A model generated the notes under the pieces. The model searched no databases, had not been told where the DNA came from, and saw nothing but the letters and a program-made list of their open reading frames with translations. Positions 1 through 64,000 of a stretch of 64,000 nucleotides of DNA are shown piece by piece (positions within the stretch are counted from its first letter, which is position 1; every line of letters starts with the position of its first letter). This DNA comes from Thermoflexibacter ruber (lineage in GTDB: Bacteria; Bacteroidota; Bacteroidia; Cytophagales; Thermoflexibacteraceae). Made by a program: the position numbers and the translations under genes. The stretch spans positions 1 through 64,000 of the forward strand of contig NZ_FONY01000029.1 of NCBI RefSeq assembly GCF_900113045.1, read 5' to 3'.

Positions 1-77
1 AATTATTTGTAGATATTGCTATGTTAGTTGCATACTACAAGGCATTTACCCCAGTTTTGCTGAGCCACCTCCCGTTA

Positions 78-126
78 GTCCGCATTTGCAATGCGGACTT
101 TCTTTATTGAGGATTTGCAATCCGAC
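78..126. repeat. Two-hairpin element at the 5' border of Rhs cassette 1
   Basis: A perfect 9-bp inverted repeat (GTCCGCATT / AATGCGGAC, loop TGC) is followed after 12 bases by a second small inverted repeat (GGATT / AATCC, loop TGC). Nearly the same element stands at 1790-1838 in front of the second cassette, and a similarly built element in opposite orientation lies at 28445-28488. The ATG at 91 lies inside the first hairpin, so the nominal start of the first Rhs open frame is made of repeat sequence and may not be a natural start. Confidence 0.75.
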
Positions 127-1248
127 TTTGCAGTTGCAGAACAGCCCGTAACCCATGCAGGGGAAACCGCATGGGAGGAGTTAGCCATAGGCTTTACTAC
201 TACCCAACAAGTCAGGGTAGAGGCATACGTCATCAGCACAGAGCCAGATACAGTGTTTTACACTTGGTTTGATGATTTGAAGATAGAGATTACTGACAAG
301 CCTACGGCTATGGTAGTGCAAGAAAATCACTATTACCCTTTTGGACTCGGCATGAAGGGTTTGGATTATGTGCAGACGGCGAGTAAGGAGGATAAGTTTC
401 AGTTTAATGGCAAGGAAAAGCAGACGGAGTTAAGCCTAAACCACTATGATTTCAGTGCCAGAAGCTATGACTATCAGATAGGAAGAACCACTACGCTTGA
501 CCCTCATGCGGATAGGTATGTGAATGTTTCAGCTTATTCTTTCTTGAATAACAATCCCTTAATCACAATTGATCCAACGGGTAAAGACGGGATTATTATT
601 ATATTTCCTTCATATCAAGCAGATGGTTATCCTTTAACAGGTCATGCAGGTATCCTCCTAATAGATAACAAAACAGGAGTCACTGCCTATTATGAATATG
701 GGCGATACAATGGGGACAGGGGTGAAGTTAGACAACGTCAAACTTCTAAAGTCATAATAGGGGAAGATGGCAAACCCACAATTGAATCACTGAACAAGGT
801 TTTATCACAAATCTCAAAATCTAACAAGGGTAGGCATATTAGTGGACATTATTTTAAAAGTGATAAATTTAATAAAATGAAAACTTATGCTGAAAAAAGA
901 AAGAGGGATAACAAAAATAAAGAAAGAGTCCCTTACAATATTATTTCCAATAATTGTGGTACTTTTGCTTGTGAAGTAGCAAGTGAGGGAAGTTTTTTGC
1001 CTACTTGGAATCTTGGTTCTCCTATTCTTACTGATTTTGTTCTTACCTCTTTTGACCCTACTTACGATGATGTGTATTATTATCCCGGTATTGGTACAGA
1101 TTTTTCAGGAGAGCAGTATAGTGAAAAGGAGAAAAAAGCACAATCTATTAAGCAATTCTTTATTGATTTATACAATAAAACAATTGAAAAAATTAACAAA
1201 ACTGCAGAAATAGAAAATGAGAAAAATCAAAACAAAAAAGATAATTAG
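91..1248 (+). CDS. Orphan Rhs C-terminal fragment with papain-like (permuted NlpC/P60-like) toxin tip
   Basis: This is the 3' end of an Rhs/YD-repeat polymorphic toxin. Residues 13-70 look like the beta-sandwich that precedes the core in Bacteroidota Rhs proteins. Residues 73-165 are the Rhs-associated core (ENHYYPFGLGMKGLD, FNGKEKQTEL, YDYQIGR, NNPLITIDPTGKDG). After the core the sequence is unique. It has a His in TGHAG (H185) and, about 100 residues later, NNCGTFACE (C289). His before Cys with NC-x-FA is the order seen in circularly permuted papain-like hydrolases such as the LRAT and PPPDE groups, so a peptidase or amidase is inferred. The tail is Lys-rich. No Rhs body, YD repeats or signal peptide precede it, so it is an orphan cassette that would need recombination into a full-length rhs gene, or another route, to be delivered. 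The start at 91 lies in a repeat hairpin and is doubtful. The 3' end overlaps the next gene by 32 bases. Confidence 0.75.
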   Translation: MRTFFIEDLQSDFAVAEQPVTHAGETAWEELAIGFTTTQQVRVEAYVISTEPDTVFYTWFDDLKIEITDKPTAMVVQENHYYPFGLGMKGLDYVQTASKEDKFQFNGKEKQTELSLNHYDFSARSYDYQIGRTTTLDPHADRYVNVSAYSFLNNNPLITIDPTGKDGIIIIFPSYQADGYPLTGHAGILLIDNKTGVTAYYEYGRYNGDRGEVRQRQTSKVIIGEDGKPTIESLNKVLSQISKSNKGRHISGHYFKSDKFNKMKTYAEKRKRDNKNKERVPYNIISNNCGTFACEVASEGSFLPTWNLGSPILTDFVLTSFDPTYDDVYYYPGIGTDFSGEQYSEKEKKAQSIKQFFIDLYNKTIEKINKTAEIENEKNQNKKDN

Positions 1249-1612
1249 TATCATTAAACTACTTATATTTAGCCTTTTATATTTATTGTGCATTAGTTGT
1301 GAATCTAATTCACCAGATAAAGTTGTAAGGCATGAAAAAATTCCCAAAGAGGCTAAATGGTATGGTGGTTCAGATGGGGGTGATTGGATATATGTTCGTA
1401 AAAAAATTGCGAAAAACACATTTCTTATAGAAGTTTATAATGATTACACAGGGGAGTTAATTGTTACAGGTAATTTTACAATTTGCAAGTATTGCGACTT
1501 TGTAGATTTGCAAGTCAAAGATTTGTTAACATTAATAGCGTTTTATGATGGAGAAGAAATTTTACTTTCTTCATACTTTGGAGATAAGAGTTGCTTTTTG
1601 GAAAAGAGATAA
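1217..1612 (+). CDS. Putative immunity protein of Rhs cassette 1, lipoprotein-like
   Basis: This 131-residue protein starts inside the last codons of the toxin-tip gene, the usual spacing of toxin-immunity pairs. The N-terminus is basic (MRKIKTKK), followed by a hydrophobic stretch ending in LLYLLCISCES. This resembles a lipoprotein signal peptide, although the residue at -3 of the likely lipidated Cys is Cys and not Leu. The rest is a small, acidic, probably beta-rich domain I do not recognise. Export to the periplasm would fit a toxin acting on the cell wall or envelope. The immunity role is inferred from position only. Confidence 0.6.
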   Translation: MRKIKTKKIISIIKLLIFSLLYLLCISCESNSPDKVVRHEKIPKEAKWYGGSDGGDWIYVRKKIAKNTFLIEVYNDYTGELIVTGNFTICKYCDFVDLQVKDLLTLIAFYDGEEILLSSYFGDKSCFLEKR

Positions 1613-1789
1613 GTCTCTCGTTTGCCATAGAGTTAAAATGCAGCGGATTGCCGCCCAGATTCTCTACGACATTCTACCTGCTCATCTCCAGATTTGCGTG
1701 TGAGTGCGTAGTAAGAGAGGTAAGTTATTTTCTTGATAGTCAGCAGGTTATAATAATTTAGTTTTACCATTTTCTTACCCCTCCTGTTA
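1613..1789. repeat. Conserved tail of Rhs cassette 1 and junction to cassette 2
   Basis: There is no gene here. The part from about 1668 to 1755 aligns with 3675-3757 behind the second cassette. Shared blocks include GATTTGCGTG, GAGAG and TTGATAGTCAG-AGGTTATAAT. The repeat therefore marks the 3' end of each cassette, possibly the decayed remains of the original rhs gene end. Confidence 0.6.
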
Positions 1790-1838
1790 GTCCGCATTTG
1801 TAATGCGGACTTTCTTTATTGAGGATTTGTAATCCGAC
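1790..1838. repeat. Two-hairpin element at the 5' border of Rhs cassette 2
   Basis: This is the second copy of the element at 78-126, with arms GTCCGCATT / AATGCGGAC and loop TGT. A C-to-T change in the second hairpin turns the CAA codon of cassette 1 into TAA at 1830-1832, so the open frame from the ATG at 1803 stops after nine codons. Confidence 0.7.
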
Positions 1839-2021
1839 TTTGCAGTTGCAGAACAGCCCGTAACCCATGCAGGAGAAACCGCATGGGAGGAACTGAGCAT
1901 AGGCTTTACCGCCACACAGCAAGTCAAGGTAGAGGCGTATGTAGTTAGCACAGAGCCAGATGTAGCATATTATGCTTGGTTTGATGAGCTGAAGATAGAG
2001 ATTACTGACAAGCCTACGGCT

Positions 2022-2972
2022 ATGGTAGTGCAGGAGAATCACTACTATCCCTTCGGCTTGGGAATGAAGGGCTTGGATTGGACTGCACCAAGTCCTAATA
2101 CAGAGAATAAGTTTACCTTCAACAGCAAGGAGAAGCAGACTGAACTTGGGCTGCATTGGCACGACTACGGAGCGAGAAACTATGATGCTCAGATAGGGAG
2201 ATTCTTTAAAGTAGATAGGTTTGCGGAGAAATATTACAACTTTTCACCATATCAATATGCGGCAAATAATCCAATCAGATATATTGATGTAAATGGAGAT
2301 AGCATTTGGTTTTCAAAAGACGAAAATGGAAAATGGACTTTTAATATTGTGGGTGCAGTTTATGACCATTCTGGTGAACATGATACAGATGAGTTAGCAA
2401 ATAATTTACAAGCAAGATTTGCAAACAAATTGAGAGGTGGTTTCAAAAAGTTAGGTATTGGTGTAAATGTTCAGATACGAGGCGTAAAATCCATGAAAGA
2501 TGTCAAAAAAGGAGACCATTTGTGGATAGTAGATAAAAGGAAAGAAGTTGAGCGTTTTTACAAAGTAATTGAAAGGAAAAAATTAGCAGAAAACACAATA
2601 CTCAATGGCTATACAGCAGACGGACATATGACTGCTCATATTAGTTCATCAGCTGACGATATAATCTCCACAATGATTCATGAAGGGGGGCACATGCTGG
2701 GATTAGGGCATATTGAAGATGAAGATGGTAAAGTATCTGAATGGAGTACAAATCCAATGTCGTATGGCTCTTGGAGAATATCTGGTTTTAGTGAACAACA
2801 GATACAAACTATAGATGATTGGAATGAAAATGGGATGCTTAACACACAAGGGAAAATTGATAGAGTACTAAGGGGGTATAGTGGATATCAAACTCCTATA
2901 AAGAGTGAAAAGCCTCGTAGGGGAATTCTTGAAGGAATTGGATTCTTTTTTAAGACTGGTAAATTTAACTAA
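2022..2972 (+). CDS. Orphan Rhs C-terminal fragment with metzincin-type zinc protease tip
   Basis: The frame is open from 1833, after an in-frame TAA at 1830, but the first ATG is at 2022, just before the Rhs core. Residues 1-95 are the core (ENHYYPFGLGMKGLDW, FNSKEKQTELGL, YDAQIGRFFKVDRF, YAANNPIRYIDVNGDS), clearly homologous to the core of the first cassette. The tip from about residue 95 is unrelated to tip 1. It contains HEGGHMLGLGH (H220, E221, H224, H230), the full metzincin HExxHxxGxxH zinc site, and NPMSYG with M246 as a likely Met-turn. The inferred activity is a zinc endopeptidase acting on target-cell proteins. Without the upstream beta-sandwich and YD repeats it is an orphan cassette. 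A gene for a small membrane-anchored protein follows after 70 bases. Confidence 0.75.
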   Translation: MVVQENHYYPFGLGMKGLDWTAPSPNTENKFTFNSKEKQTELGLHWHDYGARNYDAQIGRFFKVDRFAEKYYNFSPYQYAANNPIRYIDVNGDSIWFSKDENGKWTFNIVGAVYDHSGEHDTDELANNLQARFANKLRGGFKKLGIGVNVQIRGVKSMKDVKKGDHLWIVDKRKEVERFYKVIERKKLAENTILNGYTADGHMTAHISSSADDIISTMIHEGGHMLGLGHIEDEDGKVSEWSTNPMSYGSWRISGFSEQQIQTIDDWNENGMLNTQGKIDRVLRGYSGYQTPIKSEKPRRGILEGIGFFFKTGKFN

Positions 2973-3042
2973 ACATTTTTCAGGTGTTTCATAAAATGAT
3001 TAAGCACCTAATCTTTATTAAATTTAATAATTTCAATCTATC

Positions 3043-3648
3043 ATGAAAACTGCAAAAATATTAAGTATATTGTCCATTATAATAGTCACTTTTATATTTT
3101 ATTTCCTCGAGGAATTTTCTTATTATTATCATACAGTAGAATCTTTTATAGGGATAGATATATTAGATGATAATAAATATTATCATATTTTAGAAGGGCA
3201 ACCTGATATGCATAAAATTGATTTAACAACATTTTCTTTAATAACACCAAAATCTTTTCGCTATATAGCACGGAACGGAGAGGATATGTTTTTCGGGAAT
3301 ATTCTAAACAATAGAAATGGTATATATTTTGAATCAGGATTAAATGAAAATCGGAGTGTACCACTTACGCCGGAGGAAAGCTATATAAAATATGGACAAT
3401 ATAGAATCAATAATTTCTACAATATAGTTGTTGATACGCTTATTCGGGAACATGATACAATCATTAAAAAATTAGCTATAAAAAAGGGGTTGCCCAAAAG
3501 AATATATCTTTCTTTTATTATCAAACCCAAAGCAGCAATGACTATGCATTCTTACTTAACAATGATTGCATACAAAATAAATAAAGATGATGAAGATATT
3601 ATATTGAAGGTACTTGCCAGTGTAGAAATCCCACCCTGTTCGCCTTAG
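3043..3648 (+). CDS. Putative immunity protein of Rhs cassette 2, membrane-anchored
   Basis: This 201-residue protein has one N-terminal hydrophobic segment (about residues 5-22) with a short basic head (MKTAKI) and no signal-peptidase II box. It is probably anchored in the inner membrane with the rest in the periplasm. I recognise no domain. It lies directly behind the metzincin tip and before the cassette tail, the position of an immunity gene. An inhibitor of the neighbouring protease is the obvious guess, but nothing in the sequence proves it. Confidence 0.5.
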   Translation: MKTAKILSILSIIIVTFIFYFLEEFSYYYHTVESFIGIDILDDNKYYHILEGQPDMHKIDLTTFSLITPKSFRYIARNGEDMFFGNILNNRNGIYFESGLNENRSVPLTPEESYIKYGQYRINNFYNIVVDTLIREHDTIIKKLAIKKGLPKRIYLSFIIKPKAAMTMHSYLTMIAYKINKDDEDIILKVLASVEIPPCSP

Positions 3649-3672
3649 AGTTTAGCACAAGCGACTCTAAGG
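3643..3672. terminator. Hairpin at the end of the cassette 2 immunity gene
   Basis: A 9-bp perfect inverted repeat (CCTTAGAGT / ACTCTAAGG, 12-base loop) includes the stop codon of the preceding gene. There is no T-tract, so it may be only a structural element. Confidence 0.35.
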
Positions 3673-3760
3673 CCGTTCTATCTGCCAATCTGTGATTTGC
3701 GTGCAGGTACGAAGCATGAGAGATAGATTTTATTTATTGATAGTCAGTAGGTTATAATTG
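3673..3760. repeat. Conserved tail of Rhs cassette 2
   Basis: Homologous to about 1668-1755 behind cassette 1 (GATTTGCGTG, GAGAGATAG, TTGATAGTCAGTAGGTTATAAT in part). It marks the 3' border of the second cassette. Confidence 0.6.
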
Positions 3761-3796
3761 GGGAAATCAAATTTTATACGCTTCGCCGTTGCGACT

Positions 3797-3835
3797 CCAT
3801 TCCAGATTTTTCATTCCAGATTCCTCATTGATATT
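3797..3835. repeat. ATTCCAGATT intergenic repeats
   Basis: Two close copies of ATTCCAGATT-type sequence. The same word recurs in the gaps at 9728-9897, 10976-11030, 11366-11432 and 18730-18818, always between genes. Confidence 0.5.
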
Positions 3836-3857
3836 TCCTCATTTTTCCCTATCTTTG
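3828..3857 (+). promoter_or_regulatory. Bacteroidota-type promoter of the Rpn gene
   Basis: TTG at 3828-3830, a 19-base spacer and TATCTTTG at 3850-3857 fit the TTTG / TAnnTTTG consensus. The ATG follows 20 bases later, at 3878. Confidence 0.55.
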
Positions 3858-3877
3858 TCTAAAATAAAAGTAGGCAC

Positions 3878-4729
3878 ATGATAGCACAAAAATACATCAA
3901 TCCATTCACAGATTTCGGCTTCAAGAAAATCTTTGGGGAGGAAGCAAACAAAGACCTGCTCATTGATTTTTTGAACGAACTGCTCACAGACAAGGGCAAA
4001 ATCATTGATTTGACCTACCTCAAAAGTGAGCATTTGGGGACTACTGACTTGGATAGAAAGGCAATCTTTGACCTATATTGTGAAAACGAAAAAGGAGAAA
4101 AGTTCATTGTGGAAATGCAAAGAGCAAAACAGGACTATTTTAAGGATAGAAGTCTTTATTACGCTACCTTTCCCATTCAAGAACAGGCGAAGCGAGGCGA
4201 TTGGAACTATCAATTGAAAGGGGTTTATTCCATAGCCATTACCGATTTTCTCATAGATGATGACAAGGCAAACAAAAGCAAGATAGTGCATGACATCAGA
4301 CTGATAGAAAAGGAAACACAAAAAATATTTTATGACAAACTTCGCTTTATCTATGTAGAAATCAAGAAGTTTGACAAGACCTTAGAGGAGATAGAAACAC
4401 ATTTTGACAAGTGGCTGTATGTGCTAAAAAACTTAGTAAAAATAGAGGAGATACCAGCTAAGTTGCAAGAAAAAGTGTTTAAAAAGTTGTTTCAAATCGC
4501 AGAGATTGCACGTTTTGATGAGAAGCAGTTGCAATCTTACCGAGATAGCGAAAAGAACTATTTGGACTTTACTGCCTCCTTGGAAACTTCGTTTAATGAA
4601 GGGAAAATTGAAGGAAAGGTAGAAAGAGAAATAGAAATAGCTAAGAATATGCTAAGAAAGGGCTTTGACAGTGAAACCATTGGAGAGGTAACAGGCTTAA
4701 CCCTTGAGCAGATAGAAGCATTGAGGTAG
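3878..4729 (+). CDS. Rpn family recombination-promoting nuclease / putative transposase (PD-(D/E)XK)
   Basis: This 283-residue protein begins with the family signature KYINPFTDFGFKKIFGEEANKDLLIDFLNELL. The PD-(D/E)XK core is visible as IFDLYCENEKGEKFIVEMQR (D65, E79, Q81), followed by the conserved RSLYYATFPIQEQAKRG. The C-terminus (about 235-283) is a charged helical region ending in TGLTLEQIEAL, a short repeat-type tail typical of the family. Rpn proteins of E. coli are DNA endonucleases that raise RecA-independent recombination. Expanded copies in this phylum are often called transposases, but no terminal inverted repeats are visible here. Its own promoter lies just upstream. Sitting next to Rhs cassettes, it could help their rearrangement, but this is only an inference from position. 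Confidence 0.85.
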   Translation: MIAQKYINPFTDFGFKKIFGEEANKDLLIDFLNELLTDKGKIIDLTYLKSEHLGTTDLDRKAIFDLYCENEKGEKFIVEMQRAKQDYFKDRSLYYATFPIQEQAKRGDWNYQLKGVYSIAITDFLIDDDKANKSKIVHDIRLIEKETQKIFYDKLRFIYVEIKKFDKTLEEIETHFDKWLYVLKNLVKIEEIPAKLQEKVFKKLFQIAEIARFDEKQLQSYRDSEKNYLDFTASLETSFNEGKIEGKVEREIEIAKNMLRKGFDSETIGEVTGLTLEQIEALR

Positions 4730-4756
4730 GAGGAATTATAAACTTTCATTTTGCCT

Positions 4757-4793
4757 TCTCATTCGGACTCGGCATGAAGGGCTTAGACTATGG
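4757..4793 (+). pseudogene. Relic of an Rhs core block
   Basis: About 37 bases between the Rpn gene and recX match the part of the Rhs core that encodes FGLGMKGLDY (TCGGACTCGGCATGAAGGG... ). Nothing of the core before or after it is present. It looks like the scar of a third cassette or of a recombination event. Confidence 0.55.
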
Positions 4794-4819
4794 GCTTTCA
4801 CTTTCTAAAAGTTTAACTA

Positions 4820-5269
4820 ATGATGGAAAAAAAATCGCATTTATTTCAAAAAGCCGCTTCTTTCTGTGCTTACCAAGAACGTTGCCTAAGTGAGACAAAA
4901 GAAAAGTTGTACGAGTGGGAAGCAAGCCAAGAGGAAGCAGAGGAAATAATAACCCAGCTTATCAAGGAAAAATACATAGATGAGGAACGTTTTGCCAAAA
5001 TCTATGCAGGCAGTAAGTTTCGAACTAAAAAATGGGGACGCTTGAAAATCAAGTATATGCTCAAACAAAAACATATTCCCACAGCCTTGATAAGCAAAGG
5101 TTTGCAGGAAATCAATGTAGAGGAATACTATGAAACGCTCAAAACCTTAGCCATTCAAAAAAAAGAAGCCCTCAACAATAAGTTTGATAAGGTAAAACTG
5201 TACAATTACCTTATTTCCAAAGGTTTTGAAAGTGATTTAGTGCAAGAGGTGGTTAGAGAGGTGGGGTAG
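4820..5269 (+). CDS. recX: Regulatory protein RecX
   Basis: This 149-residue protein has the three tandem three-helix repeats of RecX. KLYEWEASQEEAEEIITQL and IDEERFAKIYAGSKFRTKKWGRLKIKYMLKQK match the most conserved stretch (ERFA, K-WG--ki---L), and the third repeat ends in LISKGFESDLVQEVV. RecX binds RecA filaments and limits strand exchange. The length is normal for the family. A second Met directly follows the first, so the start could be 4823. It stands alone, with no recA nearby. Confidence 0.88.
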   Translation: MMEKKSHLFQKAASFCAYQERCLSETKEKLYEWEASQEEAEEIITQLIKEKYIDEERFAKIYAGSKFRTKKWGRLKIKYMLKQKHIPTALISKGLQEINVEEYYETLKTLAIQKKEALNNKFDKVKLYNYLISKGFESDLVQEVVREVG

Positions 5270-5437
5270 ATTTTATTACATGCCTTGAAAGACTTATCAC
5301 ATGTATCAGCAATGTAACTTTGAAAAGCAAACAGGCACACGAGTTCCACGAAATATGGGAGTGCCTCTAAGTATCTCAGGACTAACTTGTATTTGTTAAG
5401 GAATTTTCACGTTATCTCAATTTTATATTACATATAG

Positions 5438-5483
5438 AAACAAAAAGTCCTCACCTCTCCCAAGATGAAAACTTTTTGTTTTT
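5438..5483. terminator. Possible bidirectional terminator between recX and the RND pump gene
   Basis: Arms AACAAAAAGT (5439-5448) and ACTTTTTGTT (5471-5480) form a 10-bp stem with a 22-base loop, followed by TTT. It lies between convergent genes. The rest of 5270-5498 shows no gene or other structure. Confidence 0.45.
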
Positions 5484-5498
5484 AACATGATAGTTCCG

Positions 5499-8400
5499 CT
5501 ATCCCACCTTTTCCTCTTCCTTCGCCACCCCATTCTGCGTATGCCCTTCTATTTGTTGCGTGTTTTCACGCAACAAACCGTCATTAGCCCTCACATTCAC
5601 CCTTGGCGGTAGCAATTTATACAATACAGGCGTAACGATACGACTGAGCAACGTACTGCTTATCAAACCACCTATCAGCACCCAAGCAAGCGGAGAGTAG
5701 AGTGGCGCATCTTCCAATACGAGCGGAATAAAGCCGCCAATCGCCGTCATGGAAGTCAGCAAAATTGGGAGGAAGCGAGTTTCTGCCCCGTCACGAATCG
5801 CAGTTTCAAGGGATACTCCTTGTTCTCGCAGTTGGTTAGTATAGTCCACGAGCAAGATAGAGTTTTTGATTTCTATGCCCATCAAAGCGATAAACCCAAT
5901 TGTAGCCACAAAAGAAAGCGTATTTCCTGTAATCAGCAAGGTAACTAATCCCCCAATTACGCCCAAAGGCACGACGGAAAGCACAATCAGGGTACTTTTG
6001 AAAGTCCTAAATTCCAATACCAAAATCGCTAATAAACCAAAGACGGTCAGCACGATAACAGGACCCAAGCCTCCAAAGGAATTTTCGCTACTTTCTTTCT
6101 CCCCCGCTACTTGGAAATAATAGCCTTCGGGTAAGGGAATCTCGTCCAATTTTTTCTCCAATACTGCATTAATTTCAGAGGCATTGTAGCCAATTTTCGT
6201 AAAGGCATTGATAGCTACGAAGCGGTCTTTGTTGTAGTGCTGAATTGTAGGGGCAGAAGTTTGCAACTCTACTGTGGCTAAGTTACTTAGCGGAATCAAA
6301 GCTCCTGACAGCGAGGTTACGTATATCTTGCTAAATACTTCCAAAATTTGATTTTTATCTTTTTCTACACTCACATTAATTTTATACTCGTCCCCGTCGT
6401 CTGCCCTGAAATTCCCCACATTTAGCCCTGCGATGCCAAGTCGCACCGTTTTGGCTATCTCACTACTTGGTACGCCCAACATTCCTGCCTTATCTTTATT
6501 GATAACTACTTTTAAATCAGTTTTTTGTATCTGCAAAGGGTTCTTTACGTAAATCGTTCCTTCGGTTTTCTTAATCAAATCTTCTAACTTGAAAGCCAAA
6601 GCCCTGAGAGAGTCTAAGTTATCTCCAAAAATGCGGATAGAGATAGGCGCATCAACGGGAGGTCCTTGCTCAAACTGCTTTACCTCAATATTCGCTCCCG
6701 CATAGTCTTTGAATTTAGCACGCAAATCATCTACAATCTTTTCTATTTGTGTCATTTTCAGATGTTCTAACTGCACAAATAATTGAGCAAAATTACTTGA
6801 TTCATTTTGTGGGTTTACGTTGTAATAAATTCTTGGATTGCCTTTCCCCACATTGGTCGTTACGCTTTTTACCTCTTTAATTTTCATAATTTCTTGCTCA
6901 GCATACTTGGCAATTCTATTGGTTTCGTACAAATTCGTTCCGAGTGGGGCTTCTATATTTACCAAGAACATGGGTTTCTCTGACTTCGGAAAAACACTAA
7001 ATCCTATACTTGGAATTAAGAACAAGCTACCTACAAAAAGTCCAAGTGCTAATAGCAAAGTTAAGACAGGGTGGGCAAAGCCCCACTCCAAGATATAGCG
7101 ATATGGCTCGTTAATGTATTTTTTGAAAGCACGTAGAAACCAATTACCTTCTGCTTGTTCGTGGTCTTTCAAAATTTGGCTGGAAAGAAAGGGAATAATT
7201 GTCAAAGCTACAAACAAAGAAGCTAATACTGTCATACTCACCGCCATAGGCAAGCTTCTTATAAAATCTCCTGCACTTTCAGGTAGGAAAGATAAAGGCA
7301 AGAAAGCCAAGATTAAAACCGCAGTACAGCCCAAAATGGCTAATCCAATTTGTTTAGTTGCCTCTATTGCGGCTTGCTTGCGGTTGTAACCCATTCGTAA
7401 AAAGCGTTCTATGTTTTCCACCACCACAATAGAATCATCTACCAATAAGCCTAAGGCAATCACCATACCCACAATGCTTAACTGATTGATAGTATAGTCC
7501 AAAAAGTCTAACAATGCCAAGCCAATAGCCAAAGAAAGCGGAATAGAAATCATCACGACTACAGAAGCCCTCCAACCTAAAGGGACTAAGGTAATGAGAA
7601 CCAAGACAATAGCAATCATAAAATCTCTGCCCAAACCCGATAGGCGGCGAGAAACGCCTTCTGCTTGGTCAAAACTCTTTACAAATTTGAGGTGAGCAGG
7701 TACTTCTTTTTCAAACTTTGCTAATATAGGTTCTATTGCCTCTCGTGTTTGCAAGATATTTTTTCTATCTTTTAAACTTGCAGTGATAAAAACTGCCCTC
7801 TTTCCATTGAATCTACCTATATAGGTTTCATCTTCGTAACCCATCATTACCTCTGCTATATCTTTTAAATAGACAATTTTTCCTGCGGAGGAGTGAACAA
7901 CCACATTCTTGATTTCGTCTAATTTTGCAAAATCTTCCCCTGTTTTTACGTTATATTTTTTAGTAGCAATATCTACACTTCCACTTGGAATATTTATATT
8001 TTCAGCTTGGATAGCCCCCAACACCCTATTCAACCCCATTTTGTTCTGTGCCATTCTCTCCAAGTCAATAGAAATTTTTACCTCCTGCTTAGGAAAGGCA
8101 TGAATTTCCACATTTTTTAAAGTTTTTATCTTTTCTAAACGCTTCTTCAGCTCGTCTGCTTTTTTCTCCATTTCACTATACGGTGCCGTTTCTGAGATGA
8201 TTGCACATTGCAAAATATTGACATTAGAACTTTGGAATTGCCTAACTTCTAAGCTAAAAAGGTCAGCAGGGAGTTTGGTACTGCGAAGATTGGTAATCTC
8301 GCGCACTACTTCATTTTTCTTGTCATCTACATTGACTCCGTGGTTAAACTCCACAATAATTACCGCCAAACCATCAGAAATGGTAGTAATGATTTTCTTG

Positions 8401-8630
8401 ATGTCCTCTAACTCATACATTCTATCCTCAATAGGCTCTACTACCAGTTCTTCCATGTCGGTAGGGCTTGCCCCGGGATAAACGGCAATAATTGGGTAAC
8501 CCGTGCCGTTAAAGGGAGGGTCTTCACCACGAGGCATATTGAGTAGGGAACTGACCCCAAGCACCATCACCGCAATAAAAATGATGATAGTGAATTGGTA
8601 ATTTTTTACAGAAAATTCAGCGAGTTTCAT
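5499..8630 (-). CDS. RND family efflux transporter, inner-membrane pump subunit
   Basis: This 1043-residue protein has the AcrB/HAE1 architecture: one TM helix at 12-30, a periplasmic porter domain, TM2-6 around 335-490, a second periplasmic half and a final TM bundle (about 850-1005). The proton-relay pair in TM4 is present (GLLVDDSIVVVENIERF, D398 and D399). The N-terminal GEDPPF and YPGASPTDMEELVVEPIED are family hallmarks. It uses proton motive force to export substrates through a tripartite channel with the adaptor and TolC-like genes upstream on the same strand. I cannot tell the substrate (drugs, bile acids or metals). It is the last gene of the operon led by the TetR gene, separated by 165 bases of repeat-rich DNA from the gene before it. 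Confidence 0.93.
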   Translation of the reverse strand: MKLAEFSVKNYQFTIIIFIAVMVLGVSSLLNMPRGEDPPFNGTGYPIIAVYPGASPTDMEELVVEPIEDRMYELEDIKKIITTISDGLAVIIVEFNHGVNVDDKKNEVVREITNLRSTKLPADLFSLEVRQFQSSNVNILQCAIISETAPYSEMEKKADELKKRLEKIKTLKNVEIHAFPKQEVKISIDLERMAQNKMGLNRVLGAIQAENINIPSGSVDIATKKYNVKTGEDFAKLDEIKNVVVHSSAGKIVYLKDIAEVMMGYEDETYIGRFNGKRAVFITASLKDRKNILQTREAIEPILAKFEKEVPAHLKFVKSFDQAEGVSRRLSGLGRDFMIAIVLVLITLVPLGWRASVVVMISIPLSLAIGLALLDFLDYTINQLSIVGMVIALGLLVDDSIVVVENIERFLRMGYNRKQAAIEATKQIGLAILGCTAVLILAFLPLSFLPESAGDFIRSLPMAVSMTVLASLFVALTIIPFLSSQILKDHEQAEGNWFLRAFKKYINEPYRYILEWGFAHPVLTLLLALGLFVGSLFLIPSIGFSVFPKSEKPMFLVNIEAPLGTNLYETNRIAKYAEQEIMKIKEVKSVTTNVGKGNPRIYYNVNPQNESSNFAQLFVQLEHLKMTQIEKIVDDLRAKFKDYAGANIEVKQFEQGPPVDAPISIRIFGDNLDSLRALAFKLEDLIKKTEGTIYVKNPLQIQKTDLKVVINKDKAGMLGVPSSEIAKTVRLGIAGLNVGNFRADDGDEYKINVSVEKDKNQILEVFSKIYVTSLSGALIPLSNLATVELQTSAPTIQHYNKDRFVAINAFTKIGYNASEINAVLEKKLDEIPLPEGYYFQVAGEKESSENSFGGLGPVIVLTVFGLLAILVLEFRTFKSTLIVLSVVPLGVIGGLVTLLITGNTLSFVATIGFIALMGIEIKNSILLVDYTNQLREQGVSLETAIRDGAETRFLPILLTSMTAIGGFIPLVLEDAPLYSPLAWVLIGGLISSTLLSRIVTPVLYKLLPPRVNVRANDGLLRENTQQIEGHTQNGVAKEEEKVG

Positions 8631-8637
8631 GTGTTTT

Positions 8638-8795
8638 AGTTATAAGTTATGAGTTATTAATTATGAGTTTTTTGTATTTTCTCTATAAAGAATAACTATC
8701 AAAAGATAATGGTAAATTGATATATCAGATAAAAGTTATAAGTTTTATAAAATTATGATTATGTGTATTTTAATTAATAATTCATAACTCAAAAC
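8638..8795. repeat. AT-rich inverted repeat between the epimerase and pump genes
   Basis: TTATGAGTTATTAATTATGAG near 8645-8666 and its imperfect reverse complement (AATAATTCATAACTCAAAACTCATAATT, 8775-8803 in part) bracket the gap. This is a typical low-complexity intergenic repeat. A role in operon mRNA processing or stability is possible but unproven. Confidence 0.45.
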
Positions 8796-9713
8796 TCATA
8801 ATTCCAAAGTTTTCCTCACCCCCTCTTGATACGGAGTAGGCTTAAAATCAAAGCGTTTTTCAAATTTTTCACTATTGAAAAAGTAATCTCTATCGTACTG
8901 ATAAAGCATTTCGTGCAATTCCTTCATAAAAGGAACAAACCAACCAATAACAGCAACCAACCAAGCAGGAAGAACCGAAATCTTGGGTGCGACATTCATC
9001 TCTTTGGCGAAAAGCTCTATCCACTGCTTGCCCGTCAATTTCTGGCTGTCAGTAGGCAAATGCCAAACTTGATTATAGGCATCTGGCGTATTTCCCAAAA
9101 TAGCGGTTGCTTTTGCGGCATCAGGCGTATAGGTAAAGGAGTGAATTTTGTCCAAACGCACAAACCAATTCGCCGCCTTGCCTTTTTTGAAGTTTTTAGG
9201 TACCACCTCCATTAGAAAACTTTTTTCGTTTTTGGGACCGTAGAAGTCTGCTGCCCTCGCAATCAATGCTTCTAACTTTCCTGCTTTTACTGCGTCCATG
9301 ATGAGTCTGACCACTTCTGCTCTCACCTCTCCCTTTTTGCTTGTAGGGCGAATCGGAGTCTCCTCCGTCATATTCCCCAAAAAATCGCGGTCATACATAT
9401 AGACATTATCAAAAAATACCAATTTTGCTTTGTTTGCTCGGCAAGCCTCTATAACCGTTTTCATCAATTTTACCCATTCTCTGCGCCATACTTTAATGTT
9501 GTACTCAAAACCTACAACTACATACACAATTTCAGAACCTGCGATTGCTTTTTTAACTTGTTCTGAATCAGTCAAGTTCGCAGGAAAAAGTTGGTCGGTT
9601 TCATTCACCTTTTTTGGATTACGACTTACCAAGCGAATGTCCGAAGTATATTTTTTAAGTTCTTTGGCAAGTTCGCTACCTATCGTACCCCCTGCCCCTA
9701 AGATTGTTTGCAT
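8796..9713 (-). CDS. NAD(P)-dependent epimerase/dehydratase family protein (atypical short-chain reductase)
   Basis: This 305-residue protein starts with the Rossmann motif MQTILGAGGTIGSELAKEL (GxGGxxG type) and continues with VYVVVGF at the end of beta-4. VFFDNVYMYDRD stands where SDR enzymes keep the catalytic region. A canonical YxxxK is not obvious, so this is an atypical SDR or NAD(P)-binding protein. The C-terminal third (WHLPTDSQKLTGKQWIELFA) resembles the substrate half of NmrA/epimerase-like proteins. It lies inside the efflux operon between the adaptor and pump genes, an unusual position. The substrate is unknown. Confidence 0.75.
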   Translation of the reverse strand: MQTILGAGGTIGSELAKELKKYTSDIRLVSRNPKKVNETDQLFPANLTDSEQVKKAIAGSEIVYVVVGFEYNIKVWRREWVKLMKTVIEACRANKAKLVFFDNVYMYDRDFLGNMTEETPIRPTSKKGEVRAEVVRLIMDAVKAGKLEALIARAADFYGPKNEKSFLMEVVPKNFKKGKAANWFVRLDKIHSFTYTPDAAKATAILGNTPDAYNQVWHLPTDSQKLTGKQWIELFAKEMNVAPKISVLPAWLVAVIGWFVPFMKELHEMLYQYDRDYFFNSEKFEKRFDFKPTPYQEGVRKTLEL

Positions 9714-9898
9714 AATTTTTTAATTTTAATCTGGAATTGTTCAATCTGTAATTATTTTTAAGTAATTAAAAACCTTTGAGTTGTAACAGCAAATTTTGTA
9801 TTCGATTTGGAATATTTTTGATTTAGAATTAATTAGTTTGGAATTTGTAATTTCTCATTCCAGATTCCAAATTCTGTATTCTATTCCAGATTTTGCAT

Positions 9899-10951
9899 TT
9901 ATTTAATTACCACCTTCTTGCCTTCCACTAAATACGGAGAGCCAGCAGTAACTACCTGATTTACATTTTCTAAGCCAGAAGTTACAACGACTTTTCCCTC
10001 TATCAATCTTGCAATGGTAATATTGACTTTCTTAGCAATTTTCTTATCATCTATAGTATAAACAATTCCTTCTTTGCCGTTGCTTTCCACCAAAGCCTCT
10101 ATGGGAATAATGGTTTTCGTCTGTACATTAGACGGGGTAATTTCCACCGAAGCCATCAATCCAGAAGCAAAACGAGCATTCTTGGGATTGACTGAAATTT
10201 CTACTTGGAAAGTGCCACTCATGGGGTCGGCAGCTTGGGCAAGTTGGCTTACTGTCCCTTCAAAAACCTCGTCAGGATAAGCGTCAAAGTGTACTTTTGC
10301 CTTGTCGCCAATATTAATTTTTGCCCAATCTCTGTCAGCCAAACCTACTTTAATTACCCAGTCTTGGGAAGTAGTGCCGTTCATCAAAAATACAGGCGCA
10401 CCTGCTTGTGCCAACTCGCCCACATTCATCAATTTTTTTAGAATTTTTCCGTTGGCAACAGCACGAATTTCTGTATAGTTTTGGTTAAACTTGGCAATAT
10501 CAACATTCTGTTTAGCAACAGTATAGGCAGTATTTACATTTTGAAACTGCTCCAAAGTAGCTACACTGTCTTTGTACAAATTCGTGATGCGTTGCAAATC
10601 TCTTTCTGCTTTGTTCAGTCCTTCTGCCGCTTGGGTAACTTGGGCGTTGATTTCAGTTTGATTCAAGACTGCCAAAAGTTGCCCTTGTGTAACTGCCTGA
10701 CCTTCTTTTACATAGATTTTATCAATAATGCCACCTATCTTGAAAGAAAGGCGAGCCTCTGTACTTGAAGAAAGCAAGCCAGAAGTAAGCACTTTTTCAG
10801 TAATAGTTTCTTGGGTTACTTTGGTAACTTGCACAGGAACAGTGTCTTCACTAACCTCAGCTTCTTTAGCTTTGTTATCGGCACAGGCAACAGCAAAAAA
10901 TACAACTGCCACCATACCAATGATTTGAATAAAAAGTTTTTTAGTAAGCAT
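9899..10951 (-). CDS. RND efflux periplasmic adaptor (membrane fusion protein), lipoprotein
   Basis: This 350-residue protein has an N-terminal lipoprotein signal (KKLFIQIIGMVAVVFFAVAC, likely lipidated at the Cys). Next come the barrel-sandwich half (GGIIDKIYVKEGQAVTQGQLLAVL), a helical hairpin of about 100-150 (AEGLNKAERDLQRITNLYK), the returning lipoyl half (IRAVANGKILKKLMNVGELAQAGAPVF) and the beta-barrel (KAKVHFDAYPDEVFEGTVSQLA). This is the HlyD/AcrA family layout. It bridges the inner-membrane pump and the TolC-like channel encoded in the same operon. A gap of 166 bases with repeats separates it from the small gene upstream. Confidence 0.9.
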   Translation of the reverse strand: MLTKKLFIQIIGMVAVVFFAVACADNKAKEAEVSEDTVPVQVTKVTQETITEKVLTSGLLSSSTEARLSFKIGGIIDKIYVKEGQAVTQGQLLAVLNQTEINAQVTQAAEGLNKAERDLQRITNLYKDSVATLEQFQNVNTAYTVAKQNVDIAKFNQNYTEIRAVANGKILKKLMNVGELAQAGAPVFLMNGTTSQDWVIKVGLADRDWAKINIGDKAKVHFDAYPDEVFEGTVSQLAQAADPMSGTFQVEISVNPKNARFASGLMASVEITPSNVQTKTIIPIEALVESNGKEGIVYTIDDKKIAKKVNITIARLIEGKVVVTSGLENVNQVVTAGSPYLVEGKKVVIK

Positions 10952-11118
10952 ATATTTGGGAATTTTTAATTATAAATGGAATACAAAATCTGGAATTAAT
11001 TTTTAATCTGAAATGAAAAATCTGAAATAAGAAACAGCCAACAAATGTGTTTTAACTATATCAAACAACTTCAAACCACATCAAACAATTAATTTTCAAA
11101 CAATTTCACAACTAACAA

Positions 11119-11352
11119 TTAGCCATTTGCATTAATATATTTGACCACATCACGCACACGCCTTAGCTTAGGAATTTCATTATCAGCAATTTGAATATGA
11201 AAAGCGTTTTCAGTATAAGCAATCATTGCCACAAATTCACTCTCACTTAGCCTCAAATCCTCTTGGAAAGACTTGCTAAAATCTACTGACTGCGGACTTA
11301 CAAAAAAGTTCTTGGCAATCAGTCTTTGGAATTTTCTGAGTATTTTTTTCAT
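11119..11352 (-). CDS. Acyl carrier protein-like small protein lacking the phosphopantetheine serine
   Basis: This 77-residue protein aligns by eye without gaps to the ACP fold from SFQEDL to VKYINANG. In E. coli ACP the segment is SFVEDLGADSLD, with the Ser of DSL carrying 4'-phosphopantetheine. Here it reads SFQEDLRLSESE, so Ser is replaced by Glu and the DSL triplet by SES. The following helix (FVAMIAYTENAFHIQI) and the end (RDVVKYIN) match ACP well. It probably cannot carry an acyl group unless a neighbouring Ser is used, so a structural or regulatory partner role is more likely. It lies between the TolC-like and adaptor genes of the efflux operon. Confidence 0.65.
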   Translation of the reverse strand: MKKILRKFQRLIAKNFFVSPQSVDFSKSFQEDLRLSESEFVAMIAYTENAFHIQIADNEIPKLRRVRDVVKYINANG

Positions 11353-11373
11353 AAGTTTTTATAATGAGAAATT

Positions 11374-11431
11374 TGGAATTAGGAATCTGGAATTACAAAA
11401 AATACAAAATCTGGAATTAGGAATCTGGAAT
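11374..11431. repeat. 20-bp direct repeat upstream of the ACP-like gene
   Basis: TGGAATTAGGAATCTGGAAT occurs at 11374-11393 and again identically at 11412-11431, in the 176-base gap between the tolC-like and ACP-like genes. It belongs to the dispersed ATTCCAGATT intergenic repeat family. Confidence 0.7.
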
Positions 11432-11528
11432 CAAATACAAAACAACAACGAATAATTAACTATATTTCTCAACTGTTTAACTATTTGACTGTCCAACTAT
11501 TCAAACTATTTCAAACCATATCAAACAA

Positions 11529-13004
11529 CTATTCAACAAGCACATACCCTGCCTTTACCCTTTCCACCTCTGCCAGTTTTATCCAAACATTGTAAAGTGC
11601 GATAGACTGTTGGAGTTGGGCAGAAGTTAGGTTGTTTCTTGCATCAAGGTACTCTATCTGAGAGGCTTGCCCTTGTTTGTAGCGTTTGAAAGTATCGTTA
11701 AAATATTTTTGTGCAGACTCTACTTGAAACTGTGTACTTTGGTAAATTTCTAAGGCAGAACGATAGTTGTTTACCGTAGTTTTTACTTGTAGGTGCAACT
11801 GATTATCTACCTGTTCGTATTGAGCGTTGAGGGCATTCAAGTCCATTTCTGCTTGCTTGATTTTCAATTTGTTGCGACCGCTTGCAAACAAGTTCCAATC
11901 CAAAGAAATCCCTAAAAGTGCGTAGCGAGTTTGGTCGTTGAACTGCCAATGAAAACCTTGAGAACCCAAATCCACAGCAGTCCCTAATTTTGGTATCCAA
12001 AAGGTCTTATTTAAGTTCAAAACTTGCTGGTTGGCATTGATTCCTGCCTTGATTTTCTGCAACTCCTCACGATTTCCCATTTCCGCATTGATATTCTCAG
12101 GAATTTGAGTTTTAATCGTATTAAAAGTCGTATCTATTTGAATTTGGCTTTCTAAAGGCTTGTTTAAGAGAAAATTAAGGTAAGCTACTGCGTTTTGCTG
12201 ATTGTTTTGTGCTTCCATGATTTGTGCCTCTATCTTGCTGATTTCACTTTGAGAACGGGCAAGCACCGTACTTGTCGCCATGCCATTTTTTACTAAAGAC
12301 TCATTGATTCTTTGGCTCTCTTTCAACAGATTAAGCGCATTTTGGTAAATTTTTACTGCCTCGCTTGCCTGCAAAAATTTGAAATAAGCCGTTTTGATGT
12401 CTTTGACCAACTCACGCTTATATACATTGATTTCTGCTTGCTGCATAGTGAGTTGCTCTTGCTTTATCTTTTTGTTGTAATAAATTTCTGCATTGACCAA
12501 AGGCACAGCAAACCTAAACCTTGCATCGTAAAAGTCATGAGGCATCAACTGCTCGTTTACATTGGAAATCTGTGGAAAGCGGTCAGATTGAGTAAGTTGG
12601 TTCAAAGTCTGATACACTGGGTTTACCAAATCCCCCACAGGCAGATTGATGCGACGACCTCCCGTAGCTGAGGTATAGGTGGTATTGAAATTGACCGTAG
12701 GCATGAAAAGCGTATTTGCTTCTCGCAGTGCATAGAGATTTTTCTCCAATAAGAATCGCTGTTGCTTCAACGCCTGATTGTTTTGCAAGCCTTCTTTGAT
12801 ATAAGCCTCGAGAATAGGAGTTTGCGCAAGTAGCTGAAACGGTTTTGTAAGTAATAACACTTGCAAAATTGTAATGTAAAGAATCAAACTTTTGAATGAT
12901 GGTTTGATTTTTTCTGATAAAAACCCTCTCCTTTGTGCGGTGCGGCGTTCCGCAGGGTTTGGGTAGGGCATACTAACTTGACGATGAATAAATTGTGTTC
13001 TCAT
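11529..13004 (-). CDS. TolC family outer membrane efflux protein
   Basis: This is a 491-residue protein of the outer-membrane factor family with the two-fold helical repeat (YFKFLQASEAVKIYQNALNLLKES...; YLDARNNLTSAQLQQSIALYNVWIKLAEVERVKAG). Signal peptide hydrophobic residues lie at about 38-60 (LILYITILQVLLLTK...LLAQ), unusually far from Met1. Residues 13-30 (PYPNPAERRTAQRRGF) are encoded by a GC-richer block at about 12922-12970 that looks like an inserted repeat. M12 (start 12971) is another possible start, but no Met lies nearer the signal sequence. The protein forms the exit duct of the pump encoded in this operon. It starts 59 bases after the tetR gene. Confidence 0.9.
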   Translation of the reverse strand: MRTQFIHRQVSMPYPNPAERRTAQRRGFLSEKIKPSFKSLILYITILQVLLLTKPFQLLAQTPILEAYIKEGLQNNQALKQQRFLLEKNLYALREANTLFMPTVNFNTTYTSATGGRRINLPVGDLVNPVYQTLNQLTQSDRFPQISNVNEQLMPHDFYDARFRFAVPLVNAEIYYNKKIKQEQLTMQQAEINVYKRELVKDIKTAYFKFLQASEAVKIYQNALNLLKESQRINESLVKNGMATSTVLARSQSEISKIEAQIMEAQNNQQNAVAYLNFLLNKPLESQIQIDTTFNTIKTQIPENINAEMGNREELQKIKAGINANQQVLNLNKTFWIPKLGTAVDLGSQGFHWQFNDQTRYALLGISLDWNLFASGRNKLKIKQAEMDLNALNAQYEQVDNQLHLQVKTTVNNYRSALEIYQSTQFQVESAQKYFNDTFKRYKQGQASQIEYLDARNNLTSAQLQQSIALYNVWIKLAEVERVKAGYVLVE

Positions 13005-13025
13005 TTAATTATTGATGTTTAAATA

Positions 13026-13041
13026 ATAAACAGTGTTCAGT
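13026..13041. promoter_or_regulatory. Operator-like site 2, between tetR and tolC
   Basis: Reads ATAAACAGTGTTCAGT on the plus strand. Its reverse complement differs by one base from ACTGAACAGTGTTTAT at 13850-13865. The core AACAsTGTT is palindromic, as expected for a TetR dimer. It lies 22 bases before the tolC-like start codon. Confidence 0.6.
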
Positions 13042-13063
13042 TTAAATATAAATTTTTTTGCTT

Positions 13064-13708
13064 TTAGTTTTCTGTAAAAGAACTTGTCATAGGATTTGCC
13101 TTGAAAACCTGCATCAAATTGTCCATAGCATCTCTGAACAAATAGGGCAGTATATTTTGGTCATACATTACCAGTCTTTCTCTGATATAGAGCGAAGCCA
13201 TGCCGTGCATAAGCGAACTAATAGTAACAGCGGCTACATCTAAATCCATTTTTCTCATATATCCTTTCTCCATGCACTCTACAATAGTGTCTTGTAATAG
13301 TTTGAAAGAACGCATACCACAAACCCAATCTATATTTCCATTCTCATTCCGAGCTTCAATAGGTGCGCGCATAACAAACATCAAATCGTAAAATTCTCTA
13401 TGCTCAAAAGCAAACTCTAAGTACAAATCTCCCATGCGTCTAAGCCTCATGTAAGGATTTTCTATTTTTTGGGATTCGCTTAGTTTAGCAAAAAACATAT
13501 CAAAGCCTTTGTCGTGAATAGCTCTAAAAATTTCGTTTTTATCCTTGAAATACAGATAGATGGTTGCTGGGCTGTACTCTATTTTTTCTGCGATACTTCT
13601 TATAGATGTTTTATCAAAGCCTTCTTTTAAAAAAAGTTCAGTAGCCGCTTCAAGAATCTGGTTGCGTAGTTCTAATTTTTCTCTTTCTTTTCTTGCTAAT
13701 ACTCCCAT
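13064..13708 (-). CDS. TetR/AcrR family transcriptional regulator
   Basis: This 214-residue protein has an N-terminal TetR helix-turn-helix of about residues 10-60: ELRNQILEAATELFLKEGFDKTSIRSIAEKIEYSPATIYLYFKDKNEIF, the standard signature. The C-terminal ligand domain has a TetR_C-like region (FEHREFYDLMFVM). It is the first gene of the efflux operon and most likely represses it, with a ligand relieving repression. Two nearly identical operator-like sites flank the gene: one lies inside its own promoter, the other in front of the tolC-like gene. The second site would allow extra control of the downstream genes. Confidence 0.92.
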   Translation of the reverse strand: MGVLARKEREKLELRNQILEAATELFLKEGFDKTSIRSIAEKIEYSPATIYLYFKDKNEIFRAIHDKGFDMFFAKLSESQKIENPYMRLRRMGDLYLEFAFEHREFYDLMFVMRAPIEARNENGNIDWVCGMRSFKLLQDTIVECMEKGYMRKMDLDVAAVTISSLMHGMASLYIRERLVMYDQNILPYLFRDAMDNLMQVFKANPMTSSFTEN

Positions 13709-13842
13709 GTGTTACGGTGGATATGGTTAAAGTAAAGTTAATTTGGGTTTGATAATAAGTTATTTTCAGTAATTTCAAACAAACTAAAACTATTTTCAAA
13801 CCCCTTTTTAATCATTTAACGGAAATGATTTTATAAACGTTG

Positions 13843-13874
13843 CAAATTTACTGAACAGTGTTTATAAAAACAAA
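13843..13874 (-). promoter_or_regulatory. Promoter of tetR and the efflux operon
   Basis: On the minus strand this reads TTTG (13874-13871), a 20-base spacer and TAAATTTG (13850-13843), a full match to the Bacteroidota -33/-7 consensus. Transcription would start near 13837, about 130 bases before the tetR ATG. The operator-like site 13850-13865 fills most of the spacer. Confidence 0.7.
13850..13865. promoter_or_regulatory. Operator-like site 1, inside the tetR promoter
   Basis: ACTGAACAGTGTTTAT. It matches site 2 (13026-13041, reverse complement) at 15 of 16 positions and sits between the -33 and -7 boxes, where a bound dimer would block RNA polymerase. Confidence 0.6.
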
Positions 13875-13925
13875 TAATTTTTAGATTTTTTTCAGTTATT
13901 TAGAAAGCAAATGTAAAACTTACTA

Positions 13926-13933
13926 TATTTTTG
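13926..13933 (+). promoter_or_regulatory. Possible -7 box for the exonuclease gene
   Basis: TATTTTTG fits TAnnTTTG, 46 bases before the ATG at 13980. The upstream box (TTTA, 13899-13902) is weak. Confidence 0.35.
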
Positions 13934-13979
13934 TCATGAAATTAAATCCACACAAGGCTCTCCCAAATTTTAATTATCA

Positions 13980-15014
13980 ATGCTAACCTTCACAGATAAA
14001 GGAATTTACTGCCTACAAGGGGATTTTTACATAGACCCTTGGAAGCCAGTCAAGCGGGCAGTCATCACCCATGCTCACTCCGACCATGCCCGTTGGGGTA
14101 GCCAATTTTACTTAGCCCATGAATATTCTGCTCCTATTTTAAGACTTCGCTTGGGACAGGATATTCAACTACAAACTATTCCGTACAATAAACCGCTTTA
14201 TTCTAACGGTGTAAAAGTTTCTTTTCACCCTGCAGGACACATTATTGGCTCGTCCCAAATCAGAGTGGAATATCAAGGCGAGGTTTGGGTAGTTTCAGGG
14301 GACTACAAACTCGAAGATGACGGTATCAGCAACGCTTTTGAGCCTGTTAGATGCCATACTTTCATTACTGAATCTACCTTTGGGCTACCTATTTATCATT
14401 GGGACAAGCAAGAAATAGTATTTGACCAGATGAATCGTTGGTGGCAAAAAAATAAAGAAAATGGCAAACAAAGTGTACTGATTGCTTACAGTCTTGGCAA
14501 GGCACAGCGACTGATACAGCATTTGGATACTTCTATTGGCAAAGTTTTTGGGCATGGCGCAGTCTATCAAATCCAACAAACCTTTGTAGAAGCGGGCTTT
14601 CCTATAAAAAGTATAGAAAAGTGGGGAGAAAATTTCACCAAACCCGAAGCCAAAGGAGCGTTAATCATCGCTCCGCAAAGTGCCATCAATACCCCTTGGC
14701 TGAGGCGATTTGAGCCGTATAGCTTGGGAATGTGTAGCGGTTGGGTAGCAATAAGGGGGACTATCAGGAGGCGAAATGCCGATGTTGGTTTTGTACTTTC
14801 TGACCATGCCGACTGGAAGGGCTTGCTCTCAGCTATCCAAGCAACTGAAGCAAGTAAGGTATTTGTAACACATGGATTTACAGCTACTTTTGCCCGCTAC
14901 CTTAACGAAATAGGCGTACAAGCGGCAGAAGTACAAACCGAATTTGGGAAGGAAGAGGAAGAACAGATAAGCACAAATACTGAAAAATTAGAAGAAGGAA
15001 ACCTACAAAAATAG
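13980..15014 (+). CDS. Ligase-associated DNA exonuclease (metallo-beta-lactamase/beta-CASP fold)
   Basis: This 344-residue protein has the zinc motif HAHSDH at 31-36, later PAGHIIGSSQ (motif 3), SGDYK (motif 4) and the beta-CASP region with ESTFGLP and SLGKAQRLIQ, ending with VLSDHADW and VFVTHG. This arrangement is that of the bacterial SNM1-like exonucleases usually encoded next to an ATP-dependent DNA ligase (TIGR04122 type), which act in a repair pathway. The ligase is not adjacent here, so the pair is split or lost. The C-terminal 20 residues are an acidic tail that can vary. It is transcribed away from the efflux operon. Confidence 0.85.
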   Translation: MLTFTDKGIYCLQGDFYIDPWKPVKRAVITHAHSDHARWGSQFYLAHEYSAPILRLRLGQDIQLQTIPYNKPLYSNGVKVSFHPAGHIIGSSQIRVEYQGEVWVVSGDYKLEDDGISNAFEPVRCHTFITESTFGLPIYHWDKQEIVFDQMNRWWQKNKENGKQSVLIAYSLGKAQRLIQHLDTSIGKVFGHGAVYQIQQTFVEAGFPIKSIEKWGENFTKPEAKGALIIAPQSAINTPWLRRFEPYSLGMCSGWVAIRGTIRRRNADVGFVLSDHADWKGLLSAIQATEASKVFVTHGFTATFARYLNEIGVQAAEVQTEFGKEEEEQISTNTEKLEEGNLQK

Positions 15015-15096
15015 TTTTTTTGTGCTTACTACTGTATTTTTTCGTTTTTCTCTGTATTTTTGATAAATTTGATTACGTTTTAAACGCTAAAAAACT

Positions 15097-16314
15097 ATGG
15101 AAAATACAATTCTGCTGGAGAAACCGCTTCAAAAAGAACAAACTAAGTCGATTAGCTTACTGCTTGGGATTCCATTTTATATCTACGCAGTTGTTTTTTC
15201 TTCTGTTTGCATCATCGTAGGGCTGATTTGGGATATTTCTTGGCACATGAGCATTGGGCGAGACGGCTTGCTTTCCCCTCCTCACTTGGCTATTTACTTA
15301 GGCGCGGTAGTTTCAGGTGTATTTTCTGGCTTTCAAGTATTAAAAATTAGCTTTGCGGGAAGTCTTGCTGAGAAAAGCCAAAGCGTGCATTTTTGGAAAA
15401 TATTTTATAGTTCTCTGGGAGGGCTTTTTTGCATTTGGGGGGCGATTGCTATGCTTACTTCTGCCCCTTTTGATGATTGGTGGCACAATACGTATGGTTT
15501 AGATGTAGTGATTCTTTCACCTCCACATTCTATTTTGGCATTGGGTATGATAATGGTACAGTTTGGGGCAATGATTGGTGTTTTAGCCTTACAAAACAGA
15601 GAAGAAAAATTCATAGGCTGGGCAAAGGCAGCTATTGAAAAACGCAATTTCCGCTTGCGTATGCTTTTTGTAATTGCCTCTGGACTGGTTTTAGTAACTA
15701 TCTATACTATATTTTCTGAGTTTTTTGGCAGAAACGACATGCACAAAATTTCCTTTTACCAAATCGCAAGTCTTATCTTTCCCGTTTTTCTAATCGCTGT
15801 GGCTCGCTCTTCTAAGCTCAAATGGGCAGCTACTACTACGGCAATCGTGTATATGTTTGTCATGGCAAGCATGGTTTGGATTTTGCCTTTGTTTCCTGCT
15901 CAACCGCTTTTAGGTCCTGTACTTAACCACATTACACACTATCAAGCCTTTGACTTCCCTATGCTGCTGGTATGTCCTGCTGTAGCGATAGACTGGCTAA
16001 TGGATAGGTACAAAAACAAAAATCAATGGTTACTCTCTTTGATAATAGGAGTGGCTTTTGTATTTACCTTATTGATTCACTATCCTTTTGGAGATTTCTT
16101 GATGTCGGAATATGCAAGAAATTGGTTTTTTGGCACAGAATCGTGGTATTTTGGTAGCGACCCCGACTGGGAAGGTCGTTATAAGTTTATGCCTTGGCAA
16201 GAAACAGGGCTGGTTGACTTTATGATAGGTTTGGGTATTGCTCTGCCTATTGCAGTTCTTTCTACTCGTTTAGGGCTTGTTTGGGGAAAATGGATGAGCC
16301 AAGTACAAAGATAA
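15097..16314 (+). CDS. Multi-pass membrane protein with duplicated WHxxxGxD..LSPPH motif
   Basis: This 405-residue protein has about ten hydrophobic segments. Two stretches repeat the same motif: WHMSIGRDGLLSPPH at 49-63 and WHNTYGLDVVILSPPH at 129-144. Each is preceded by acidic and Trp residues (WDISWH, FDDWWH) and followed by a membrane helix (LAIYLGAVVSG, SILALGMIMV). The paired His, Asp and PPH residues at a membrane edge suggest binding of a metal or heme, but I know of no assigned function. The motif spacing suggests an internal duplication of a two-helix unit. It lies 82 bases after the exonuclease and 25 bases before a secreted protein gene, so these may be cotranscribed. Confidence 0.6.
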   Translation: MENTILLEKPLQKEQTKSISLLLGIPFYIYAVVFSSVCIIVGLIWDISWHMSIGRDGLLSPPHLAIYLGAVVSGVFSGFQVLKISFAGSLAEKSQSVHFWKIFYSSLGGLFCIWGAIAMLTSAPFDDWWHNTYGLDVVILSPPHSILALGMIMVQFGAMIGVLALQNREEKFIGWAKAAIEKRNFRLRMLFVIASGLVLVTIYTIFSEFFGRNDMHKISFYQIASLIFPVFLIAVARSSKLKWAATTTAIVYMFVMASMVWILPLFPAQPLLGPVLNHITHYQAFDFPMLLVCPAVAIDWLMDRYKNKNQWLLSLIIGVAFVFTLLIHYPFGDFLMSEYARNWFFGTESWYFGSDPDWEGRYKFMPWQETGLVDFMIGLGIALPIAVLSTRLGLVWGKWMSQVQR

Positions 16315-16339
16315 ACACAACTTAAAATTTTGTTTTTTT

Positions 16340-17275
16340 ATGAACAAATTTAAATCTTTTTCTATTGTTTTTTTGCTTTTTACTGCCTCTTTGACTTTTG
16401 CTCAGCAAAAAAAGTTTACCCCAGAAGAGGAAGCACTAAAAAAGCATATCTTGACCTTTGGTGAAACCTACGGCACTTTTGGCAAACATAAAGACAAAGC
16501 AAAAGTATTGGAATACATGGACAAAGAAGTATTAGGAACACTTATTACAACCGACATTAACAGGAAAGTTACTTCTTTTGATAGCGATATTGCAGGTTTT
16601 GACAATCACCTGAAAGGAATTTTGCTTAAAGACGGATTGAATGTGAATTATAAAATTGTCAATGTCCCAAGAGCTTATGTGAGTGGTGATGTGGGAGTAG
16701 CTGTTTATGAAGCAACTTATCAGCAACAAAAAAATGAAGAAATCTGGTCAGCAGGGGACGAGACAGTAGCCCTTACTCTAAAAAAAGATAAAAATGGGCA
16801 ATGGAAAATTATTCACTACACAACCATTGCCTTTGAGAATGAGAAATACAAAGGGCATTGCTTCTGCTCGGTCAAGGAAACTGACAACTTGAAATATCAA
16901 ACTGCAACTACTGCACCCTCAGGGAAGGGCTATGCGACCTACACTCACGATTTTACCTTTGCTAACAAAGACCAAGATAAAATCATTACCATAGAAAATA
17001 AAATTGAGAAAAAAATAGAAGTAAAAACAGCAAAAAAGACAGAAATAAAAACAGAAGTCATTACAGAAAGCTATACCTTTTATCACACTTTCGCTGGTGA
17101 ACTTTTCTTACTGAAAGGCAAGCATCACCAAACAGGAGAAATGGTAGAAACTGAGGAACTCAAAAGAGAAAACGGTATAGGCGTAGCTCCTAACAAGGAA
17201 GAGGCGATGATGCAGATAATTCAGAAGTTTTTGATGCCAAGTATTTGTGTATCTATGAAATATGTTTCTCAGTAA
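16340..17275 (+). CDS. Secreted protein with NTF2/SnoaL-like domain
   Basis: This 311-residue protein has a clear signal peptide (MNKFKSFSIVFLLFTASLTFAQQ). Residues 30-175 look like an NTF2/SnoaL-like fold: a long N-terminal helix region (EEALKKHILTFGETYGTFGKHKDKAKVLEYMDKE) and the strands GDVGVAVYEATYQQQ and GQWKIIHYTTIAF, the usual pair at the end of DUF4440-like domains. A Lys/Glu-rich linker (about 225-245) leads to a short C-terminal part that I do not recognise. The ligand or activity is unknown. Its 3' end overlaps the next frame by 31 bases if that gene starts at 17245. Confidence 0.55.
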   Translation: MNKFKSFSIVFLLFTASLTFAQQKKFTPEEEALKKHILTFGETYGTFGKHKDKAKVLEYMDKEVLGTLITTDINRKVTSFDSDIAGFDNHLKGILLKDGLNVNYKIVNVPRAYVSGDVGVAVYEATYQQQKNEEIWSAGDETVALTLKKDKNGQWKIIHYTTIAFENEKYKGHCFCSVKETDNLKYQTATTAPSGKGYATYTHDFTFANKDQDKIITIENKIEKKIEVKTAKKTEIKTEVITESYTFYHTFAGELFLLKGKHHQTGEMVETEELKRENGIGVAPNKEEAMMQIIQKFLMPSICVSMKYVSQ

Positions 17276-17307
17276 TGTATGTAAACGACCTTTTTTCAGT
17301 TAGTCTT

Positions 17308-17934
17308 ATGAAAAACTTAATTATTATCTTTATTTTTAAAACAATACTTTTTACCTGCTCCGTACTTCATGCTCAAAGTATGTTGGTGTTACCCTACAAG
17401 GAAAAACCCATGCCTTTGTACCTGAACTATGAAAATGAGGTAGTTTTCAACATAGAAAATCGCTCTTCCTTAGACAATCTTCGCTTTGAGGCTGAGGGAG
17501 GCGAGATTTACAAAGGAGCTAAAGCAGGTGTGTTTATCATCATTCCCAAAGACAAAGAAGTAGTGATTAGGGCTTACGAAGGAGAAAAGCTCATAGCTGA
17601 AAGCAAACATGAGGTTAGAACTTTGCCTATGCCTGAGTTTAAACTATTCTTAGATGATTTTGAGTACAACCCTAAACAAACTTTCCTCAAAGAGCATTTG
17701 GATACTGTGCAGGTAAAGGCAGAAGTTGCTTTGGAAATCCAAGAGTATTTTTCTAAAAAGTTGGAGTTCCAAGTATCTGAAATAGAAGTGTTTTTACTAA
17801 GAAATAACCACACTATCAAAGAAGAAACCTTCAAGGGAGCAGTGGCAGATTTGACGGAGTTTTTGACTCCAGCAAGCAGTGGAGATTTGTTGATTATAGA
17901 GGTAAAAACTTTTACACGTATCAATAGCAAATAA
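17308..17934 (+). CDS. Secreted protein resembling the C-terminal domains of GldM
   Basis: The frame is open from an ATG at 17245, but the start at 17308 gives a proper signal peptide (MKNLIIIFIFKTILFTCSVLHAQ), so I prefer it (208 residues). The mature part has the pattern seen in the gliding/type IX secretion protein GldM: a PLYLNYENEVVFNIENRSSL opening, a GGEIYKGAKAGVFIIIPKD turn and HEVRTLPMPEF closing an Ig-like domain, then a second domain. This resemblance is by eye and not strong. There is no N-terminal GldM membrane helix domain, so it would be a detached periplasmic paralogue. Confidence 0.45.
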   Translation: MKNLIIIFIFKTILFTCSVLHAQSMLVLPYKEKPMPLYLNYENEVVFNIENRSSLDNLRFEAEGGEIYKGAKAGVFIIIPKDKEVVIRAYEGEKLIAESKHEVRTLPMPEFKLFLDDFEYNPKQTFLKEHLDTVQVKAEVALEIQEYFSKKLEFQVSEIEVFLLRNNHTIKEETFKGAVADLTEFLTPASSGDLLIIEVKTFTRINSK

Positions 17935-17996
17935 CAATATGAGAGGAATCAGACTAATAGCTTTAAAGTATTCACTATTCCTATTCACTAAGTATC

Positions 17997-18689
17997 ATGT
18001 ACCAAGCAAGTATTTCGCTATCCACTCATTATTTTTATTATCAGATAGACACTGTTTTTTTTCAAACTCGACAAATCTTTACTAATCTAACGAGTTTGGC
18101 GACTGCCTTTGTATTTTCTTCATCTTACCACAGAACTCAAGAGGAAATCAGAGCAGAGTATGAAATTGTACAAAAAGCACAGCAAAATCCACAGTTTTTT
18201 GCTCCACTCTACGAAAAATACTATGAAGCCATCTTCATCTATATCAATCGCAGAGTAGATGACGAAGAGATTACAGCAGATATGACGGCGCAGGTTTTTT
18301 ACAAATGCCTGAAAAGCCTGCCTAAGTACAACTTTCAAGGCGTTCCCTTTTCGGCATGGCTTTTTAAAATTACTATCAACGAAATCAATCAATTTTTCAA
18401 ACAGCAACAAAATAGACAGCGTGTAGTCAGCCTAAAAGAAAAGCATATCAATATCCTTTTTGAGGAAATCCAGCACCACGACATAAAAGATAAATACGAG
18501 CTTGTTACCCAATTATTGGAAAATTTAGAGCCAGAGGAAGTGCAGTTTCTGGAATTGCGTTTTTTCGAAGACCGCTCTTTCAAAGAAATAGGCTTCCTAC
18601 TTGGACTTACCGAAGTCAATGCCAAAGTAAAAACTTATCGCATTTTAGGAAAGTTAAAAGCACATGCTGAAGAACTATTAAAACGATAA
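17997..18689 (+). CDS. ECF-type RNA polymerase sigma factor
   Basis: This 230-residue frame has sigma region 2 at about 70-125 (FAPLYEKYYEAIFIYINRRVDDEEITADMTAQVFYKCLKSL...FSAWLFKITINEINQFFK) and region 4 at about 165-228 (LEPEEVQFLELRFFEDRSFKEIGFLLGLTEVNAKVKTYRILGKLKAH). Both are typical sigma-70 family group 4. The first 45 residues are not part of the family and lack another ATG. The true start may be a non-ATG codon nearer 18130. No anti-sigma gene is adjacent, as uvrA follows. The genes it controls are unknown. Confidence 0.88.
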   Translation: MYQASISLSTHYFYYQIDTVFFQTRQIFTNLTSLATAFVFSSSYHRTQEEIRAEYEIVQKAQQNPQFFAPLYEKYYEAIFIYINRRVDDEEITADMTAQVFYKCLKSLPKYNFQGVPFSAWLFKITINEINQFFKQQQNRQRVVSLKEKHINILFEEIQHHDIKDKYELVTQLLENLEPEEVQFLELRFFEDRSFKEIGFLLGLTEVNAKVKTYRILGKLKAHAEELLKR

Positions 18690-18712
18690 AACCTTATTAA
18701 AATAAAATATAT

Positions 18713-18720
18713 TACTTTTG
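18713..18720 (+). promoter_or_regulatory. Possible -7 box upstream of uvrA
   Basis: TACTTTTG fits TAnnTTTG about 100 bases before the uvrA start. No convincing -33 box is visible. The gap after it (18730-18818) is filled by ATTCCAGATT-type repeats. Confidence 0.3.
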
Positions 18721-18821
18721 TCGTAGTTAAAAATCTGAAATATAAAATTAGGAATCTGAAATAAATGCTTTATCTGCCTTCATTATAAACTAAAAAATTC
18801 CAGATTCCAGATTAAATTTTT

Positions 18822-21704
18822 ATGGAAAACATAGACTTGCTTTCTCCCAAAGAATACATCATCATCAAAGGTGCAAAAGTCAATAATTTAAAAAATCTAA
18901 GCGTAGCTATCCCCCGTAATAAGTTAGTGGTTATCACAGGCTTATCGGGTTCTGGCAAGTCCTCTCTTGCTTTTGATACGCTTTTTGCCGAAGGGCAGAG
19001 AATGTACGTAGAAAGCCTCAGTGCATATGCAAGGCAGTTCTTGGGAAGAATGGAAAAGCCCGAAGTAGAATACATCAGAGGCGTTTCCCCTGCGATTGCA
19101 GTAGAGCAGAAAGTAAACACTCGCAACCCGCGCTCTACCGTAGGTACGACTACCGAAGTCTATGACTACATGAAACTCCTTTTCGCTCGCATAGGGAAAA
19201 CCTACTCGCCTATTTCAGGAAAAATAGTGAGGCGAGATACAGTAACAGATGTAGTCAATTTTGTACTGAATCTTCCTGAAAATGAACGCTTCATGGTGCT
19301 TGCCCCTTTGATAGTAAAAGCAAACCGCACCTACCAAGAAGAACTCAATATCCTCCTCCAAAAAGGTTTTACAAGGCTATATAAAACTTCTTTCTCCTCC
19401 GCAGGAGGAGGTGAAGTAATCTTTATCGAAGATGAACTCAAGCAATTAACAATTAACAATAATCAATTATCAGCTAACACCAAGAACAGAGAAATTGCAT
19501 TTTCCCGCTCAGAAGGAGGAGGGCAGGGGGAGGCATACATTTTAATAGACCGCAACAGCGTAAAAAAAGAAGATGAAGATTTCCAATACCGCTTGGCAGA
19601 TTCTATCCAGACCGCTTTTTACGAGGGAGAGGACAATTGCGTTATTGCCTTAGCCAATGGAGAAACGCATACATTTTCGGATAAATTTGAGGCTGACGGA
19701 ATCACTTTCGAGGAGCCAAGTGTAAACTTGTTTACCTTCAACAATCCCTACGGGGCTTGCAAGCGTTGCGAAGGTTTTGGCAATGTCTTGGGCATTGACC
19801 CTGACTTGGTAATTCCTGATAAAACCCTTTCCGTTTTTGAAGGCGCAATTGCCCCTTGGAAAACGGACAAAATGCGAGAAGAGTGGCTAACACCTTTGCT
19901 AAGAAATGGAATTAAGTTTGATTTTCCTATACATCGTGCTTATAACGACCTGACAGACAAGGAAAAAGAATTACTTTGGACAGGCAACGAATATTTTTTG
20001 GGCTTAAATGATTTTTTCAAATACTTGGAAAGCCATGTTCACGAAATCAAATATAGGGTGATGCTGTCAAGATACAGAGGCAGAACGGCTTGCCCTGACT
20101 GCAAGGGGACTCGCCTTCGCAAAGATGCCCAATACGTGAAAATTAATGAGAAATCTATTGTAGATTTGGTTTTACTCCCCGTGAGCAAGGTAGTTAAGTT
20201 TTTTGAAGAAATCCAACTTTCTGAATATGAGGAAAAAATAGCCAAAAGAATTTTAACCGAAATTCAAAATCGACTAAAATATTTAGAACTCACAGGCTTG
20301 GGTTATTTGACACTGAACCGCTTGACTTCTACACTTTCAGGTGGTGAGTTTCAACGCATTAAATTAGCCACCTCTCTGGGAAGTGCCTTAGTCGGCTCTA
20401 TGTATATCCTTGACGAGCCAAGTATTGGTTTGCACCCAAGAGATACGCATAATTTAGTGGAAGTGATTAAAACCTTGCGTGATTTGGGGAATACGGTGAT
20501 AGTGGTGGAGCATGAGGAAGAAGTGATGCGACAAGCCGACCAAATCATAGACATAGGACCCGAGGCAGGCTCACATGGAGGCGAGTTGGTTTTTCAAGGA
20601 AGTTTTCAAGAAATTTTAAAAAATCAAACAAGCCTCACTGCTCGCTATCTCAATGGAAATCAGCAAATTGAGATTCCTAAAAATAGAAGAAAATGGAAAA
20701 ACTACATAGAGATAGTAGGGGCAAGGGAAAATAATTTGAAAAATGTGCAAGTCAAATTCCCTTTGGGCGTACTGACAGTAGTAACAGGCGTAAGTGGTTC
20801 GGGCAAATCTACTTTGGTGAAAAAAGTATTGCACCCTGCCCTTATGAAACATCTTGGCGGCAGAAGTGGAGAGGAAAGCGGAAAACTGGATAGATTAGGG
20901 GGAGATTTGAAAAAAATAAAACAAATAGAATTTGTCGACCAAAACCCTATCGGCAAGTCATCTCGTTCTAATCCAGTAACTTACATCAAAGTATATGACT
21001 ATATCCGCAATCTTTACGCAGACCAACCTCTTGCTCAAAAAAGAGGCTACAAAGCAGGATTTTTTTCTTTTAATGTGGACGGTGGCAGGTGCGATGTGTG
21101 CCAAGGGGAAGGCGAAATCAAGATAGAAATGCAATTTATGGCAGACATTTACCTCACTTGCGAAAACTGCAAAGGCAAGCGATTCAAACAAGAAGTCTTG
21201 GACATTACCTATAAGGACAAAAGCATTGCAGATGTTTTAGACATGACAATTTCCGAAAGTATGGAATTTTTTAAAGACTTACCTGCTATTCGTGACAGGC
21301 TTAGACCACTTGACGAAGTAGGTTTAGGCTATGTCAAATTAGGGCAGTCTTCCAATACGCTTTCAGGTGGCGAAGCACAAAGAGTAAAATTGGCTTCTTT
21401 TTTAGGCAAAGGGAATGAAAATAATGAAGGTATCTTGTTTGTCTTTGACGAGCCTACTACAGGCTTGCACTTTCACGATATTCACAAACTTCTTTTTGCT
21501 ATCAATGCCCTTGTTAATCAAGGTAATAGCGTGATTATCATAGAACACAATATGGATATTATCAAGTGTGCCGATTGGATAATAGACTTAGGTCCCGAAG
21601 GAGGTGAAAATGGTGGCTATATCTGCTTTGAAGGCACACCTGAGGAAATGATAAGATTAGAAAATAACCATACAGCGAGATTTTTAAAGGAAAAATTCAA
21701 ATAA
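18822..21704 (+). CDS. uvrA: Excinuclease ABC subunit UvrA
   Basis: This 960-residue protein is the damage-recognition ATPase of nucleotide excision repair. Both ATPase halves are complete: Walker A GLSGSGKSSLAFDT near residue 46 and GVSGSGKSTLVKK near 655, signatures LSGGEFQRIKLA and LSGGEAQRVKLA, Walker B ILDEPSIGLHP and VFDEPTTGLHF. The zinc modules are present (CKRCEGFG, CPDCKG, CDVCQGEGE with CENCKGK). Around residues 190-240, in the UvrB-binding/insertion region, the sequence carries extra, non-family peptide (SSAGGGE, then INNNQLSANTKNREIAFSRS). This is encoded by palindromic and AT-rich repeat-like DNA (19394-19410 and about 19443-19535), which is in frame. Otherwise the length is normal. 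It ends at a strong terminator. Confidence 0.97.
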   Translation: MENIDLLSPKEYIIIKGAKVNNLKNLSVAIPRNKLVVITGLSGSGKSSLAFDTLFAEGQRMYVESLSAYARQFLGRMEKPEVEYIRGVSPAIAVEQKVNTRNPRSTVGTTTEVYDYMKLLFARIGKTYSPISGKIVRRDTVTDVVNFVLNLPENERFMVLAPLIVKANRTYQEELNILLQKGFTRLYKTSFSSAGGGEVIFIEDELKQLTINNNQLSANTKNREIAFSRSEGGGQGEAYILIDRNSVKKEDEDFQYRLADSIQTAFYEGEDNCVIALANGETHTFSDKFEADGITFEEPSVNLFTFNNPYGACKRCEGFGNVLGIDPDLVIPDKTLSVFEGAIAPWKTDKMREEWLTPLLRNGIKFDFPIHRAYNDLTDKEKELLWTGNEYFLGLNDFFKYLESHVHEIKYRVMLSRYRGRTACPDCKGTRLRKDAQYVKINEKSIVDLVLLPVSKVVKFFEEIQLSEYEEKIAKRILTEIQNRLKYLELTGLGYLTLNRLTSTLSGGEFQRIKLATSLGSALVGSMYILDEPSIGLHPRDTHNLVEVIKTLRDLGNTVIVVEHEEEVMRQADQIIDIGPEAGSHGGELVFQGSFQEILKNQTSLTARYLNGNQQIEIPKNRRKWKNYIEIVGARENNLKNVQVKFPLGVLTVVTGVSGSGKSTLVKKVLHPALMKHLGGRSGEESGKLDRLGGDLKKIKQIEFVDQNPIGKSSRSNPVTYIKVYDYIRNLYADQPLAQKRGYKAGFFSFNVDGGRCDVCQGEGEIKIEMQFMADIYLTCENCKGKRFKQEVLDITYKDKSIADVLDMTISESMEFFKDLPAIRDRLRPLDEVGLGYVKLGQSSNTLSGGEAQRVKLASFLGKGNENNEGILFVFDEPTTGLHFHDIHKLLFAINALVNQGNSVIIIEHNMDIIKCADWIIDLGPEGGENGGYICFEGTPEEMIRLENNHTARFLKEKFK
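19394..19535. repeat. In-frame repeat-like insertions inside uvrA
   Basis: CTCCTCCGCAGGAGGAG (19394-19410) is a near-perfect palindrome. About 35 bases on, AATTAACAATTAACAATAATC and CAATTATCAGCTAAC (19443-19477) look like intergenic repeat DNA, followed by a GGAGGAGGGCAGGGGGAGG stretch. All three stay in frame and encode a low-complexity peptide absent from ordinary UvrA. Confidence 0.6.
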
Positions 21705-21706
21705 AA

Positions 21707-21746
21707 AAAATAATAGCTTACTATTTTTTAAGTAAGCTATTATTTT
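21707..21746. terminator. Rho-independent terminator between uvrA and the YugP-like gene
   Basis: A perfect 16-bp stem (AAAATAATAGCTTACT / AGTAAGCTATTATTTT) with an 8-base loop. A-rich and T-rich ends on both sides make it suitable for both convergent genes. Confidence 0.85.
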
Positions 21747-21833
21747 TCAATTATTTACGCTAATACTTGAAAAGTTTTACAAAGCTAACAGGTGTAAAAG
21801 ATTGCCCTTACTTTATTTTAAAGCGAAGCAACT

Positions 21834-22523
21834 TTAATCTCTCCTTCCTAAAAAAAGCATAATGTAATACATCAAAGTTGCCAAAGAACCTAATGCAGCT
21901 ACTACATAAGTCATTGCCGCCCACCAGAGTGCATCTTTTGACATCGCATATTCTTGGCTATTAACTACTCTGGACTGCTTTATCCACTCCAACGCTCTAC
22001 GACTTGCGTCAAACTCAACAGGAAGCGTAACAAAACTAAATAAAGTAGTCAAAGCAAACATCGCAATACCTATCAGCATTACCCATGGAGCAGATTCCAA
22101 CATAAACAAGCCAGCTATCAATACCCAACCTATCCAAGGGCTTACAAAACTCACCGCAGGTACAATGGCAGAACGTAACTGCAAGAAACTATATGCTTTG
22201 GCGTGCTGAACAGCATGTCCTGTTTCGTGTGCTGCTACTGCCGCTGCGGCAGCATTTCTTCCATAATATACGTCAGGGCTAAGGTTTATCGTATAGTCAG
22301 TGGGATTGTAATGGTCGGTCAATGTGCCTTCCACACAAGTAATGCGAACCCCACGAATCCCGTAAGCATCTAACATATTCGCCGCTACTTCTGCTCCGCT
22401 CATTCCTGAACTAATCGGAGTCATAGAGTAATTTCTAAACTTAGATTTGAGCGTGGCACTCACTGCCCAACTCACCAACATCACGATACCCGCAATTAGC
22501 ATATAACCAGTGTCAAATATCAT
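21834..22523 (-). CDS. YugP-type zinc metallopeptidase, membrane-bound
   Basis: This 229-residue protein has a zinc site HETGH at 99-103 in AAAVAAHETGHAVQHAKAY, an N-terminal TM helix (about 5-25) and TM segments at about 120-165 and 195-222. The stretch SGAEVAANMLDAYGIRGVRITCVEGTLTDHYNPTDYTINLSPDVYYGRN is the family hallmark before the zinc site. This matches the neutral zinc metallopeptidase family named after B. subtilis YugP. The physiological substrate is unknown. It has its own promoter at 22574-22606. Confidence 0.9.
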   Translation of the reverse strand: MIFDTGYMLIAGIVMLVSWAVSATLKSKFRNYSMTPISSGMSGAEVAANMLDAYGIRGVRITCVEGTLTDHYNPTDYTINLSPDVYYGRNAAAAAVAAHETGHAVQHAKAYSFLQLRSAIVPAVSFVSPWIGWVLIAGLFMLESAPWVMLIGIAMFALTTLFSFVTLPVEFDASRRALEWIKQSRVVNSQEYAMSKDALWWAAMTYVVAALGSLATLMYYIMLFLGRRD

Positions 22524-22573
22524 AGTCTTAGATGTTTAAAGTTTTGTGTTAATCTATAAAGTGTAACTACTTA

Positions 22574-22606
22574 CAAATTTACAAAACTTATTCCATACAA
22601 AGCAAA
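22574..22606 (-). promoter_or_regulatory. Promoter of the YugP-like gene
   Basis: On the minus strand: TTTG (22606-22603), 21-base spacer, TAAATTTG (22581-22574), a full match to the Bacteroidota consensus. It is about 50 bases before the ATG. Confidence 0.65.
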
Positions 22607-22761
22607 TAAAAAAAATAAGTCATTTTGTCATGCTTTTTAGTATTTGTAAGTATTTTTTTATCTTTTTTAAGACAAAATTTCCTAATTTGTATCGTTTTAT
22701 TGCGAATCTATGTGCTGTATTCCCCTCTGTGTTGAGCATCAAAAAATTTATTAGCGTATTT

Positions 22762-24075
22762 TTAAGAAGAATACGGATGCTGATAAGGCTTCCTATATTC
22801 TCTTTTGAGCATGGCTTGCGCTTCTTTGTTGTTTTTGATATTCATGTTTGCCTTGTCTATTTGCAAGTTTGTTTTTGCCAAATACGCCATGTCGCCATAG
22901 ATAATGGTAGAAGTCGTTTTAAAGGCATCTTCAAATTGGTTGGTGATGCCTTTGTTAGATTTTGTCCTGATACCTTCGGCAAATTGCTTGAACATATCTA
23001 CCATGGCTTGCATAGCGATTTCCATTTGTTTTGGGTTGCCCATAGGGTCAAAAACTACATCACCATTCACAATTTTTTCACCTTTGGCAGTATAAACTTC
23101 CCAACCGTAATCACCTGCAAAAATGGTTGCCTTTTCTCCATAGTAATACACCCCTATATTGTGGGTCGGAATTGGGGAAATGTAGCCCCAAGCCTTGTGC
23201 GACCAATAGACGGGCAAGCCACCAAAGTCGTAGCGTACCTCTAAGTGGTCAGGATTGTCTTGTAAAGTTTTTTTAGTGATGCCGCCAATCGCAGATACGC
23301 TGTCAGGTAAGTCCAAATCCAAGACTTTGCGGATATTGTGAATATAGTGAATCCCCCAATCTGCCATGACTCCTCTGCTAAAATCGTGTTGGTATCTCCA
23401 AATAGGATTATCAGCATCTTTGGGACAGATGAATTTCTGCTTGGGTGCGGGACCGCAAAAAGTTTCAAAATCTATGCTTTTAGGGATAGCTTTCTCTATA
23501 AGGTCGCCTTCGTAATTATGAATGTTGGCTTGTACTTGCAGGATTTTCCCAGCTTCTCCACTTTTGATAAAGGCTTTGACTTTATCATTGGTATCCAGCA
23601 TCGTTCTTGGGAAATCGACTACAACTACGTTGCTTGCCTTTTGCTGGGCGGCAAGCATTGCTTGTCCTTCTCTGATGTCATAACTAATAGGTTTTTCGAG
23701 AAAAACGTGCAAACCTGCTCTGCAAGCATCTATAAACTGCAAGGCGTGCCAATGCGTAGGGGTAGCAATTGCTACTGCTTGCAAGCCTCTTACTTTATAC
23801 ATTTCTTGGTAAGCAGAAAATAGCTGTGGCTTTTTTAAACCCGCATCAACTACTACTTTGGCGGCTCGGTCAAGGGCTACCTTATTGACATCGCAGAGGG
23901 CTACGATTTCGTATAGTCCAGAAGCTAAGGCACTATTTAAGAGAATGTCTGTTCCCCACCAGCCTGTGCCAAGAATTGCCAATTTGATTTTGTTTTCCTC
24001 AGCGAATACGCTCAAAGGCAGGATAAGTGAACCTGCCACTACTGCACTTGTTTTGATAAAATCTCGTCTTTCCAT
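22762..24075 (-). CDS. Gfo/Idh/MocA family oxidoreductase, Tat-like signal
   Basis: The frame is open from an ATG at 24132, but the start at 24075 gives MERRDFIKTSAVVAGSLILPLSVFAEE, a twin-arginine-type leader usual for secreted members of this family (437 residues). The Rossmann motif KLAILGTGWWGTDIL follows, then AVAIATPTHWHALQFIDACRAGLHVFLEKPISYDIREGQAM with the conserved EKP. GVMADWGIHYIHNIRKVLDL contains the conserved D-G-H of the C-terminal domain. It would be a periplasmic NAD(P)-dependent sugar or cyclitol oxidoreductase or glycosidase-like enzyme with unknown substrate. The bases encoding its first residues are part of an 87-bp repeat also found at 25275-25361. Confidence 0.88.
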   Translation of the reverse strand: MERRDFIKTSAVVAGSLILPLSVFAEENKIKLAILGTGWWGTDILLNSALASGLYEIVALCDVNKVALDRAAKVVVDAGLKKPQLFSAYQEMYKVRGLQAVAIATPTHWHALQFIDACRAGLHVFLEKPISYDIREGQAMLAAQQKASNVVVVDFPRTMLDTNDKVKAFIKSGEAGKILQVQANIHNYEGDLIEKAIPKSIDFETFCGPAPKQKFICPKDADNPIWRYQHDFSRGVMADWGIHYIHNIRKVLDLDLPDSVSAIGGITKKTLQDNPDHLEVRYDFGGLPVYWSHKAWGYISPIPTHNIGVYYYGEKATIFAGDYGWEVYTAKGEKIVNGDVVFDPMGNPKQMEIAMQAMVDMFKQFAEGIRTKSNKGITNQFEDAFKTTSTIIYGDMAYLAKTNLQIDKANMNIKNNKEAQAMLKREYRKPYQHPYSS

Positions 24076-24138
24076 GTCTATAAAAATTTTAGATTGTTTT
24101 ATTTCAAACCTGTGAGGTTTTGAAAACCTCACAGGTTT
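24052..24138. repeat. 87-bp duplicated segment, copy 1 (with palindrome 24106-24138)
   Basis: Matches 25275-25361 at about 84 of 87 positions. It covers the first codons of the oxidoreductase gene, its leader and a 33-base palindrome (AAACCTGTGAGGTTTT / AAAACCTCACAGGTTT). Confidence 0.85.
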
Positions 24139-24144
24139 GGCTAA

Positions 24145-24600
24145 TTATCTTTGTATATAATCGGAGAGTGTAACTTCTGTCAAGTTGGTTATTTTCCACT
24201 GCTTATTTACTTTTTCCAAAATTCGCTGATGTAGCGACTGCTTCCCGTCTTTGCTTTTTTGAGTATAAGTTACCCATGCCACATCTTTGTAAATGCTAAA
24301 CTTGTAGTTTTCGTTTTGGAAAGTTACCCTATCATCAGCAGAAAACTTGGAAGCATATTCCTTGATATCCTGATAAATAGCACTCCATCCATATACTTGA
24401 AAACTCATATTCATACTTGTATAGCAAAAGAAAGATGTGGGTTTCTGAACCCAACAATCTGCCCACTTATCAAATTGATGTGAGTAGCGATAAAGCGTTT
24501 CTTCCTCTATTGCCTTACAAATAGCCGCTTCTTCTTGGCTTTGAGCAAAAATCATTTGCAGATTTCCTACTACCAATAAACATAAAAATATATTTTTCAT
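24145..24600 (-). CDS. Secreted NTF2/DUF4440-like protein
   Basis: This 151-residue protein has a signal peptide (MKNIFLCLLVVGNLQMIFAQ). The mature part has the small cone-shaped NTF2-like pattern: a helix with AICKAIEEETLYRYSHQFDKWADCWVQ, AIYQDIKEYASKF in the middle, and the last strands YKDVAWVTYTQKS and KQWKITNLTEV. The family includes enzymes and ligand binders, and the function is unknown here. It lies upstream of the Gfo/Idh gene on the same strand, 69 bases before its start, so the two may form an operon. Confidence 0.65.
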   Translation of the reverse strand: MKNIFLCLLVVGNLQMIFAQSQEEAAICKAIEEETLYRYSHQFDKWADCWVQKPTSFFCYTSMNMSFQVYGWSAIYQDIKEYASKFSADDRVTFQNENYKFSIYKDVAWVTYTQKSKDGKQSLHQRILEKVNKQWKITNLTEVTLSDYIQR

Positions 24601-24684
24601 AATATTAAGTATTTGATAATGAATTAGATTTAGAATAAAAAAATTAAGACTTAAATTTGTGTAAGTGATTTTTTCAGATAAAAA

Positions 24685-25155
24685 TTATTTACTTGCCTCA
24701 TATCTCAACTCAAATAAGCAATTCATATCAGGGCAAATAGGAAAATCAACAAAAGCTGTGATTTGGTACTTGCCTTGCTGTTTTGTAATTTTAGCTTTCA
24801 TAGAAAAAGTAATTTGCCTCTCTATCCCCCTACAATTGGCTATTTCTGGCAAAGTTTCCAACCTAATCTCTTGCTCTACTATTTTCCCTTTCCATGTATG
24901 AATTGTAGGATTATCACCTTCTAATAGTTTTTCATTAATAGTTACATCACCATTACTGTCCACTTGCCATAACATTGAAATATTGTATTGCGTAGGCTCG
25001 AAGGTACATGTCCCTTTCTGAATGATATTTACAGTTCCTTTCCAAGTCCCATTAAGTTCTGAAAGGACGATTTCTGGGGCTGCATCTTCTTTTTTAGTGC
25101 AAGAAGATAAAGCCAACACTAAGGCGAGCATTAAAATTAATTTTTTCATAAGCAT
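24685..25155 (-). CDS. Small lipoprotein, lipocalin-like beta-rich domain
   Basis: This 156-residue protein has a clean lipobox (LALVLALSSCTKKED). The body has LNGTWKGTVNII and alternating strands resembling small lipocalin-like proteins, with four Cys that may form disulfides (GTCTFEP, IANCRG, FPICPDMNC). No specific family recognised. It probably resides on the outer membrane. Confidence 0.55.
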   Translation of the reverse strand: MLMKKLILMLALVLALSSCTKKEDAAPEIVLSELNGTWKGTVNIIQKGTCTFEPTQYNISMLWQVDSNGDVTINEKLLEGDNPTIHTWKGKIVEQEIRLETLPEIANCRGIERQITFSMKAKITKQQGKYQITAFVDFPICPDMNCLFELRYEASK

Positions 25156-25208
25156 AATAATTTAAAGTTTTGAGTAAGTAATTCAATTTTTTTAGATATT
25201 CTATAATA

Positions 25209-25265
25209 GTCCCATAGGGACGACACATTTTGTTTCAAAACAGATAGTTACGTCCCTAACGGGAC
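25209..25265. repeat. GTCCC..GGGAC hairpin pair
   Basis: Two small inverted repeats, GTCCC-ATA-GGGAC (25209-25221) and GTCCC-TAAC-GGGAC (25252-25265), form a short mobile-looking element directly before the second 87-bp copy. Confidence 0.6.
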
Positions 25266-25274
25266 TTCGATAGC

Positions 25275-25361
25275 TTTGATAAAATCTCGTCTTTCCATGT
25301 CTATAAAAATTTTAGATTGTTGTATTTTAAACCTGTGAGGTTTTCAAAACCTCACAGGTTT
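25275..25361. repeat. 87-bp duplicated segment, copy 2 (with palindrome 25329-25361)
   Basis: Second copy of 24052-24138, between the lipoprotein gene and the TonB receptor gene. On the minus strand it holds a vestigial reading frame starting MERRDFIK that stops after 16 codons. This copy is a transplanted 5' end and not a gene. Confidence 0.85.
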
Positions 25362-25374
25362 AATTCACTGTCAA

Positions 25375-27795
25375 TCAGTTCATTCTTCTCCTATCCTCCT
25401 CTGCCCCTGTATTTCTATTGCGTGCTTTTTTAACTTTATTATTCCCAAAGTTGCGGGAATAAGTCAGTCGGCAAAGTCTTGGCTCAGAGAAAATAAGGTC
25501 TGTTTTTACATCTAAATTTTGCTCAGGGATATAAGTACGGAAATGCCAGTTGTTTGTCCAAAACACATCAGTAATAGTAAAACTTAGCGTTCCTTTGTCC
25601 TTGTTTAGCTTCTTTTGCAAGCCCAAATTGAGTGTGCCAAAAGGCTTTAATATATTTGCTCCCCAAAAGCCTCCACTGTTGTAAATACCTGACATCTCTA
25701 AGGAAAAACTCTCTGACAAGCGAAAGTTTTGTATGCTATTCAGTTGAAAGTTGAACTGCACTATCTCCACAGGTTTTTCCAAATAGTCCACCATCAAGTA
25801 TTGTTGGTTAAAAGTTCCATTGTTTTGCATAGACCACCACTTAGCAATGCTCACAGGCAAGGCAAGCACCAGAGAATAGGTATCTTGGGATTTGAGATTG
25901 ACCGCATAGCCCAGCATACGATTGGTCGCAGGATTGATGTGGCTTTGAAAAGGAGCAATCACATTGGTATCATGGCTGTACTGCAAGGCAAAAATCAAAT
26001 CCTTGTGTCTGTATTCTGTTTTGAAAGAATAAGTCAAAGTAGGAAGAAGCGCAGGATTTCCAGAAAGAAAACTATATGGGTCTGCAAAAATCATAAAAGG
26101 AGCTAAGTCCCTGAAAGTAGGGCGAGTAATGCGGCGGCTAAAAGCAAACTGCAAGGAATTATTTTTATTAATGTCTTTGGACAAAAATAAACTTGGGAAA
26201 AGATTGCCATAGTTGCGGTCTAAAATATTCCCTACTTCTACCAAATCCATCTGAGTACGTGTATGCTCATAGCGAAGCCCTCCATTGAGTTTGGTTGTGG
26301 CATTGATTTGCACTTGGATAGAGGAATAAGCGGCTAAAATATCCTCCTCCAATTGGTATTTTCCACTTAGGCTTGGGTCTATGCGCCAAAAATTATTTTG
26401 CAGATTTTCTACACTAATGTCATTCGTAAAGCGATAGAGGCTTGCTTTTGCGCCTATCTCCAAACGTGTTTTTCCAAAATTTTTGGTGTAATCTATCTTG
26501 CCTACGGTCATGCGAATAGGCGTAACTTTTCTCGACCTAAAAAAGTCCGTTCTTATCATGCTTCCCTGTTCATTGTGGTAATCTGCTTGATAATCAGTAG
26601 GGTTATTGTCATGGTAATACAAATAATCCACATCAAAATTGATGCTTTGGGTGCTATCAATTTGGTGATTCAAGTTCAAATTGCCAGAGAGATGTTGCCA
26701 ATGATTGATTTCCGAGTTGCTCATGCTAATAAGCGTATCTGCCTCTCTGCTTTTCCTCAACTGAATATCTGCCAAAGCATCTATTTGCCACTTCGAACTA
26801 TATCCCGAAATCAAGCCACCAATGACCGTTTTAGGGCTAATTGCATAGTCAAAACCCAAGCTGGCATTGTGGAGATTAATTCTTGGGTCTCTAACATTAT
26901 TGGTGTGTGTTTCTATGGTTTGCTCTTGATAGTCCAACTTCCTGCTTCCATTCACTTCCTGTGCCGTATGATTCCTATTAAACGAATACGCTCCAAAAAT
27001 ATTCAGCTTGCCCTTGCGGTAGTTCAGGTTGAGGTCTGCGCCTGCTTTTTCGCCTCTGCTATATCCTCCTGTGAGAGAAAAAGAGCCATTCATGCCTTCC
27101 TCTATTCCCTTTTTCAAAACCAAGTTAATCATACCTGCATTGCCTTCTGCATCATACTTGGCAGGAGGATTGGAAATCAACTCTATCTTTTCTATGTTCG
27201 CCGCATTCATTCCTTTCAAAAGCTGAATGACCGCCTCCATAGGCAAGCGGTTGATTTTGCCGTTTATCATCAAAATTACGCCATTTTTCCCATTGAGTCC
27301 CAGCGTATTACTTTGTTGATTCACGATGACCCCAGGTGAGCGTTCCAAGACTTCTAAGGCAGTTCCCCCAGCCAAAGTCAGGCTACTTTCTATGTTGATA
27401 ACCAATCTGTCGATTTGCTGTTCATAAAGCGGTTTCTGTGCAGTTACCATAACCGCTTTTAACTCTTTGGAAAGCGGACTCATCTGCAAAATGCCCAAGT
27501 CCAGATTTTCTACTTTTAACTCAATTTGCCTAAAAAATGCTTCATAACCTATCATTCTGATAGAAAGCAAGTAACTCCCTCGTTTGACATTTTCTAAGGC
27601 AAACTTTCCTACTTCATTGCTCACTGTGCCTTTGAGCAAAGTCGAATCATTTTGATTCAGCAAAAGTACATTGGCAAAGGGCAGGGCTTCGCTGTTAGTC
27701 TGCACGATGCCCTGTATCTTGGATTGGCTAAATCCTTGAAACGAATAGGCAATTAAGCAAAAAATAAAAATCAAGTAATAAAAAAAACGTTGCAT
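25375..27795 (-). CDS. TonB-dependent receptor, outer-membrane beta-barrel family protein
   Basis: This 806-residue protein has a signal peptide (about 1-23). It is followed by a carboxypeptidase-regulatory-like domain (about 25-110: IQGIVQTNSEALPFANVLLLNQNDSTLLKGTVSNEVGKFAL), a plug with VMVTAQKPLYEQQIDRLVIN and GTALEVLERSPGVIV, then a 22-strand-type barrel (NPPAKYDAEGNAGMINLVLKKG... to NFGNNKVKK). The layout is that of the PF14905 barrel family. No SusD partner or substrate enzyme is adjacent, so the cargo (siderophore, vitamin, peptide or other) is unknown. The last residues (RNRNTGAEEDRRRMN) are an unusual basic tail. Confidence 0.9.
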   Translation of the reverse strand: MQRFFYYLIFIFCLIAYSFQGFSQSKIQGIVQTNSEALPFANVLLLNQNDSTLLKGTVSNEVGKFALENVKRGSYLLSIRMIGYEAFFRQIELKVENLDLGILQMSPLSKELKAVMVTAQKPLYEQQIDRLVINIESSLTLAGGTALEVLERSPGVIVNQQSNTLGLNGKNGVILMINGKINRLPMEAVIQLLKGMNAANIEKIELISNPPAKYDAEGNAGMINLVLKKGIEEGMNGSFSLTGGYSRGEKAGADLNLNYRKGKLNIFGAYSFNRNHTAQEVNGSRKLDYQEQTIETHTNNVRDPRINLHNASLGFDYAISPKTVIGGLISGYSSKWQIDALADIQLRKSREADTLISMSNSEINHWQHLSGNLNLNHQIDSTQSINFDVDYLYYHDNNPTDYQADYHNEQGSMIRTDFFRSRKVTPIRMTVGKIDYTKNFGKTRLEIGAKASLYRFTNDISVENLQNNFWRIDPSLSGKYQLEEDILAAYSSIQVQINATTKLNGGLRYEHTRTQMDLVEVGNILDRNYGNLFPSLFLSKDINKNNSLQFAFSRRITRPTFRDLAPFMIFADPYSFLSGNPALLPTLTYSFKTEYRHKDLIFALQYSHDTNVIAPFQSHINPATNRMLGYAVNLKSQDTYSLVLALPVSIAKWWSMQNNGTFNQQYLMVDYLEKPVEIVQFNFQLNSIQNFRLSESFSLEMSGIYNSGGFWGANILKPFGTLNLGLQKKLNKDKGTLSFTITDVFWTNNWHFRTYIPEQNLDVKTDLIFSEPRLCRLTYSRNFGNNKVKKARNRNTGAEEDRRRMN

Positions 27796-27882
27796 AATAA
27801 TATAGTGTTTAGAGTAGTGAAAAATGTGTTATTTTTATTAACTTTGCTATGTTCCCATTTGAATTAATTTAGTTTTACTTTT

Positions 27883-28356
27883 ATGGAAAATTTTGAAATA
27901 GAAGATATTACAGCCGAAACAGAAGAAAAAAATATCATATAAAGTAAAAATCATGCTATCATAGAGGGGAGGCTCACTACTTATTTTTCTGTGCATTATA
28001 GAGATGAATTTTCAGTATTGCCTCAGCTAAGTTTGGAACTTTCAGGCGAAAAAATTATTCCTGATATTTCTATTTTTCCCCTCATGGAATACAATTGGCT
28101 CTTTGATGAAGTACGCCTTACACAACCACCTCTTATTGTCATAGAAATCCTCTCCCCCAAGCAAAGCATAGATGACTTGACAGATAAGATTTCTATTTAT
28201 CTCAACTCAGGGGTCAAATCTTATTGGGTAGTCATTCCTACTTTCAAAACAATCCATATTATTTATGGAAACAAACAAACTGCTACTTTCCTTTCAGGCA
28301 AAATCAAAGACCCTGCAACGGGTGTTGAGATTGACATGGACGAAATTTTTAGGTAA
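27883..28356 (+). pseudogene. Uma2 family PD-(D/E)XK endonuclease gene, interrupted by a stop codon
   Basis: The ATG at 27883 reads MENFEIEDITAETEEKNII and then hits TAA (27940-27942). The same frame continues with the family sequence SKNHAIIEGRLTTYFSVHYRDEF, PQLSLELSGEKIIPDISIF, MEYNWLFDEVR, PPLIVIEILSPKQSIDDLTDKISIYLNSGVKSYWVV. The nuclease core residues D (PDIS) and E (VIEI) are kept. A restart at the ATG of 27991 is not possible without losing the N-terminal strands. I call it a recent pseudogene caused by a single nonsense change. Uma2 proteins have no settled function. Confidence 0.7.
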
Positions 28357-28710
28357 TTGCACTGCTTATTAAGGCTGTATTGATATTCAAGAGTTTCCAC
28401 CGTTAATTGGCATTTAAAGAATAAACCGTTCTTTGAATGTAGCACCGATTTTCCAAAATCGGGGAGTGTCTGACTTGGAAAGTCGGACCTACACAAGAAC
28501 GAATATTTAATGAAACCCAATAAGTCTAAATTTTCATAGTGGTTGAAAGATTACATAATCCAATTTACAAACTGCTGGTTTTGAAAAAGTTTCTTTTTGA
28601 TTTGAGGCTCTCACTTTTCACGTAATAATACATAAAAAGGTGATTTTCAATGATTAAAAAGAATTTTCCTCTAATAAATCACCATTAGGGATTTCATCTA
28701 CTAACAGGGA
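28357..28710. other. Intergenic stretch with a two-hairpin element
   Basis: No gene is visible. It holds CCGATTTT-CC-AAAATCGG (28445-28462) and GTCTGACTT-GGA-AAGTCGGAC (28468-28488). This pair, read on the minus strand, has the same order and spacing as the elements bordering the Rhs cassettes. The rest is AT-rich without clear structure. Confidence 0.55.
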
Positions 28711-29964
28711 TTAAGCCTTTTTCAAAAGCAACTGTATTTTCATCTCCGTCAATGACCGCCAAAACCACTCAAAAAATCCGTAGCGAAACTTGCTCATCCA
28801 CCATACGGCAAAAAAAGTTTGGAACACATAAAATACAATGCCTATGATGATAGAAAGTGTAACGCCTATTTTTCCCATCATGCCAAAGCCAATGCCCAAG
28901 AAAATAAGGACACCCAAAACCGATTGCATGAGGTAAGTCGTTAAGCCCATCTGCCCTACTGCCGCCCAAGATTGCAAGAGTTTAGGGCGGTAATTCCAAT
29001 AAAGCAAGGTGATGCCTGCCACATAAAAAAGCGACAAACTTGCTTGGTGAATGTCAAAAGCGGTAAGCCCAATGAAGTCCAAGAAACTAATACTTGGCGC
29101 ACCAAAAGGAGGCATATAAAGCAAAGCCAAAATAGTAGAAATCAAGGCGATGCCTCCCGACCAAAACAGTGTCTTTTTGAAAAGCAAGCGATTTTCGGGT
29201 TTGTCTATAAAAAAGCCTTTTCGCCCTACATACAAGCCCAAGAGAAACAAGCCAAAAGTAATAAACAGGCGACCCGTCATAACTTGAAAGCCAAAAGTGC
29301 CAATAATACCACTTTCAAAGTTCATACTCACCAATGCCGAGAGCGAGCCAGATTGCTTGATTTTGTACTGCGTTTCTGCTTCTTTCATAAACTGCTCGCC
29401 TTGCACTTTTCCCATTTCTATTTGTGCAGGAGTGGGTGGAGGCGCAAAAAAGGAATTTACTCTCCCCACAAATAGTGGTGTATTGAGAATCAGCAGGATA
29501 GCCACTATGAGCAAAGCTCGATTGCCCATTTTGATACAGGGAATTAAGAACAAACCCAAAAAGGCATAAATCCGCAAAATATCCCCACTGTAAAAAAGGC
29601 TGTGGATAAAGCCAATGCCAAACAAAATTGCCAAACGCCAAGTAAACTTCCCTAAAAAGCCTTCTTTATTTTTCTTTTCTGCATTATGGAGTTGGATAGC
29701 GAAACTCAACCCAAAGAGAAAAGAGAAAATCGTAAAAAACTTTCCACCAGTAAGCCAAAAAGTAAGTGTATTTACTTGCTCGTCTAAGGGGCTGAAAATG
29801 TTAAAATTAGGCGCACTTGGTGGCGGTGGTCCCGCCAAATAGCTATAAGCAATGTGGTTAATGATTATCCCAAAGAGAGCAAAGCCCCTGAGCGCATCTA
29901 TGACTTGGATACGCTGAGTAGAAGCAGACAGCGTATCGTGTTCTAATATCAAAGTTTTTTCCAT
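28711..29964 (-). CDS. DUF418 family membrane protein
   Basis: This 417-residue protein has about ten TM helices. The start RIQVIDALRGFALFGIIINHI is the family signature, shared with acyltransferase-3-like proteins. The DUF418 part is at the C-terminal half (IALISTILALLYMPPF to MSKFRYGFFEWFWRSLTEMK), with FEWFWRSL the typical end. The PPPPSAPNFNIF loop after TM1 is exposed. E. coli YeiB is a relative, and no function is proven. The family is sometimes involved in transport or acyl transfer to envelope molecules. Confidence 0.85.
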   Translation of the reverse strand: MEKTLILEHDTLSASTQRIQVIDALRGFALFGIIINHIAYSYLAGPPPPSAPNFNIFSPLDEQVNTLTFWLTGGKFFTIFSFLFGLSFAIQLHNAEKKNKEGFLGKFTWRLAILFGIGFIHSLFYSGDILRIYAFLGLFLIPCIKMGNRALLIVAILLILNTPLFVGRVNSFFAPPPTPAQIEMGKVQGEQFMKEAETQYKIKQSGSLSALVSMNFESGIIGTFGFQVMTGRLFITFGLFLLGLYVGRKGFFIDKPENRLLFKKTLFWSGGIALISTILALLYMPPFGAPSISFLDFIGLTAFDIHQASLSLFYVAGITLLYWNYRPKLLQSWAAVGQMGLTTYLMQSVLGVLIFLGIGFGMMGKIGVTLSIIIGIVFYVFQTFFAVWWMSKFRYGFFEWFWRSLTEMKIQLLLKKA

Positions 29965-29980
29965 TGGGTTCTTTATTTTT

Positions 29981-30014
29981 AAAACCTGTCAGGTCTTTGA
30001 GACCTGACAGGTTT
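29981..30014. repeat. Palindrome of the AACCTGTCAGG family
   Basis: AAACCTGTCAGGTCT and AGACCTGACAGGTTT as arms around TTTG/A. It lies between two minus-strand genes. Related palindromes are at 24106, 25329 and 50563. Confidence 0.75.
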
Positions 30015-30026
30015 AATGTATTGTTT

Positions 30027-30515
30027 TTATTTCGCAGGTGCTTGAATAATCGTTACTTGTGTCGCTGAAATTTGCCAAGTCCCATTTTTCTTCACTAAGA
30101 CATGGAGAATAGCTACTGAGTGCTTATCTCCTTTGTTGGCTTTTGTTCCGTCAGCCATAGTTGCCTCTCCTGTCATGGTAATATTGTATTTTACATTCAC
30201 CAAAGCCACTTCTGGGGAAACAAACCGCATCTTTTGAATATCAATCACCAAAGAAGTAAACTTAAAGTAGGCTTCATTAGCTGCAAGGTGCATTTTTACG
30301 ATTTCAGTTTTATTGGCACAGAATACGCCTTCGGGATTGACCAGCGTAGCATCTTCAGTGTGCAAGCCATTGTAGGCGTTGATGTCATGTTTGTTCCACA
30401 AATCTTGCATTTTGCTAATGGTCGCTTTGACCGCTTTTTCGTCTTCTGCGTTTTGTGCAACCGCCCAAGTCATGCCTAACCAGCAAAAAAGGGCTAAAAA
30501 AATGATGTTTTTCAT
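30027..30515 (-). CDS. Secreted SnoaL/NTF2-like protein
   Basis: This 162-residue protein has a signal peptide (MKNIIFLALFCWLGMTWAVAQ). Its fold markers are KAVKATISKMQDLWNKHDINAYNGLHTEDATLVNPEG, a typical SgcJ/EcaC or SnoaL start, and the end HVLVKKNGTWQISATQVT. It is probably a small periplasmic ligand-binding or isomerase-like protein. Its neighbour at 30646 has the same build, and both follow each other on the minus strand. Confidence 0.7.
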   Translation of the reverse strand: MKNIIFLALFCWLGMTWAVAQNAEDEKAVKATISKMQDLWNKHDINAYNGLHTEDATLVNPEGVFCANKTEIVKMHLAANEAYFKFTSLVIDIQKMRFVSPEVALVNVKYNITMTGEATMADGTKANKGDKHSVAILHVLVKKNGTWQISATQVTIIQAPAK

Positions 30516-30547
30516 AATGATAAATAAATTGATTTAAGATGCTTAGA

Positions 30548-30585
30548 GCTTCATGTACTTCGTACTAAGAGATACTACATGAAGC
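30548..30585. repeat. Inverted repeat with 10-bp arms
   Basis: GCTTCATGTA (30548-30557) and TACATGAAGC (30576-30585) with an 18-base loop, upstream of the 30027-30515 gene. It may be a structured leader. Confidence 0.5.
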
Positions 30586-30605
30586 ATTTAAAAAATAAAA
30601 ATCAA

Positions 30606-30631
30606 CTTTTCATGTGTTATCACATGAAAAG
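30606..30631 (-). terminator. Terminator behind the second NTF2-like gene
   Basis: A perfect 11-bp stem (CTTTTCATGTG / CACATGAAAAG, loop TTAT). On the minus strand it is followed by a T-rich run (TTGATTTTTATTTTTT), downstream of the gene at 30646-31128. Confidence 0.7.
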
Positions 30632-30645
30632 CAAAAGTCTTGTAA

Positions 30646-31128
30646 TTATTTCAAGGTTTGTGTGGTATGCGATTGTATGATTTTCCAAGTAGAGCCAGAT
30701 TTAACGGTTACACCTGTTTGAATAAAATCTACTATAACAGTACCTCTGCTTTCGTTTCTATAAGTCGTGGTGATAGTGCCTTTCCCTTTGTAAAGTACAA
30801 TCGTTGGAGAGATTACAACGTATTCATATTTGTAATCTGATACTTTGAAAGATTGCAAACTTTTGAACGTTTCCGTTACCCTTTGCTTAAATGCCGCATA
30901 GTTATTGGCTTTGTCCATCATTACCTCCACGAAATCAGGGTGGTTGGCATAAGAAGCAAATACTTTTTCTACATTCATACTTTCCCAAGCCATGATAGTT
31001 TCACTAAGCAAGGCTTGGTGCTGCTCGATAATTTCGCTTTTTTCTTTGTCAGAAACGGATTGTGCATAGCCACTTATGCCTGCGGCTATAAGTGCTATTA
31101 GAAACAAAATTGGAATGAGCGTTTTCAT
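30646..31128 (-). CDS. Secreted NTF2/DUF4440-like protein
   Basis: This 160-residue protein has a signal peptide (MKTLIPILFLIALIAAGISGYAQ). Core features are EIIEQHQALLSETIMAWESMNVEKVFASYANHPDFVEVM and the closing strands TTYRNESRGTVIVDFIQTGVTVKSGSTWKIIQSHTT. It is the third of four secreted NTF2-like proteins between 16340 and 31128. No catalytic residue can be assigned by eye. Confidence 0.65.
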   Translation of the reverse strand: MKTLIPILFLIALIAAGISGYAQSVSDKEKSEIIEQHQALLSETIMAWESMNVEKVFASYANHPDFVEVMMDKANNYAAFKQRVTETFKSLQSFKVSDYKYEYVVISPTIVLYKGKGTITTTYRNESRGTVIVDFIQTGVTVKSGSTWKIIQSHTTQTLK

Positions 31129-31316
31129 AGTAATATAAAGTTTTTAAGAGTTAAAGTATCTTTTTATTTAAAAGTTAAACTTTCATAGTAGAAACATTTA
31201 GGAGTAAATTTATTCACTTCGCAAAAATAGCGTAAGAAGTAGTGTTCTTGTTAGCATTTTTGAGGCATAGATTAGCACTTTTTGAGCGTAGTATCGTTTT
31301 TTGCCTTAAAATTCCA

Positions 31317-31324
31317 TATCTTTG
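31317..31324 (+). promoter_or_regulatory. -7 box of the AAA-ATPase gene
   Basis: TATCTTTG, 16 bases before the ATG at 31341. It supports this start over an ATG at 31242, which would precede the promoter. The -33 box is unclear. Confidence 0.45.
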
Positions 31325-31340
31325 TAAAAATCCATTGTTT

Positions 31341-32861
31341 ATGCCTTTGAAGTATCCCATAGGAATCCAAACGTTTAGCGACCTACGCAATGATGGTTAT
31401 GTGTATATTGACAAAACCCAGTATATCTATCAACTCATGCAGGGGAAATATTACTTTCTTTCTCGCCCGCGTCGCTTTGGGAAATCCTTGTTATTGAGTA
31501 CCTTATCCTCTATTTTTTCAGGGGAAAAAGACCTCTTTCAAGGACTTTGGATAGAGGACAAAATTACTTGGGGAAAGTATCCGATTATTTATTTAGACTT
31601 TGGGAAGGCAGATTTCAAAGAATTGGGATTGAGAGCGTCTATTGAAATTAAACTTTCTAAAATAGCAGACGAGTCTGGTATTGTGCTTACTGCCAATGGC
31701 ATTGGTAATCGGTTTGAAGAAATTATCAGAGAACTCTCTGCAGAAAAGAAAGTAGTCATACTCATAGACGAGTACGACAAACCAATTATAGAATACTTGG
31801 GCAAGGAGCAACTCCCCCAAGCCTTAGAAAACAGAGATATTCTCAAAGAGTTTTATTCTGTCATCAAAGGCTTAGATGCTCATATTCAGTTCTTTTTCCT
31901 CACAGGGGTTTCTAAGTTTAGTAAGGTGTCTATCTTTTCTGACCTGAACAATTTGCATGACATTACCATAGAACCTACTTTTTCTACTATGTTAGGTTAT
32001 ACCCAATCTGAGTTAGAACATTATTTTGGGGAAAGAATGAAGGAATTAGCTCAACAACAAGGCGTGAGCTATCAAGATTTCTTGGACAAAGTGCGTTTGT
32101 GGTACAATGGGTATGCTTGGAATGGGAAAGAGAAAGTTTATAATCCCTTTTCTATTCTCAACTTTATGTACAGCGGTGATTTTCGCAACTATTGGTTTGA
32201 AACAGGAACACCTACTTTTTTGGTCAAAATGATGAAGGAAAGTTTTATGTTCAACGTAGAAAGTATTGATGCAGATGAAGGAATGTTAGGTAATTTTAGG
32301 ATTGAAGCCTTGAATGAAACTACTTTACTTTTCCAAACAGGCTATCTGACTATCAAAGAAAGAGAAGGGAGAGTTTATACTTTGGGGTATCCCAATTTTG
32401 AAGTCAAAGACTCTATGAATCAGTATTTGATGCGAGAGTTTGCTTACAAAGACCATGTGAATGCACCTATTTTGTATATGCACAGGGCATTGAAAACAAA
32501 AGATATAGAAAAAGTAGTAGAGCATTTCAACACGCTGTTTGCCAATATTCCATACCAGATTTTTGAGGAAAAGCAGGAAAGTTTTTACCATGCGATTATC
32601 TTTTTGGCTTTTCAGTTGTTGGGCTACTATGCTCAGGCAGAGGTCAGCACCTCCAAAGGGCGAGTAGATGCAGTTGTGCAGTATGAGGACAAAATTTTCG
32701 TCATAGAGTTTAAGGTCAATGACAGTGCAGAAAGTGCGATTAGCCAAATCAAAGCAAAGAATTATCATCAAAAATACCTTCGTCAGGGCAAAGAGGTGAT
32801 ATTGTTGGGCTTTGCTTGTCAAAACAAGGAAATTGCTGATTGGAAAATGGAAACAATTTAA
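31341..32861 (+). CDS. AAA-ATPase-like protein with C-terminal PD-(D/E)XK nuclease domain (PDDEXK_9)
   Basis: The start at 31341 gives 506 residues beginning MPLKYPIGIQTFSDLRNDGYVYIDKTQYIYQLM, the usual N-terminus of this family. Upstream codons lack similarity. The P-loop-like motif SRPRRFGKSLLLSTL (about 41-55) and the Walker B VVILIDEYDKPIIEYL follow, then the winged-helix-like linker LWYNGYAW. The C-terminal nuclease core GRVDAVVQYEDKIFVIEFKV (about 439-458) holds D, E and K. The family is widespread in Bacteroidota and other anaerobes in many copies. The role is unknown, with defence or mobile-element links proposed. It is convergent with the hybrid sensor gene, the 3' ends overlapping by 4 bases. 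Confidence 0.85.
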   Translation: MPLKYPIGIQTFSDLRNDGYVYIDKTQYIYQLMQGKYYFLSRPRRFGKSLLLSTLSSIFSGEKDLFQGLWIEDKITWGKYPIIYLDFGKADFKELGLRASIEIKLSKIADESGIVLTANGIGNRFEEIIRELSAEKKVVILIDEYDKPIIEYLGKEQLPQALENRDILKEFYSVIKGLDAHIQFFFLTGVSKFSKVSIFSDLNNLHDITIEPTFSTMLGYTQSELEHYFGERMKELAQQQGVSYQDFLDKVRLWYNGYAWNGKEKVYNPFSILNFMYSGDFRNYWFETGTPTFLVKMMKESFMFNVESIDADEGMLGNFRIEALNETTLLFQTGYLTIKEREGRVYTLGYPNFEVKDSMNQYLMREFAYKDHVNAPILYMHRALKTKDIEKVVEHFNTLFANIPYQIFEEKQESFYHAIIFLAFQLLGYYAQAEVSTSKGRVDAVVQYEDKIFVIEFKVNDSAESAISQIKAKNYHQKYLRQGKEVILLGFACQNKEIADWKMETI

Positions 32862-35800
32862 AACTCGCTTGGTACTTTCCCAAACTGCTCCTTGAAACAC
32901 TTAGTAAAATAGGAAAGGTTCTCAAAACCAACTTGGAAAGCAATTTCCGAAACATTGGCAGTTTTATTAGTAAGCATTTCGGCAGCTCTGTGCAGGCGAT
33001 AAGTACGCACAAAATCATTGGGAGGTTGATTGATAGTTGCTTTTAGCTTTCTTGAAAGTTGGGAAGGGCTTAGGTTCATCGCTTCCGCAAATTGTTCATT
33101 GTTAAAATCTGCATTGGAGAGATTTGCCTCTATGATATTTTTTACCTTTAGCATAAATTTTTCATCAACAGAAAGCACATCATCTTTAAGTGCAATTTTC
33201 TTATCTGGCACTTTAAGTGGCTGTTTTTTGAACTCCTTACCAAATTTTTCTCTTAAAACCCGACGTTGTTTTACCAAGTTGATGCTGGTAGCCATCAGTT
33301 CTTTGGCATAAAAAGGCTTGACCAAATAGGCATCTGCTCCGCGTTCTATTCCCTCCACCTTGCTTTCTGGATTTGCCTTAGCAGTAAGCATGAGAATAGG
33401 GATATGATTGGTTAATTCATTCTCTTTTAAAAACTTACAAAGTTCAAAGCCATTAATTATGGGCATCATCACGTCAGTAACTATTAAATCTGGTAACTTT
33501 TTGATAGCAATTGCATAGCCTATTTTTCCGTTTTCTGCTAATAAAATATGGAATTTTTCTTGTAAACATTCTTGTAAGTAAACCCTCATGTCTTTATGGT
33601 CTTCTACAATGAGGCAAATAGGTAGTTTTTTGTTGCTTGTTAGCCCCTCCCCTTGCCTCTCCCCGATGGAGAGGGGATTTTTTGTTTCTGTCGCCGTCAT
33701 CACAGACAACTCCTGCGAAATAGTCATTGTCGTTGTTTGTGTCCCTATAAGCAGCTCCTTTACAGGTAATTGCACCCAAAAAGTAGAGCCTTTTTCCTGC
33801 TCGCTTTCTACCATAATGCTCCCTCCAAGCAGTTCTATTAATTCTTTGGTCAAAGCCAGTCCTATGCCACTTCCTTCATATTTTCTTGACAATGAACTTT
33901 CCACTTGGTGAAATCTATCAAAAATTTTGTCAATCTGCTCTTTTGGAATCCCAATGCCTGTATCGCTCACTCGCAAATGCAAAATACCTTTTTGGGCTTC
34001 TGTTTTTTCTACAACAGCACTGAAAGTTACCTTTCCTCCTTCAGGAGTAAATTTAAAAGCATTGGAAATCAGGTTATTGACTATCTTACTGATTTTATCG
34101 CTATCAATTTCAGCTTTATATTGGGTTGAGGGCATGGAAATAGCGAAATCAACGTTTTTATCCTGTCCCAAAGAGTGAAAATTGGCGGCTAACCTTTCTA
34201 AAAAAATAGTGATGTTTTGGGTAGAAGTATGCACTTCCATCGTGCCTGTTTCCAATTTTGCGACATCAAGTAATTGGTTAATGAGTTCCAACAAACGCTT
34301 GGCATTGCGGTAGATGCGGAGAAAGTCAGATTTTAAAGTTTCATCTGTCCCTCCCCTATCTCCCCTGCTGGGAGGGGAATTAGTAAGAAGTTTCTCTATG
34401 GGGCTGATAATCAGCGTAAGCGGAGTACGAAACTCATGAGAGATATTGGAGAAAAATTGGTTTTTGAGTTTGTCGACTTCCTCTAAGCGAGCAGATTTGA
34501 GGGCATTGAGTTCGGCACTTGCTTTGAGCCTTTCTCGCTGAATGATGAGTTTTCTTGCTAAAAGTGCAAGCCCAAGTACTAATAGCGCATAGAAAGTATA
34601 TGCCCACCATGTCAGCCAAAAGGGAGGTAAGATGTTGATTTTGATAGATTTTCCTTTTTCATTCCAAAATCCATCGTGGTTGCTTGCCTTGACTTGAAAG
34701 GTATATTCCCCATGAGGCAGATTAGTATAAGTAGCAGTGCGATTATTTCCTACTTGTACCCAATCTTTGTCGTAACCAACTAACTGATAGGCATATTGGT
34801 TTTTTTCAGGTTTAGTGTAGCTCAATGCAGAAAAAGATAGAGAGATAAAGTTTTGATAGTAGGGCAGAGTAATTTCCTTTATAAAATCCAGTTCTTTGGC
34901 AAAAATGGTATCTCTATTATTGATTTGGAACTTAGTAAGCACAATGTTGGGGGGAATGGTATCTTTAAGAAACTCTTTAGGTTGCCACTCATAATAGCCG
35001 TATTCTTCTCCTAAAAGGAGTTTTCCATTGCTTAAAAGGCAGAGTGGGTCATCTATGAAAGCTTTTTCTTCAACGAAATCAGTATTATCATGGAAAGTAA
35101 ACTGCTCCTTTTTAGTATCATATTTGGCAAGGTGAAAATCAAAACTAATCCAGAGGTCATCGTTTCTGTCAAAGATAATATGCCCAACTAATAAATCTTT
35201 TTTAAGATGCGCCATAGGTATAGACTTTATCTGCTTACTTTCTGGCTGATAGACATACAAAGGATTAGTTTTTTTACTTTTGATTTTAAGTCTTGTCCCT
35301 ATCCAAAGTTGATTTTTTTTATCTTTTTCTATACCTCTAATTTCTATGCTATCAAAAAAAGTTAATTCACTTTTAGAAATAAAAGTTTTGCTTTTCATGT
35401 CAAAAACTCTCATACCCATCGTAGAACCAATGTATATCTTTTTATCGTGTTCTATGATATGTCTAAAATGAGTTTCATATTTATCGGGCAGAGGGGGATA
35501 ATGTATAAAATTTTGTCTATCTGGCGAAATGCGAAAAACTCCGTGGCGGCGCGACCCTGACCATAAGTAGCCCTCGCTATCTTCGTAAAGTGCATAAAAC
35601 ACCTCATCTTGAATCAGTTTTTGCATTTCCGCATATTTTTCGTAGGGTCGCAACTGCTTTTTTAGCGTATCTAAATAGTACATACCATTGCGGGCATTGA
35701 CCCAAATCCTGCCGCTTCTATCTTTGTATATCTTGGTGATTTCAAAGGCATTGTTTATTTTTCCATTGGGTAATACTTGTCCTCTAATTACCTCTATTAC

Positions 35801-37021
35801 TCGGTGAGTAGTATCTAAAACATGCAGCCCCATGTTTGCATAAGTCCCCGCATACAAGCGATTGGATTGGGGAATTTCTAACAAAGCAGACACCCACCAA
35901 TTAAAATTGTTATATGTGCTTTCGTCCTTTATTTTTTGAGAAAGAGTATAAAATTGAAATTGTTGGAGTTGTGGAGGAATCATCATCAATGGGGCGGTAG
36001 GGGTATTCATTCCTATCCACAGATTCCCCTTGCTATCTTGGAAAATTGCTTTAAATATAAGCGTATTGGGCAAAAGTTGGGAAGGACTTGCCACCCATTG
36101 AGTAATTTTTGGGGATATGGTATGAAAAACGTACAAACCATTTAACCTGCCCGTATAAAGCCAAAGTTCATGTGAAGATTTATGGAGTAGATAGGCTCTC
36201 TGTAGATTAGCGGGAAATTGGTAAGAAAAGTAATCTGTCAATTCAGATTTAGCTTTATCAAATTTTTTAACAAACAATTGATTATTAATTCCTACTGGTA
36301 AAAAAATTTCTCCCTTCTCATCTTGATAGAGATTATCTACTACTGAATATTTATCTGTACCCAAAATAGGATAAAGGCTATGCTTTTTTGACACAATGTC
36401 TAATGAAAATAAGTAATATTTCTCTTGCAAATAGTGATAAACCACTCCCCACAAAAGATTTTTATTATGTTTGTCTTTGAGCAAGGATTCATAGCTTTTA
36501 CGGAAAGAAAATTCCTTAGCGAAGCGCACTAAAGTATCTGCGAGAAACTTCTGATTTTGGTAAGAAAAGGCATAGACCGACGAGTTAAAACTCCCAAATA
36601 ATTGCCCTGTTTTTTCTGCCAACAAATAGCCCTCTCCTTGGAAAAGTTCCCAATCTGGACGCGCCCATTGTTTGGTAGGAATATCATATACTGTAATTTG
36701 CCTCCCCCAAGTGCTATATCCCAAAATTTTATCTTGAGGAGTAATGTACAAGTACTCCCCCAAATCTAATATTGTGGAATCTCCACCCTTTGCTTCTGTG
36801 AAACTTCTCCCATCAAACTTGAATAAACCTCTATCTGTTCCTAACCAAATCATGCCTCTGTTGTCCTCTGCAATCGCACTTACCATATTCACATTTAGCC
36901 CTTGTGATTTGTCATAGGTCTTGAAGTTAAAATATTGAATAGGAATATCTTTTTGTTTTTGACTAAAACAAGGAGAAAGGAAAGCAAAGGAGCATAGCCA
37001 AAAAAAGATAAGCAGTTTCAA
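32858..37021 (-). CDS. Hybrid two-component system protein: propeller sensor, kinase, receiver, AraC output
   Basis: This 1387-residue protein has a signal peptide of about 1-20, then a periplasmic seven-bladed two-component propeller array (about 28-720; repeats such as NRGMIWLGTDRGLFKFDG, SKGNLWIGMNTP, RSGRIWVNARNGMYYLD). It continues with a Y_Y_Y domain (about 740-810), a TM helix (about 815-835), HisKA with NISHEFRTPLTLI, an HATPase (NLISNAFKFTPEGG, DTGIGIP, GSGIGLAL), a receiver (VTDVMMP with the phospho-Asp, LVKPF) and an AraC HTH pair at the end (FNNEQFAEAMNLSPSQLSRKL, EIAFQVGFENLSYFTKCFKEQFG). It senses a periplasmic ligand and regulates transcription directly. Two low-complexity peptides (SPPSRGDRGG between the HisKA helices, NPLSIGERQGEGL before the receiver) come from in-frame palindromic repeats. 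Confidence 0.95.
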   Translation of the reverse strand: MKLLIFFWLCSFAFLSPCFSQKQKDIPIQYFNFKTYDKSQGLNVNMVSAIAEDNRGMIWLGTDRGLFKFDGRSFTEAKGGDSTILDLGEYLYITPQDKILGYSTWGRQITVYDIPTKQWARPDWELFQGEGYLLAEKTGQLFGSFNSSVYAFSYQNQKFLADTLVRFAKEFSFRKSYESLLKDKHNKNLLWGVVYHYLQEKYYLFSLDIVSKKHSLYPILGTDKYSVVDNLYQDEKGEIFLPVGINNQLFVKKFDKAKSELTDYFSYQFPANLQRAYLLHKSSHELWLYTGRLNGLYVFHTISPKITQWVASPSQLLPNTLIFKAIFQDSKGNLWIGMNTPTAPLMMIPPQLQQFQFYTLSQKIKDESTYNNFNWWVSALLEIPQSNRLYAGTYANMGLHVLDTTHRVIEVIRGQVLPNGKINNAFEITKIYKDRSGRIWVNARNGMYYLDTLKKQLRPYEKYAEMQKLIQDEVFYALYEDSEGYLWSGSRRHGVFRISPDRQNFIHYPPLPDKYETHFRHIIEHDKKIYIGSTMGMRVFDMKSKTFISKSELTFFDSIEIRGIEKDKKNQLWIGTRLKIKSKKTNPLYVYQPESKQIKSIPMAHLKKDLLVGHIIFDRNDDLWISFDFHLAKYDTKKEQFTFHDNTDFVEEKAFIDDPLCLLSNGKLLLGEEYGYYEWQPKEFLKDTIPPNIVLTKFQINNRDTIFAKELDFIKEITLPYYQNFISLSFSALSYTKPEKNQYAYQLVGYDKDWVQVGNNRTATYTNLPHGEYTFQVKASNHDGFWNEKGKSIKINILPPFWLTWWAYTFYALLVLGLALLARKLIIQRERLKASAELNALKSARLEEVDKLKNQFFSNISHEFRTPLTLIISPIEKLLTNSPPSRGDRGGTDETLKSDFLRIYRNAKRLLELINQLLDVAKLETGTMEVHTSTQNITIFLERLAANFHSLGQDKNVDFAISMPSTQYKAEIDSDKISKIVNNLISNAFKFTPEGGKVTFSAVVEKTEAQKGILHLRVSDTGIGIPKEQIDKIFDRFHQVESSLSRKYEGSGIGLALTKELIELLGGSIMVESEQEKGSTFWVQLPVKELLIGTQTTTMTISQELSVMTATETKNPLSIGERQGEGLTSNKKLPICLIVEDHKDMRVYLQECLQEKFHILLAENGKIGYAIAIKKLPDLIVTDVMMPIINGFELCKFLKENELTNHIPILMLTAKANPESKVEGIERGADAYLVKPFYAKELMATSINLVKQRRVLREKFGKEFKKQPLKVPDKKIALKDDVLSVDEKFMLKVKNIIEANLSNADFNNEQFAEAMNLSPSQLSRKLKATINQPPNDFVRTYRLHRAAEMLTNKTANVSEIAFQVGFENLSYFTKCFKEQFGKVPSEF
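33641..33682. repeat. In-frame palindromic repeat in the hybrid sensor, copy 1
   Basis: CCTCTCC-CCGAT-GGAGAGG (33656-33674) inside GCCCCTCCCC..GAGGGGATTT. It encodes NPLSIGERQGEGL, in the linker between the kinase and receiver domains. Confidence 0.7.
34349..34380. repeat. In-frame palindromic repeat in the hybrid sensor, copy 2
   Basis: GTCCCTCCCC and the partly complementary GGGAGGGGAA around TATCTCCCCTGCT. It encodes NSPPSRGDRGGTDE in the loop after the phospho-acceptor helix of HisKA. Confidence 0.65.
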
Positions 37022-37052
37022 AGCATTGTATTTTGAGCAGACGTTTTCTTAA

Positions 37053-37084
37053 CAAATTTAACAAATTGAAATCAAATTTGCAAT
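37053..37084 (-). promoter_or_regulatory. Promoter of the hybrid sensor gene
   Basis: On the minus strand: ATTG (37084-37081), 20-base spacer, TAAATTTG (37060-37053), about 32 bases before the ATG. Confidence 0.5.
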
Positions 37085-37210
37085 TTTCGTTTAAGGTTTA
37101 TGTGGTAAAACTAAATAAAACTTAAACTTTTCCTAATTTTTTACTGAATCTGCTATTTTGCAAAATATATATCACTGTAAATCAATAAAAAATTACTATT
37201 TTCATAAAGA

Positions 37211-37245
37211 TTGATTTTTAAGTTACAAAAATTTTCCTATCTTTG
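37211..37245 (+). promoter_or_regulatory. Promoter upstream of parC
   Basis: TATCTTTG at 37238-37245, with TTG at 37211-37213 at a long 24-base spacing. The ATG at 37290 lies 44 bases downstream. The rest of the gap 37022-37289 shows nothing else clear. Confidence 0.45.
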
Positions 37246-37289
37246 CCCTTCATTAGCCATTAATCAATTAGTCATTAGTAATTAATCCA

Positions 37290-39767
37290 ATGGAAGACAG
37301 CCACTTACATGATGTACTCCCTGTTTCGGGAATGTATGAAAACTGGTTTTTAGAATATGCCTCTTACGTAATTTTGGAACGTGCCGTCCCTGCTTTGAAT
37401 GATGGTTTAAAGCCTGTTCAACGCCGCATCTTGCACGCTATGAAGGAGATGGACGATGGACGATACAATAAAGTGGCTAACATCATTGGGCAAACTATGC
37501 AGTATCACCCGCATGGAGATGCTTCTATTGGCGATGCTATGGTTGGCTTGGGGCAGAAAGACTTACTTATTGATACACAAGGGAATTGGGGCGATATTCG
37601 CACAGGGGACGGGGCAGCGGCTCCACGCTATATCGAGGCTCGCTTGTCCAAATTTGCTTTGGAAGTGGTTTTCAATCCGCAAACTACCGAGTGGCAACTC
37701 TCTTATGATGGGCGTAAAAATGAGCCTGTTACGCTTCCTGTAAAGTTTCCTTTGCTCTTGGCACAGGGAACAGAAGGCATTGCGGTTGGGCTTTCTACCA
37801 AGATTTTACCCCATAATTTCATAGAACTCATCAAAGCCTCTATAGATTATTTGAGAGGCAAACCTTTTGAAATTTTCCCCGATTTTCCTACTGGAGGCTT
37901 GATAGATGTTACCAACTACAATCAAGGACGAAAAGGCGGGAAAGTAAGGGTAAGGGCAAGGATAGAAGAATTGGACTCTAAAACTTTGGTTATCAAAGAT
38001 GTACCTTTTGGTGTAACTACTGACGGTTTGATGGAATCCATAGTAAAAGCAAACGACTCGGGCAAAATCAAAATCAAAAAAGTTACTGACAATACTGCCA
38101 AAGAGGTCGAAATCCAAGTAGCTTTGGCACCAGGCGTTTCTCCTGATATTACTATGAGTGCGCTGTATGCCTTTACGGATTGCGAAGTTTCCATTTCGCC
38201 TAATGCTTGCGTGATTATTGACGAAAAACCGCTTTTTACCAGCGTGGACGAGATGCTCAAAGTTTGTACGGACAATACAGTAAAACTTCTTGAAAAAGAG
38301 CTACTTATCCGCAGACATGAGCTAATGGAAAAACTTTTGTATTCTTCTTTGGAAAAGATTTTTATAGAAAACCGAATTTATAGGGACATAGAAGAAGCCA
38401 CCACTTGGGAAATGGTCTTGCAAATCATAGATGAAGGCATAGAACCTTATAAACCACAGTTTTACAGAGAAATTACCCAAGATGACATTATTAAACTTAC
38501 TGAAATCAAAATCAAACGCATTTCCAAATACGACGCTTTCAAGGCAGATGAACTGATGAGAAATTTGGAAAATGAGTTGAAAGAAGTAGAGTATAACCTT
38601 GAAAATTTGATAGAATACGCCATCTCTTATTATAAAAACTTACTGACTAAATACGGCAAAGGCAGAGAACGTAAAACAGAAATTCGCACTTTTGATGTAA
38701 TCACCGCTACCAAAGTTGCCGCTAACAATCAAAAACTTTACATCAATAGGGCTGATGGCTTTATAGGCTACGGTTTGAAAAAAGATGAGTACATTTCAGA
38801 ATGTTCTGACATAGACGATATTATTGTCTTTTTAAAAGACGGTAAATTCAAAGTAGTGAAAATTGCCGAAAAGGTTTTCGTAGGCAAGGACATCATTCAC
38901 GCTGAGGTTTTCAACAAAGATGATGAGAGAAAAGTCTATAATGCCGCCTACTTGGACGGCGAAACGGGCATAACGTATGTAAAACGCTTTCAAGTCGGGG
39001 GGATTACCAGAGATAGAGAAAATGACATTACCAGAGGAACAAAACATTCTAAGATTTGGTACTTTTCCGCTAACCCCAATGGAGAAGCAGAAACCATCAC
39101 CGTCCAACTTACCCCAGCTTGCAAGGCAAAAATCAAGGTTTTTGACTTTGACTTTGCGACCTTGGCAATTAAAGGGCGTTCCGCTCAAGGCAATATTTTG
39201 ACCAAGTACCCTGTTCGCAATATCAAGTTCAAAATGGCTGGAGGCTCTACTTTGGGCGGATTGAATATTTACTACGACAACAAAATAGGGAGGCTAAATA
39301 CCGAAGAAAGAGGCATTTACTTAGGTTCTTTCCAATCCGACGATAAGATTTTAGCCCTTTATACTGATGGCACTTACGAAATCATGAACGCAGACTTGGC
39401 AAATCGCTATGAAATTGCGGAAGTCGTGAGTCTGCACAAGTTTGACCCCAAAGCCATTGTCTCGGCTGTCTATTTTGATGGAGAAAATGAAAACTTCTAT
39501 ATCAAACGCTTTTTGATAGAAACTACTACCGTAGGCAAGAAATTTTCTTTCATCACCGAACACAAAAAGTCTAAGCTATTGATGGCTACCGTAGCCGAGC
39601 AACCTCAAATTAAAATTACCTCTATCAACGAGGCAAAGAAAGAAGTGAGCAATATCTACGACGTGGACTTGCTTACCGAAGTCAGAGGTTGGAAGGCACT
39701 CGGCACGCGGCTACCACAGCTCAGGATAAAGAGCGTGCAAATAGTTTCTGAGGGAGAAGGGGAGTAA
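37290..39767 (+). CDS. parC: DNA topoisomerase IV (gyrase/topoisomerase type IIA) subunit A
   Basis: This 825-residue protein has the breakage-reunion domain of type IIA topoisomerases. It shows the N-terminal EYASYVILERAVPALNDGLKPVQRRIL, the quinolone-region stretch QYHPHGDASIGDAMVGLGQ and the active-site Tyr in GAAAPRYIEARLSKFA (Y114). The C-terminal beta-pinwheel (about 500-800) is divergent with no strong GyrA box, so ParC is more likely than GyrA. A Ser at the usual first resistance position is replaced by Ala (DAS). I believe this is ordinary for the phylum and not a resistance change. The partner parE is not next to it. Confidence 0.9.
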   Translation: MEDSHLHDVLPVSGMYENWFLEYASYVILERAVPALNDGLKPVQRRILHAMKEMDDGRYNKVANIIGQTMQYHPHGDASIGDAMVGLGQKDLLIDTQGNWGDIRTGDGAAAPRYIEARLSKFALEVVFNPQTTEWQLSYDGRKNEPVTLPVKFPLLLAQGTEGIAVGLSTKILPHNFIELIKASIDYLRGKPFEIFPDFPTGGLIDVTNYNQGRKGGKVRVRARIEELDSKTLVIKDVPFGVTTDGLMESIVKANDSGKIKIKKVTDNTAKEVEIQVALAPGVSPDITMSALYAFTDCEVSISPNACVIIDEKPLFTSVDEMLKVCTDNTVKLLEKELLIRRHELMEKLLYSSLEKIFIENRIYRDIEEATTWEMVLQIIDEGIEPYKPQFYREITQDDIIKLTEIKIKRISKYDAFKADELMRNLENELKEVEYNLENLIEYAISYYKNLLTKYGKGRERKTEIRTFDVITATKVAANNQKLYINRADGFIGYGLKKDEYISECSDIDDIIVFLKDGKFKVVKIAEKVFVGKDIIHAEVFNKDDERKVYNAAYLDGETGITYVKRFQVGGITRDRENDITRGTKHSKIWYFSANPNGEAETITVQLTPACKAKIKVFDFDFATLAIKGRSAQGNILTKYPVRNIKFKMAGGSTLGGLNIYYDNKIGRLNTEERGIYLGSFQSDDKILALYTDGTYEIMNADLANRYEIAEVVSLHKFDPKAIVSAVYFDGENENFYIKRFLIETTTVGKKFSFITEHKKSKLLMATVAEQPQIKITSINEAKKEVSNIYDVDLLTEVRGWKALGTRLPQLRIKSVQIVSEGEGE

Positions 39768-39770
39768 ATT

Positions 39771-41255
39771 TTATATTTGCTTATCTCTCTTCATTTTATT
39801 ATACGCAATAATACCGCTTAGTACCACGCCCGGTATGCCTTGACCAGGGTAAGTAGTATCGCCGCAGAGGTATGCCCCTTTGCTATCTAAGCGGCTATCT
39901 ATCATCTGCCAAGGTTTGATTTTTAGATACTGAGGGTAGCCACCTACAAAACCGTATTTGCGGTTCGTCCACTTTTCCCAAGCAGTGGGGGTAGAAGAAT
40001 GAGCGTAGATAACCTCTTCTTTTTTTAAAAAACCCCGCTTTTCTAAGGCTTCAAGGATAGCTTCTTCTGCTTTTGCCTTGTCAAAGGTCATGTTTGCTGC
40101 GGGATTTTTTACGTGTGTGCTGATAGAGGCAACCATGCTATTAGGCTCATCACATCGGCTTTGGTCGTGGGGGTGGTTCAAGCTGAGAAAAATACTCGCC
40201 GAGCCTACCTGTGGCAGAGGCTTTTCAAGGTGAATTTGGTAGTGAATGCAGTCAAACTCTTTAGTTTTTTTAAAGCCAATACCCATTTGGAAAGCACTGT
40301 TGAGTTGGGGAGAGAGCATTTGCTTTTCTTGTAAAGGCTTGATGAACTTTTCTTTGCCTTCCCATAATTCCAAAGTATTATTAATAGGAATACCTGAAAC
40401 GAGAATAGGAGCATAAAACTCCTGTACCTCTTTGCCCTTGGGCTTGACGGTCAAGTGATAAAGATTATTTTTTGAACTGATTTTTTCTACTTTATGCCTC
40501 AAGAAAAGCGTTGAGCCTTGTGTTTCTAAATACTTTACTAAGGGACTGACCAAGTTGATAAGCCCACCATTGATATAGTAATTGCCGTAGTTGGTATAGC
40601 AAAGGGCTGTAGCCCCGAAAAGTACATTGACTTCCTGCAAGTAGTTTTGGGCAGTAATGAGCAACTGCTCGTTTACAAAATCTACAAAAGGCTGATTGTC
40701 CAACAAATCATATTTTTTCAACAGCCACTCCATAGAAAAAAAGGCGTAACCTGCGTATCGCAACTGCTTGAGATTGACATTTTTTGCACAATAAAGTAAA
40801 TCAGAAAAATTGCTTGGGGGGAAGGCTGTCTGCTCCAAAGAAGTTTCCCAAACAAACTGGCTAACTTGATAGCAAAACTTCCAAAAAGCCCGTTGGTTTT
40901 TCTTGCCAAATACTCGCTCTGCTTCCTCTATCCATTGGTCTAAGTCTTTATAGCGATGAATAACTACACCATTTTTCATTACTATTTTCATAGGCAAATC
41001 TAACTCAACTACTTCTAAAGCAACCCCTATTTCATCTAACAGATACCTCAGAGGCATATTTTTGTCCAAGCCGACCAAAGTAGTAGCCCCACTCTCAAAA
41101 ACAAAGCCTTTTCGCCAATAGGAACTTGTGCAGCCTCCCGCTAACCAATTTTGCTCTAAAATACCCACCTTTTTCCCCTCTTTGGCTAATAAGCACGCCA
41201 CCGTAAGCGAACCCATGCCACTCCCTATGACTAAGGCATCAAACCGATTTGACAT
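39771..41255 (-). CDS. FAD-dependent oxidoreductase of the phytoene desaturase / retinol saturase family
   Basis: This 494-residue protein has the dinucleotide site DALVIGSGMGSLTVACLLAKEGKKVGILEQNWLAGGCTSSYWRKGFVFESGATTLVGLD (GxGxGS-like and the E of beta-2). The C-terminal flavin-binding end is present as GAYLCGDTTYPGQGIPGVVLSGIIAYN. This is the carotenoid isomerase / CrtH-like / retinol 13,14-saturase group. Its substrate could be a carotenoid or another polyene, but no other carotenoid gene lies nearby. It is convergent with parC, the stop codons separated by only three bases. Confidence 0.85.
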   Translation of the reverse strand: MSNRFDALVIGSGMGSLTVACLLAKEGKKVGILEQNWLAGGCTSSYWRKGFVFESGATTLVGLDKNMPLRYLLDEIGVALEVVELDLPMKIVMKNGVVIHRYKDLDQWIEEAERVFGKKNQRAFWKFCYQVSQFVWETSLEQTAFPPSNFSDLLYCAKNVNLKQLRYAGYAFFSMEWLLKKYDLLDNQPFVDFVNEQLLITAQNYLQEVNVLFGATALCYTNYGNYYINGGLINLVSPLVKYLETQGSTLFLRHKVEKISSKNNLYHLTVKPKGKEVQEFYAPILVSGIPINNTLELWEGKEKFIKPLQEKQMLSPQLNSAFQMGIGFKKTKEFDCIHYQIHLEKPLPQVGSASIFLSLNHPHDQSRCDEPNSMVASISTHVKNPAANMTFDKAKAEEAILEALEKRGFLKKEEVIYAHSSTPTAWEKWTNRKYGFVGGYPQYLKIKPWQMIDSRLDSKGAYLCGDTTYPGQGIPGVVLSGIIAYNKMKRDKQI

Positions 41256-41400
41256 GATTAGTAATTAATTTATACAACTTATATCAAAATTTTTCTATTA
41301 TAATTTGATATGCAAGCAAATTGTTATGGCTTTGACAAAATCTGTAGCAATAAAAGCTTTAAATAAAAACCGTATATTGTTTTCAAATCCTTTGTATCAG

Positions 41401-41434
41401 TTTGTTATATGCCACTTGTTTTTTCATATTTTTG
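41401..41434 (+). promoter_or_regulatory. Promoter of the tryptophan dioxygenase gene
   Basis: TTTG (41401-41404), 22-base spacer, TATTTTTG (41427-41434), a good Bacteroidota promoter with a leader of about 80 bases. Confidence 0.6.
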
Positions 41435-41522
41435 TAATCAATCGTACACAGACAGGAAATATAACTTTATAGCGATTGACCATTTTTAGTAGTTTTCAGA
41501 GAACTTTAAAAACATATTTTTT

Positions 41523-42491
41523 ATGAACAACAATGATATTCCTTCGCATATCTTGGCTCAGGTAGAAAAGTTGGAACAGAAATACGAGGCAATGGGGCAG
41601 GACTTATCCTCTTACTTAGACGGCTTGCTCTATGCCAACTACCTGACTTATTGGGACTATATTCATTTGGACACCCTACTTAGCTTGCAAAATCCCAAAA
41701 CAGATTTTCCCGATGAGCAGATTTTTATTATTTATCATCAAATTACAGAACTATACTTCAAACTTATCCTTTTGGAAATTAAGCAGATAACTAAGCATGA
41801 TTACTTGACAGAAGATTTTTTTACTGCCCGTTTGAAACGCATTAATCGGTACCTTGCGTATCTGGTGCATACTTTTGAGATTATGGGCGAGGGCATGGAA
41901 AGGGAGCAGTTTCTCAAATTTCGTATGTCTCTGCTCCCTGCGAGTGGCTTCCAATCAGGACAGTTTCGCATGATAGAGATTTGTGCTACGGATTTCAAAT
42001 ATTTAGTAGAAAAAAATTTTTTTAAGCAAATAGACACACATACGACCATAGAGGAAATGTATGAACATATTTATTGGAAATATGGCGCAACCGAATTAGC
42101 TACAGGAAAAAAAACGCTTACACTGAAACAGTTTGAGGACAAATACGCCGAGACTTTTATCAGATTAGCCAAAGAACATATAGAAACCAATTTTTTGCGA
42201 CTTTTTAAAAGGAAATTTTCTCAGTCAGAAAGCATAAAAAGTGAACTTCGCAAATTTGATGCACTACTAAACATAGATTGGAAGTTGGCTCACTTTGGTT
42301 CTGCGGTACGCTATTTGCATAAAGAACCCGCAGATATTGCCGCTACTGGGGGAACTAATTGGCAGAAATACCTGCCTCCAAGATTTCAAAAAATAATTTT
42401 TTTCCCTGAACTTTGGACAGAGGATGAAAAAGAAAATTGGGGAAAAAGCTGGGTAGTAGAACGATTTGGAAAGGAGAGTTCGCATCGTTAA
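41523..42491 (+). CDS. kynA: Tryptophan 2,3-dioxygenase family protein
   Basis: This 322-residue protein is a heme enzyme that opens the indole ring of tryptophan to N-formylkynurenine. Conserved stretches are YWDYIHLDTLLSLQNPKTD, DEQIFIIYHQITELYFKLILLEI (active-site His H72) and the late RYLHKEPADIAATGGTNWQKYLPP with FFPELW. The heme-ligand His is probably the one in KLAHFGSAVRYL. The family usually has about 280 residues, so this copy carries some extra helices (about 150-220). No kynureninase or formamidase gene is adjacent, so it may feed a dispersed kynurenine pathway. Confidence 0.85.
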   Translation: MNNNDIPSHILAQVEKLEQKYEAMGQDLSSYLDGLLYANYLTYWDYIHLDTLLSLQNPKTDFPDEQIFIIYHQITELYFKLILLEIKQITKHDYLTEDFFTARLKRINRYLAYLVHTFEIMGEGMEREQFLKFRMSLLPASGFQSGQFRMIEICATDFKYLVEKNFFKQIDTHTTIEEMYEHIYWKYGATELATGKKTLTLKQFEDKYAETFIRLAKEHIETNFLRLFKRKFSQSESIKSELRKFDALLNIDWKLAHFGSAVRYLHKEPADIAATGGTNWQKYLPPRFQKIIFFPELWTEDEKENWGKSWVVERFGKESSHR

Positions 42492-42693
42492 AACTTGGAG
42501 GGGCTTCTATCTGGTATTATACTTATGCTATCATTGCTAAAAATTGCTGATATTTTGCTTTTTTAGGAACTATATTACTCTTTTTTTATAATTTTATGTG
42601 TATAATTTATCAGAATTTTCCGTTGTTTTATATATATTTGCCTTTTCCCTTTCTACTCATTGTTTTAACCTTAATATTTAGGATAGTCCACTT

Positions 42694-44196
42694 ATGAATA
42701 AGGCGTTTTTTTGGATATTTTTCCTTTTGTTTTGCTTTGGCTCGTCTGCCTATGCCCAACACCCCATAGATAATATTGTAGAGCTATTAAACCATAGAGA
42801 ATTAACGACTGCTAAAAAGCTATTGAGTGAAAACTTGGTGCATAATGCAGAGGATATGGACTCTCGTTTGTTGTTAGGCAGCCTTACCGACTACTTTGGC
42901 GACTCAGAAGATGCTATTAAAATCTGGTCAGAAGGACTAAGAAATACGGAAGACGACTATCCTTTTTATCTAAATATTGGGGAAATTAGATTTAGGCAAG
43001 GAATAAAGGGAATGAATGTAAAGTTTCGCAAGGGAAAGGTGGAGTTATTGAACCAAGCAGATTCAGCCAAAGATGCTGATTACAAATTTTCCATGCTCAA
43101 ATTAGCTTCTGAAGCATTTGAGAAAGCACATATCTTGCATCCTTACGAGGACGAGCCTCTTATTCACTTGGGTAAGCTACACGACCACCTGAAAAATTAT
43201 GATAAGTCTATGGTTTTTTGGGCGAAACTAACTGAAATGTACCCCTCACATGAGGAATACTGGGTCAGATTAGGAAATGCGGCTTTAAACTTACATCATT
43301 ATGACAAGGCAATTTTTAGTTTTAATCATGCCCTTGAATTAAATCCCAACTACTCACCTGCCTATGACGGACTTTCTGATTATTGGCTTGCGTTGGGAAA
43401 TATCGAGCAGGCAGAACTCGCTACCCAACAAGGAGCATTCTATAATTGGCTACCCTCTTTCTGTGAAATGGAGTATTCCAAAGAAAATTATAGGATTTAT
43501 GAGTTGATTAACTTTGGTGGAGAAAAAATGGATAGTAAAGGAAAAGAAAAAGCAGTGAGAAGCCTGCTACAAGATAAATCCCCAACCTCTACTAAGTTCT
43601 TAGCCACAGTTTGCTACTATCACGAAGTGCATGGAGAATTGGAAAAAGCCATAGTAAGAGAACTTGTTAAGCGAGATAAGTTTTCCTTGTATATGTTGAT
43701 TGCTTTGGCGCGTCATACAGAATACCTATGTACGATAGACCACGTATTAAAAGAGCTGATGCAAGTCAGACCTGCGGGAATGTTGGATTTGTTGGTGGAG
43801 TTGCTGGAAAAAGACCAATTAGAAGAGGAAACTATTCGCATAGCAGAGTACATGGGAGAATTGGGCAACGAACAGGCGGTATTACCACTGATAGACTTGC
43901 TCAACCCTACCTTTCAGTCCTCCTTGGAAAATGGTCATCTTGGCGAAATAAAAGCACGCCAACGTGCTGCGCTTGCCCTTGCTAACTTTCCTAATGCCTA
44001 TGTTATTAAAACATTAGAAAGTGGATTAGGCAATCCTGAAATCAGTGCTTACTGTGCAGCAAGCCTTTATAAAATTACTTTAGATGAAAAATACCTGAAA
44101 GTAGTTGCTTTAAAACGCAAAGAACCTACGATAGCTTTTTTCCTCAAAAAAATTGAAACTAAGGAAGCCCAAAAGTTAGCTAAAAAATTAGATTAA
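42694..44196 (+). CDS. Exported TPR and HEAT-like repeat protein
   Basis: This 500-residue protein has a signal peptide (MNKAFFWIFFLLFCFGSSAYAQ), then TPR units at about 30-240 (for example HEEYWVRLGNAALNLHHYDKAIFSFNHALELNPNYSPAYDGLSDYWLALGNIEQAE). The C-terminal part has HEAT-like pairs (VLPLIDLLNPTFQSSLENGHLGEIKARQRAALALANFPN, VIKTLESGLGNPEISAYCAASLYKI). It is probably a periplasmic scaffold. It is followed after 27 bases by the D-lyxose isomerase gene, perhaps in the same transcript. Confidence 0.7.
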   Translation: MNKAFFWIFFLLFCFGSSAYAQHPIDNIVELLNHRELTTAKKLLSENLVHNAEDMDSRLLLGSLTDYFGDSEDAIKIWSEGLRNTEDDYPFYLNIGEIRFRQGIKGMNVKFRKGKVELLNQADSAKDADYKFSMLKLASEAFEKAHILHPYEDEPLIHLGKLHDHLKNYDKSMVFWAKLTEMYPSHEEYWVRLGNAALNLHHYDKAIFSFNHALELNPNYSPAYDGLSDYWLALGNIEQAELATQQGAFYNWLPSFCEMEYSKENYRIYELINFGGEKMDSKGKEKAVRSLLQDKSPTSTKFLATVCYYHEVHGELEKAIVRELVKRDKFSLYMLIALARHTEYLCTIDHVLKELMQVRPAGMLDLLVELLEKDQLEEETIRIAEYMGELGNEQAVLPLIDLLNPTFQSSLENGHLGEIKARQRAALALANFPNAYVIKTLESGLGNPEISAYCAASLYKITLDEKYLKVVALKRKEPTIAFFLKKIETKEAQKLAKKLD

Positions 44197-44223
44197 ACAC
44201 TCATTTCAAGCCTTACAAATCAG

Positions 44224-44901
44224 ATGAAACGCTCTCAAATTAACCAACTACTCAAAGAAAGTCCTACTTTTTTTGAGCTTCATTGCTTTGCGCTACCCCC
44301 TTGGGCAAAATGGGGAGTAGAAGCATGGAAAGAGAAAAAGGAGTATGCCCAAGAAATCATAAAAAATCATTTAGGTTGGGACATTACAGACTTTGGGAGT
44401 GGCGAGTTTCTGAAGAAAGGCTTAATACTTTTTACTCTCCGCAATGGAAACATCAAAGAAGTGATAGGAAAAAGCTATGCAGAAAAGATAATGATAGTCA
44501 GGGAAGAGCAAACTACGCCCGCTCACTTCCACTGGTACAAGATGGAAGATATCATTAATCGTGGCGGAGGAGTATTGGTAGTACAGCTTTGGAACAGTAC
44601 AGAGGACAAAAAATTAGCAGATACTCCTGTAAAAGTGCATATAGACGGCATTAGCCATACCATACCCGCAGGAGGCACTATTGAGCTTCGGGCAGGTGAA
44701 TCGGTATGCTTGCCTCCTAAACTTTATCACCAATTTTGGGGTAAAAAAGGGCAGGGCAAGGTCTTAGTAGGTGAAGTAAGCAAGGTAAATGATGATTTCA
44801 CAGACAATTATTTCTACGAGCCTATCGGTAGATTTCCCACAGTAGAGGAAGATGAGCCACCTCTATACTTACTTTGTAATGATTATGAGCGGTTTGTATA
44901 A
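44224..44901 (+). CDS. D-lyxose/D-mannose isomerase (cupin)
   Basis: This 225-residue protein of the D-lyxose isomerase family (PF07385) reads FFELHCFALPPWAKWGVEAW and GLILFTLRNG. It continues with the metal-binding cupin motif VREEQTTPAHFHWYKMEDIINRGGG (His, His and Glu) and the second cupin half ESVCLPPKLYHQFWG. The reaction is D-lyxose to D-xylulose or D-mannose to D-fructose. Length and motifs are complete. Kinase partners are not adjacent. It may use sugars released from polysaccharides. Confidence 0.88.
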   Translation: MKRSQINQLLKESPTFFELHCFALPPWAKWGVEAWKEKKEYAQEIIKNHLGWDITDFGSGEFLKKGLILFTLRNGNIKEVIGKSYAEKIMIVREEQTTPAHFHWYKMEDIINRGGGVLVVQLWNSTEDKKLADTPVKVHIDGISHTIPAGGTIELRAGESVCLPPKLYHQFWGKKGQGKVLVGEVSKVNDDFTDNYFYEPIGRFPTVEEDEPPLYLLCNDYERFV

Positions 44902-44939
44902 AAACTTGAAAACAAGCCTGTCTGAGCCTAATAAATTCA

Positions 44940-44947
44940 TATATTTG
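44940..44947 (+). promoter_or_regulatory. Possible -7 box of purD
   Basis: TATATTTG, 26 bases before the purD ATG. The upstream box is weak (CCTG at 19 bases). Confidence 0.4.
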
Positions 44948-44973
44948 CCACGAACAAATTATTTTTTACTATC

Positions 44974-46251
44974 ATGAATGTATTAATTCTTGGTTCTGGT
45001 GGCAGAGAACACGCTTTTGCATGGAAAATCGCTCAAAGCCTATTGTGCAAAAAACTTTTTGTAGCCACAGGGAATGCGGGGACAGCCCAAATCGCTCAGA
45101 ATGTAAATATCTCTTTGAATGATTTTGCTAATCTTGGTCAGTTTTGCATAGATAATCAGATAGATTTGGTTTTAGCAGGGACGGAAACTCCTTTAGTAGA
45201 AGGCATTACTGATTTTTTCCAAGCAAATGAAAATCTAAAAAAAATACAATTTATAGGACCTACCAAAGCTGGGGCTATGCTCGAGGGAAGCAAAGATTTT
45301 TCCAAAGCCTTTATGCGCAAGTACGGTATTCCTACTGCCACAGCGCGTACTTTTGACAAGGATTCTTTGCAGGAAGGTTTGGCTTATTTAGCAACGCACT
45401 CATTGCCTATTGTACTCAAAGCAGACGGTCTTGCAGCAGGAAAAGGGGTGATTATTACAGAAAATAGAGAAGAAGCCAAACAAATCTTGGTGGAGATGAT
45501 AGAGGGAGGCAAGTTTGGTACGGCGAGCAGTAAGGTATTGATAGAAAGCTACTTGAAAGGAATAGAACTTTCTGTTTTTGTGCTGACTGACGGGACTTCG
45601 TACAAGATTCTTCCTTCTGCCAAAGACTACAAGCGTATAGGAGAAGGAGATACAGGGCTGAACACAGGAGGCATGGGAGCGGTATCGCCTGTTCCCTTTG
45701 CAGACGAAGTTTTTATGCACAAAGTTGAGCAGAAAATTATCAAGCCTACTTTACAAGGCTTAAAAGCAGAAAATATTGATTATTTGGGCTTTATCTTTAT
45801 TGGTTTGATGAATGTAGCCGGAGAGCCTTATGTCATAGAGTACAATGTTCGTATGGGCGACCCTGAAACAGAAGTAGTGATTCCACGAATCAAGTCTGAT
45901 TTTTTAGAACTGCTATCTCTTGCTGCTCAAAAACGCCTCTCAGAAGCCAAACTTGAAATAGACGATAGAACAGCTACTACGGTTATGCTGGTTTCGGGGG
46001 GGTATCCAGAGGACTTTGAAAAAGGAAAAGTCATGACAGGATTTGAAAAAGTAAATAGTGAAGTCTTAGCTTTTCATGCAGGCACTGCCCTCAAAGAAGG
46101 TAAAATTTTGACCTCTGGCGGACGAGTAGTGGCACTTACAGCTTTGGCAGAGAATAAAGCACTTGCCTTAGAAAAATCCTATAAAGCGGCACAGATGATA
46201 GATTATCAGGGCAAGTACTATCGCAAAGATATTGGCTTTGACTTAGCTTAG
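44974..46251 (+). CDS. purD: Phosphoribosylamine-glycine ligase (GAR synthetase)
   Basis: This 425-residue ATP-grasp enzyme carries out the second step of purine synthesis. It shows VLILGSGGREHAFAWKI at the N-terminus, KDFSKAFMRKYGIPTA, LKADGLAAGKGVII (ATP-grasp core), LNTGGMGAVSP (GARS signature) and EYNVRMGDPETEVV. Normal length and fully intact. It stands alone with no other pur genes. Its 3' end overlaps the LRR gene on the other strand by 4 bases. Confidence 0.96.
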   Translation: MNVLILGSGGREHAFAWKIAQSLLCKKLFVATGNAGTAQIAQNVNISLNDFANLGQFCIDNQIDLVLAGTETPLVEGITDFFQANENLKKIQFIGPTKAGAMLEGSKDFSKAFMRKYGIPTATARTFDKDSLQEGLAYLATHSLPIVLKADGLAAGKGVIITENREEAKQILVEMIEGGKFGTASSKVLIESYLKGIELSVFVLTDGTSYKILPSAKDYKRIGEGDTGLNTGGMGAVSPVPFADEVFMHKVEQKIIKPTLQGLKAENIDYLGFIFIGLMNVAGEPYVIEYNVRMGDPETEVVIPRIKSDFLELLSLAAQKRLSEAKLEIDDRTATTVMLVSGGYPEDFEKGKVMTGFEKVNSEVLAFHAGTALKEGKILTSGGRVVALTALAENKALALEKSYKAAQMIDYQGKYYRKDIGFDLA

Positions 46252-47132
46252 TAGATGACAGTATAGGGCATTTTTACTTTTAGCCGTTCTATTTCTGCCT
46301 CAGGGATTTCATTTCCAAAAAGGTACAATACTTGTAAATTTTTCAGATTTTCTATACCCTGAGGTATTTTTTTTAGTGAATTTAAAGACAAATCTAAGAT
46401 TTCTAAAGATTGCAACTGACTTATGGAAATAGGTAAACGCTCTATTTTATTGCCTCTCAGGTACAGGGCTTTGAGGTTTTTCAGTTGGGTGATTGTATGA
46501 GGCAGGGCTTTGAGCTGATTAAAACTTGCATTTAATTCTACCAAAGCACTTAATTGGTGAATATTGGCAGGGAGATAGCTCAACTTGTTATTATCTACAT
46601 CAAGAGTAATGAGATTTTCTAAGGCAGGAAAGTACCCAATCCTACTTATTTGATTGTGATTTAGGTGCAAAGAAAGCAAAGAAGTCAAGTGATTAATTTG
46701 TGAGGGGAATCTTTTTAAGTTAGCACGGCTATAATCTAAGCAATAGACCTCTTCTTTGCCTGTAAGTTGGGCTTTTCGGGTATAGCACTCTGTACGTGCT
46801 TTTTTCCACAAAAAATAAAAAGCCTCTTTCTCTCCTAACTCTTTGGCTTTCAGCAAGTCACTATAAATATCTTTGATAGAAATAAGTTCAGTTTCTTCTC
46901 TAAGAAACAGTTTGGCTTTTGCCCGCTGAAGATAGGCTTCTTTGAAACGCGCATTGATACTGATAGCATGAGTAAAATCTGCTATAGCAGGAAGAAACTG
47001 CTTACTTTTAAGATGTTTCATTCCGCTTTCATAATAGCTTTTGGCATCTTTCAATTGATGAAAAGCGGAAGTAAAGAGTAAAAGTGATATAAGAATAAAG
47101 TAACGCATACCGATTAAGGAACAGATAAACAC
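46248..47132 (-). CDS. Exported leucine-rich repeat protein with a TPR-like head
   Basis: This 294-residue protein has a signal-like hydrophobic N-terminus (MRYFILISLLLFTSAFHQL within the first 27 residues; the upstream MFICSLIG may be an extra start). A TPR-like section at about 25-110 (ESGMKHLKSKQFLPAIADFTHAISINARFKEAYLQRAKAK) leads to five or six bacterial LRRs at about 135-285 (LTSLLSLHLNHNQISRIGYFPALENLITLDVDNNKLSYLP). LRRs bind proteins. A surface or periplasmic role is likely. Confidence 0.75.
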   Translation of the reverse strand: MFICSLIGMRYFILISLLLFTSAFHQLKDAKSYYESGMKHLKSKQFLPAIADFTHAISINARFKEAYLQRAKAKLFLREETELISIKDIYSDLLKAKELGEKEAFYFLWKKARTECYTRKAQLTGKEEVYCLDYSRANLKRFPSQINHLTSLLSLHLNHNQISRIGYFPALENLITLDVDNNKLSYLPANIHQLSALVELNASFNQLKALPHTITQLKNLKALYLRGNKIERLPISISQLQSLEILDLSLNSLKKIPQGIENLKNLQVLYLFGNEIPEAEIERLKVKMPYTVIY

Positions 47133-47173
47133 TTGAAAATCCTAAACACAAATGTAGGGTTTTCTATTGTAAG

Positions 47174-47203
47174 TTACCCTTGTAATCTAAGTTACAAGGG
47201 TAA
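47174..47203. terminator. Hairpin between the LRR and surface protein genes
   Basis: A perfect 12-bp stem (TTACCCTTGTAA / TTACAAGGGTAA, 6-base loop) directly after the 1006-residue protein gene. There is no strong T-run on the minus strand, so termination is only probable. Confidence 0.6.
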
Positions 47204-47220
47204 GTTTTAAGTAGAAGTAA

Positions 47221-50200
47221 TCAATCTTTGACCATTTTAAATAGCTGATTTTGACCACTCTCGTCTTTAATTTTTACTATATACAATCCTTTGTTTGTAT
47301 GTGGAAGTTCAATTTTTAGTTGGTTATAACCTTCTTGTAGCACTTCTTTACTTTGCTTGACTATTTTTCCAAGTACATCAAAAACCATAATTTCCACTTT
47401 GCTTTGTTCTTGCAATAAAATATTTACCAATAGTTTGTCTGAGAATGGGTTAGGATATATCTGAGCCTCAAACCGCATATCTTGGTTAGGTGCATGATTG
47501 AAAAACTCACTGTCAAAATAGGTGTTTTCCTCTACTCTTGCATCTAACAAGGCTCTCCTTCCATTGCTACCTGTAATGGCATCGGCGACTGCCTCTGGAC
47601 AAATAATTACACCATCCACGTCGTAGCCTTCATCTTTGTAAATGAACTTGTCTATGTCAGAAATATCCTCTACCATCAGGTATTTGACAAACTTATGTCC
47701 TGCTCTTATCGCAGGGGCAACATCTACAAAAGTAGTTCGACAACCTTCTCCTAAAACTACCCAAGTTTTGCTAAGCGATTCAGTCCCATAAAATCTGGCA
47801 CGCTCAGGGTAGTTTTGGTCTTGATTCTCTCCGCAATTCTGATTGATTCTTCCAAAACTTGTTTCCACCACGATAATATCCCCTAAACTTACCTCCTTGC
47901 CAATGAGGGTATTGTTGTGAGCGGCACGCAAGCCGTATTTGTTGTGGTTATATACAGGACTTGCCAATTCTAAGACAATATTTCCTCCAAAACCCAAAGA
48001 AACAAAGTTATACAAATCATTTTCCTGTGGTCTGCCTAAGGCATTCTCTGGTCGGTTTCTTTGGCGATTAGGCGTGTCGTCTATGGGTTGCCCATCTTTA
48101 CGAGTACGCTCATCATAGCTGATTATTTTTATAGCAAAGTCTTGACATTCAGGGAAGCAGGTACGCTCTAAGCTAATATTCAAACTCCCTTTGGTATCTC
48201 TATCTCTGTAATTGATACTAAAATAAAACAAGCCTGAACCTCCTAAGCTATTGTCCTTCCCATTGGCTTCCATGCCTATTTGAAAGCCGTAGCAATTACT
48301 TGGGCTAAAGTTTTTGGCATCTTCCCCGTAGCGATGAGCCAAGCTAATCGTGCCTGTGCCATTGACTTGGGTAAAACTTGTTTGCAAGCCGTTCAACTCT
48401 AAGTAGTCCCAATTTTCTAACAAAGTAGCTAAAATAGCTTCGCCAAGTTCACCTTTGTCGGGGCAGAAAGCCTTTGCTGACTTGTCCAAATACATACGCA
48501 AAATCCAAGAACTGTTCACAGGTACATCTGCCACCTCGCTACTGCTTACTTTTAGCTTTCCATAAATATAGGCACTACCATTCGCACTAAACTCCAAGTA
48601 GCTTCCTTCTTGGAAATCCATAGTCAAGGTTTCTGGGGCATGAAAAGTAAGTTGGGCTTGACTTTGAATCAGATACCTTTCTTTCTCAGGGCTACAAGGG
48701 GTAGCACAAGTCGGTGCAGTAGTACTGCTAATATTTTTATTGCAACTTCCTGAGGCAATTTCCCAAGTAGGCACATTAGTCCCCGTATAAGTAACTTGAA
48801 AAACATTGTACCACCTTCCTGTCTGGAAAGTAGTAGGTTGTTGATGAAAACTTACCCCTACCAATCTATTATTTTGCCCACTGGGAATCTGGACTGCGGT
48901 AGTATTAAAACTTTCATAGCCAAAAGTAGCGGTGCGAGAGCCGTCTTCGTTCAAAGAAATGCACTCCAAAATCGGAATAATTGCATTATTTTCATTGCCT
49001 TGAATGAGAACTCGTACCCTCAAAGTGTTTCTTAAAGGCGAGCCGCAAGTATTGTCTTCTACTACAAAATCCATTTCATAAGGTTCGCATCTTGGAGCAA
49101 GCCTATCAAAACATACATCTAAAAGCAACTTATCTGTACTTCCGTTGGTAATAGTTCCACTATTCTGCAACAAGATACCCGAAGCATCAGCAAAATTGAT
49201 AGGAACTATACTTGCTTTGATTTGTGTATTATTATCTATATCAGTTACTTGTAACTTAGTGCATTTGTTAGTAGCACTTACACTGATGGGCAAAACATCA
49301 CTTGTATCGTAAAACTCCTCACTGTCAATAAGTTTTAGCTTTGCTTGCGGTGGATTATTCCCTCCGCAGTCCAAGACCATGATTTGGAACTCTCTGACTA
49401 CTTCGCCTATTTTTACTCCATTCCTACGCTCCTCACATACTACTGCAAAAACAAAAAGTCCTGTCTCTGTGGGGGTAAAAGTCATTAATCCGGTATTTGC
49501 ATTAATTTGCATGGGTGGATTACCTTTTATCATATTATTGACGCTGTAGCCCGCCTGCCACTGAACGGGAGGATAGGGAGCAGAAAATCCAAAAGGAGCA
49601 ACATTAAAGGGATTACTATTGCCATTAGCTGGGGTACGAAGCATATAAGTAAGTTGGTCGCCGTCAGCATCACTTGCCGCAAAACTCAATGTAAAAGGCT
49701 GATTCAGACAAGCATACGGATTGTTAGGTTTGGGAAAAATAGGGGTAGAGTTCAAAAATGGACTTCCGTTGCTTTCCAAAGCAGGAAATTCCATGTAAAA
49801 AGTCTGCCCTGCGCTCTCAGGTTCTATGATATTTTCTATGATTTTATTCCTGCAACATCGTTCCCAACTGATGTAATAGCCTTGTGGGTCAGTCAGGTTT
49901 GCACCAGCAAGATTGACATTGCCCGAGTAAACAATATGCCTTGTTTTTAATGAACCTACTGCACACTTGGGGTCTGCATAAGGGATAGGCGTATCTGAAA
50001 TTTTAGGCAGGGTGATGTAACCTATGTAGGCATTGTCAGACTTTCTGAAAACAGCAGGAAAAATAAACTCGTCTATTGCCAAAGGGTCGCCGTTTATTTC
50101 GTCAAAATACAAGTTTAAGGTAAAGCGGTAGATAGTCCCTCCCAGATGCGTCATTTCTATTTCTCCACCTACTATGTGCGTAGCCTTAGCAGATGTAAGA

Positions 50201-50241
50201 AACAAAATAAATAAAGCAAAAAATAGTATTTTTTTTAGCAT
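47221..50241 (-). CDS. Large secreted protein with type A C-terminal sorting domain (type IX secretion)
   Basis: This 1006-residue protein has a signal peptide (LKKILFFALFILFLTSAKA). The N-terminal HIVGGEIEMTHLGGTIYRFTLNLYFDE and WERCCRNKIIENI are typical of gliding-associated large surface proteins. Ig-like or PKD-like segments follow. The last about 80 residues form the sorting domain (AQIYPNPFSDKLLVNI, VFDVLGKIVKQS, GLYIVKI, FKMVKD). It would be exported through the outer membrane by the type IX system and attached or released. Many Cys suggest disulfides. The type IX machinery genes are not in this window. Confidence 0.88.
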   Translation of the reverse strand: MLKKILFFALFILFLTSAKATHIVGGEIEMTHLGGTIYRFTLNLYFDEINGDPLAIDEFIFPAVFRKSDNAYIGYITLPKISDTPIPYADPKCAVGSLKTRHIVYSGNVNLAGANLTDPQGYYISWERCCRNKIIENIIEPESAGQTFYMEFPALESNGSPFLNSTPIFPKPNNPYACLNQPFTLSFAASDADGDQLTYMLRTPANGNSNPFNVAPFGFSAPYPPVQWQAGYSVNNMIKGNPPMQINANTGLMTFTPTETGLFVFAVVCEERRNGVKIGEVVREFQIMVLDCGGNNPPQAKLKLIDSEEFYDTSDVLPISVSATNKCTKLQVTDIDNNTQIKASIVPINFADASGILLQNSGTITNGSTDKLLLDVCFDRLAPRCEPYEMDFVVEDNTCGSPLRNTLRVRVLIQGNENNAIIPILECISLNEDGSRTATFGYESFNTTAVQIPSGQNNRLVGVSFHQQPTTFQTGRWYNVFQVTYTGTNVPTWEIASGSCNKNISSTTAPTCATPCSPEKERYLIQSQAQLTFHAPETLTMDFQEGSYLEFSANGSAYIYGKLKVSSSEVADVPVNSSWILRMYLDKSAKAFCPDKGELGEAILATLLENWDYLELNGLQTSFTQVNGTGTISLAHRYGEDAKNFSPSNCYGFQIGMEANGKDNSLGGSGLFYFSINYRDRDTKGSLNISLERTCFPECQDFAIKIISYDERTRKDGQPIDDTPNRQRNRPENALGRPQENDLYNFVSLGFGGNIVLELASPVYNHNKYGLRAAHNNTLIGKEVSLGDIIVVETSFGRINQNCGENQDQNYPERARFYGTESLSKTWVVLGEGCRTTFVDVAPAIRAGHKFVKYLMVEDISDIDKFIYKDEGYDVDGVIICPEAVADAITGSNGRRALLDARVEENTYFDSEFFNHAPNQDMRFEAQIYPNPFSDKLLVNILLQEQSKVEIMVFDVLGKIVKQSKEVLQEGYNQLKIELPHTNKGLYIVKIKDESGQNQLFKMVKD

Positions 50242-50611
50242 AAATATTACTTTTATAAGACTAAAAAGATATAGTTTCAGTAAGTCAAAGTTGTATGAAA
50301 TAAAAATACAATTATAATAAAATGTTGATATACAAAGATATACAGTTTATTTTTTATCTAAAAAGCCTTGGCGCAAGTTAGAAAAGGCTTTCAATTAAAG
50401 AAAAGAGTGTACTTAAAGAGATTAAAATAATTCCCTTTACAAAGCTAAAATAATTTGTGTAATATTTAGCATAAAATAGATTAAATTTTTAAAAATTTAG
50501 TGATTTGAAAATTTCCTACTTACAATCTCAAAAAATCGTATTATCTTGCAAAGGTTTTTAGCTAAACGTGTCAGGTTTTGCAAAACTTGACACGTTTAAA
50601 GACAGAATTTT
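50242..50611. other. Intergenic region upstream of dnaX
   Basis: AT-rich, no gene. The minus-strand box CAAAGATA (50333-50340) could serve the surface-protein gene. TATCTTGCAAAGG near 50541 could act as the dnaX promoter. The dnaX leader then holds a long palindrome at 50563-50598. Confidence 0.4.
50563..50598. repeat. 36-base near-perfect palindrome in the dnaX leader
   Basis: Arms TAAACGTGTCAGGTTTTG and CAAAACTTGACACGTTTA pair with a single mismatch. It ends 13 bases before the dnaX ATG, so the mRNA hairpin would stand next to the ribosome-binding region. Same family as 24106-24138, 25329-25361 and 29981-30014. Confidence 0.8.
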
Positions 50612-52281
50612 ATGGAAAATTTCGTTGTATCGGCAAGAAAATACCGCCCCGCTACTTTTGACACGGTAGTAGGACAGTCGCACATCACCACTACGCTCAA
50701 AAATGCTATCAGGAACAACCACTTGGCACAAGCGTTCCTATTTTGCGGACCCAGAGGCGTAGGAAAAACGACTTGCGCCCGTATCCTTGCCAAGACTATC
50801 AACTGCTTGAATCTTACCCCTGAGGCGGAGGCTTGCAATACCTGTGAGTCATGCAAGGCTTTCAATGAAAACGCCTCGCTGAATATCACAGAGTTAGATG
50901 CAGCATCAAACAATTCCGTAGATGACATCAGAAGCCTCATAGACCAAGTGCGCTACCCACCTCAGTTTGGCAAGCGAAAAGTATATATCATAGACGAGGT
51001 ACACATGCTCTCTACTGCCGCTTTCAATGCTTTTCTGAAAACCTTAGAAGAGCCTCCTGCGTATGCAATTTTTATCTTGGCAACTACGGAAAAACACAAA
51101 ATCATTCCTACGATTCTCTCTCGTTGTCAGATATTTGACTTTAATCGTATCCAGATAAAAGACATAGCTGACCACTTGGCAACTATTGCTATCAAAGAAG
51201 GCATCAAAGCTGATACGGAGGCACTGCACATCATCGCCCAAAAAGCAGACGGCGGGCTGAGAGATGCGCTTTCCCTCTTTGACCTGAACGTAACCTTTGC
51301 AGCAGGCAATCAGCTGACTTATAAGCAAGTAATTGAGAATCTGCATATTTTAGACTACGATTATTACTTCAGAGTTACTGATGCTCTCCTCCAAGAAAAT
51401 CTCTCGCAGGCTTTGCTCATTTTTGATGAAATATTGAGAAAGGGTTTTGATGCTCATAACTTTATCATTGGACTTTGCGACCACTTTCGCAACTTGCTGG
51501 TCTGCAAGGATACTGCCACAGTCCACCTGCTGGAGGTAGCCGAGAACATCAAGCAAAAATACATCGCCCAAGCCAATGCCACTACTGCTTCTTTTCTACT
51601 TTCGGCTATGAGCATAGGCAATGAATGTGATTTGAATTATAAAAGCAGTAAGCATCAAAAATTCCACGTAGAACTCTGTTTGATGAAATTGGCAAACCTC
51701 AAATCTGCCATTTCCCTTCCCAAAGTCATGGAGGAGGCATTAAAAAAAAAACTGATAACCTAAGCGAGCAGAGCAATAAGGTAAGCGAAAGTAAGATTAA
51801 TTATACCCCAACTTCTAAAACTTTAAAAACAACAGCAAGCATTTACAGCACTCCTATAGCTAAAATAGAAACCTCTGCAAAGCAAGAAGTTAGTAAAATA
51901 ATTGTCAATAAAAACAACGATAGCCCAAGCGTTGAGCAAAAAAAGCAAGCAATTAGCCTTCATGCAGAAGAAGTAAAAAAACAGATAAAGGAGTTTGCTC
52001 AGAAAATAGAGCAAAGCGAAGTCAGAGAGATGCTGTCCGCTATGCCTTTGGAAATAAAAAAAGAAACCATTACCCTCTTTACCAATATCCCTGAGCATGA
52101 AAACTGGGCAAACCAAGTAAAAAACGAATTATTGGCACACTTACAGCAACATTTTCAACTGGAAAATCTGCAAATCCTGATTCGCCGCCCTTATACAGAC
52201 AGCGAAAAGCTATACTTTTTCAAACAAAAATACCCGCAAGTCAATGACTTAGTGAATAAGTTAGGCTTGGATTTGGGATAA
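50612..52281 (+). CDS. dnaX: DNA polymerase III subunits gamma/tau, with frameshift at an A10 run
   Basis: Frame 0 runs 50612-51763 (383 residues). It has the clamp-loader AAA domain: RKYRPATFDTVVGQSH, Walker A GPRGVGKT (46-53), four zinc Cys (65, 75, 78, 81), IDEVHML (near 130) and the arginine finger region SRCQ (170-173). It ends EALKKKLIT. At 51742-51751 is a run of ten A, preceded by GGAGGAGG (51730-51737). From 51751 the -1 frame is open for 176 codons to the stop at 52281. Its end (TDSEKLYFFKQKYPQVNDLVNKLGLDL) resembles the usual DnaX/tau C-terminus of this phylum. A -1 ribosomal shift, or an mRNA with one extra A, gives a tau-like protein of about 556 residues. The unshifted product ends early and resembles gamma. 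A sequencing error in the A run is the alternative. Confidence 0.85.
51730..51751 (+). promoter_or_regulatory. Slippery A10 run with upstream SD-like GGAGGAGG in dnaX
   Basis: GGAGGAGG (51730-51737) stands 4 bases before the A10 run (51742-51751). In E. coli dnaX an SD-like element about 10 bases upstream of A-AAA-AAG stimulates -1 shifting. In Thermus a poly-A run causes transcriptional slippage. In the third frame TGA follows at once (51753-51755), so each register gives a distinct product. No strong stem-loop is visible downstream. Confidence 0.7.
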
Positions 52282-52442
52282 GCAATGAATGATTTTTATT
52301 TAAGTAAGTAAGTATATCAACAATTCTAAACGTTCTTTAAAAACACACAACTTATTCATAGTTAATACCTTAAATTTTTATAAAGAATGTACAAAAAAGT
52401 TGATATACTTATAAGTTAGCAAACAAATATAATCAAATGCCG

Positions 52443-55400
52443 TCAATTCTCTGCCAAAGTTTGCTTTACTATCGCTCTCTCACTTGGGCTAAGTTCAAAG
52501 ATTTCATATACCAACTCATCTATTTTGTTTTCTTCTGTTTGCGTATCCTCCCCCTTTTCTTTTTTGGCTAAAACCGCATCTACCAATTTTACTAAGGCTT
52601 TTTGCTTTTTCTCCTCAGTAGAAGGGATAATAAACTTTTCTACTGAGGTCTTTTTCAGTACATAAGCCCCTCCTGCGGTGTATTCACCTACTTTGATAAA
52701 ATAATACTGAAAAAGTCGGCTATTCAACAAGGCTAAAATGAATTTAATAGGAATTTTTTTAGAAGAAGTCAAGAAGAAAGAAGCACTTGTTAAGAAGTGT
52801 TTTTGTCTATCTAAAGCAAAAGACCAATTTCCTGAAATCAACCCCCAGACTATTTTTTCTTTGCTAAACTTGTTATAATATGTATTAGCACACCTTTGCA
52901 AAGCATACCACTCGTATCTTATGCTTGTTTCTGCTTTATTCCTATTTTCTAACTCAGTGCGAAATTTTGTAATAAATTTAAAAAGAGCAGGGTATTGGTT
53001 TTGGAAGGCTTCTTCTGCGTGTGATGAACTTCCCCTAATACTTTTGTCTTTTTCCAAGGGGAAATGCCATGGAATAAATAACAAATTTTGACCACTTGAT
53101 TGCAAAGCATACCTATTAATATCTTTGCCTCTCAATAACGGTTTAATGACAGAAGCAACCTGAGGTTCCTGATTGATTAGTTCTTCTTTACTTTCGTTAC
53201 CAATAATAAAAGCCTCATCAAAACCTGTGGTGATTCCCCTATAAATCACAATATCAGGTATTTCGCTAATTGGCTTCCCTTTTGACTTTATTTTGTGAAT
53301 CAAAGCATCGGAGTCGGCACTATTAAAAAGCCAAGCCTCTGCTAATAATGTATTTTGAGGGAGTAAGACTGCATTTTTTACCGATTCTCCTAAGTTTTCT
53401 ATGTCTTCTACTTTTTCTTTGAAAAACTTAAAGTAGCGAAAATACTCCTTACTTACTCCTTTATTTATAATAAGAATAGCACTTGATACTAAGGATTCTG
53501 TAAATACTCTGACCTGCTCTAAGTTAATGATTACGTGCAGATTGTGCTTAGCAATAAACTCCCTCAGCTTTTTTCCATATTCTGCATTAAAAAATTTATT
53601 GGTGTTAATTATGCTTACGATGCCTTTGGGAGTAGAAATAGCCATGAGTTTTTCAAAAAAATAAGAACTAATATCAGAAGTCCCTGAGTAAACTTGGTAG
53701 TTTTCTTTCAAATATGGGCTAATATGCGCAAGCTCTCTGTGTTGAATATAAGGTGGATTGGAAATGATGACATCAAAGCCTTGAAAATCACCATTGTCAT
53801 TTAAAACTTCAGGAAACTCAAAACGCCACTCAAAAGCATTTCTGTAAACTTTGTTATTTTGGCTCTCCTCCAAAGACTGCGTAAGGCGGTCTCTTTCCTC
53901 TTCCAATTTTTTTATCTTTTCTCTTTCTAATCCGTTCCCTTCGCCATTGCCTTCTTTTTTGTCTATGCCTTTGTTGAATAGGTCATCGCTTGCCCTTAGC
54001 ACAAGTTCTGCATTTACTCTTTGCAAGCGTAGTATGCGTGGGTTGCTGTATTTGGCAATTTCTGCCCGAAAACCACTTTTGATTTCTGCAATGATTTTTT
54101 CTAAATTCTTTTTGCTATCTCTTTGTTTTTCATTTTTGTAGCTATTTACGAAGCCTCTATACTGCACTATATCGTATTTGGCATTTTTAAGCACTCGGCT
54201 CAAATCGGTAGCAAGCTCATACCTACTTATTAAACTGTTCCCACATTTGATATTGATATCTATGTTAGGTAGCGTTTCCAAATTGGTAAAGCCACTTTCT
54301 TCTGTATAGTAAGCGTTTTTGAGCAGCTCTATCCAAAGACGTAAGCGACATATCTTGACGGAGTTAGGATTAATGTCCACCCCAAACAAGCAGTTTTCTA
54401 TCAGCTTTTGTTTCTCGTGGAAAAGTGTTTTTTGTATGCGTTGGCTTTCTTTATTGTTGAAATGATAAGTAACAATGTCCCCGTCCTCATCTGTAATCAC
54501 AAGTTCATCATCAACTACTTGCACAAAAGTTTCTTTTAGTCTTTTGCCTTGTGCGTCCTCTAAAATTCGGAGTTCACTTTTGATAGCGATGATTTCGTTG
54601 AGAGCTGATACCAAAAAGTGTCCTGAGCCTACGGCAGGGTCGCAGATTTTCAAGCTATTGATGATTTGATTTGCTTCTTTTCTATCCTCAATTTGGTTGT
54701 ATAGTTCATCATAAGTTTGACATTGCCAATTTTTCTGCTCGTTGAACTTTTGCAGTACCGCCAAGCGAATGGACTCCCTGCACATATACATCGTAATAAA
54801 GGCAGGAGTAAAAATAGCCCCGTCTTTGTAGCCATTGATTTTCTCAAAGACTTTGCCCAAGACAGAAGCATTGATGATAGGTCGATTGTCTTCTCTGATT
54901 TCTGTTTTTCCCTCAGTACCAAAGTCATACGCATCTAAAAACTTAAATAAATAGACTAAAACAGGAAGTTTGTCTGTTTTCTTTTGCTCCTCTTTGAGAA
55001 TAGTCGCTCCAAACAGTTCCAAGTATTCTGTATTGCTCAGGGAATCTATTTGAATGGTTTGGTCTTCCAACTCGCTGATTTCAAAGAGAGAGCTATTTAG
55101 GTAAGGGACTTTGCTGTATTTAGTTTTGAAGCTTTCGGTACGGTCTTGGATATTTACGGCTAAAACTCTGTGAAACAGTTTGAAAAGTTCATCAAAGTTG
55201 CTAATCATTTCACTATGGAGAAAGCAATAAGCTTTATCTCCTTTGTGGTAACTGACTAATTGCCCTTCTAAAAGTTTGAGAAACAGCACTCTATTTACCC
55301 AAGTAATGCAAAGTTCTAAGGCAATATTAAAAAGTTGGTCTTGCTTATTTTCTCCGTAAAGACTTATGTTACTAACTTTGTGTAAGCCTTTGATGTTCAG

Positions 55401-56270
55401 AATTTCTATGACTTGCTCTAAGAAAGAACCTGCATTTCGCTTGTCTTTTTTCCTTCTGATGATGTTTTTTCCGCCTTCTTTCTCTTCCTCTACGCCTAAA
55501 ATGTGTAGAAGTTCTTTGTAAAATTGGGGGTTTAGGGCATTGCTGTCTTTGCCTTCTGTGGCTTTGAGCAGGTAAGTTGGCGAAAGAATCCTGAACAAAG
55601 CTATGAGTTCTCTATCGTTTTCAGTGCTACTATCTCGCAGGATTTTCTCGTAATTTCTGAGGTCAAAATAAGCACAAGGAATTTCCACGTCTATACTGTC
55701 TATGAAAGGTTTGGCTATTTCGTTGTAAAACAAGTCGGTATTTTTACTTACTTTTTTACCATCTCTCCATTCTTCGTATTGCTTTACAAGTTCTTTGTTT
55801 TGGTAAAAAAGTTTCTCGAGATAGCTTGCTTCTATGATGTACCACTCATAAACATTAGTAGCTACTAAGTATTTGAGGCTAATGTTATTAGCTTCTATTC
55901 GCTCTCTGAGATAATATAATACCAATTCTTGCAGTGCCTTGCTGTTGGGTTTCTCGGCAGTGAACCAATCCGCTTTATTGCTTGGTTTTTTAGCTTCTAT
56001 AATTACCCCAACGGAAGTTTTGTTACTTTCTCCATGGTGAATTACGAGGTCTTGTCTTCCCTTCGTATTGATGAAGTAGTCGTCTTGATAAAAAACTTTT
56101 TTGAGGAAATCGCTAAATAGGTTTTTATGAAACTCCTCTGATTCTTGGTCGTCTATGCGGTTTAGTAGAGCCGTCAGTTCTGCCTTGAAAATGTCTATCT
56201 CAGTTCTTAAAGGGGCTTGCTTTAAGAGGGCTTTGAGGGCTTTTTTGGGTGTAAGCGTAGAGAATTTCAT
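52443..56270 (-). CDS. Single-chain type IIG-like restriction-modification enzyme (Eco57I-type)
   Basis: This 1275-residue protein has an N-terminal nuclease core DLVIHHG...VGVIIEAKKPSNK (D74, E92, K94), then a long helical linker. The adenine-methyltransferase SAM motif ICDPAVGSGHFLVSAL lies at about 543 and the catalytic motif ISNPPYIQHREL at about 838. A TaqI-like specificity domain follows at the C-terminus (NKVYRN..., KFILALLNSRLFQYYF, GGAYVLKKTSVEKFIIPS). One polypeptide would cut and modify DNA, and no separate specificity or methylase gene is nearby. The recognition site cannot be told from sequence. It has a strong promoter at 56305-56335. The last residues (ERAIVKQTLAEN) are intact. 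Confidence 0.85.
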   Translation of the reverse strand: MKFSTLTPKKALKALLKQAPLRTEIDIFKAELTALLNRIDDQESEEFHKNLFSDFLKKVFYQDDYFINTKGRQDLVIHHGESNKTSVGVIIEAKKPSNKADWFTAEKPNSKALQELVLYYLRERIEANNISLKYLVATNVYEWYIIEASYLEKLFYQNKELVKQYEEWRDGKKVSKNTDLFYNEIAKPFIDSIDVEIPCAYFDLRNYEKILRDSSTENDRELIALFRILSPTYLLKATEGKDSNALNPQFYKELLHILGVEEEKEGGKNIIRRKKDKRNAGSFLEQVIEILNIKGLHKVSNISLYGENKQDQLFNIALELCITWVNRVLFLKLLEGQLVSYHKGDKAYCFLHSEMISNFDELFKLFHRVLAVNIQDRTESFKTKYSKVPYLNSSLFEISELEDQTIQIDSLSNTEYLELFGATILKEEQKKTDKLPVLVYLFKFLDAYDFGTEGKTEIREDNRPIINASVLGKVFEKINGYKDGAIFTPAFITMYMCRESIRLAVLQKFNEQKNWQCQTYDELYNQIEDRKEANQIINSLKICDPAVGSGHFLVSALNEIIAIKSELRILEDAQGKRLKETFVQVVDDELVITDEDGDIVTYHFNNKESQRIQKTLFHEKQKLIENCLFGVDINPNSVKICRLRLWIELLKNAYYTEESGFTNLETLPNIDINIKCGNSLISRYELATDLSRVLKNAKYDIVQYRGFVNSYKNEKQRDSKKNLEKIIAEIKSGFRAEIAKYSNPRILRLQRVNAELVLRASDDLFNKGIDKKEGNGEGNGLEREKIKKLEEERDRLTQSLEESQNNKVYRNAFEWRFEFPEVLNDNGDFQGFDVIISNPPYIQHRELAHISPYLKENYQVYSGTSDISSYFFEKLMAISTPKGIVSIINTNKFFNAEYGKKLREFIAKHNLHVIINLEQVRVFTESLVSSAILIINKGVSKEYFRYFKFFKEKVEDIENLGESVKNAVLLPQNTLLAEAWLFNSADSDALIHKIKSKGKPISEIPDIVIYRGITTGFDEAFIIGNESKEELINQEPQVASVIKPLLRGKDINRYALQSSGQNLLFIPWHFPLEKDKSIRGSSSHAEEAFQNQYPALFKFITKFRTELENRNKAETSIRYEWYALQRCANTYYNKFSKEKIVWGLISGNWSFALDRQKHFLTSASFFLTSSKKIPIKFILALLNSRLFQYYFIKVGEYTAGGAYVLKKTSVEKFIIPSTEEKKQKALVKLVDAVLAKKEKGEDTQTEENKIDELVYEIFELSPSERAIVKQTLAEN

Positions 56271-56304
56271 TTAACTGAAGCAAAATTTAGCAATTTTTAT
56301 CCTA

Positions 56305-56335
56305 CAAATATACAATTATGCCCCAATAACGCAAA
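56305..56335 (-). promoter_or_regulatory. Promoter of the restriction-modification gene
   Basis: On the minus strand: TTTG (56335-56332), 19-base spacer, TATATTTG (56312-56305), about 35 bases before the ATG. Confidence 0.7.
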
Positions 56336-56345
56336 CTTATATTGC

Positions 56346-57827
56346 TTACTTATCCTTCAAAGACTGTTTAAGATTGGCTAAATTCTGAGCGTACTCGGCA
56401 TGATTGGGGGCTAATTCTATTGCCTTGTTAAATGCTTTTTCTGCTTCGGAATTGTTTTTCATTTCTTGGTAAATCAAGCCTAAGTTGTTGTAAGCCGCCG
56501 CATTTTTCCCTTCTAACTCTAAGGATTTTTTACAATCAGCTAAGGCTTCAGTGTATTTTTGCAGCCGCAACTTAGCCAAACCTCGATTGTTGTAAGCATA
56601 CGCAAAGTTTTTGTCTAACTCTATTGCCTTGTCAAAGTCTTTAACTGCTTCTGCAAATTTGTTTAGTTGAATTTTGACAAAACCTCTGTTATTGTAAAAA
56701 TCAGCAACTTTGCCGTCTAAGCTAATGGCTCTGTCAAAGTCTTGGAGGGCATTTTGCAAGTTGCCAATTGTTTTTTCTGCCATAGCACGCTGGTAGTAAG
56801 CAGAAGCCATAGCATTTTCTAAGTTGATGGCTTTGGTAAAATCTGCCACCGCTTCGTTAGGTTTGCTGGTCATGCGATACAAAATCCCCCTTTCCATATA
56901 AGGCACTACATCGCCTGCGTAGAGTTTGATAGCACTGCTGTAATCCTTAATCGCTTCTTCCAATTTACCAAGTTGCTTGTATAGTTTAGCACGATTGAGG
57001 AAAGCAGGACGGTTTTTTGCATCTAATTTGATGACTTGGCTGTAGTCGGCGATGGCTTCCTCATATCTACTCAAGCCCGTTTTGGCAGAGGCTCTCATCA
57101 TCCAAACTTTTACTTCATTAGGTGCAATTTTTAAGTAGGCATCATACTCTGGGAGAGTGGCTTCTAAGTTGTTTTGTTGTATGTAGATGTCTGCTTTGTA
57201 GAGATATACCTCTTTTTCCTTAGGGTTAAGTTGGATTACTTTGGCATAGTATTTCAGTGCAGGCTCTAACTCGTTGGAAGTGTGGTGGATACGACCTAAA
57301 CGCAAGTGAGCTGCCACATTTTTTGGGTCAAGGGCGATTACTTTTTCGTAGGCTTTTTGGGCTAAGGGATATTTTCGCAAGCCATCATAAGACATGCCTA
57401 AGTTTAAATAGGCGGTTGTGAATTTGGCATTTTCTTTAATAGCTCGGCTAAAACCTTTGACGGCACGTTGATAATTTCCTGCCAAATAGTAGATATTAGC
57501 GCAGTTAAAATAGTACTTTTCTGTATAGGCATGGTCAGTACTATGTTGGAGTGCTTTTTTGTAATCGGCTAAGGCTTCTTTGTATTTTCCTAAACGTGTG
57601 TAGGCGGCAGCACGCGCATCATAGACCGCAAAGTTATCTTTTTTTATTTTTAAGATTTCATTGTAAATCGCTATGGCTTGCTCAAATTTCCCTTGGCTAT
57701 AATACCTTGTGGCTTGGTCAAAGATAGGCTTGATGCTCCGCTTCCCACCACCCTCGCCCTCTTGGGCAAAAATTACACAAGGGATAAACAAACATACAAA
57801 TAGAATGAAAATTAAACGATGTGGCAT
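56346..57827 (-). CDS. Exported tetratricopeptide repeat protein
   Basis: This 493-residue protein has a signal peptide (MPHRLIFILFVCLFIPCVIFAQ), then about thirteen TPR units from residue 35 to the end (for example YYSQGKFEQAIAIYNEILKIKKDNFAVYDARAAAYTRLGKYKEALADYKKAL). The repeats are regular at 34 residues and fill nearly all of the mature protein, so it is a scaffold for other envelope proteins. The partner is unknown. The next gene downstream on this strand is the restriction-modification gene, 76 bases away and with its own promoter. Confidence 0.8.
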   Translation of the reverse strand: MPHRLIFILFVCLFIPCVIFAQEGEGGGKRSIKPIFDQATRYYSQGKFEQAIAIYNEILKIKKDNFAVYDARAAAYTRLGKYKEALADYKKALQHSTDHAYTEKYYFNCANIYYLAGNYQRAVKGFSRAIKENAKFTTAYLNLGMSYDGLRKYPLAQKAYEKVIALDPKNVAAHLRLGRIHHTSNELEPALKYYAKVIQLNPKEKEVYLYKADIYIQQNNLEATLPEYDAYLKIAPNEVKVWMMRASAKTGLSRYEEAIADYSQVIKLDAKNRPAFLNRAKLYKQLGKLEEAIKDYSSAIKLYAGDVVPYMERGILYRMTSKPNEAVADFTKAINLENAMASAYYQRAMAEKTIGNLQNALQDFDRAISLDGKVADFYNNRGFVKIQLNKFAEAVKDFDKAIELDKNFAYAYNNRGLAKLRLQKYTEALADCKKSLELEGKNAAAYNNLGLIYQEMKNNSEAEKAFNKAIELAPNHAEYAQNLANLKQSLKDK

Positions 57828-57936
57828 GATATTCTACAATAAGTATTTTAATTGTTTACTTGTCAAATTTTGTGCTTAAAAATTAGTCATTGATGACAAA
57901 AATTATCAAAAGTAACAGGTATTTATTCACTACATT

Positions 57937-58632
57937 TTATTTGACCACTCTGGAGTCCAAATAAACAAACTTGCCATCCTCTTGGACTTGGTATTGGGCA
58001 TCTAATTTGTAACCGTTTGGAAGTTTCATTTTCTCATAGCCAAGCTCTTGAATATTGATTTTCAAAGATTTATCTATAGTAGTTTTTCGTTCTACTGCCC
58101 CCATGGGGTCGCCGTCGGCGTAGCAAGCCGCAATTCCGTTGATGTACTCTCCTTGCGGATTGAAAGAGCAAAGGAAAGTAGTTTTGCGGTAAGTATAAAG
58201 AGAATCTCTATAGTTAAACTCCTCTAAATCGCTGATTTCTACTAAGATAAAATTCTCATTTTGAGCTATTAGGGAGGCACCGCCCATAGGTTTATGCGCT
58301 CCTATGTTAAACTTGTCGTGGTGTGTACGTTTCCAAAGTCCTTCAAACTCGTTTGGCACATTAATAATCTGCTTGCCGTTGATTTGATTACGCAAAAATT
58401 GGTGGTTTTCTTTAGAAAGTTTTTGGACGGAAGGAATACTTGCAACTTGGTAGGGTAAGGAAACTTCATGAAAGTTTTGGATAAAACTCTGGAAAGCAAT
58501 GTTTCTTATCTCTGTGGAGATAGATTGGAAAGTAGCCGTAGAGTCGCCTCCTATCTGATTTTCTGCGTTTTGAGAATCTGAGGCACAAGCGTAAAAAAAC
58601 AAGGCAATGACTACAAAATAAAGATGTTTCAT
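57937..58632 (-). CDS. Putative lipoprotein of unknown function
   Basis: This 231-residue protein has a signal with MKHLYFVVIALFFYACASDSQ, likely lipidated at Cys16. The mature part has segments with IRNIAFQSFIQNFHEVSLPYQ, EFEGLWKRTHHDKFNIG, and a strand-rich end (YRKTTFLCSFNPQGEYINGI, YQVQEDGKFVYLDSRVV). I do not recognise the family. The neighbours (TPR protein, HAD phosphatase) give no clue. Confidence 0.55.
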   Translation of the reverse strand: MKHLYFVVIALFFYACASDSQNAENQIGGDSTATFQSISTEIRNIAFQSFIQNFHEVSLPYQVASIPSVQKLSKENHQFLRNQINGKQIINVPNEFEGLWKRTHHDKFNIGAHKPMGGASLIAQNENFILVEISDLEEFNYRDSLYTYRKTTFLCSFNPQGEYINGIAACYADGDPMGAVERKTTIDKSLKINIQELGYEKMKLPNGYKLDAQYQVQEDGKFVYLDSRVVK

Positions 58633-58694
58633 AAGAAGGCAATTACATTTTTTACAAATTTAAGATTTTTATGTCAAAATTTCATTGGCATGGT

Positions 58695-59360
58695 TCACAA
58701 ACTTATCAATTTAACTAAATCTTCCATAGAAAGTTGGGTAAAATCGTCAATGACTAAATGCGTAGTCGGTTGAAGTTCCTCCTTCGTATGCGTAGTAGTA
58801 ATGCCTATGACCTTTGTACCTGCATTTTTTGCAGAGGTAGTTCCTGCCAAAGAATCCTCAAAAACAATACATTGCGAAGGGAGGAAGCCTATAACTTGAG
58901 CCGTTTTAAGATAAATTTCAGGATGTGGTTTGCCCTCTTTGACATGACTATCGTCCAAGATAGTGCTAAAAAAATGCCCGATTTGCAAGTGTTCAAAGAC
59001 AAAATCCACATTCACTCTTGGGGCAGAGGTAGCTACTGCACAAGGGACTTGGTGATTGCTTAGTAGAGTCAAAAAATCGCTCAGTCCTTTTACCTCTTTG
59101 ATGTCTTTTTCATACATCTGCCTGTAAAGCAATTCCTTGTCTAAACCAAGTTGATAAATTTCTGCTTCGGAAAGGGCATCACCGAAAACGACTTTGAGCC
59201 ACTCCTTGTTCATTCTTCCCCACACTTTTTGTTTGAGTTCCTCATCGGTAAAAGAAAAGTGGTGTTTTTTTAAGAAAAGTTCAATGGAAGTTTTGTGATA
59301 AGGGTTGCTATCTACCAATACTCCGTCCATGTCAAAAATAACAGCAAATTGAGGTTTCAT
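58695..59360 (-). CDS. HAD-superfamily phosphatase, beta-phosphoglucomutase-like
   Basis: This 221-residue protein shows motif I FDMDGVLVDSNPYH, motif II VATSAPRVNVDFV, motif III Lys in HVKEGKPHPEIY and motif IV VFEDSLAGTTSAKNAGTKVIG. The cap domain has the four-helix form of the subfamily (WGRMNKEWLKVVFGD). It likely hydrolyses or moves phosphate on a sugar phosphate. Its start codon overlaps the end of the SixA-like gene by 4 bases, a coupled-translation arrangement with the two genes upstream of it on the same strand. Confidence 0.88.
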   Translation of the reverse strand: MKPQFAVIFDMDGVLVDSNPYHKTSIELFLKKHHFSFTDEELKQKVWGRMNKEWLKVVFGDALSEAEIYQLGLDKELLYRQMYEKDIKEVKGLSDFLTLLSNHQVPCAVATSAPRVNVDFVFEHLQIGHFFSTILDDSHVKEGKPHPEIYLKTAQVIGFLPSQCIVFEDSLAGTTSAKNAGTKVIGITTTHTKEELQPTTHLVIDDFTQLSMEDLVKLISL

Positions 59361-59857
59361 TCAGTATGTTTTTTAGGATAATCAAAAAATAAAAATTGTG
59401 CCTTATTAGGTTGTATGTCTGCCCAAGTGCTTATATCCCAACGCACTGCAAAGATTCCTGTGGTAGGGATATTTTCTATGTGGAGTGTTTGGGTAAGTTG
59501 GTTTGCCAGCAAAGTGAGTGCAGGATTATGCCCTACCAGCATTAGTTTTTCTATGTGATTTTCTTGATTTCTAATTATTTGTAATAACTTTTCAGGGCTT
59601 GCTTCGTATATCTCGTATTCAAAAACAATTTTTTTTAGTGGATAATTGAGTTCTCCTGCCAAGATTTCCGCAGTAGCTTTGGCTCTTTGGGCAGGACTTG
59701 ACAAAATCAAATCAGGGGTTTGCCCACTCTTTTTGAGGATTTTTCCCATAAGAGGAGCATTTTTCTTCCCCCTGTTGTTGAGCGGTCGGTCAAAGTCTGC
59801 CAACTCCACCTCTTCCCAACTTGACTTGGCATGACGCACTAAATACAAGGTTTTCAT
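59357..59857 (-). CDS. SixA-like histidine phosphatase family protein
   Basis: This 166-residue protein carries the signature LYLVRHAKSSWEEVELADFDRPLNNRGKKNAPLMGKIL (catalytic His in RHAKSSW) and VGHNPALT with the second His. Members of this family remove phosphate from phosphohistidine in two-component relays, for example E. coli SixA. Start and stop overlap with both flanking genes by 4 bases (ATGA), so this is a tight operon of three with the lipoprotein gene upstream and the HAD gene downstream. Confidence 0.9.
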   Translation of the reverse strand: MKTLYLVRHAKSSWEEVELADFDRPLNNRGKKNAPLMGKILKKSGQTPDLILSSPAQRAKATAEILAGELNYPLKKIVFEYEIYEASPEKLLQIIRNQENHIEKLMLVGHNPALTLLANQLTQTLHIENIPTTGIFAVRWDISTWADIQPNKAQFLFFDYPKKHTE

Positions 59858-60531
59858 TGGACAATGATAGTAAAATGAGGAAATGGCTTGATACTCTTAT
59901 ATTTATCTCCTAATTTTTCAATATTATTTTTTTCTTTGGTGAGTACTTCGTTAAGAATGAATACATTGTCATCATAAGTTTTTCTCAAGATAAACTCATT
60001 TTCATCTGCATTTTTTATTTGTGAGAAAAGGTTACGGCAAGGTTTACATTTTTCTATTTGTGGTGTATTTTGCATCAAAGAAGTCAATTTTGCCATAAGC
60101 AGTTCTGTATTGGCATCGTAATCGTCTATGCGTTTAGAGTCACTTAGGTTAGCTTGCGTCAGTTTCAATTCCAAAGCTCTTTGGTGTAACATTTTGACAG
60201 AATCCAAGGCTGCTTTGTTGTGCTTAGGTAGTTTGGCTAACTCTTGAATAAATACCCCAATATTTGCATTGCGTTCGTCATCATTTTTATTCCACGCATA
60301 CCATTGAATATCAATACTATCCAAGATAGCATCTAATTTTTTGTCCAAAGTAAGTCCGCGAAAAGGGTCGTTTTCATCTTCCAATTCGACATTCGCCCAA
60401 GGGTCCTCATCTGCTATTTGTGTGCTGTCTTGTGTTTGGGAGCTTGTTTTTTTCTTATTTTCGCAAGCCACAAATAAACAACTCGATAGCAATAAGAGTA
60501 AGGCACACTTTTTAAGTATTAAATTGTTCAT
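59854..60531 (-). CDS. Lipoprotein of unknown function, first gene of a three-gene operon
   Basis: This 225-residue protein has a hydrophobic leader (KKCALLLLLSSCLFVACENKKKTS) with two possible lipidated Cys: LSSC fits the lipobox better than FVAC. Next come an acidic stretch (about 35-60) and mainly helical sequence (KRIDDYDANTELLMAKLTSLMQNTP), with CKPCRN in the later part. CxxC could bind metal or form a disulfide. The function is unknown. Translational overlap with the SixA-like gene suggests joint expression. Confidence 0.55.
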   Translation of the reverse strand: MNNLILKKCALLLLLSSCLFVACENKKKTSSQTQDSTQIADEDPWANVELEDENDPFRGLTLDKKLDAILDSIDIQWYAWNKNDDERNANIGVFIQELAKLPKHNKAALDSVKMLHQRALELKLTQANLSDSKRIDDYDANTELLMAKLTSLMQNTPQIEKCKPCRNLFSQIKNADENEFILRKTYDDNVFILNEVLTKEKNNIEKLGDKYKSIKPFPHFTIIVQ

Positions 60532-60679
60532 TTTCAGTCTATTTTAGAGTTAAAAATAAAATAGCAATATGCTGTAGAACCTCTCTTTCACATTTTGAAA
60601 GTAAAATTAACAGATAATATTTTGATTGTAAGACAAAATGAGGAATAAAAAATGAGGAGGCGGAAATTTTAAAAGAAAA

Positions 60680-60703
60680 GAGGCTATCCTTTTGGACAGC
60701 CTC
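60680..60703 (-). terminator. Rho-independent terminator of the cytochrome gene
   Basis: GAGGCTGTCC-AAAA-GGATAGCCTC on the minus strand, followed by TTTTCTTTTA. The stem is 10 bp with one mismatch, 23 bases behind the stop codon. Confidence 0.85.
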
Positions 60704-60725
60704 ATCTTTCAAAACAAATATTAAC

Positions 60726-63700
60726 CTACTCCTCTTTTAACCCACTCAGAAAAGCGACCAAGTCCCTAATTTCCCTTTTGGTAAGCATACCGCCCATAGG
60801 AGGCATACCCGAAGGGGCAGTTCTGCGGTTAGCGATTTGGCTTTTTTCTACGGTGCGAATGTCACTATTGCCTATTTTGAGTTTGATTTCTTTAGCAGTT
60901 TCTTCCAAGACTATGCCTGACACCGTTTCCTCATTTTTCATAGTAAGAATAAGCATTTCGTAGCCTTTGGCGAGTTTGGCACTTGGTTCTACTATGGATT
61001 CCAACAGTTCTTTGGGCGAAAGTCTTTTCCCTACGCTTGCCAAACCAGGTCCTACGTTGCCCCCAACTTCAAAAACAGCATGGCATCTAACGCATTGGGC
61101 AGATTCATGGTTGTAGAAAATATCTCGTCCTTTCCAAAAATTTCCACCTACTAAAGCCTCTTGGTAGGGTGCCAAGGGGTCATCTTTGGGTTTTGCCTCT
61201 TGGTAAGTTTTCAATTTTGCTATCAAATTTTCTTCGTTTTGCTTTTCTACTGCCTCAATTACGTCCAATTGGATAGCTGGGCTTAGTTTCTTTGCTATCA
61301 AGTCATTCAATGCTTTTTCTAATGCCTGCACTGCTTCTTTTCCTTTGAAGCTACCCAAAGAGGCAAGGGCTGTTTGCTTTTCCATGTCTGTCCCAACTGA
61401 CAAGACTTTTTCCAAAAGTTTTACGGAGGTTTCTTCTTTCAAATCTGACTTAGGCAGGATTTCCAATGCCTCAGAACGCACTTTGTTGTCTTTGTCTGCC
61501 AAACCCATTTCTAAACCTTCGTTGAGCAGGTTAGAACCGATAGCATACAAAGTATTCAAAGCCGATTTTCTGACCTCTGCGGAAGCATTGGTTTTGACCA
61601 AAGCGAGCATTTCTTTTTCTACTTGGGTGATTTTTAGCCTACCTGCCGCTTTTGCCGCTGCCAACTGCATAGCTTCTTCTTTTTCTGCTAATAAATTGGG
61701 CAAAATTGCCAAAACTGCTTGCTTTGCCTCTGTGCCATCGCGACTTATTTCGCCTCTGTAATGCCCATCTACCCTGTCTGTAACCGAAGGTTTTGCCCAC
61801 GTGCTTAGTGCCTCTAATGCTTCTGCTCGCATAGCAATCGTTTGTGTTTTGTTGTTGGCAAAGTCAGCTAAGAGTTTGATATTCTCTGGCTTACCTACTC
61901 TTAGGTTAGCATTGATTGCCCTTCTGAGCAAAGCCTCGCTGGTAAAGCGTGTTTCTTTCAAGACATTAGCTAAAGCAGGCAAAGCCTCCTCAATAGAAAA
62001 CTCATCGTTGATAGCTCTTGCGGCTTCGGTTACTACTAACTCACTTTTATCTTGCAGGAATTGAGCCACTTGTGGGCTTTTCATTCTTCGCAAAGCTACT
62101 ACTACTGCCAAGCGAAGGGCTTGGGAATTGTGATTTTTAAAAGCCACCAAAGCCTGCTCCTTCCCAATTCTGCCCAAAGCAACCGCACCTGCATGACGCA
62201 ACCACATATCTTTGTCATCATTGCTCACCAACAAATCCGCAATAGGCTGAATCCCATTTTCATCTTGGGTTCTGCCCAAGGCTTCTGTGGCATAGAGTTG
62301 CACTCTTGGGGAAGCGTGTTTGAGCAAAGCAATCAACTCTTTGCTTGCTCCTTTGTAACGCACATCTCCTATTAGCTTTGCGGCTTGTGCGACTATCTCA
62401 GCATCTTTATCTTGCAAAAAAGCAGTCAAAGATTTGGCGTAATCTGCTTTTTGGCGAGCTAACTGCCCTATCCCCCAAAGCCCATGTACCCTTGCTAACT
62501 GATGTTTTTCTTGCTTGGCTGATGCCAATAGCACATCAAAACCTTTTTCGCCTCTTTTCACCAATTCAAACTGTGCTTTTTGCCGTACTCTCATGTCTTC
62601 ATGTTGCAACCATTGGCTTAGTTCGGCTTCCGTATTTTTGCTAAAATCCGCAGAAAGCAACTTTTTGGTTTCTTGGCGAATCGCAGAGTTTGCCTCGTTA
62701 GGTACGTCCAATTTCCAAATTCTGCCTTTGTTTTTAATTCCCCAACCTTCTACCCAATCGGAAAAGTACAAAGCTCCGTCTATGCCAAAATCCATGCCCG
62801 TAGGCAACAAACCTTTGACCACTTCTTGGGTTTTGTCCAGTTCAAAAGATGCTCCTTTGGGTTTCAAAGTAAAAGCGTGGATAGGCGAATTGGTCTGCGA
62901 GCCTCTGAACTCAGCAATGAAAAAGTGGTTTTGCCATTTTTTTCCCAAAGCGGTGCCGGGGTTAAATTTCATGCCCGTAGGACCATTTACATAGTTGGCA
63001 ATCGGGGGCAGAATGTATGCCGCTTGCCCTTCCCAACGAGGGACGTGCAACTTCTCGTCCATCCAAACTTTATAGCTATTGTTGTCAGTATCGGTATATT
63101 TGCCAAACTGCCAATTGGTTCGCCACCCGCTATCTGAGCCATCAATCAAAAAAACCAAGCGTTCCATTTCGCCAGGGTGGTCGCCATCATTGTCCTCTGT
63201 GATGAGGTTTCCGTACTGGTCAAAAACAAATTCATGCGTATTTCTCAAACCTGCGGCAAAGACCTCAAAATTGCTTCCGTCAAGTTCCGAACGCACTATC
63301 ACACCTTGGTTAGGGTATTTCCAATTTTTCCCTTCCTTGTCCACTACGTTCATGCCTATGTCCCCAATTCCCCACCAAAGTCTGCCATCGGGTCCTATGG
63401 TTGCACCTGACATTCCATGCCCGCTAAACCCAATATGCACCGCATAGCCATGACTGATAGAAGTTTTCCTATCTGCAATTCCGTCTTTATCAAGGTCTTT
63501 GGTGCGCCAAACGTCAGGACCCACCGCTACAAAAACGTTGTCTTCGTGAACCTTGATACCATTGGCAACATCAGTAATTTCCTCATTGAAATCCTCCAAA
63601 TAGAGTTGCGCCCTGTCCGCAATTCCGTCCCCCGATTTGTCCTCTACTACCCAAACTTGCTCTTTCTCTACTGCCAAATCTTTCCAATCTTTCACGCCAT

Positions 63701-64000
63701 CATTGTTCAGGTCTTTCAAGTGCTTCTTGCTCTCCTCGCTGTCTGCGGAGAAGGTTTCTCGCAAAAACTTGCGGCGGTCTTCCACCGTTTGGAAGGAGAT
63801 AGAAGGAGTAATCCAATTGCGGTGTCCTCTGATGTCAAACTCAGAGTTTTTTTGTCGGGAGGCACGCGTATAATAGATTCTCCCCTTGTCGTCTATGCTA
63901 ATCGCAATAGGGTCTTGCACCAAAGTATCAGAAGCCCAGAGAGATAGCTCCAAGCTATCGGCAAGCGTAACATTTACTTCCTGCTTGATTTTGCTGGCAA
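60726..64000 (-). CDS. Propeller-HEAT-cytochrome c protein (membrane-bound dehydrogenase type), 5' end outside the window
   Basis: The open frame runs past the right edge. The codon at 63951-63953 is TTG, and the in-frame sequence before it (KIKQEVNVTLADSLELSLWA) continues the protein, so the gene is partial here (over 1090 residues). Its N-terminal part is a beta-propeller (IAISIDDKGRIYYTRA, GNLITEDNDGDHPGEMERL, GLLPTGMDFGIDGALYFSDWVEGW) with three acidic loops of calcium-binding type (DLNNDGVKDWKDL, DKSGDGIADRAQL, DLDKDGIADRKTS). HEAT repeats fill about 450-900. The C-terminus is a cytochrome c domain with ESAQCVRCHAVFEVGGNVGPGL (CxxCH) and a late Met (PPMGGML). This order is that of PVC-type periplasmic dehydrogenases, with unknown substrate. 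Confidence 0.85.
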   Translation of the reverse strand, partial: ASKIKQEVNVTLADSLELSLWASDTLVQDPIAISIDDKGRIYYTRASRQKNSEFDIRGHRNWITPSISFQTVEDRRKFLRETFSADSEESKKHLKDLNNDGVKDWKDLAVEKEQVWVVEDKSGDGIADRAQLYLEDFNEEITDVANGIKVHEDNVFVAVGPDVWRTKDLDKDGIADRKTSISHGYAVHIGFSGHGMSGATIGPDGRLWWGIGDIGMNVVDKEGKNWKYPNQGVIVRSELDGSNFEVFAAGLRNTHEFVFDQYGNLITEDNDGDHPGEMERLVFLIDGSDSGWRTNWQFGKYTDTDNNSYKVWMDEKLHVPRWEGQAAYILPPIANYVNGPTGMKFNPGTALGKKWQNHFFIAEFRGSQTNSPIHAFTLKPKGASFELDKTQEVVKGLLPTGMDFGIDGALYFSDWVEGWGIKNKGRIWKLDVPNEANSAIRQETKKLLSADFSKNTEAELSQWLQHEDMRVRQKAQFELVKRGEKGFDVLLASAKQEKHQLARVHGLWGIGQLARQKADYAKSLTAFLQDKDAEIVAQAAKLIGDVRYKGASKELIALLKHASPRVQLYATEALGRTQDENGIQPIADLLVSNDDKDMWLRHAGAVALGRIGKEQALVAFKNHNSQALRLAVVVALRRMKSPQVAQFLQDKSELVVTEAARAINDEFSIEEALPALANVLKETRFTSEALLRRAINANLRVGKPENIKLLADFANNKTQTIAMRAEALEALSTWAKPSVTDRVDGHYRGEISRDGTEAKQAVLAILPNLLAEKEEAMQLAAAKAAGRLKITQVEKEMLALVKTNASAEVRKSALNTLYAIGSNLLNEGLEMGLADKDNKVRSEALEILPKSDLKEETSVKLLEKVLSVGTDMEKQTALASLGSFKGKEAVQALEKALNDLIAKKLSPAIQLDVIEAVEKQNEENLIAKLKTYQEAKPKDDPLAPYQEALVGGNFWKGRDIFYNHESAQCVRCHAVFEVGGNVGPGLASVGKRLSPKELLESIVEPSAKLAKGYEMLILTMKNEETVSGIVLEETAKEIKLKIGNSDIRTVEKSQIANRRTAPSGMPPMGGMLTKREIRDLVAFLSGLKEE

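Follow-up and report, generated by a model that had tools for sequence, protein, structure and literature searches.

The window analysed here, a whole stretch of 64,000 nucleotides that forms the first 64 kb of the Thermoflexibacter ruber contig labelled C27, begins inside a repeat region of Rhs cassettes. The cassette of interest consists of an open frame at 1833-2969, in which a match to the Rhs_assc_core model runs into a protease-like tip, followed by a small gene (here referred to as the 3043 gene) and a tail repeat (Table 1). A stop codon (TAA) at about 1830 precedes the open frame, which has no start signal, signal peptide, export signal or delivery region, and the Rhs core portion ahead of the tip is a remnant of about 90 to 150 residues. 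The initial annotation had placed the tip behind an Rhs core; full-length Rhs is absent at this locus, and that description applies to the remnant only. A second cassette, also complete, is located upstream of it. Because only a core remnant is present, without a full-length carrier that has an export signal, the unit is filed as an orphan (displaced) Rhs cassette.

Table 1. Features of the cassette region at the start of the window.
Feature	Position	Strand	Basis
Upstream orphan cassette, Rhs core remnant and TseH-like tip	91..1248	+	PF25218 TseH, E 5.5e-27
Putative lipoprotein immunity gene of upstream cassette	1217..1612	+	N-terminal hydrophobic stretch, Cys at its end
Rhs core remnant, in frame with the metzincin-type tip, without delivery region	1833..2314	+	TIGR03696, E 1.3e-15
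Putative metzincin protease tip P0002 (predicted toxin domain)	2289..2969	+	Motifs; eight-member profile against reprolysins, E 5.6e-7
Predicted zinc-binding site HEGGHMLGLGH	2679..2711	+	Sequence; HExGH core invariant in 8 aligned relatives
Predicted Met-turn NPMSYG	2751..2768	+	Sequence; [NG]xM in relatives
Probable immunity protein, N-terminal TM anchor and predicted PsbP/Mog1-like domain	3043..3648	+	AF2, Foldseek, cassette position
Cassette tail repeat, common to other cassettes	3676..3758	+	Second copy at 1672-1754, behind the first cassette
PDDEXK_2 (Rpn-type) gene after the metzincin cassette	3878..4729	+	PF12784, E 1.7e-73

The variable tip directly follows the conserved core, and sequence shared with other cassettes drops sharply at 2305-2314. 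The window core is 94% identical over 272 bp to the core of an M91 cassette on contig C79, a match that stops at 2314, and 85% identical over 306 bp to contig C111, where the match stops at 2305. On the other side, the tail repeat recurs at about 15 other sites at 72-87% identity, nearly all of them after a cassette's downstream gene. The 3043 gene lies between the tip and this shared tail; since the tail follows the 3043 gene as well as the small genes of other cassettes, the 3043 gene falls inside the shuffled unit. A search of the T. ruber genome with the core gave 31 matches (about 31 core fragments) on 12 contigs, and on the core-bearing contigs, units made up of a core remnant, a tip, a small gene and a tail stand in arrays. 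Contig C98 carries one long Rhs frame (2107 codons) with an export signal-like start. Stretches of N occur inside some of the cassette contigs (L034, about 3640-4760; L037, about 2640-4590).

The tip itself comprises about 227 residues; HEGGHMLGLGH occupies residues 131-141 and NPMSYG residues 155-160. The third His of the zinc motif is separated from the Met by 16 residues, a spacing that falls in the range known for metzincins, and the earlier description of a complete HExxHxxGxxH site with a normally spaced Met-turn thus stands. Among 200,000 shuffled versions of the tip sequence, 15 contained the HExxHxxGxxH string. With the reprolysins/adamalysins (M12B) and matrixins (M10) the tip shares the zinc site, the Met-turn and a profile match to solved reprolysins. 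Single tip sequences, by contrast, score below the curated cut-offs of the Pfam M10 and reprolysin models, so no named peptidase family can be assigned. For a profile built from two tip sequences, the PDB chains listed were all metzincins, with E values of 0.014 or worse, and a profile of eight members aligned to solved snake venom reprolysins across its positions 39-173 (135 positions; E 5.6e-7). The AF2 model of the window tip, made from a two-row alignment, was poor (pLDDT 46), and a Foldseek search with it returned nothing at E 0.001 or better, its top matches being reprolysins that were not significant. Because the eight-tip profile matches reprolysin structures, the sequence comparisons support the assignment of the window tip, within its Rhs frame, as a metzincin protease. 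Matches to PSV_trans_reg_dom, PDC-M60A and a histidine-triad lipoprotein, all below cut-off or weak, were taken as chance.

Whole-genome profile searches recovered more metzincin tips than pattern searches. A pattern search with the tip across GTDB contigs and viral contigs found one relative only, in an Rhs gene of the Bacteroidetes MAG SZAS-70, and a search of plasmids found none. In total, 15 metzincin tips in Rhs frames were identified in 12 genomes, a distribution that spans Bacteroidota. Four belong to T. ruber (the window, C68 [L041], C88 [L123] and C26 [L124]), and those outside it are the SZAS-70 tip (L045/L056), which is carried by a long Rhs frame, L089-L093, L106, L107, L109, L110 and L112. 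Most relatives keep the zinc motif as HExxHxxGxxH/D; altered forms are HELGHNMNLEH in L090 and HEAGHTAWLRH in L124, and one additional residue precedes the last His in L092 and L109. Met-turns among the relatives include NFMSY, NMMGR, NLMHQ, NLMR and GIM. In the C68 tip (L041:2928-3536, minus strand), which has a lipoprotein as its neighbour, the motifs are HEIGHTLGLED and GIM, and the core-to-tip frame is broken near 3512-3536, either truly or through an assembly error. The C88 and C26 tips (L123:1024-2148 and L124:1054-2169) occur in short genes that combine the metzincin tip with a signal peptide and a very short stretch of Rhs core, and both are surrounded by repeated genes of another family (MLSGKE... 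proteins). At L106:1619-2305, an extra tip with HEILHTMG adjoins the metzincin tip in an array, with a weak profile match (E 9e-4).

Metallopeptidase Rhs tips are already a known kind. HExxH metallopeptidase tips behind RHS repeats, Bacteroidetes included, have been described as Tox-MPTase1-5 and as HopH1/NleD-like domains (Zhang et al. 2012, PMC3482391). The window tip family resembles these Tox-MPTase and M91 tips in being a metallopeptidase placed after Rhs, but it differs from them in its metzincin HExxHxxGxxH site and Met-turn, and the Tox-MPTase and M91 models matched none of the eight tips at E 0.01. In the papers found on metzincins and polymorphic toxins, titles and opening abstract lines describe no such tips, and a literature search found no paper that brings Rhs, matrixins and toxins together. 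Four separate M91 (NleD/HopH1-like) tips coexist with the metzincin tips in T. ruber, at L033, L034, L036 and L041, each with a lipoprotein-like gene after it. By a census of the genome, tips of the metzincin type and of M91 number four each, whereas recognised nuclease tips number two, which runs counter to the initial expectation that metzincin tips would be uncommon compared with nucleases. Position also bears on whether the metzincin is a toxin at all. In polymorphic toxins, most PVC-type metallopeptidases serve as releasing peptidases (PMC3482391), and many secreted metzincins occur in the phylum, both of which would fit a peptidase for self-processing (release) or a secreted protease of general function. 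However, no domain follows the metzincin, which occupies the toxin position behind the core, and other copies of that core carry TseH, M91 or nuclease tips in its place; we regard a nontoxin role as very improbable.

The 3043 gene product has 201 residues; its N-terminus carries one hydrophobic stretch, which the model shows as a helix spanning residues 2-33, and it lacks a lipobox, in agreement with its earlier description as a single-anchor membrane protein. In its AF2 model (mean pLDDT 72), the TM helix is followed by a beta-rich domain, with a helix at the C-terminus. Foldseek placed PsbP/Mog1-like structures best (PsbP, E 2.1e-3, probability 1.0, TM-score < 0.5), with 3lyd and BT_1490 also in the list and Tsi3 and SciW lower down, whereas by sequence the product matched no solved structure. 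The model is therefore suggestive of a PsbP/Mog1-like fold after the anchor, a likeness to the PsbP/Mog1-like proteins in predicted fold without a match in sequence. An Eag-like chaperone role, prompted by this fold, was rejected because the 3043 gene follows the tip and its product has a membrane anchor; SciW/Eag chaperones work on the N-terminal part of the carrier and not on the tip.

Among 390 genomes of the order, 42 encode homologues of the 3043 product, and 22 of the 129 genera are represented. Members have either a lipobox or a TM anchor, and by these comparisons the gene is one of a widespread lipoprotein/membrane family. At 36 other loci of the family, neither an Rhs core nor an HExxHxxGxx[HD] frame was present within about 1.5 kb on each side. 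In one genome set searched for both, genomes with 3043 homologues had no relative of the tip, and the two families occur together in the window only. Conversely, the neighbours of the 14 other metzincin tips all fall outside the 3043 family (14/14), so that the search for homologous pairs in other genomes found none. The suggestion in the initial annotation that the 3043 product could represent a new, dedicated family of protease inhibitors is not supported, because its homologues are common without a metzincin neighbour. Two family members (L069 and L080) adjoin SUKH immunity genes, so the family may have a role in such loci. Two others (L064 and L066) lie beside attC-like hairpin repeats, which suggests integron-type cassette arrays.

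This distribution is a ground for supposing that the tip is a metzincin toxin and the 3043 gene a passenger of the lipoprotein family, or immunity against some other toxin. The family is widespread without toxin neighbours, no relative sits beside any other metzincin tip, and the members next to SUKH genes could mean that it serves immunity loci in general. Against this, the position between tip and shared tail is that of the immunity gene in neighbouring cassettes, the anchoring of the product suits a protease that acts in the envelope, and related tips in any case have neighbours that for the most part share no relationship with each other. We consider a passenger gene unlikely, though it is the alternative to which we give most weight.

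Small proteins that are exported or anchored are encoded after nearly all of the metzincin tips. No family common to the metzincin-tip neighbours was found, and a single pair, L045-L124, is weakly related (E 0.004). By a test for a hydrophobic N-terminus, which is crude and has a high background rate, 13 of 14 neighbours passed, compared with 17 of 39 background genes; with the L109 neighbour added, judged by eye, the count is 14 of 15 (Fisher p 7e-4). A related pattern is seen across tip types within T. ruber. The six first-recognised peptidase/amidase tips (TseH-like, metzincin and four M91) have envelope-directed neighbours, whereas two DNase tips (NucA/NucB and AHH) and one further, unassigned tip are followed by genes for soluble SUKH or Imm11 proteins (Fisher p 0.012, a post hoc comparison of small numbers). 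We propose this as a testable rule, in which the immunity partner would be anchored in the envelope for protease tips and cytosolic for nuclease tips. Judging by where it lies in the cassette, how it is anchored and what is seen across tips, the 3043 product is likely to be the immunity protein for the window tip.

We therefore favor, as probable, a reading in which the cassette is an orphan Rhs toxin-immunity unit that encodes an envelope-acting metzincin toxin and, in the 3043 protein, its inhibitor. The orphan tip would be joined by recombination to a full Rhs gene, as in the orphan modules of Salmonella, and the resulting protein would be exported by a Sec-type route. The tip would then cut envelope (periplasmic) proteins of competing bacteria. 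In the producing cell, the 3043 protein would be anchored in the inner membrane; its PsbP/Mog1-like domain would face the periplasm and bind and block the tip there. Orphan Rhs modules of Salmonella are activated by recombination (PMC3967940), and the window unit resembles them in its displaced core fragment, tip and immunity gene without start or export signals (PMC3967940). Unlike in Salmonella, the orphans of T. ruber number in the tens, lie over many contigs and come with shared tails and Rpn-type genes, and their recombination is inferred.

The same lack of a start signal, export signal and delivery region could instead mark a decayed leftover without present function, from which neither toxin nor immunity protein is made and which never recombines, and the broken frame of the related C68 tip points in the same direction. 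Yet the tip and 3043 frames are both intact, all metzincin active-site residues are kept, and the flanks retain 85-94% homology to other cassettes, so we judge decay to be unlikely.

The closest functional parallel to the proposed toxin-immunity unit is provided by the Tpe1-Tpi1 metallopeptidase effectors, which kill from the periplasm and whose immunity proteins are periplasmic, lipoprotein or TM-anchored (PMC6899460). Like Tpe1-Tpi1 and the VgrG2b C-terminal domain-PA0261 pair, the window unit would combine a zinc metallopeptidase toxin domain with a periplasm-exposed immunity protein. The Tpe-Tpi family has T6SS delivery and one conserved immunity family as its own features; the window system differs in having a metzincin, a Bacteroidota Rhs cassette as carrier, and related tips whose neighbours are mostly unrelated. 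Most of the listed metallopeptidase tip families of polymorphic toxins are without an assigned immunity protein (PMC3482391), and the window tip together with its 14 relatives makes up a metzincin tip family that can be searched for, each of its sites offering a candidate inhibitor. Extending the proposal to the whole family, such that Bacteroidota-wide metzincin Rhs tips would be envelope-acting interbacterial toxins, each with an independently recruited envelope-anchored neutralizer, is a step we take only tentatively. Should the proposal hold for the window, the PsbP/Mog1-like 3043 protein would be a new kind of metzincin inhibitor, a class of natural proteins in which there is general interest.

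Two further elements recur around the cassettes of this genome. Copies of the Rpn-type PDDEXK_2 gene, 88-95% identical and mostly located on contigs with Rhs cassettes, are present at such cassettes in the window and at L033, L034, L036, L038 and L041, with further copies on contigs C54, C56 and C57. The 3' end of these copies continues directly into the Rhs core motif FGLGMKGLD, and a residual core fragment remains at about 4762-4795, after the window copy. A REP-like hairpin repeat, agtccgcatttgcaatgcggact, occurs in the window at 68-123 and 1780-1835 and also at L036, L042 and L043, both ahead of cassettes and elsewhere; in the first cassette of the window, it is translated through as part of the ORF.

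Follow-up and report, generated by a model that had tools for sequence, protein, structure and literature searches.

Two copies of a 13-bp palindrome flank the tetR gene at the head of an efflux pump operon in Thermoflexibacter ruber, and we regard it as highly likely, judging from the DNA and its relatives, that the encoded protein is an autoregulating TetR repressor of this tetR-tolC-mfp-RND operon, acting at both operators. Because almost every relative examined also has the palindrome ahead of its corresponding gene, it is very probably the place where the TetR protein binds and represses both itself and the pump.

In the window (the whole stretch of 64,000 nucleotides that was analysed), tetR (ORF at 13064..13708, minus strand) encodes a TetR-family repressor of 214 amino acids, whose DNA-binding head, as assigned with Pfam and the structural model, carries R37, P47, A48, and Y51. 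The gene heads a series of ORFs on the same strand, encoding a TolC-type outer-membrane efflux protein (OEP; 11529..13004; Pfam), an RND periplasmic adaptor (MFP; 9899..10951; Pfam and NCBIfam), an NAD-dependent epimerase-like protein within the operon (8796..9713; Pfam and comparison of relatives), and an RND pump of the AcrB/ACR_tran family (5499..8630; Pfam and NCBIfam). The tetR, tolC, mfp, and RND genes run in one direction, as in an operon of the BmeR5-BmeCAB5 type. This order was found in 66 of 80 loci (2 of them with the epimerase inserted), while the others showed tetR-tolC-mfp (3), tetR-tolC (7), or tetR alone (4), several of the contigs being short; a tolC relative was present in 76 of the 80 fetched loci. 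Among the 80 relatives, an epimerase gene occupies the same place between the adaptor and RND genes only in L009, and in L062 it is placed before tolC. We also observed a GC-rich stretch (12905-12975; TGCGGCGTTCCGCAGGGTTTGGG plus flanks) inside the start of tolC, where it encodes an odd N-terminal stretch. It may be a small inserted repeat; a single further, weak copy lies at G000:C70:774-823 (78% over 50 nt). On the other side of tetR, a divergent gene for a ligase-associated exonuclease (TIGR04122; 13980..15014, plus strand; direct reading and NCBIfam) has its own TAnnTTTG at 13926-13933 and probably lies outside the control of operator 1.

The tetR product belongs to the TetR family by its match to TetR_N (PF00440, 57.3 bits; cut-off 24) and also matches the TetR_C_33 ligand domain (PF13305, 38.5 bits). 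Its AlphaFold model (pLDDT 90.2) has the all-helical TetR fold, with 6c31_A as the best structural match (Z 18.9, 190 residues, rmsd 2.9), and the predicted recognition helix comprises residues 47-51, with residue 48 at its start (pLDDT 90). Nearly all structural matches listed (Foldseek/VIA) are other TetR-family regulators, with no tetO complex among them, and the mapping onto TetR used below therefore rests on sequence.

An earlier note on this DNA had described a matched pair of operator-like 16-mers with a single central difference. Both are found where it placed them, ACTGAACAGTGTTTAT at 13850-13865 on the plus strand and ACTGAACACTGTTTAT at 13041-13026 on the minus strand, and they match as described; the central difference is real and represents the dyad center of a palindrome, with C on the coding strand at both sites. 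What had to be revised is the unit itself. The outermost A of the 16-mer (13850) is already part of the -7 box, and what is conserved is the 13-bp palindrome within it, TNAACASTGTTNA. Operator 1 (TAAACACTGTTCA on the minus, i.e., coding, strand) lies at 13852..13864, as supported by direct reading, pattern scan, and conservation, and operator 2 (TGAACACTGTTTA on the minus strand; direct reading and pattern scan) lies at 13027..13039, 22 nt before the tolC start, at a distance of 825 bp from operator 1. The two 16-mers are the sole matches in the window at up to three mismatches, and both have none; the loose pattern alone is not rare, since shuffled versions of the window yield a mean of 1.49 matches at this threshold.

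Conservation upstream of tetR genes

The search for the core covered 200 nt upstream of each tetR gene, with 20 first-order Markov sequences per locus as controls. A scan of species genomes provided the first set, consisting of the window and the best 80 of 146 TetR relatives (40-87% identity, many of them closely related). Here, TNAACASTGTTNA was found with 0, 1, 2, and 4 mismatches in 51, 25, 4, and 1 loci, respectively, corresponding to 76/81 loci at up to one mismatch (controls 14/1620) and 80/81 at up to two (controls 170/1620). The core pattern had been shaped on these loci, and two later sets were therefore used as held-out tests. The second set derives from a phylum sample of 296 genomes, 34 of which had an ortholog at E<=1e-40; it comprised 29 loci besides the window, reduced to 28 when L114, located at a contig edge, was left out. 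The core was detected with 0, 1, 2, 3, and 4 mismatches in 11, 9, 6, 1, and 1 of these (up to one mismatch 20/28, controls 10/1400; up to two 26/28, controls 140/1400). Two of the 28, L101 and L102, repeat first-set genes, and both are exact. For the third set, a class sample of 395 genomes and five orthologs left over from the phylum sample yielded 26 new loci, distributed 13, 8, 3, 1, and 1 by rising mismatch count (up to one mismatch 21/26, controls 5/1300; up to two 24/26, controls 123/1300). The median best identity of the 54 held-out proteins to a first-set protein is 48%, and only L101 and L102 reach 80% or more (both 100%).

Scanning other genomes for the site had been suggested in the earlier note, which held that a lack of conservation upstream of orthologous tetR genes would speak against its operators. 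Since the motif is kept in all three locus sets, this objection falls away. No site 1 within two mismatches was detected in the 200 nt upstream of the orthologs L017, L105, L124, L145, and L168. The value of the palindrome lies in providing a defined, widely conserved, and testable candidate operator for many uncharacterized repressors across the phylum sample. Two orthologs, L011 and L015, are located on contigs titled Nitrospirae and Calditrichia, respectively, with the core upstream of tetR carrying two mismatches in L011 and being exact in L015; their position outside Bacteroidota would reflect transfer or misbinning.

Paralogous regulators were intended as a negative control, for which 24 were taken from the 32 next-best, more distant TetR matches of the class sample (about 93-130 bits). 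The expectation that they would be free of the motif was not borne out, as the core was present with up to two mismatches in 21/24 (Markov controls 147/1200) and with up to one in 12/24 (13/1200); therefore, the finding extends beyond the orthologs. The core was absent from the paralogs L157, L164, and L165. The form found at paralogs is mostly (C/T)TAACASTGTTA(A/G), at -21 to -42, and several of them have a second site after tetR too. Among the six paralogs fetched with flanks, L176 and L177 adjoin RND pump genes, and the sizes of the neighboring ORFs suggest pump genes at L180. Other neighbors of paralogs with a like operator encode DsbA (L178), YceI (L179), and an NmrA-like protein (L181).

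Within its own genome (5.5 Mb), TNAACASTGTTNA occurs at seven places, and its A/G type, TRAACASTGTTYA, only at the two window sites. Three of the five further places lie inside ORFs, one between ORFs, and one 5' of an ORF with an htpG-like start; among the neighboring ORFs listed, inspection by eye revealed none whose start resembled tetR or a pump gene. Across 19 genomes (its own and 18 relatives), TRAACASTGTTYA was found at 17 places, of which 10 are beside this tetR/tolC (including the two of the window) and 7 are away from the operon, while a reversed-pattern control yielded 11 places in the same genomes. These counts are most simply explained by a small local regulon, and we claim no larger one.

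Promoter elements at the two sites

Promoters of the Bacteroidota sigma factor sigma-ABfr have the consensus TTTG near -33 and TAnnTTTG near -7, as given in PMC7366714. Site 1 had been proposed to lie between TTTG and TAAATTTG of the tetR promoter, and this could be read directly on the minus strand, with an exact match to the consensus: the -33 element TTTG is located at 13871..13874, the -7 element TAAATTTG at 13843..13850, and the spacer of 20 nt (13870-13851) encloses the whole palindrome, so that the coding strand reads TTTG-TTTTTATAAACACTGTTCAG-TAAATTTG. Transcription of tetR would start near 13837. The filling of the promoter spacer by the operator is a conserved arrangement. In the operator-aligned flanks of 80 loci, an exact TAnnTTTG follows the operator after 1 nt in 41 and after 2 nt in 12, giving 53/80 in total, and TTG is found within 26 nt 5' of the operator in 61/80; both boxes, by the rule used, were detected in only 42/80 site-1 promoters. 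The operator starts 33-59 nt before the tetR ATG in 71/80 loci, and the 156 nt of the window are unusual. Scans for sigma-70 promoters and terminators yielded nothing above shuffles, and folding of the tetR 5' leader surpassed that of shuffled sequences by a small margin only (z -1.69). Hairpin and attenuator explanations were dropped.

A core was also detected between tetR and the next ORF, with 0, 1, and 2 mismatches in 38, 12, and 3 of 80 loci, a count that includes the window and leaves out L050, which has no next ORF. This second site was present in 42/47 loci with a gap of 40-160 nt between tetR and the next gene and in 8/10 with a gap above 160 nt; at gaps below 40 nt it was found in 3/23, being mostly absent where tetR and tolC abut (40-160 nt vs. 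below 40 nt, Fisher 4e-10, relatedness of loci ignored). The flanks of the 53 second sites are largely fixed: every site has A or T throughout -18 to -14, almost every one has TTT at -13 to -11, and position -10 is mostly G (28 sites) or A (19). Downstream, +18 is T in 44 sites, +21 is A in 45, and +22 is C in 44. We interpret these flanks as a second promoter under repression, whose spacer is longer. At site 2 of the window, the boxes agree with the sigma-ABfr consensus in degenerate form only. The place of the conserved TTTG/TTTA is taken by TTTA (-33-like; 13049..13052, minus strand), and TTATTTAAAC, immediately past the operator (13017..13026, minus strand), is a weak -7-like element and not TAnnTTTG (both from direct reading and the alignment of second sites). 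Like site 1, site 2 probably sits in the spacer of a promoter, here for tolC, whose boxes are weaker in the window; in view of these two boxes, we infer the second-promoter step of the model outlined below. In several relatives, the second operator is just 11 nt from the start codon, and a promoter there would therefore yield a nearly leaderless mRNA.

We propose that a TetR dimer on TNAACASTGTTNA, within the spacer between TTTG and TAnnTTTG, would shut out RNA polymerase and so repress its own gene, while TetR on the copy before tolC would repress a second promoter serving the tolC-mfp-(epimerase)-RND genes. A pump substrate may act as the inducer that releases TetR. It is also conceivable, but rather unlikely, that the operators are real and site 2 lacks a separate promoter, in which case bound TetR would either block elongation from the tetR promoter as a roadblock or loop to site 1. 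The weak boxes at site 2 of the window would fit such a role, and the distance between the operators is compatible with looping. However, the A/T tract, TTTG/TTTA, and the downstream box keep fixed, promoter-like places across the 53 second sites, and 20 of the 23 loci with a gap below 40 nt have no second site, although a roadblock would be equally useful there.

Residue 48 and the outer operator base

Operator position +/-5 was left unscored in the search, and residue 48 (window numbering) was the best single predictor of this outer base among all columns, in a comparison of 148 regulators. Regulators with Ala, Gly, or Ser at residue 48 have A or G, and those with Thr or Pro have T, in 146/148 cases; the two exceptions, L103 and L166, are weak two-mismatch sites. 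The comparison started from 156 genes, after L101 and L102 (repeats), L114 (contig edge), and L164 (a paralog without Arg37) had been left out, and the step to 148 removed L017, L105, L124, L145, L157, L165, and L168 (no site within two mismatches) as well as L121 (outer base C). The latter encodes a His46-Pro47-Ser48 regulator with TCAACAGTGTTGA upstream of tetR, the only C-type outer base among 149 sites. R37 and Y51 are present in 149/149 regulators, operator position +2 is G in 149/149 with the partner -2 being C in 146, and +3 is T in 149/149, while the Gln38 equivalent, residue 47, is P, A, V, I, or L. The constancy of the core is partly selected, because core positions were scored in the search.

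The switch to Thr48 and thymine happened just once among the first 81 genes, and the perfect segregation there therefore proves little. On a tree of the 156 genes, built without columns 45-50, 7-8 changes are required, but the branches with good support provide only four independent pairs. Of these, an average of 2.8 changed in the same direction, 1.2 showed no difference, and 0 changed in the opposite direction, which is below significance. We conclude that residue 48 is probably a one-residue specificity switch for the outer base, which we treat as a strong lead and not as a proven code. If the code is true, an A48T or A48P exchange should shift the preference of the protein from TRAACASTGTTYA to TTAACASTGTTAA. 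The operator, which is set in a promoter of the unusual TTTG/TAnnTTTG kind and may be predictable from a single residue, would offer a simple natural case of a change in protein-DNA specificity.

We further lean towards a broader reading, in which a Bacteroidota-wide TetR group, with at least two paralogous families that have members beside RND pumps, has kept one fixed operator core, AACASTGTT, and reads it with a head in which Arg37 and Tyr51 are invariant. Residue 48 would set the outer base (purine for Ala/Gly/Ser, thymine for Thr/Pro) and thereby keep paralogous repressors apart. If true, sequence alone would suffice to predict the operators and regulons of these uncharacterized efflux repressors throughout the phylum.

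Other regulators and known repressors

Four TetR_N proteins are encoded in the genome, and it is very improbable that one of the remaining three, or another regulator altogether, occupies the sites instead. Cross-recognition is conceivable given that TetR paralogs elsewhere have closely related operators, but the motif travels with this tetR in three locus sets, and the outer base follows the recognition-helix residue of the adjacent gene's own product in nearly all regulators compared, as described above. Moreover, the three other proteins have D, D, and Q at position 37 in place of Arg37, and no core within one mismatch was found in the 3.2-3.5 kb surrounding their genes. A chance or low-complexity likeness in A/T-rich intergenic DNA, for which about 1.5 matches per window are expected at three mismatches, has a negligible probability, as both matches are mismatch-free and the held-out genomes have kept the motif.

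Intrinsic drug resistance depends in part on local TetR repressors of RND pumps, and Tn10-type TetR combines autoregulation with the control of an efflux gene. An autoregulating TetR at both operators is a mechanistically ordinary arrangement that would work like known autoregulated TetR repressors of RND pumps. Among the matches listed from open-licence papers, we found no Bacteroidota TetR operator with this core and no operator sequence for a local TetR repressor of an RND pump in this phylum. The closest case described in the phylum, within the literature found, is BmeR5 of Bacteroides fragilis. We take bmeC5 to encode the outer-membrane factor. In the review section concerned, BmeR5 is described as binding the bmeR5-bmeC5 intergenic region and repressing bmeABC5 (PMC4790292). 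Compared by description, both systems have a TetR gene adjoining a pump gene of an RND system, and the region bound by BmeR5 would correspond to operator 2 if bmeC5 has the assumed function; unlike at site 1 here, that section describes no autoregulatory operator for BmeR5 (PMC4790292).

MtrR of Neisseria gonorrhoeae and AcrR of Escherichia coli are, like the protein proposed here, TetR-family local repressors of an RND pump. The tetR product is equivalent to neither by its NCBIfam scores (52 against a cut-off of 280 for MtrR, 40 against 271 for AcrR). Residue 48 presumably corresponds to MtrR Gly45, with an offset of 3, as judged from the NCBIfam match. The base next to Gly45 is invariably a purine, and a change to thymine would clash with this residue (PMC8053128, section 16). 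The MtrR consensus in that source, MCRTRCRN4YGYAYGK, is longer and its half-sites are spaced wider than here, and base positions therefore do not correspond one to one (PMC8053128).

Residues 15-65 match positions 4-54 of the Tn10 TetR model at equal length (22 bits; cut-off 265). On this match, we assume that R37 corresponds to Arg28, P47 to Gln38, and A48 to Pro39 of TetR. Arg37 would then read the G:C pair at +/-2, which hardly varies, and residue 48, as the counterpart of TetR Pro39 and MtrR Gly45, may read the outer base at +/-5. In the structural descriptions consulted, G+2 is bonded by TetR Arg28 and A+3 by Gln38, with Pro39 also touching bases (PMC7102968) and contacting two thymines (PMC2723105). 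Both systems have a short odd palindrome with G at +2, read by Arg28 in Tn10 TetR and presumably by Arg37 here. Unlike in Tn10 TetR, where Arg28 and Gln38 read G+2 and A+3, only the Arg28 equivalent is retained here (149/149); Gln38 is replaced and its contact is missing, and +3 is T and not A. The TetR_C_33 ligand domain and the proposed control of an RND pump rather than TetA are further differences. The paralog operator CTAACACTGTTAG is close to tetO, differing at the center and at +/-3.
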